In this document: piece by piece, positions 1-8,197 of the stretch | Position numbering within the stretch: the first letter of the stretch is position 1 | Layout of the letters: every line of letters starts with the position of its first letter | NCBI GenBank assembly: GCA_001871075.1 | Contig: MNUP01000037.1 | Location: 1 to 8,197 of the forward strand | DNA: 8,197 bases | From: Candidatus Desantisbacteria bacterium CG1_02_49_89 | Lineage (GTDB): Bacteria > Desantisbacteria > UBA1551 | Direction of reading: 5' to 3' | Made by a program: the position numbers and the translations under genes | The notes under the pieces: generated by a model | Databases searched by the model: none | What the model saw: only the letters and a program-made list of their open reading frames with translations | What the model was told of the DNA's origin: nothing

Positions 1-603
1 CTTGTTTGTGTTCCTGTAGGTAAGGCCGTGGCCCGCGTTGACCTTTAACCCGATGCTTACCGCGAATTTAACGGCTCTTTTTATCCTGGCCAGTTCGGCA
101 CCTACGGTCTTTCCTTCAAGGGACCTTTCCGCGTATATGCCCGTGTGGATCTCCACGAAATCGGCTCCTGCTTCCTTCGCGGCCTTTATCTGCTCCCTGC
201 CGGGATTTATAAATATGCTTACGGGTATCTTTTTCTTTTTAAGCCTTCTGATCGCCGACCTTATCGCGTTTCTGTTATTTATGACATCGAGCCCGCCCTG
301 CGTGGTAAGCTCGCCTCTTTTCTCCGGAACAAGCGTTACAAGATCGGGTTTTATACGCCCGGCTATGCCCAGAAGCTCGTTTGCGGCAGACATCTCCAGG
401 TTCAGTTTTATGCGGAGCTTTTTCTTCAGGCTCAGGACATCCTTCTCCTTGATGTGCCTTCTGTCTCCCCTGAGGTGCACGGTCACGCCGTCAGCCCCGC
501 TTTTCTGGGCGATCAGCCCGGCTTCAAGCGGGTCCGGCTCCACAGTGCCCCTCGCTTCGCGTATCGTTGCAATATGGTCGATATTTATTGACAGTTTCGG
601 CAT
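1..603 (-). CDS. pdxJ: Pyridoxine 5'-phosphate synthase PdxJ (C-terminus cut by window edge)
   Basis: PdxJ condenses 3-amino-1-hydroxyacetone 1-phosphate with 1-deoxyxylulose 5-phosphate to give pyridoxine 5'-phosphate, the ring-closing step of DXP-dependent vitamin B6 synthesis in the cytoplasm. Reading the minus strand from the ATG at 603 gives 201 open codons to the window edge; the family is about 240 residues, so roughly 40 C-terminal residues are missing. The family signature is clear: NIDHIATIREARGT at residues 7-20, VHLRGDRRHI at 42-51 (with the catalytic-type His43 and phosphate-binding Arg45), NLEM at 68-71 (Glu70), LVPEKRGELTTQGGLD at 91-106, EIHTG at 151-155 and NAGHGLTY at 189-196 (His192). 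A GGGAG Shine-Dalgarno lies 5 nt before the ATG, which fixes the start. It is the last gene of the same-strand cluster, 111 bp after folP, and that gap is filled by a 9-bp tandem repeat. Identification is very secure; only the end is unseen. Confidence 0.96.
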   Translation of the reverse strand, partial: MPKLSINIDHIATIREARGTVEPDPLEAGLIAQKSGADGVTVHLRGDRRHIKEKDVLSLKKKLRIKLNLEMSAANELLGIAGRIKPDLVTLVPEKRGELTTQGGLDVINNRNAIRSAIRRLKKKKIPVSIFINPGREQIKAAKEAGADFVEIHTGIYAERSLEGKTVGAELARIKRAVKFAVSIGLKVNAGHGLTYRNTNK

Positions 604-621
604 TCTTACTCCCTATAACGT

Positions 622-705
622 AAGTTTACAAAGTCTATAAAGTTTACAAAGTTTTCAAAGTTTGAATCTACTCTGTAAACTGTGTAAACTCTGTAAACTA
701 TATTT
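622..705. repeat. 9-bp tandem repeat in two mirrored blocks (folP-pdxJ gap)
   Basis: From 622 to 666 there are five consecutive 9-bp units based on AAGTTTACA. From 670 to 705 there are four units based on ACTCTGTAA, the last one degenerate. The second word is, after rotation, the reverse complement of the first with one mismatch (ACTTTGTAA expected). The two blocks therefore form an inverted arrangement of tandem repeats that could fold into a long imperfect stem in DNA or in the folP-pdxJ transcript. No coding potential is seen. The function is unknown. Confidence 0.8.
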
Positions 706-714
706 CAAAGTTGG

Positions 715-1548
715 CTAAACTGTTTTTATTGCGTATGCCAGATCGGCCACCCGCTTCATCTCTTTAACATCGTGCACGCGAACGATATCAGCCCCGTTCC
801 AGACACAAATGGCTACCGCTGCGGCTGTGCCCTCAAACCTTTCATAAACTTTCAGATTAAGGACCTTGCCTATGAAAGACTTCCTGGACGGCCCGGCAAG
901 AACAGGACACCCTAATTTTTTAAATTTTTCCAGGTTTTTTATGATCAGCAGGTTGTGCTCAACTGTCTTGCCGAATCCGATCCCGGGGTCAATTATGATC
1001 TTTTTTACGTCGATCCCGAGTTCTTTTGCTTTTTTTATGCGTTCCCCCAGGAATCCCGCTATATCCCTGATCACGTCACCGTAACGCGGGCTGGCCTGCA
1101 TGCCGCGCGGCCTTCCCTGCATGTGCATGAGTATCACCGGGACACCCGCGCGCGCCGCGGCTTTGCCCATATTCCTGTCCATCCTGAGGGCGCTTATGTC
1201 ATTTATTATATCGGCGCCTTCTTCCAGAGCCCTGCAGGCAACCTCTGATTTATACGTGTCGATCGATACCAGCGTCCTTAATTTCTTCTTTATCTTCCTG
1301 ATGACCGGAATTATCCTTCTTATCTCCTCTTCGGCGCTTACCTGTTCCGCGTAGGGCCGGGTTGATTCCCCGCCTACGTCTATTATATCGGCTCCTTCAC
1401 CGGCCATCTTCTCTGCCTGTTTCAGCGCGTTTTCCCGCGAAAAGAACCTGCCTCCGTCGGAGAATGAATCCGGCGTGACATTGAGTATCCCCATTATCAG
1501 GGGCCTGTCAAATTTTAAAACACGGCCCTTCCATCTTATTTCTTTCAT
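715..1548 (-). CDS. folP: Dihydropteroate synthase FolP
   Basis: FolP joins 7,8-dihydropterin pyrophosphate to p-aminobenzoate to make 7,8-dihydropteroate, the sulfonamide-sensitive step of folate synthesis. The 277-residue product has the normal family length (about 280) and all the TIM-barrel motifs: GILNVTPDSFSDGG at residues 20-33, DVGGESTRP at 57-65, SIDTYK at 95-100, DIINDIS at 113-119, MHMQGRPR at 141-148, IDPGIGFGKT at 186-195, GPSRKSFIG at 219-227 (Lys223) and RVHDV at 257-261. The start is taken as the ATG at 1548 because the first motif begins only about 19 residues in. No convincing Shine-Dalgarno precedes it; the bases just upstream are AT-rich. It lies 277 bp after folE, which makes the tetrahydropterin precursor at the head of the same pathway, so the two are functionally linked although not tightly packed. 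Confidence 0.97.
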   Translation of the reverse strand: MKEIRWKGRVLKFDRPLIMGILNVTPDSFSDGGRFFSRENALKQAEKMAGEGADIIDVGGESTRPYAEQVSAEEEIRRIIPVIRKIKKKLRTLVSIDTYKSEVACRALEEGADIINDISALRMDRNMGKAAARAGVPVILMHMQGRPRGMQASPRYGDVIRDIAGFLGERIKKAKELGIDVKKIIIDPGIGFGKTVEHNLLIIKNLEKFKKLGCPVLAGPSRKSFIGKVLNLKVYERFEGTAAAVAICVWNGADIVRVHDVKEMKRVADLAYAIKTV

Positions 1549-1574
1549 TTTGAAAATTAACCACAGAGTTCACA

Positions 1575-1607
1575 GTCGCCTCAACGGCGACCCGCCGAAG
1601 TGGCGGG
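1575..1607. repeat. Two abutting GC-rich hairpins
   Basis: GTCGCC (1575-1580) pairs with GGCGAC (1586-1591) across a 5-nt loop, and CCCGCC (1591-1596) pairs with GGCGGG (1602-1607) across another 5-nt loop. The two perfect 6-bp stems share base 1591. They are strikingly GC-rich in an AT-rich gap. On the minus strand they sit in the 5' leader of folP, about 27 nt before its ATG. No T-run follows on the minus strand, so they do not look like an intrinsic terminator. They could be a REP-like element or a leader structure. Confidence 0.6.
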
Positions 1608-1644
1608 AGACTATATTAAGTAATTATTTCTCTATGTCCTCAAG

Positions 1645-1660
1645 ATTTTTAATTAAAAAT
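1645..1660. repeat. Perfect 16-bp AT palindrome
   Basis: ATTTTTAATTAAAAAT is its own reverse complement. It could be a dimeric protein-binding site or a low-complexity coincidence. Nothing else in the gap supports a specific regulator. Confidence 0.5.
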
Positions 1661-1718
1661 ATGGAGGTTCTTGATGCTCAAAGATTGTCTCATTTTTGCA
1701 TTTATTCAAAATATTCCA

Positions 1719-1736
1719 TCAAACCTGAAGGTTTGA
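1719..1736. repeat. 18-bp palindrome with 8-bp arms
   Basis: TCAAACCT (1719-1726) and AGGTTTGA (1729-1736) are perfect inverted copies around a 2-bp centre. The site is 90 bp after the folE stop and about 170 bp before the folP start, read on the minus strand. It has no downstream T-run on the minus strand and is therefore a weak terminator candidate. An operator-like or repeat origin is equally possible. Confidence 0.5.
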
Positions 1737-1766
1737 GTTACGGTAAAATCTGCAGCATAGAGTTAC

Positions 1767-1802
1767 TTTCGTGTCTTCGTGGAATTTCGTGCTTTCGTGG
1801 AA
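1767..1802. repeat. 18-bp direct tandem duplication
   Basis: TTTCGTGTCTTCGTGGAA (1767-1784) is followed at once by TTTCGTGCTTTCGTGGAA (1785-1802); 16 of 18 positions agree. Each unit is itself roughly two 9-bp halves with TTCGTG at the core, so the 9-bp period seen in the folP-pdxJ gap appears here with a different word. Confidence 0.7.
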
Positions 1803-1825
1803 ATTTTTCTCAGTGTTCTCCGTGG

Positions 1826-2377
1826 TTATTTTTTTATCAGGTTTAGGACCTCGGCCTGTTTTTCGCTTTTCTCAAATACCCCGCGCGCCGCGACAGTCAC
1901 TACGCTGCTTCGCTCCTTCTTGATCCCGCGCATCACCATGCACAAATGGACCGCCTCGATCATCACAAACACACCTTCGGGTTTCAGTTTGTTCTGGAAG
2001 GCGTCGGCTATCTGCCGGGTTATCCTTTCCTGGACCTGCAGCCTCTTTGAAAACGCCTCGACAAGCCGGGCGAATTTGCTCAGGCCTGTCATCCTGCCTG
2101 AAGGCACGTATGCAATGTGTACCTTGCCGAAGAACGGAACGAGGTGGTGCTCGCAGACCGAATAGAACGGGATGTCCCTCACAAGCACCATGTCCCTGTA
2201 TTTTTCCGAAGGAAGCGTTTTCAGGACATCTGCCGCCTTCTCTCTCATGCCCGCGAAGATCTCTTCGCACATCCTGGCGAACCTTTCAGGGGTTTTATTT
2301 ATCCCGGGCCTTTCCGGGTCTTCGCCTATTGCCTCCAGGATCATGCGCACTGCTTTCTCGATCTTCTTTTTATCCAT
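1826..2377 (-). CDS. folE: GTP cyclohydrolase I FolE
   Basis: FolE converts GTP to 7,8-dihydroneopterin triphosphate and formate, the first committed step of folate synthesis. The enzyme family is a homodecameric zinc enzyme. From the ATG at 2377 the product is 183 residues. Family motifs are intact: an N-terminal helix with RPGINKTPERF at residues 23-33, FYSVCEHHLVPFFGKVHIAY at 71-90, TGLSKFARLVE at 97-107 and EAVHLCMVMRG at 141-151. The zinc ligands Cys75, His78 and Cys146 and the conserved catalytic-type histidines His77 and His144 are all present. The reading frame also opens at a GTG at 2395, giving six more residues, but the ATG at 2377 has a GAGGG motif a few bases upstream and the GTG lies inside a repeat-derived stretch, so the ATG is preferred. 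It lies between ftsH upstream and folP downstream; folE and folP supply the same pathway. Confidence 0.96.
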   Translation of the reverse strand: MDKKKIEKAVRMILEAIGEDPERPGINKTPERFARMCEEIFAGMREKAADVLKTLPSEKYRDMVLVRDIPFYSVCEHHLVPFFGKVHIAYVPSGRMTGLSKFARLVEAFSKRLQVQERITRQIADAFQNKLKPEGVFVMIEAVHLCMVMRGIKKERSSVVTVAARGVFEKSEKQAEVLNLIKK

Positions 2378-2390
2378 TATGCCCTCATTA

Positions 2391-2443
2391 GACACAGATA
2401 GCCACTGATTTCCACGGATCTAAAATCTGTGATAATCTGTGTC
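2391..2443. repeat. Inverted repeat upstream of folE
   Basis: GACACAGAT (2391-2399) is repeated in inverse as ATCTGTGTC (2435-2443). Between them lie further related words such as AATCTGTGAT and CACGGATCT. The same 9-mer GACACAGAT recurs at 4384-4392 in the tilS-ftsH gap, so this is a family of dispersed intergenic sequence, not a unique operator. Confidence 0.6.
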
Positions 2444-2478
2444 GAAAATCAATGCTTTATATTTCTGTTTTTACTTTT

Positions 2479-2513
2479 ACAATTTACAATTTACAATTTG
2501 CAATTTGAAATTT
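2479..2513. repeat. 7-bp tandem repeat abutting the ftsH stop codon
   Basis: Five consecutive 7-bp units run ACAATTT, ACAATTT, ACAATTT, GCAATTT, GAAATTT. The last base overlaps the ftsH stop codon. The tract starts the ftsH-folE spacer as read on the minus strand. It differs in word and period from the 9-bp tract between folP and pdxJ. Confidence 0.8.
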
Positions 2514-4312
2514 CAGTTGGCTTTAAGGATCTCATCCACTTCCTGCTCTTCCAGCATTTCCTTCTCTATCAGGGCTTTGGCAAGCTTGTCAAGCTTGTCG
2601 CTATTATTTTTCAGAAGGTCTTTGGCCCTTTTGTAGCATTCCTCGATGATCCTGCGGATTTCCCTGTCGATCTGGGAAGCCACTTCCTCGCTGTACTGCT
2701 TCTCCTTGGTTATATCCCTGCCCAGGAATACCATCTCTTCTTTCTTGCGGTATGTTATGGGGCCCATCTTTTTGCTCATGCCGTATTCGCAGACCATTTT
2801 ATGCGCTGCCTCGCTTATTTTTTCCAGGTCGTTCTGCGCGCCTGTCGTTACCTCGTTAAATACCAGCTCCTCCGCAACCCTGCCGCCAAACATCACGGTC
2901 ATCCTGTCCAGGACCTCGGTCCTTGTAGTCAGGTACCTGTCTTCAAGCGGAAGCTGAAGCGTATAACCCAGGGCGGCTATTCCCCTGGGAATTATGGAAA
3001 CCTTGTGCACAGGGTCGGTCCCGGGTATGAGTTTCGCTATCAGGGTATGACCTGATTCGTGGTAAGCCACGATCTTCTTCTCCCTTTCGCTTATAACGCG
3101 CGTCTTCATTTCCGGGCCCGCTATCACGCGCTCGACCGCCTCGCTGAACTCTTCCATCCCTACGCTCTCTTTTCCCTTCCTGGCTGCAAGCAGGGCGGCC
3201 TCGTTCACCATATTCGCAAGATCAGAACCCACAAACCCGGGCGTGCGCCTTGCAAGCACTTTCACGTCAAGTTCCGGGGCGAGTTTAACGTTGCGCATAT
3301 GGACTTTCAGTATTTCCTCCCTGCCGATTATGTCCGGGGGGTTCACTATTATGTTCCTGTCAAACCTGCCCATCCTCAGGAGAGCGGGGTCCAGCACGTC
3401 AGGCCTGTTTGTGGCTGCAATAAGTATAACGCCTTCTTTTGTGTCAAACCCGTCCATCTCGACAAGAAGCTGGTTAAGGGTCTGCTCCCTTTCGTCATGG
3501 CCGCCCCCTATGCCAGCGAACCTCTGCCTTCCGACCGCGTCGATCTCGTCGATAAAGATCAGGGACGGCGCACTTTTTTTCGCCTGCTCGAAAAGGTCCC
3601 TGACCCGGCTTGCCCCGACACCCACGAACATCTCGACGAAATCAGAACCGCTTATGTTGAAGAACGGAACATTCGCCTCACCCGCAACCGCCCTGGCAAG
3701 GAGCGTTTTACCGCAGCCCGGAGGCCCCAGCAGCAGCACGCCCTTGGGGATCTTTCCCCCGAGTTTTCTGAATTTTCCAGGGTCTTTCAGGAATTCGATT
3801 ATCTCCTTCAGCTCTTCCTTTGCTTCATCCACGCCTGCCACGTCCTTGAAAGTGATCTTTTGCTGTTCGGGGTTCTGCAGCTTCGCCTTGCTTTTGCCGA
3901 AAGAAAAAGCCCTGTCTGCCGGGTTCTTCATCTGCCTGAAAATAAACCAGTAGAAAACCACGAACAGCAGCATTGGCAGCACGAACGTGAAGAAGCCGCC
4001 GAGCCATTTCGCCGGCGGCTGCACCGTAAAATTCACCTTGTGTTCCCTCAGGGTCTTTATGAGTTCCTGGTCTTCCACCGCGAAAGTAACGAAGTGCGCG
4101 GGCTTGCCGGACCCGTCATCATACTGCCCCTCGATCGTGCTTTCCTTAATGACAACGCCGGAAATGCTGTCACCCTCCACCTTATCCAGGAATTCGCTGT
4201 AAGAGATCTCCTTCTTAGGGCTGGCCTGGACCGGCGTCCTGATGGAATTCAGCATCAGCGCTATGAATATCGCTATCATTATCCAGATTATAGACCTTGC
4301 CACTCTTTTCAT
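2513..4312 (-). CDS. ftsH: ATP-dependent zinc metalloprotease FtsH
   Basis: FtsH is a membrane-anchored hexameric AAA+ protease that extracts and degrades misfolded membrane proteins and some soluble regulators. The 599-residue product has, in order: a first membrane segment at about 7-24, a periplasmic or extracytoplasmic domain at about 30-100, a second membrane segment at about 104-126, the AAA+ domain with Walker A GPPGCGKT at 196-203, the pore loop FVG at 229-231, Walker B FIDEID at 253-258 and the second region of homology with arginines 316 and 319. The zinc site follows as HESGH at 418-422 with the third ligand Asp495, and the C-terminal helices end at 599. One oddity is the sequence LLRMGRFDR at 311-319, where the family nearly always has Pro in place of Met314. 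The start is fixed by an AAGGAG Shine-Dalgarno 5 nt before the ATG. It is 213 bp after tilS, and the hpt gene often found between them is absent. Confidence 0.98.
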
Positions 4313-4336
4313 TTTGTCTCCTTAGTAAATATGATT

Positions 4337-4375
4337 ATTCCCAGCTGCTTTCTTATGAAAGCAAAATGCGGGAAT
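4337..4375. repeat. Nested hairpin in the ftsH leader
   Basis: An outer stem ATTCCC (4337-4342) / GGGAAT (4370-4375) encloses an inner 7-bp stem TGCTTTC (4346-4352) / GAAAGCA (4357-4363) with a TTAT loop. On the minus strand it lies 14 nt upstream of the ftsH Shine-Dalgarno, so it would be part of the 5' leader if transcription starts further upstream. It could shape ftsH translation or stability. No T-run follows, so termination is unlikely. Confidence 0.5.
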
Positions 4376-4436
4376 CCCTTGGGGACACAGATTCTATAAG
4401 ATGATTACACCGATTTTAAAAAGACGACTTCACAGT

Positions 4437-4464
4437 TTAATACCATAGTTTCATATCAAATCAA
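4437..4464 (-). promoter_or_regulatory. Candidate promoter for ftsH
   Basis: Read on the minus strand, TTGATT (4464-4459) is followed after 16 bp by TATTAA (4442-4437), preceded by TGG as in an extended -10. Each box matches the consensus at four of six positions. It would give a leader of about 120 nt carrying the nested hairpin. In an AT-rich gap such matches arise easily by chance, so this is only a candidate. Confidence 0.3.
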
Positions 4465-4497
4465 AATGATTATGAACGTAATCAGAGTAATCATTTT
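4463..4497. repeat. 10-bp inverted repeat after tilS
   Basis: AAAATGATTA (4463-4472) and TAATCATTTT (4488-4497) are perfect inverted copies around a 15-nt loop. The site lies about 30 bp past the tilS stop on the minus strand and overlaps the candidate ftsH promoter by two bases. It could be a weak AT-rich transcript end or a binding site. The neighbourhood is rich in TAATCAGA-like words, which favours repeat origin. Confidence 0.4.
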
Positions 4498-4525
4498 TAA
4501 CTAATCTGTTTAATCAGAGCGAAGC

Positions 4526-5971
4526 TCACGCTTTGCGGAAGATCGTAACCTTCATCACCTTCTTTGTTTCCTGGGTTATCTTGAATTCCTCGCTTATCCT
4601 GTAACCCACAACCCATAAAATATCGTTCCCGCTCACAAGCAGCGGTATTCTCTCCCTCATATCCCTGGGCACCTTGCGGTCTATGAGAAAATCGGAAAGC
4701 TTCTTGTGCCCCTTGGCGCCCTGCGGGAAGAACCTGTCCCCGTCTTCCCTCATCCGCACGGAAAGCGTGGCACTTATTTTATCTGCGTTCAGGAACGCCG
4801 TGTCGTGCGTGGCCCGGTAGAAGTTGAACGGTTTATTCCTGTCGAAAACCACCTTCCTCAATATGTATCCCAGTTTTTCATTTTCCCTGCCTTTTTCTTC
4901 CCTCTTTTCCTGTTCCTGCCCGCCCCTGCTTTGATCGTGGCTGGTATGTCTTTCCACCGGTGCTGACGAAGCCGGCGGAGGACGCCTTCCCTTCGCGAAG
5001 ATCAGCCTGCTGTATTCCTTCCTCGCGTAGAGCCCATCAGGAAGGTCCAGGCTTGAACCGGACGGTTTTGCTTCAACGAGCACAAGAAGATCGGTTATGT
5101 GCACGTAGCTTAGCTGCAGGATGTTCCCCTTTGCCCTGCGCACTGCTTCCCTCAGGATCCTGGGCTTGATCGCCGGGGCAAGTTTTTCAAACTCCCTGAT
5201 ATTCAGCATTACCTCTTCGTGCCTGCCGTTCTTGAGTATGTGGCCCACGTGCCTCTGTGCCTGTGATTCAAGGTAAGCGTCTTCCTGCTGGATTATCATG
5301 CTGGTGCGGAAGAGCGTTTCCCTGATGTTGGGGTTGTATTCCTTGGCAAGGTACGGGATGAGTTCAAGCCTTATCTTGTTTCGCTCGTATACGGTCTGCA
5401 GGTTCGTGGAATCAACGCAGAAAGTAAGTTTGTTCTCTTCGAGGAATTTCAGCAGTTCTTCTTTAGAGCATTCAATAAGCGGCCTTATGTAATTCCCGTT
5501 CCTGGGAAGGATCGCGCCAAGCCCGGTGTTGCCGCTTCCCCTCAGAAGGTTGAGCAGCAGTGTTTCTGCCTGGTCGCCCATTGTGTGGCCGAGCGCTATT
5601 TTATTGATGCTGTTCTTCTCGGCTGTCTCTTTGAAAAACGCGTAGCGCACTTCCCTGGCGCCGGCTTCCGGCGAGACCTTCTTTTCTTTTATGAAATCCG
5701 GGATGTTCTCGTGCTTTATAAAAAGAGGTATGCCGAGGCGGTTTGAAAGCTCACGGACAAAACGCACGTCCTTCTCCGCCTCAACAGGCCTTATCATGTG
5801 GTTAAGGTGCGCGATGAACAGCGACAGCCCGAATTCGCTCTGCAGGGACGTAAGTATGTAAGCGAGCGTCACCGAATCAGGCCCGCCTGAAACACCCATC
5901 ATAACGCGGTCGCCTTTTTCCAGCAGGTTATATTTTTTTATAGTTTCCCTGACCTTATCTCTAAGTTCCAT
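4526..5971 (-). CDS. tilS: tRNA(Ile)-lysidine synthase TilS
   Basis: TilS attaches lysine to C34 of the CAU anticodon of tRNA-Ile2, switching its reading from AUG to AUA. It is essential in most bacteria. The 481-residue product has the N-type ATP pyrophosphatase fold with the PP-loop SGGPDS at residues 28-33, HLNHMIR at 55-61, the family motif GHTMGDQAETLLLNLLRGSG at 128-147, and RPLIECSKEEL at 163-173. A middle helical domain (about 215-300) is followed by a charged, low-complexity linker (about 329-366, rich in Pro, Ser, Glu, Lys and Arg). The C-terminal tRNA-binding domain (about 403-478) contains MREDGDRFFPQGAKGHKKLS at 407-426. The length is slightly above the usual 430-460, mostly because of the linker. 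An AAGGGAG motif lies about 10 nt before the ATG at 5971. It heads the housekeeping cluster, ahead of ftsH. Confidence 0.97.
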   Translation of the reverse strand: MELRDKVRETIKKYNLLEKGDRVMMGVSGGPDSVTLAYILTSLQSEFGLSLFIAHLNHMIRPVEAEKDVRFVRELSNRLGIPLFIKHENIPDFIKEKKVSPEAGAREVRYAFFKETAEKNSINKIALGHTMGDQAETLLLNLLRGSGNTGLGAILPRNGNYIRPLIECSKEELLKFLEENKLTFCVDSTNLQTVYERNKIRLELIPYLAKEYNPNIRETLFRTSMIIQQEDAYLESQAQRHVGHILKNGRHEEVMLNIREFEKLAPAIKPRILREAVRRAKGNILQLSYVHITDLLVLVEAKPSGSSLDLPDGLYARKEYSRLIFAKGRRPPPASSAPVERHTSHDQSRGGQEQEKREEKGRENEKLGYILRKVVFDRNKPFNFYRATHDTAFLNADKISATLSVRMREDGDRFFPQGAKGHKKLSDFLIDRKVPRDMRERIPLLVSGNDILWVVGYRISEEFKITQETKKVMKVTIFRKA

Positions 5972-5985
5972 CTTTATTATACTCC

Positions 5986-6013
5986 CTTATATATAATTTT
6001 AAAAATAAGTCAA
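5986..6013 (-). promoter_or_regulatory. Candidate promoter for tilS
   Basis: On the minus strand TTGACT (6013-6008) is followed after 16 bp by TATAAG (5991-5986); each matches five of six consensus positions. The predicted start would fall only about 8 nt before the tilS ATG, placing the GGGAG motif outside the transcript. Either tilS is nearly leaderless from this promoter or the true promoter is further upstream. Confidence 0.35.
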
Positions 6014-6044
6014 AAGTTAAATTGCAAAATGTAAAATGTAAAAG
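6009..6044. repeat. 7-bp tandem tract upstream of tilS
   Basis: The units are GTCAAAA, GTTAAAT, (one extra T), GCAAAAT, GTAAAAT, GTAAAAG. It overlaps the -35 box of the candidate tilS promoter. Confidence 0.65.
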
Positions 6045-6070
6045 TAAATATTAGTTTTGACAGTTTAGTC

Positions 6071-6115
6071 GGATTCCGCCCGTGTAAGGGAACTGCGTTC
6101 CCTTCGTTCGAATCC
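6071..6115. repeat. Nested inverted repeat with an 8-bp inner stem
   Basis: The inner stem AAGGGAAC (6086-6093) / GTTCCCTT (6097-6104) closes on a TGC triloop (GCA on the minus strand). An outer stem GGATTC (6071-6076) / GAATCC (6110-6115) encloses it. A T-rich stretch follows on the plus strand, but no plus-strand gene ends here, so it is not assigned as a terminator. Confidence 0.65.
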
Positions 6116-6131
6116 TTTTAATTTATTATTT

Positions 6132-6170
6132 TTTAACCTTTAACCTTTTTAACCTCTTTAACCTTTAACT
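6132..6170. repeat. TTTAACC tandem tract
   Basis: Five units run TTTAACC, TTTAACC, TTTTTAACC, TCTTTAACC, TTTAACT. Spacing alternates between 7 and 9 bp. It is the same style of tract as in the other gaps but with its own word. Confidence 0.75.
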
Positions 6171-6182
6171 TTTGTTAAAAGG

Positions 6183-6199
6183 AAATAGCGGCGGACCGA
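6183..6199 (-). repeat. 17-bp copy of the tRNA-Met 3' end (att-like direct repeat)
   Basis: AAATAGCGGCGGACCGA at 6183-6199 is identical to 6385-6401, which covers the 3' acceptor strand, the 3' T-stem and the 3 nt beyond tRNA-Met. The copies are in the same orientation, 202 bp apart, and GTTAAAA lies just outside or at the edge of each. Duplicated tRNA 3' ends are the hallmark of integration at a tRNA gene, so this may be the far attachment site of a deleted or miniature element. An alternative is a partial duplication by slippage. Confidence 0.6.
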
Positions 6200-6204
6200 C
6201 TTTG

Positions 6205-6221
6205 TCCCGATTGCATCGGGA
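6205..6221. repeat. 7-bp hairpin with 3-nt loop
   Basis: TCCCGAT (6205-6211) and ATCGGGA (6215-6221) are perfect inverted copies around TGC (GCA on the minus strand). On the minus strand it lies just before the copy of the tRNA 3' end. No T-run follows it on either strand. Confidence 0.6.
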
Positions 6222-6271
6222 TCAACAATCTTTTATCGACGGAATTCGTCCTTCTATCTTCTACTCACACC

Positions 6272-6323
6272 ACCGAGAATGTTGAACTGAAAGTTCAAAG
6301 TTCCGCTCTCCGTTCTCATCGGT
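6272..6323. repeat. Composite stem-loop with inner 7-bp hairpin
   Basis: The inner stem TTGAACT (6282-6288) / AGTTCAA (6292-6298) closes on GAA. An outer imperfect stem pairs ACCGAGAA (6272-6279) with TTCTCATCGGT (6313-6323), leaving a small bulge. It is the most structured part of the 185-bp segment between the two tRNA 3'-end copies. Confidence 0.5.
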
Positions 6324-6338
6324 CCTTTGTATTTTTTC

Positions 6339-6366
6339 ACGCACGACGTATGACGCACGACGTGTT
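6339..6366. repeat. 14-bp (2 x 7) tandem tract
   Basis: The units are ACGCACG, ACGTATG, ACGCACG, ACGTGTT; the 11-mer ACGCACGACGT occurs twice, 14 bp apart. It begins 22 bp beyond the 3' end of tRNA-Met. Confidence 0.65.
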
Positions 6367-6387
6367 TTTCTTTTGCGGTAGTTAAAA

Positions 6388-6461
6388 TAGCGGCGGACCG
6401 ATTCGAACGGTCGACCCTACGGGTATGAGCCGTATGCTCTAACCAGCTGAGCTACGCCGCC
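6388..6461 (-). tRNA. Elongator tRNA-Met (anticodon CAU)
   Basis: All arms fold: acceptor GGCGGCG pairs with CGCCGCT (G1-U72 wobble), D-arm GCTC/GAGC, anticodon stem TACGG/CCGTA around the loop CTCATAC (anticodon CAT), variable loop GGGTC and T-stem GACCG/CGGTC around TTCGAAT, with discriminator A73. The total is 74 nt and CCA is not encoded. The start pairing rules out an initiator, which has an unpaired 1-72. The CAU anticodon could also be tRNA-Ile2, the TilS substrate, but the acceptor, the TACGG anticodon stem, the ATACC continuation and the CGCCGCTA end resemble elongator Met genes of Firmicutes as I recall them. The first 10 nt overlap the end of the recombinase gene. Confidence 0.93.
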
Positions 6462-8038
6462 ATTAGTTTTGGCTCGACATGCGCTTCGAACTTTCCTATA
6501 GGCAATCTAAATATTATTTCAACCTTCCCATCATGGCCTATTTTGACTTGTTTAAAGATGGCTCCAATCAGGTTCTTTTTTTCATTTATATCTGCCGCTT
6601 CGAAGTAATCATCAAATCTTTCAATAATGTCTTTTGTAAAATTAGTATCGGCTTCAGCGAGCTGTTGGTTGGAACGTTCAACCCTAATGTTATTAAGCTC
6701 TGCCCCAATTTTATTTTGCTTCGAAGATATGATTTCAAATTTCTCTGCAAAATTTTTCTTATCTATTTTTGATTCCTTGAATTGTTCGATTAAAGTCTTT
6801 TCTTGTCCTTCCAATATTTGTAAATTACTGTACAAAGATTTCTCGTTTCTGATAAGGTTTTCTAAATCGGGGCCTGTTTCTCTTTTAACTTCATCAACAA
6901 TCCTTTTTATTTCTGGTAACTTATTCTTCAATTTTTTCATTTGCATAATCAAAAACGGTTCAATAATTTCTTGACGGATGGACTTCACCTTACATTCTTT
7001 GCAATACTCTGTCTCTATGTCCCGACCGCGCTTCCATCGATTGCACCTGTAATACCTTTCAACAACTCCATTATCTCGGGTCTTACACCAACCTTCAAGT
7101 GTCATATCACAAGGTGTAAAATGGATTAAATTAGTGAATAAGTATTCGGCATTGTTGTGTTTTGTTAATTTCCCTGACCTATTTTTTATCTTTTCCTGAA
7201 CAGCATCAAAAATAGGTCTGCTTATTATCGGCTCATGATGGTCTTTTATTACAATCCAACGTTCAGGTTCGTTCTCGAATGTTCTTTTTTTACCTTCAAT
7301 CTTTTCAAAAAATGTCTTATTCCAGGCAAAGTCTCCGGCATATGCAGGATTTTTTAATATTTTCATAATAGTGTTTTGCGAGAATTGTTTTCTTAAGCGC
7401 GTTGTTATGCCAATGCTTTTTAAATAGCGGGGAAGCTTTCTCATTGTTCCCATATTTTCATAGAGATATTTTTCAAAAATCGTTTTTATTACACCAGAGC
7501 GTATCGGGTCTACCACAAATTTTTTATCAATCAACTTATATCCATCTGGTACATTCCCACCAAGGTAATTGCCCATGGTAGCGCTTTTTTCCATCCCCAG
7601 TTGGACCCTTTCAGCAATTGATTCCCTCTCCCATTCCGCGAAAACTGCAAGCATTCCCAAAAGAGCTTTTCCCGAAGAAGTCGTAGTGTCAAAGGACTCT
7701 GTTGCGCTTTTGAATCCTACCTCATTGGACTCAAAAGCGTCTTCCAAAAGCCACAATAAATCTCTTAACGACCTTGATAATCGGTCTAATCGATAGACAA
7801 GAACGATGTCAAACTTCCTGTGTTTGGCATCTTCAATCAATCTTGTCAGTTCGGGTCGATAAATATCTCTAGCGCTACATCCCGCGTCCTTATAAATATC
7901 AACGACTGTCCATTTTTGAAATTCCGCAAAACGTTTTAATGTGTCCTCTTGAGCATCTAGTGAAAATCCTGTCTTTGCTTGCTCATCCGAAGAAACACGA
8001 ATATAAAAAACTACCTTTTTCTTAGGGGTCTCCCGCAT
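6452..8038 (-). CDS. Large serine recombinase (site-specific integrase/resolvase family)
   Basis: This enzyme family cuts and rejoins DNA through a serine-DNA intermediate to integrate or excise mobile elements. From the ATG at 8038 the product is 528 residues. The resolvase domain (about 8-152) has FYIRVSSDEQ with catalytic Ser16, and YRLDRLSR at 82-89 with Arg86 and Arg89. The recombinase domain (about 160-288) contains KNPAYAGDFAWNKT. A zinc-ribbon region (about 298-350) has Cys310, 318, 332, 346 and 349, an unusual spacing. A coiled coil (about 367-462) precedes a C-terminal strand segment. The frame is open to 8077, but those upstream Met codons lie at or upstream of the promoter -10 box, whereas the ATG at 8038 has AAGGAG 9 nt upstream, so 8038 is chosen. 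The gene is visibly more AT-rich than the housekeeping genes, which supports transfer. Its last two codons and stop (GCG GCG TAG) are the first 9-10 nt of tRNA-Met. Confidence 0.93.
   Translation of the reverse strand: MRETPKKKVVFYIRVSSDEQAKTGFSLDAQEDTLKRFAEFQKWTVVDIYKDAGCSARDIYRPELTRLIEDAKHRKFDIVLVYRLDRLSRSLRDLLWLLEDAFESNEVGFKSATESFDTTTSSGKALLGMLAVFAEWERESIAERVQLGMEKSATMGNYLGGNVPDGYKLIDKKFVVDPIRSGVIKTIFEKYLYENMGTMRKLPRYLKSIGITTRLRKQFSQNTIMKILKNPAYAGDFAWNKTFFEKIEGKKRTFENEPERWIVIKDHHEPIISRPIFDAVQEKIKNRSGKLTKHNNAEYLFTNLIHFTPCDMTLEGWCKTRDNGVVERYYRCNRWKRGRDIETEYCKECKVKSIRQEIIEPFLIMQMKKLKNKLPEIKRIVDEVKRETGPDLENLIRNEKSLYSNLQILEGQEKTLIEQFKESKIDKKNFAEKFEIISSKQNKIGAELNNIRVERSNQQLAEADTNFTKDIIERFDDYFEAADINEKKNLIGAIFKQVKIGHDGKVEIIFRLPIGKFEAHVEPKLMAA
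6495..6522 (-). promoter_or_regulatory. Candidate tRNA-Met promoter inside the recombinase 3' end
   Basis: On the minus strand TTGAAA (6522-6517) is followed after 16 bp by TATAGG (6500-6495). Start of transcription would fall about 27 nt before the tRNA. It lies in recombinase coding sequence, so if real the element would bring its own promoter to the tRNA it interrupts. Matches are moderate and chance is a real alternative. Confidence 0.3.
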
Positions 8039-8047
8039 AGCAATCGA

Positions 8048-8053
8048 CTCCTT
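8048..8053 (-). promoter_or_regulatory. Recombinase ribosome binding site
   Basis: AAGGAG on the minus strand ends 9 nt before the ATG at 8038 and decides the start over the two upstream in-frame Met codons. Confidence 0.85.
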
Positions 8054-8067
8054 AATATATTTCATAT

Positions 8068-8096
8068 AGTATAACAAATAAAAGTAAAAAATGCAA
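8068..8096 (-). promoter_or_regulatory. Sigma-70-type promoter of the recombinase
   Basis: On the minus strand TTGCAT (8096-8091) is followed after exactly 17 bp by TATACT (8073-8068), with TGT just before the -10 as in an extended -10 promoter. Transcription would begin near 8061, giving a leader of about 22 nt containing the AAGGAG site. Bases 8097-8197 upstream are AT-rich with T-runs and show no gene or second promoter I can support. Confidence 0.7.
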
Positions 8097-8197
8097 GTAA
8101 AAAGTCGTTTTTATCCTGATTATACCATCCAAAACATCGTCCGCTGCGGCATTATTCTTTCTTTTTTTTGGGAATATCGCTCTTTTTTTTATATTGT

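Follow-up and report, generated by a model that had tools for sequence, protein, structure and literature searches.

The window analysed here, which is an entire contig of 8197 bases (G000:C41) from a draft genome, very probably preserves a junction of an integrative element, at which an integrase recombined its attP with an attB at the start of a tRNA-Met gene. As reconstructed from sequence comparisons, the attP of the element would span the 3' end of its own integrase gene and would have recombined with an attB located in the first bases of the host elongator tRNA-Met gene, most likely at a GT corresponding to tRNA positions 7-8. With the seven initial bases of the tRNA duplicated in the attP, the tRNA would be rebuilt exactly, and the integrase gene would come to run in the same direction into the tRNA, which would supply its TAG stop codon. 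The far junction of such an element is expected to read host DNA, TGGCGGCGTA, about 9 nt and GTTTTGNCTCGAC.

A recombinase gene ending within tRNA-Met

The genes on the minus strand of the window are, in order, the recombinase, tRNA-Met, tilS, ftsH, folE, folP and pdxJ (Table 1). An earlier reading of the sequence alone had proposed that the recombinase ends within the 5' end of tRNA-Met in the same orientation, and the ORF coordinates and the tRNA predictions of ARAGORN and Rfam agree on this arrangement. The final codons of the recombinase are ATG GCG GCG TAG, with the G of the ATG being tRNA position 1, and the overlap comprises 10 nt. That the acceptor 5' strand is shared was likewise correctly recognized; however, the reach of the overlap to positions 8-9 of the tRNA had been set one base short, with the TAG (6452-6454) corresponding to positions 8-10 (U8 A9 G10).

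The recombinase frame is open from 6452 to 8077 on the minus strand (541 aa), beginning with a TTG at 8077. The ATG at 8038, with an AAGGAG nine bases upstream (8048-8053), is the likelier start and results in a protein of 528 aa. Profile searches recovered PF00239 (E 1.7e-39) and PF07508 (E 4.5e-25), both over the cut-off, and the resulting architecture of a resolvase catalytic domain followed by PF07508 in a protein of 528-541 aa is that of the large serine recombinases, which span 450-700 aa. On the basis of these domains the ORF 6452-8077 is a large serine recombinase (serine integrase), predicted to catalyse attP x attB recombination. As its conserved part stops before the att core, the protein in the window is whole. 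In a recombinase tree it grouped with its counterpart from the related genome G001 (support 100), with the placement of the two relative to a long-branched tRNA-3' group being unsettled; an alignment of eight recombinases was too diverse for use as a search query. The gene has a GC of 0.37 and a GC3 of 0.35 as against 0.51-0.53 and 0.59-0.69 in the adjoining host genes, bearing out the earlier description of an AT-rich recombinase beside a higher-GC region, and this break in composition falls at the start of tRNA-Met.

On the other side of the tRNA there is an exact 17-bp direct repeat (6183-6199 and 6385-6401, 202 bp apart), consisting of the tRNA-Met 3' end and the three bases that follow it. 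Judged by its sequence, it resembles a scar that a second event left on the 3' side of tRNA-Met; no such copy was found at the equivalent site of G001 within the downstream part that was read. An Rfam match to MIR162_2 at 6310-6410 was far under the cut-off and was dismissed as chance.

Table 1. Features of the window around the recombinase-tRNA junction
Feature	Coordinates	Strand	Basis and remarks
tilS, conserved host neighbour 3' of tRNA-Met	4526..5971	-	ORF, profile match; adjoins tRNA-Met in G001 too
tRNA-Met(CAT), elongator type, intact	6388..6461	-	ARAGORN 6387-6462; Rfam tRNA model 6388-6461, 65.6 bits
Putative host attB half (tRNA-Met D-arm side)	6428..6453	-	Comparison with empty site L054:2506-2582; limit approximate
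Sequence shared by tRNA positions 1-10 and the 3' end of the recombinase gene, GGCGGCGTAG	6452..6461	-	ORF and tRNA calls
Large serine recombinase gene	6452..8038	-	ORF call, Pfam profiles, start-site reading
Shared att core TGGCGGCGTA (6453-6462) with A at 6463, common to the G001 attP	6453..6463	-	Comparison with G001
Predicted crossover dinucleotide GT, tRNA positions 7-8	6454..6455	-	Symmetry centre of attP arms
attP arm motif GTCGAGCCAAAAC	6466..6478	-	Matches GTTTTGCCTCGAC of the G001 attP as an inverted repeat equally far from GT
Possible recombinase promoter	8068..8096	-	TATACT 8068-8073, TTGCAT 8091-8096; weak -35; read by eye, absent from promoter scan calls

The empty site and a free attP in a related genome

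The comparison set for the phylum consists of one other genome, G001, of the same order and a different family, and both it and the genome of the window (G000) are draft assemblies. The sequence-only reading had suggested comparing the window with a relative carrying the tRNA-Met/tilS locus, and G001 does present an empty site. In its contig C37, ftsH, tilS and tRNA-Met occur in the same order as in the window, with a tilS that is 71% identical over its main segment, and no recombinase lies upstream of the tRNA. Instead, tRNA-Met is preceded by GATATAACCG, which differs from the DNA upstream of it in the window. Two marks of a tDNA island are seen, namely an intact tRNA at one junction in the window (Rfam 65.6 bits) and an unoccupied counterpart in the relative (L054:2506-2582). 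Given that the adjacency of tilS and tRNA-Met is kept in G001, the tRNA lies on the host side of the junction.

A second contig of G001, C50 (locus L055), encodes the recombinase that, of those found, comes closest to that of the window, the two being 38% identical. The 3' end of its gene contains ATGGCGGCGTA in the same reading frame as in the window, followed by CCGCAGTGGGTTTTGCCTCGAC, and there is no tRNA on that contig. The same core and frame are therefore common to both recombinase genes; however, the one in G001 extends 27 aa beyond the core, because TAC is present where the tRNA has TAG. The shorter sequence GGCGGCGTA has 8 copies in G001, only one of them in a tRNA and only one in a recombinase end. 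Taken together, the sequence features of C50 identify it as carrying the free attP of a related element that is unintegrated, unlike that of the window. The placement of an element boundary at the tRNA start, which had been put forward as conjecture, is thereby strengthened on two counts, the different DNA upstream of a recombinase-free tRNA-Met and the related free attP.

The attP sites of characterised serine integrases are about 50 bp long and imperfectly symmetric about a central dinucleotide. When the left arm of the window was set against the right arm of C50, we noted an inverted repeat centred on the GT of GGCGGC-GT-A. The exact register gave 15 matches over the 21 positions beyond the core, against 8 or fewer at 20 other registers, and random arm pairs scored as well in 1 out of 200,000 cases. 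The left and right arms of the G001 attP itself match poorly (11/28), for which reason the symmetry of the att sites rests on the two elements jointly; it is here that the assignment is weakest. As the left arm of the window is an in-register inverted repeat of the right arm of attP, the junction in the window would be a hybrid of a P-half and a B-half, with C50 representing attP and C37 attB. A search of viral contigs with a pattern of arm and core gave a single match, in a phage gene with no adjacent recombinase or tRNA, which we took to be due to chance; the pattern of the opposite attP arm had no match in these contigs.

The recombinase of C50 sits among genes resembling those of mobile DNA. 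One of its neighbours (L055 16197-17297) is an AAA ATPase with weak matches to the Cdc6/Orc1 lid and C-terminal regions; an archaeal-type replication initiator on a bacterial mobile element would be unusual. Another region (L055 2429-4858) encodes a ThiF/E1-like protein (E 2.3e-32) beside small unassigned proteins, and from this gene content it could possibly be a ubiquitin-like conjugation operon carried as cargo by the element.

Survey, search for the far junction and alternative explanations

We checked the 3' ends of 262 distinct serine recombinase ORFs, drawn from species genomes, viral contigs and relatives, for tRNA genes. The gene ends inside a tRNA gene in 17 of the 262, figures that are not population frequencies, given that the sample is biased to relatives of the queries and that viral contigs are often cut at att sites. 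In 16 of these the tRNA is on the opposite strand and the recombinase ends in its 3' end (L021, L159, L164, L195, L200, L204, L217, L226, L263, L265, L277, L278, L280, L281, L287 and L375), with representatives in Omnitrophota, Dojkabacteria, Bdellovibrionota, Chloroflexota, Verrucomicrobiota and Pseudomonadota among others. The window is the only one with a same-strand overlap at the tRNA 5' end (1/262). The convergent overlaps with tRNA 3' ends give rise to nonsense C-termini in the recombinases, such as GDRIRTCDP. These tRNA-targeting serine integrases look to be an under-described group, and serine-recombinase elements in tRNA genes are probably under-reported.

The other junction was sought within the assembly of the window. 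Neither the core with the P' arm nor the arm motif, each with up to 3 mismatches, detected a second junction there, and none emerged when all 19 exact GGCGGCGTA sites of the assembly were read individually. The window contig ends at 8197, and no overlap of its ends leads to another junction; neither cargo genes nor a repeated tRNA 5' end turned up elsewhere in the G000 assembly, and querying it with a protein from the G001 element gave no match. A dispersed short repeat around AGAGTCATNNNCNNNGTTCTGACYCGWA, without any Rfam match, was encountered in L250, L252 and about 20 further places of G000, and is followed by CCCTGTA...TACAGGG in the two copies that were read.

The missing second att end and cargo are what might be expected if the recombinase were a fixed, domesticated or decayed gene upstream of tRNA-Met, with a 10-nt overlap due to chance or gene packing. 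We consider this unlikely, as the gene is absent from the G001 site, has an intact reading frame and a foreign composition, and shares both the core and the arm symmetry with a free element far above chance, while none of the other 261 surveyed recombinase ORFs displays its arrangement. Even less probable is a true boundary lying elsewhere, with tRNA and recombinase both being part of a larger element or having been joined by an older rearrangement: the 17-bp copy of the tRNA 3' end located 202 bp downstream does point to a history of rearrangement on that side, but the adjacency of tilS and tRNA-Met is conserved in G001 and the composition changes at the start of the tRNA.

Since the shared core amounts to 11 bp and such elements can also occur in a free state, as G001 shows, one could also envisage an assembly chimera, in which the end of a plasmid-borne recombinase was joined to a tRNA contig via the shared 11 bases. 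This would be the most improbable of the alternatives, given that the 541-aa frame, the tRNA and tilS lie on one unbroken contig and that an overlap of 11 bp is far under the k-mers usually employed in assembly. We accordingly favor the junction of an integrated element at the tRNA-Met start.

Known systems and possible consequences for the tRNA and the integrase

The closest parallel to the window is provided by the DsiB recombinases of the Dehalococcoides ssrA islands (PMC3146451). These are also serine recombinases of about 540 aa whose elements reside in a stable RNA gene, and the integrase gene always overlaps att at its 3' end, with a stop codon only beyond att. The same crossing of att is seen here, with the TAG lying within the tRNA and the G001 homologue reading through attP. 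However, the DsiB elements occupy the 3' end of the tmRNA gene and encode the integrase on its complementary strand, whereas in the window the integrase is on the same strand as the RNA, enters the tRNA-Met 5' end, and has a stop codon belonging to the tRNA; it thus falls outside the ssrA type, which is defined by the 3' end of ssrA and an antisense integrase.

Other serine recombinases with tRNA targets have been recorded. One study calls the use of tRNA genes by serine integrases rare, and lists eight Mycobacterium AICEs in tRNA-Leu along with phiRSM (PMC3218068). The latter, a filamentous phage, inserts at the 3' end of tRNA-Ser (PMC3816273), and differs from the present case in this respect, in its reverse orientation and in its resolvase/invertase-type enzyme. 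The Paracoccus prophage Pami6 is reported to combine a serine recombinase with tRNA-Met (PMC6536676), sharing even the target tRNA with the window. Islander, a 2014 survey that searched for tyrosine integrases only, described tRNA genes as not being known targets of serine integrases; 159 of its 3919 tyrosine-integrase islands were associated with 5' tDNA fragments (PMC4383910). The archaeal pTN3-like integrases similarly use the 5' half of tRNA genes (PMC8371274). Like the window, these two sets exemplify integration on the 5' side with restoration of the 5' part of the tRNA by the element; however, they depend on tyrosine recombinases, with a different chemistry and a different att structure.

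The sequence-only reading had held that serine recombinases seldom use tRNA genes and that integration at the 5' end is unusual, and both views accord with this literature and with the survey. No published serine integrase at a same-strand tRNA 5' end was found in a literature search conducted mostly outside subscription journals. A serine integrase in an RNA gene, with its own gene crossing att, is already known; what is new, as far as we have checked, is the form at a tRNA 5' end on the same strand, in which the tRNA writes the stop codon. It provides a case of the target RNA gene writing the stop codon of the integrase.

The G000 assembly has 43 tRNA genes, three of them with a CAT anticodon, which we take from their sequence types to be an initiator, a tRNA-Ile2-like substrate of TilS and the elongator tRNA of the window. 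The latter is probably the sole elongator tRNA-Met of the genome, the assembly being 93.5% complete. Integration at tRNA positions 7-8 would shift the upstream DNA, and with it the promoter that serves the tRNA in the host, to the element's far end. Transcription of the tRNA would then depend either on read-through out of the integrase gene or on a promoter within the element; the simplest possibility is that the integrated tRNA would form the tail of the recombinase transcript. A sigma-70 scan of the minus strand between 6463 and 7069 detected no promoter-like site, with numbers no higher than in shuffled sequences, and is silent for or against a tRNA promoter in the recombinase gene. In the free form in G001, a strong hairpin followed by U residues is predicted about 200 bases past the recombinase core (-23.9 kcal/mol, z -5.3); it was missed by a simple terminator scan because its loop exceeds the length allowed by that scan. 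From this fold it is likely to be a terminator, which would also be displaced upon integration.

According to a review citing Williams 2002, almost all bacterial tRNAs at integration sites retain the promoter they had. By comparison, an element at the 5' end on the same strand must carry or replace the promoter of the tRNA. It is tempting to speculate, though we regard it as doubtful, that integration causes a joint rewiring, in which the promoter of the sole elongator tRNA-Met is displaced, leaving this tRNA as the tail of the integrase transcript, and in which the C-terminal tail that only the free form of the enzyme possesses (27 aa in G001) is cut off by the stop codon of the tRNA. If this were true, the host would be dependent on transcription from the element, and the enzyme would differ between its free and integrated states. 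An attB built from conserved parts of a tRNA, namely the acceptor and the D arm, is testable, and might serve in integration tools for many bacteria. The potential interest of the system thus lies in the control that the element may exert over an essential tRNA, together with the altered tail that its integrase would acquire.
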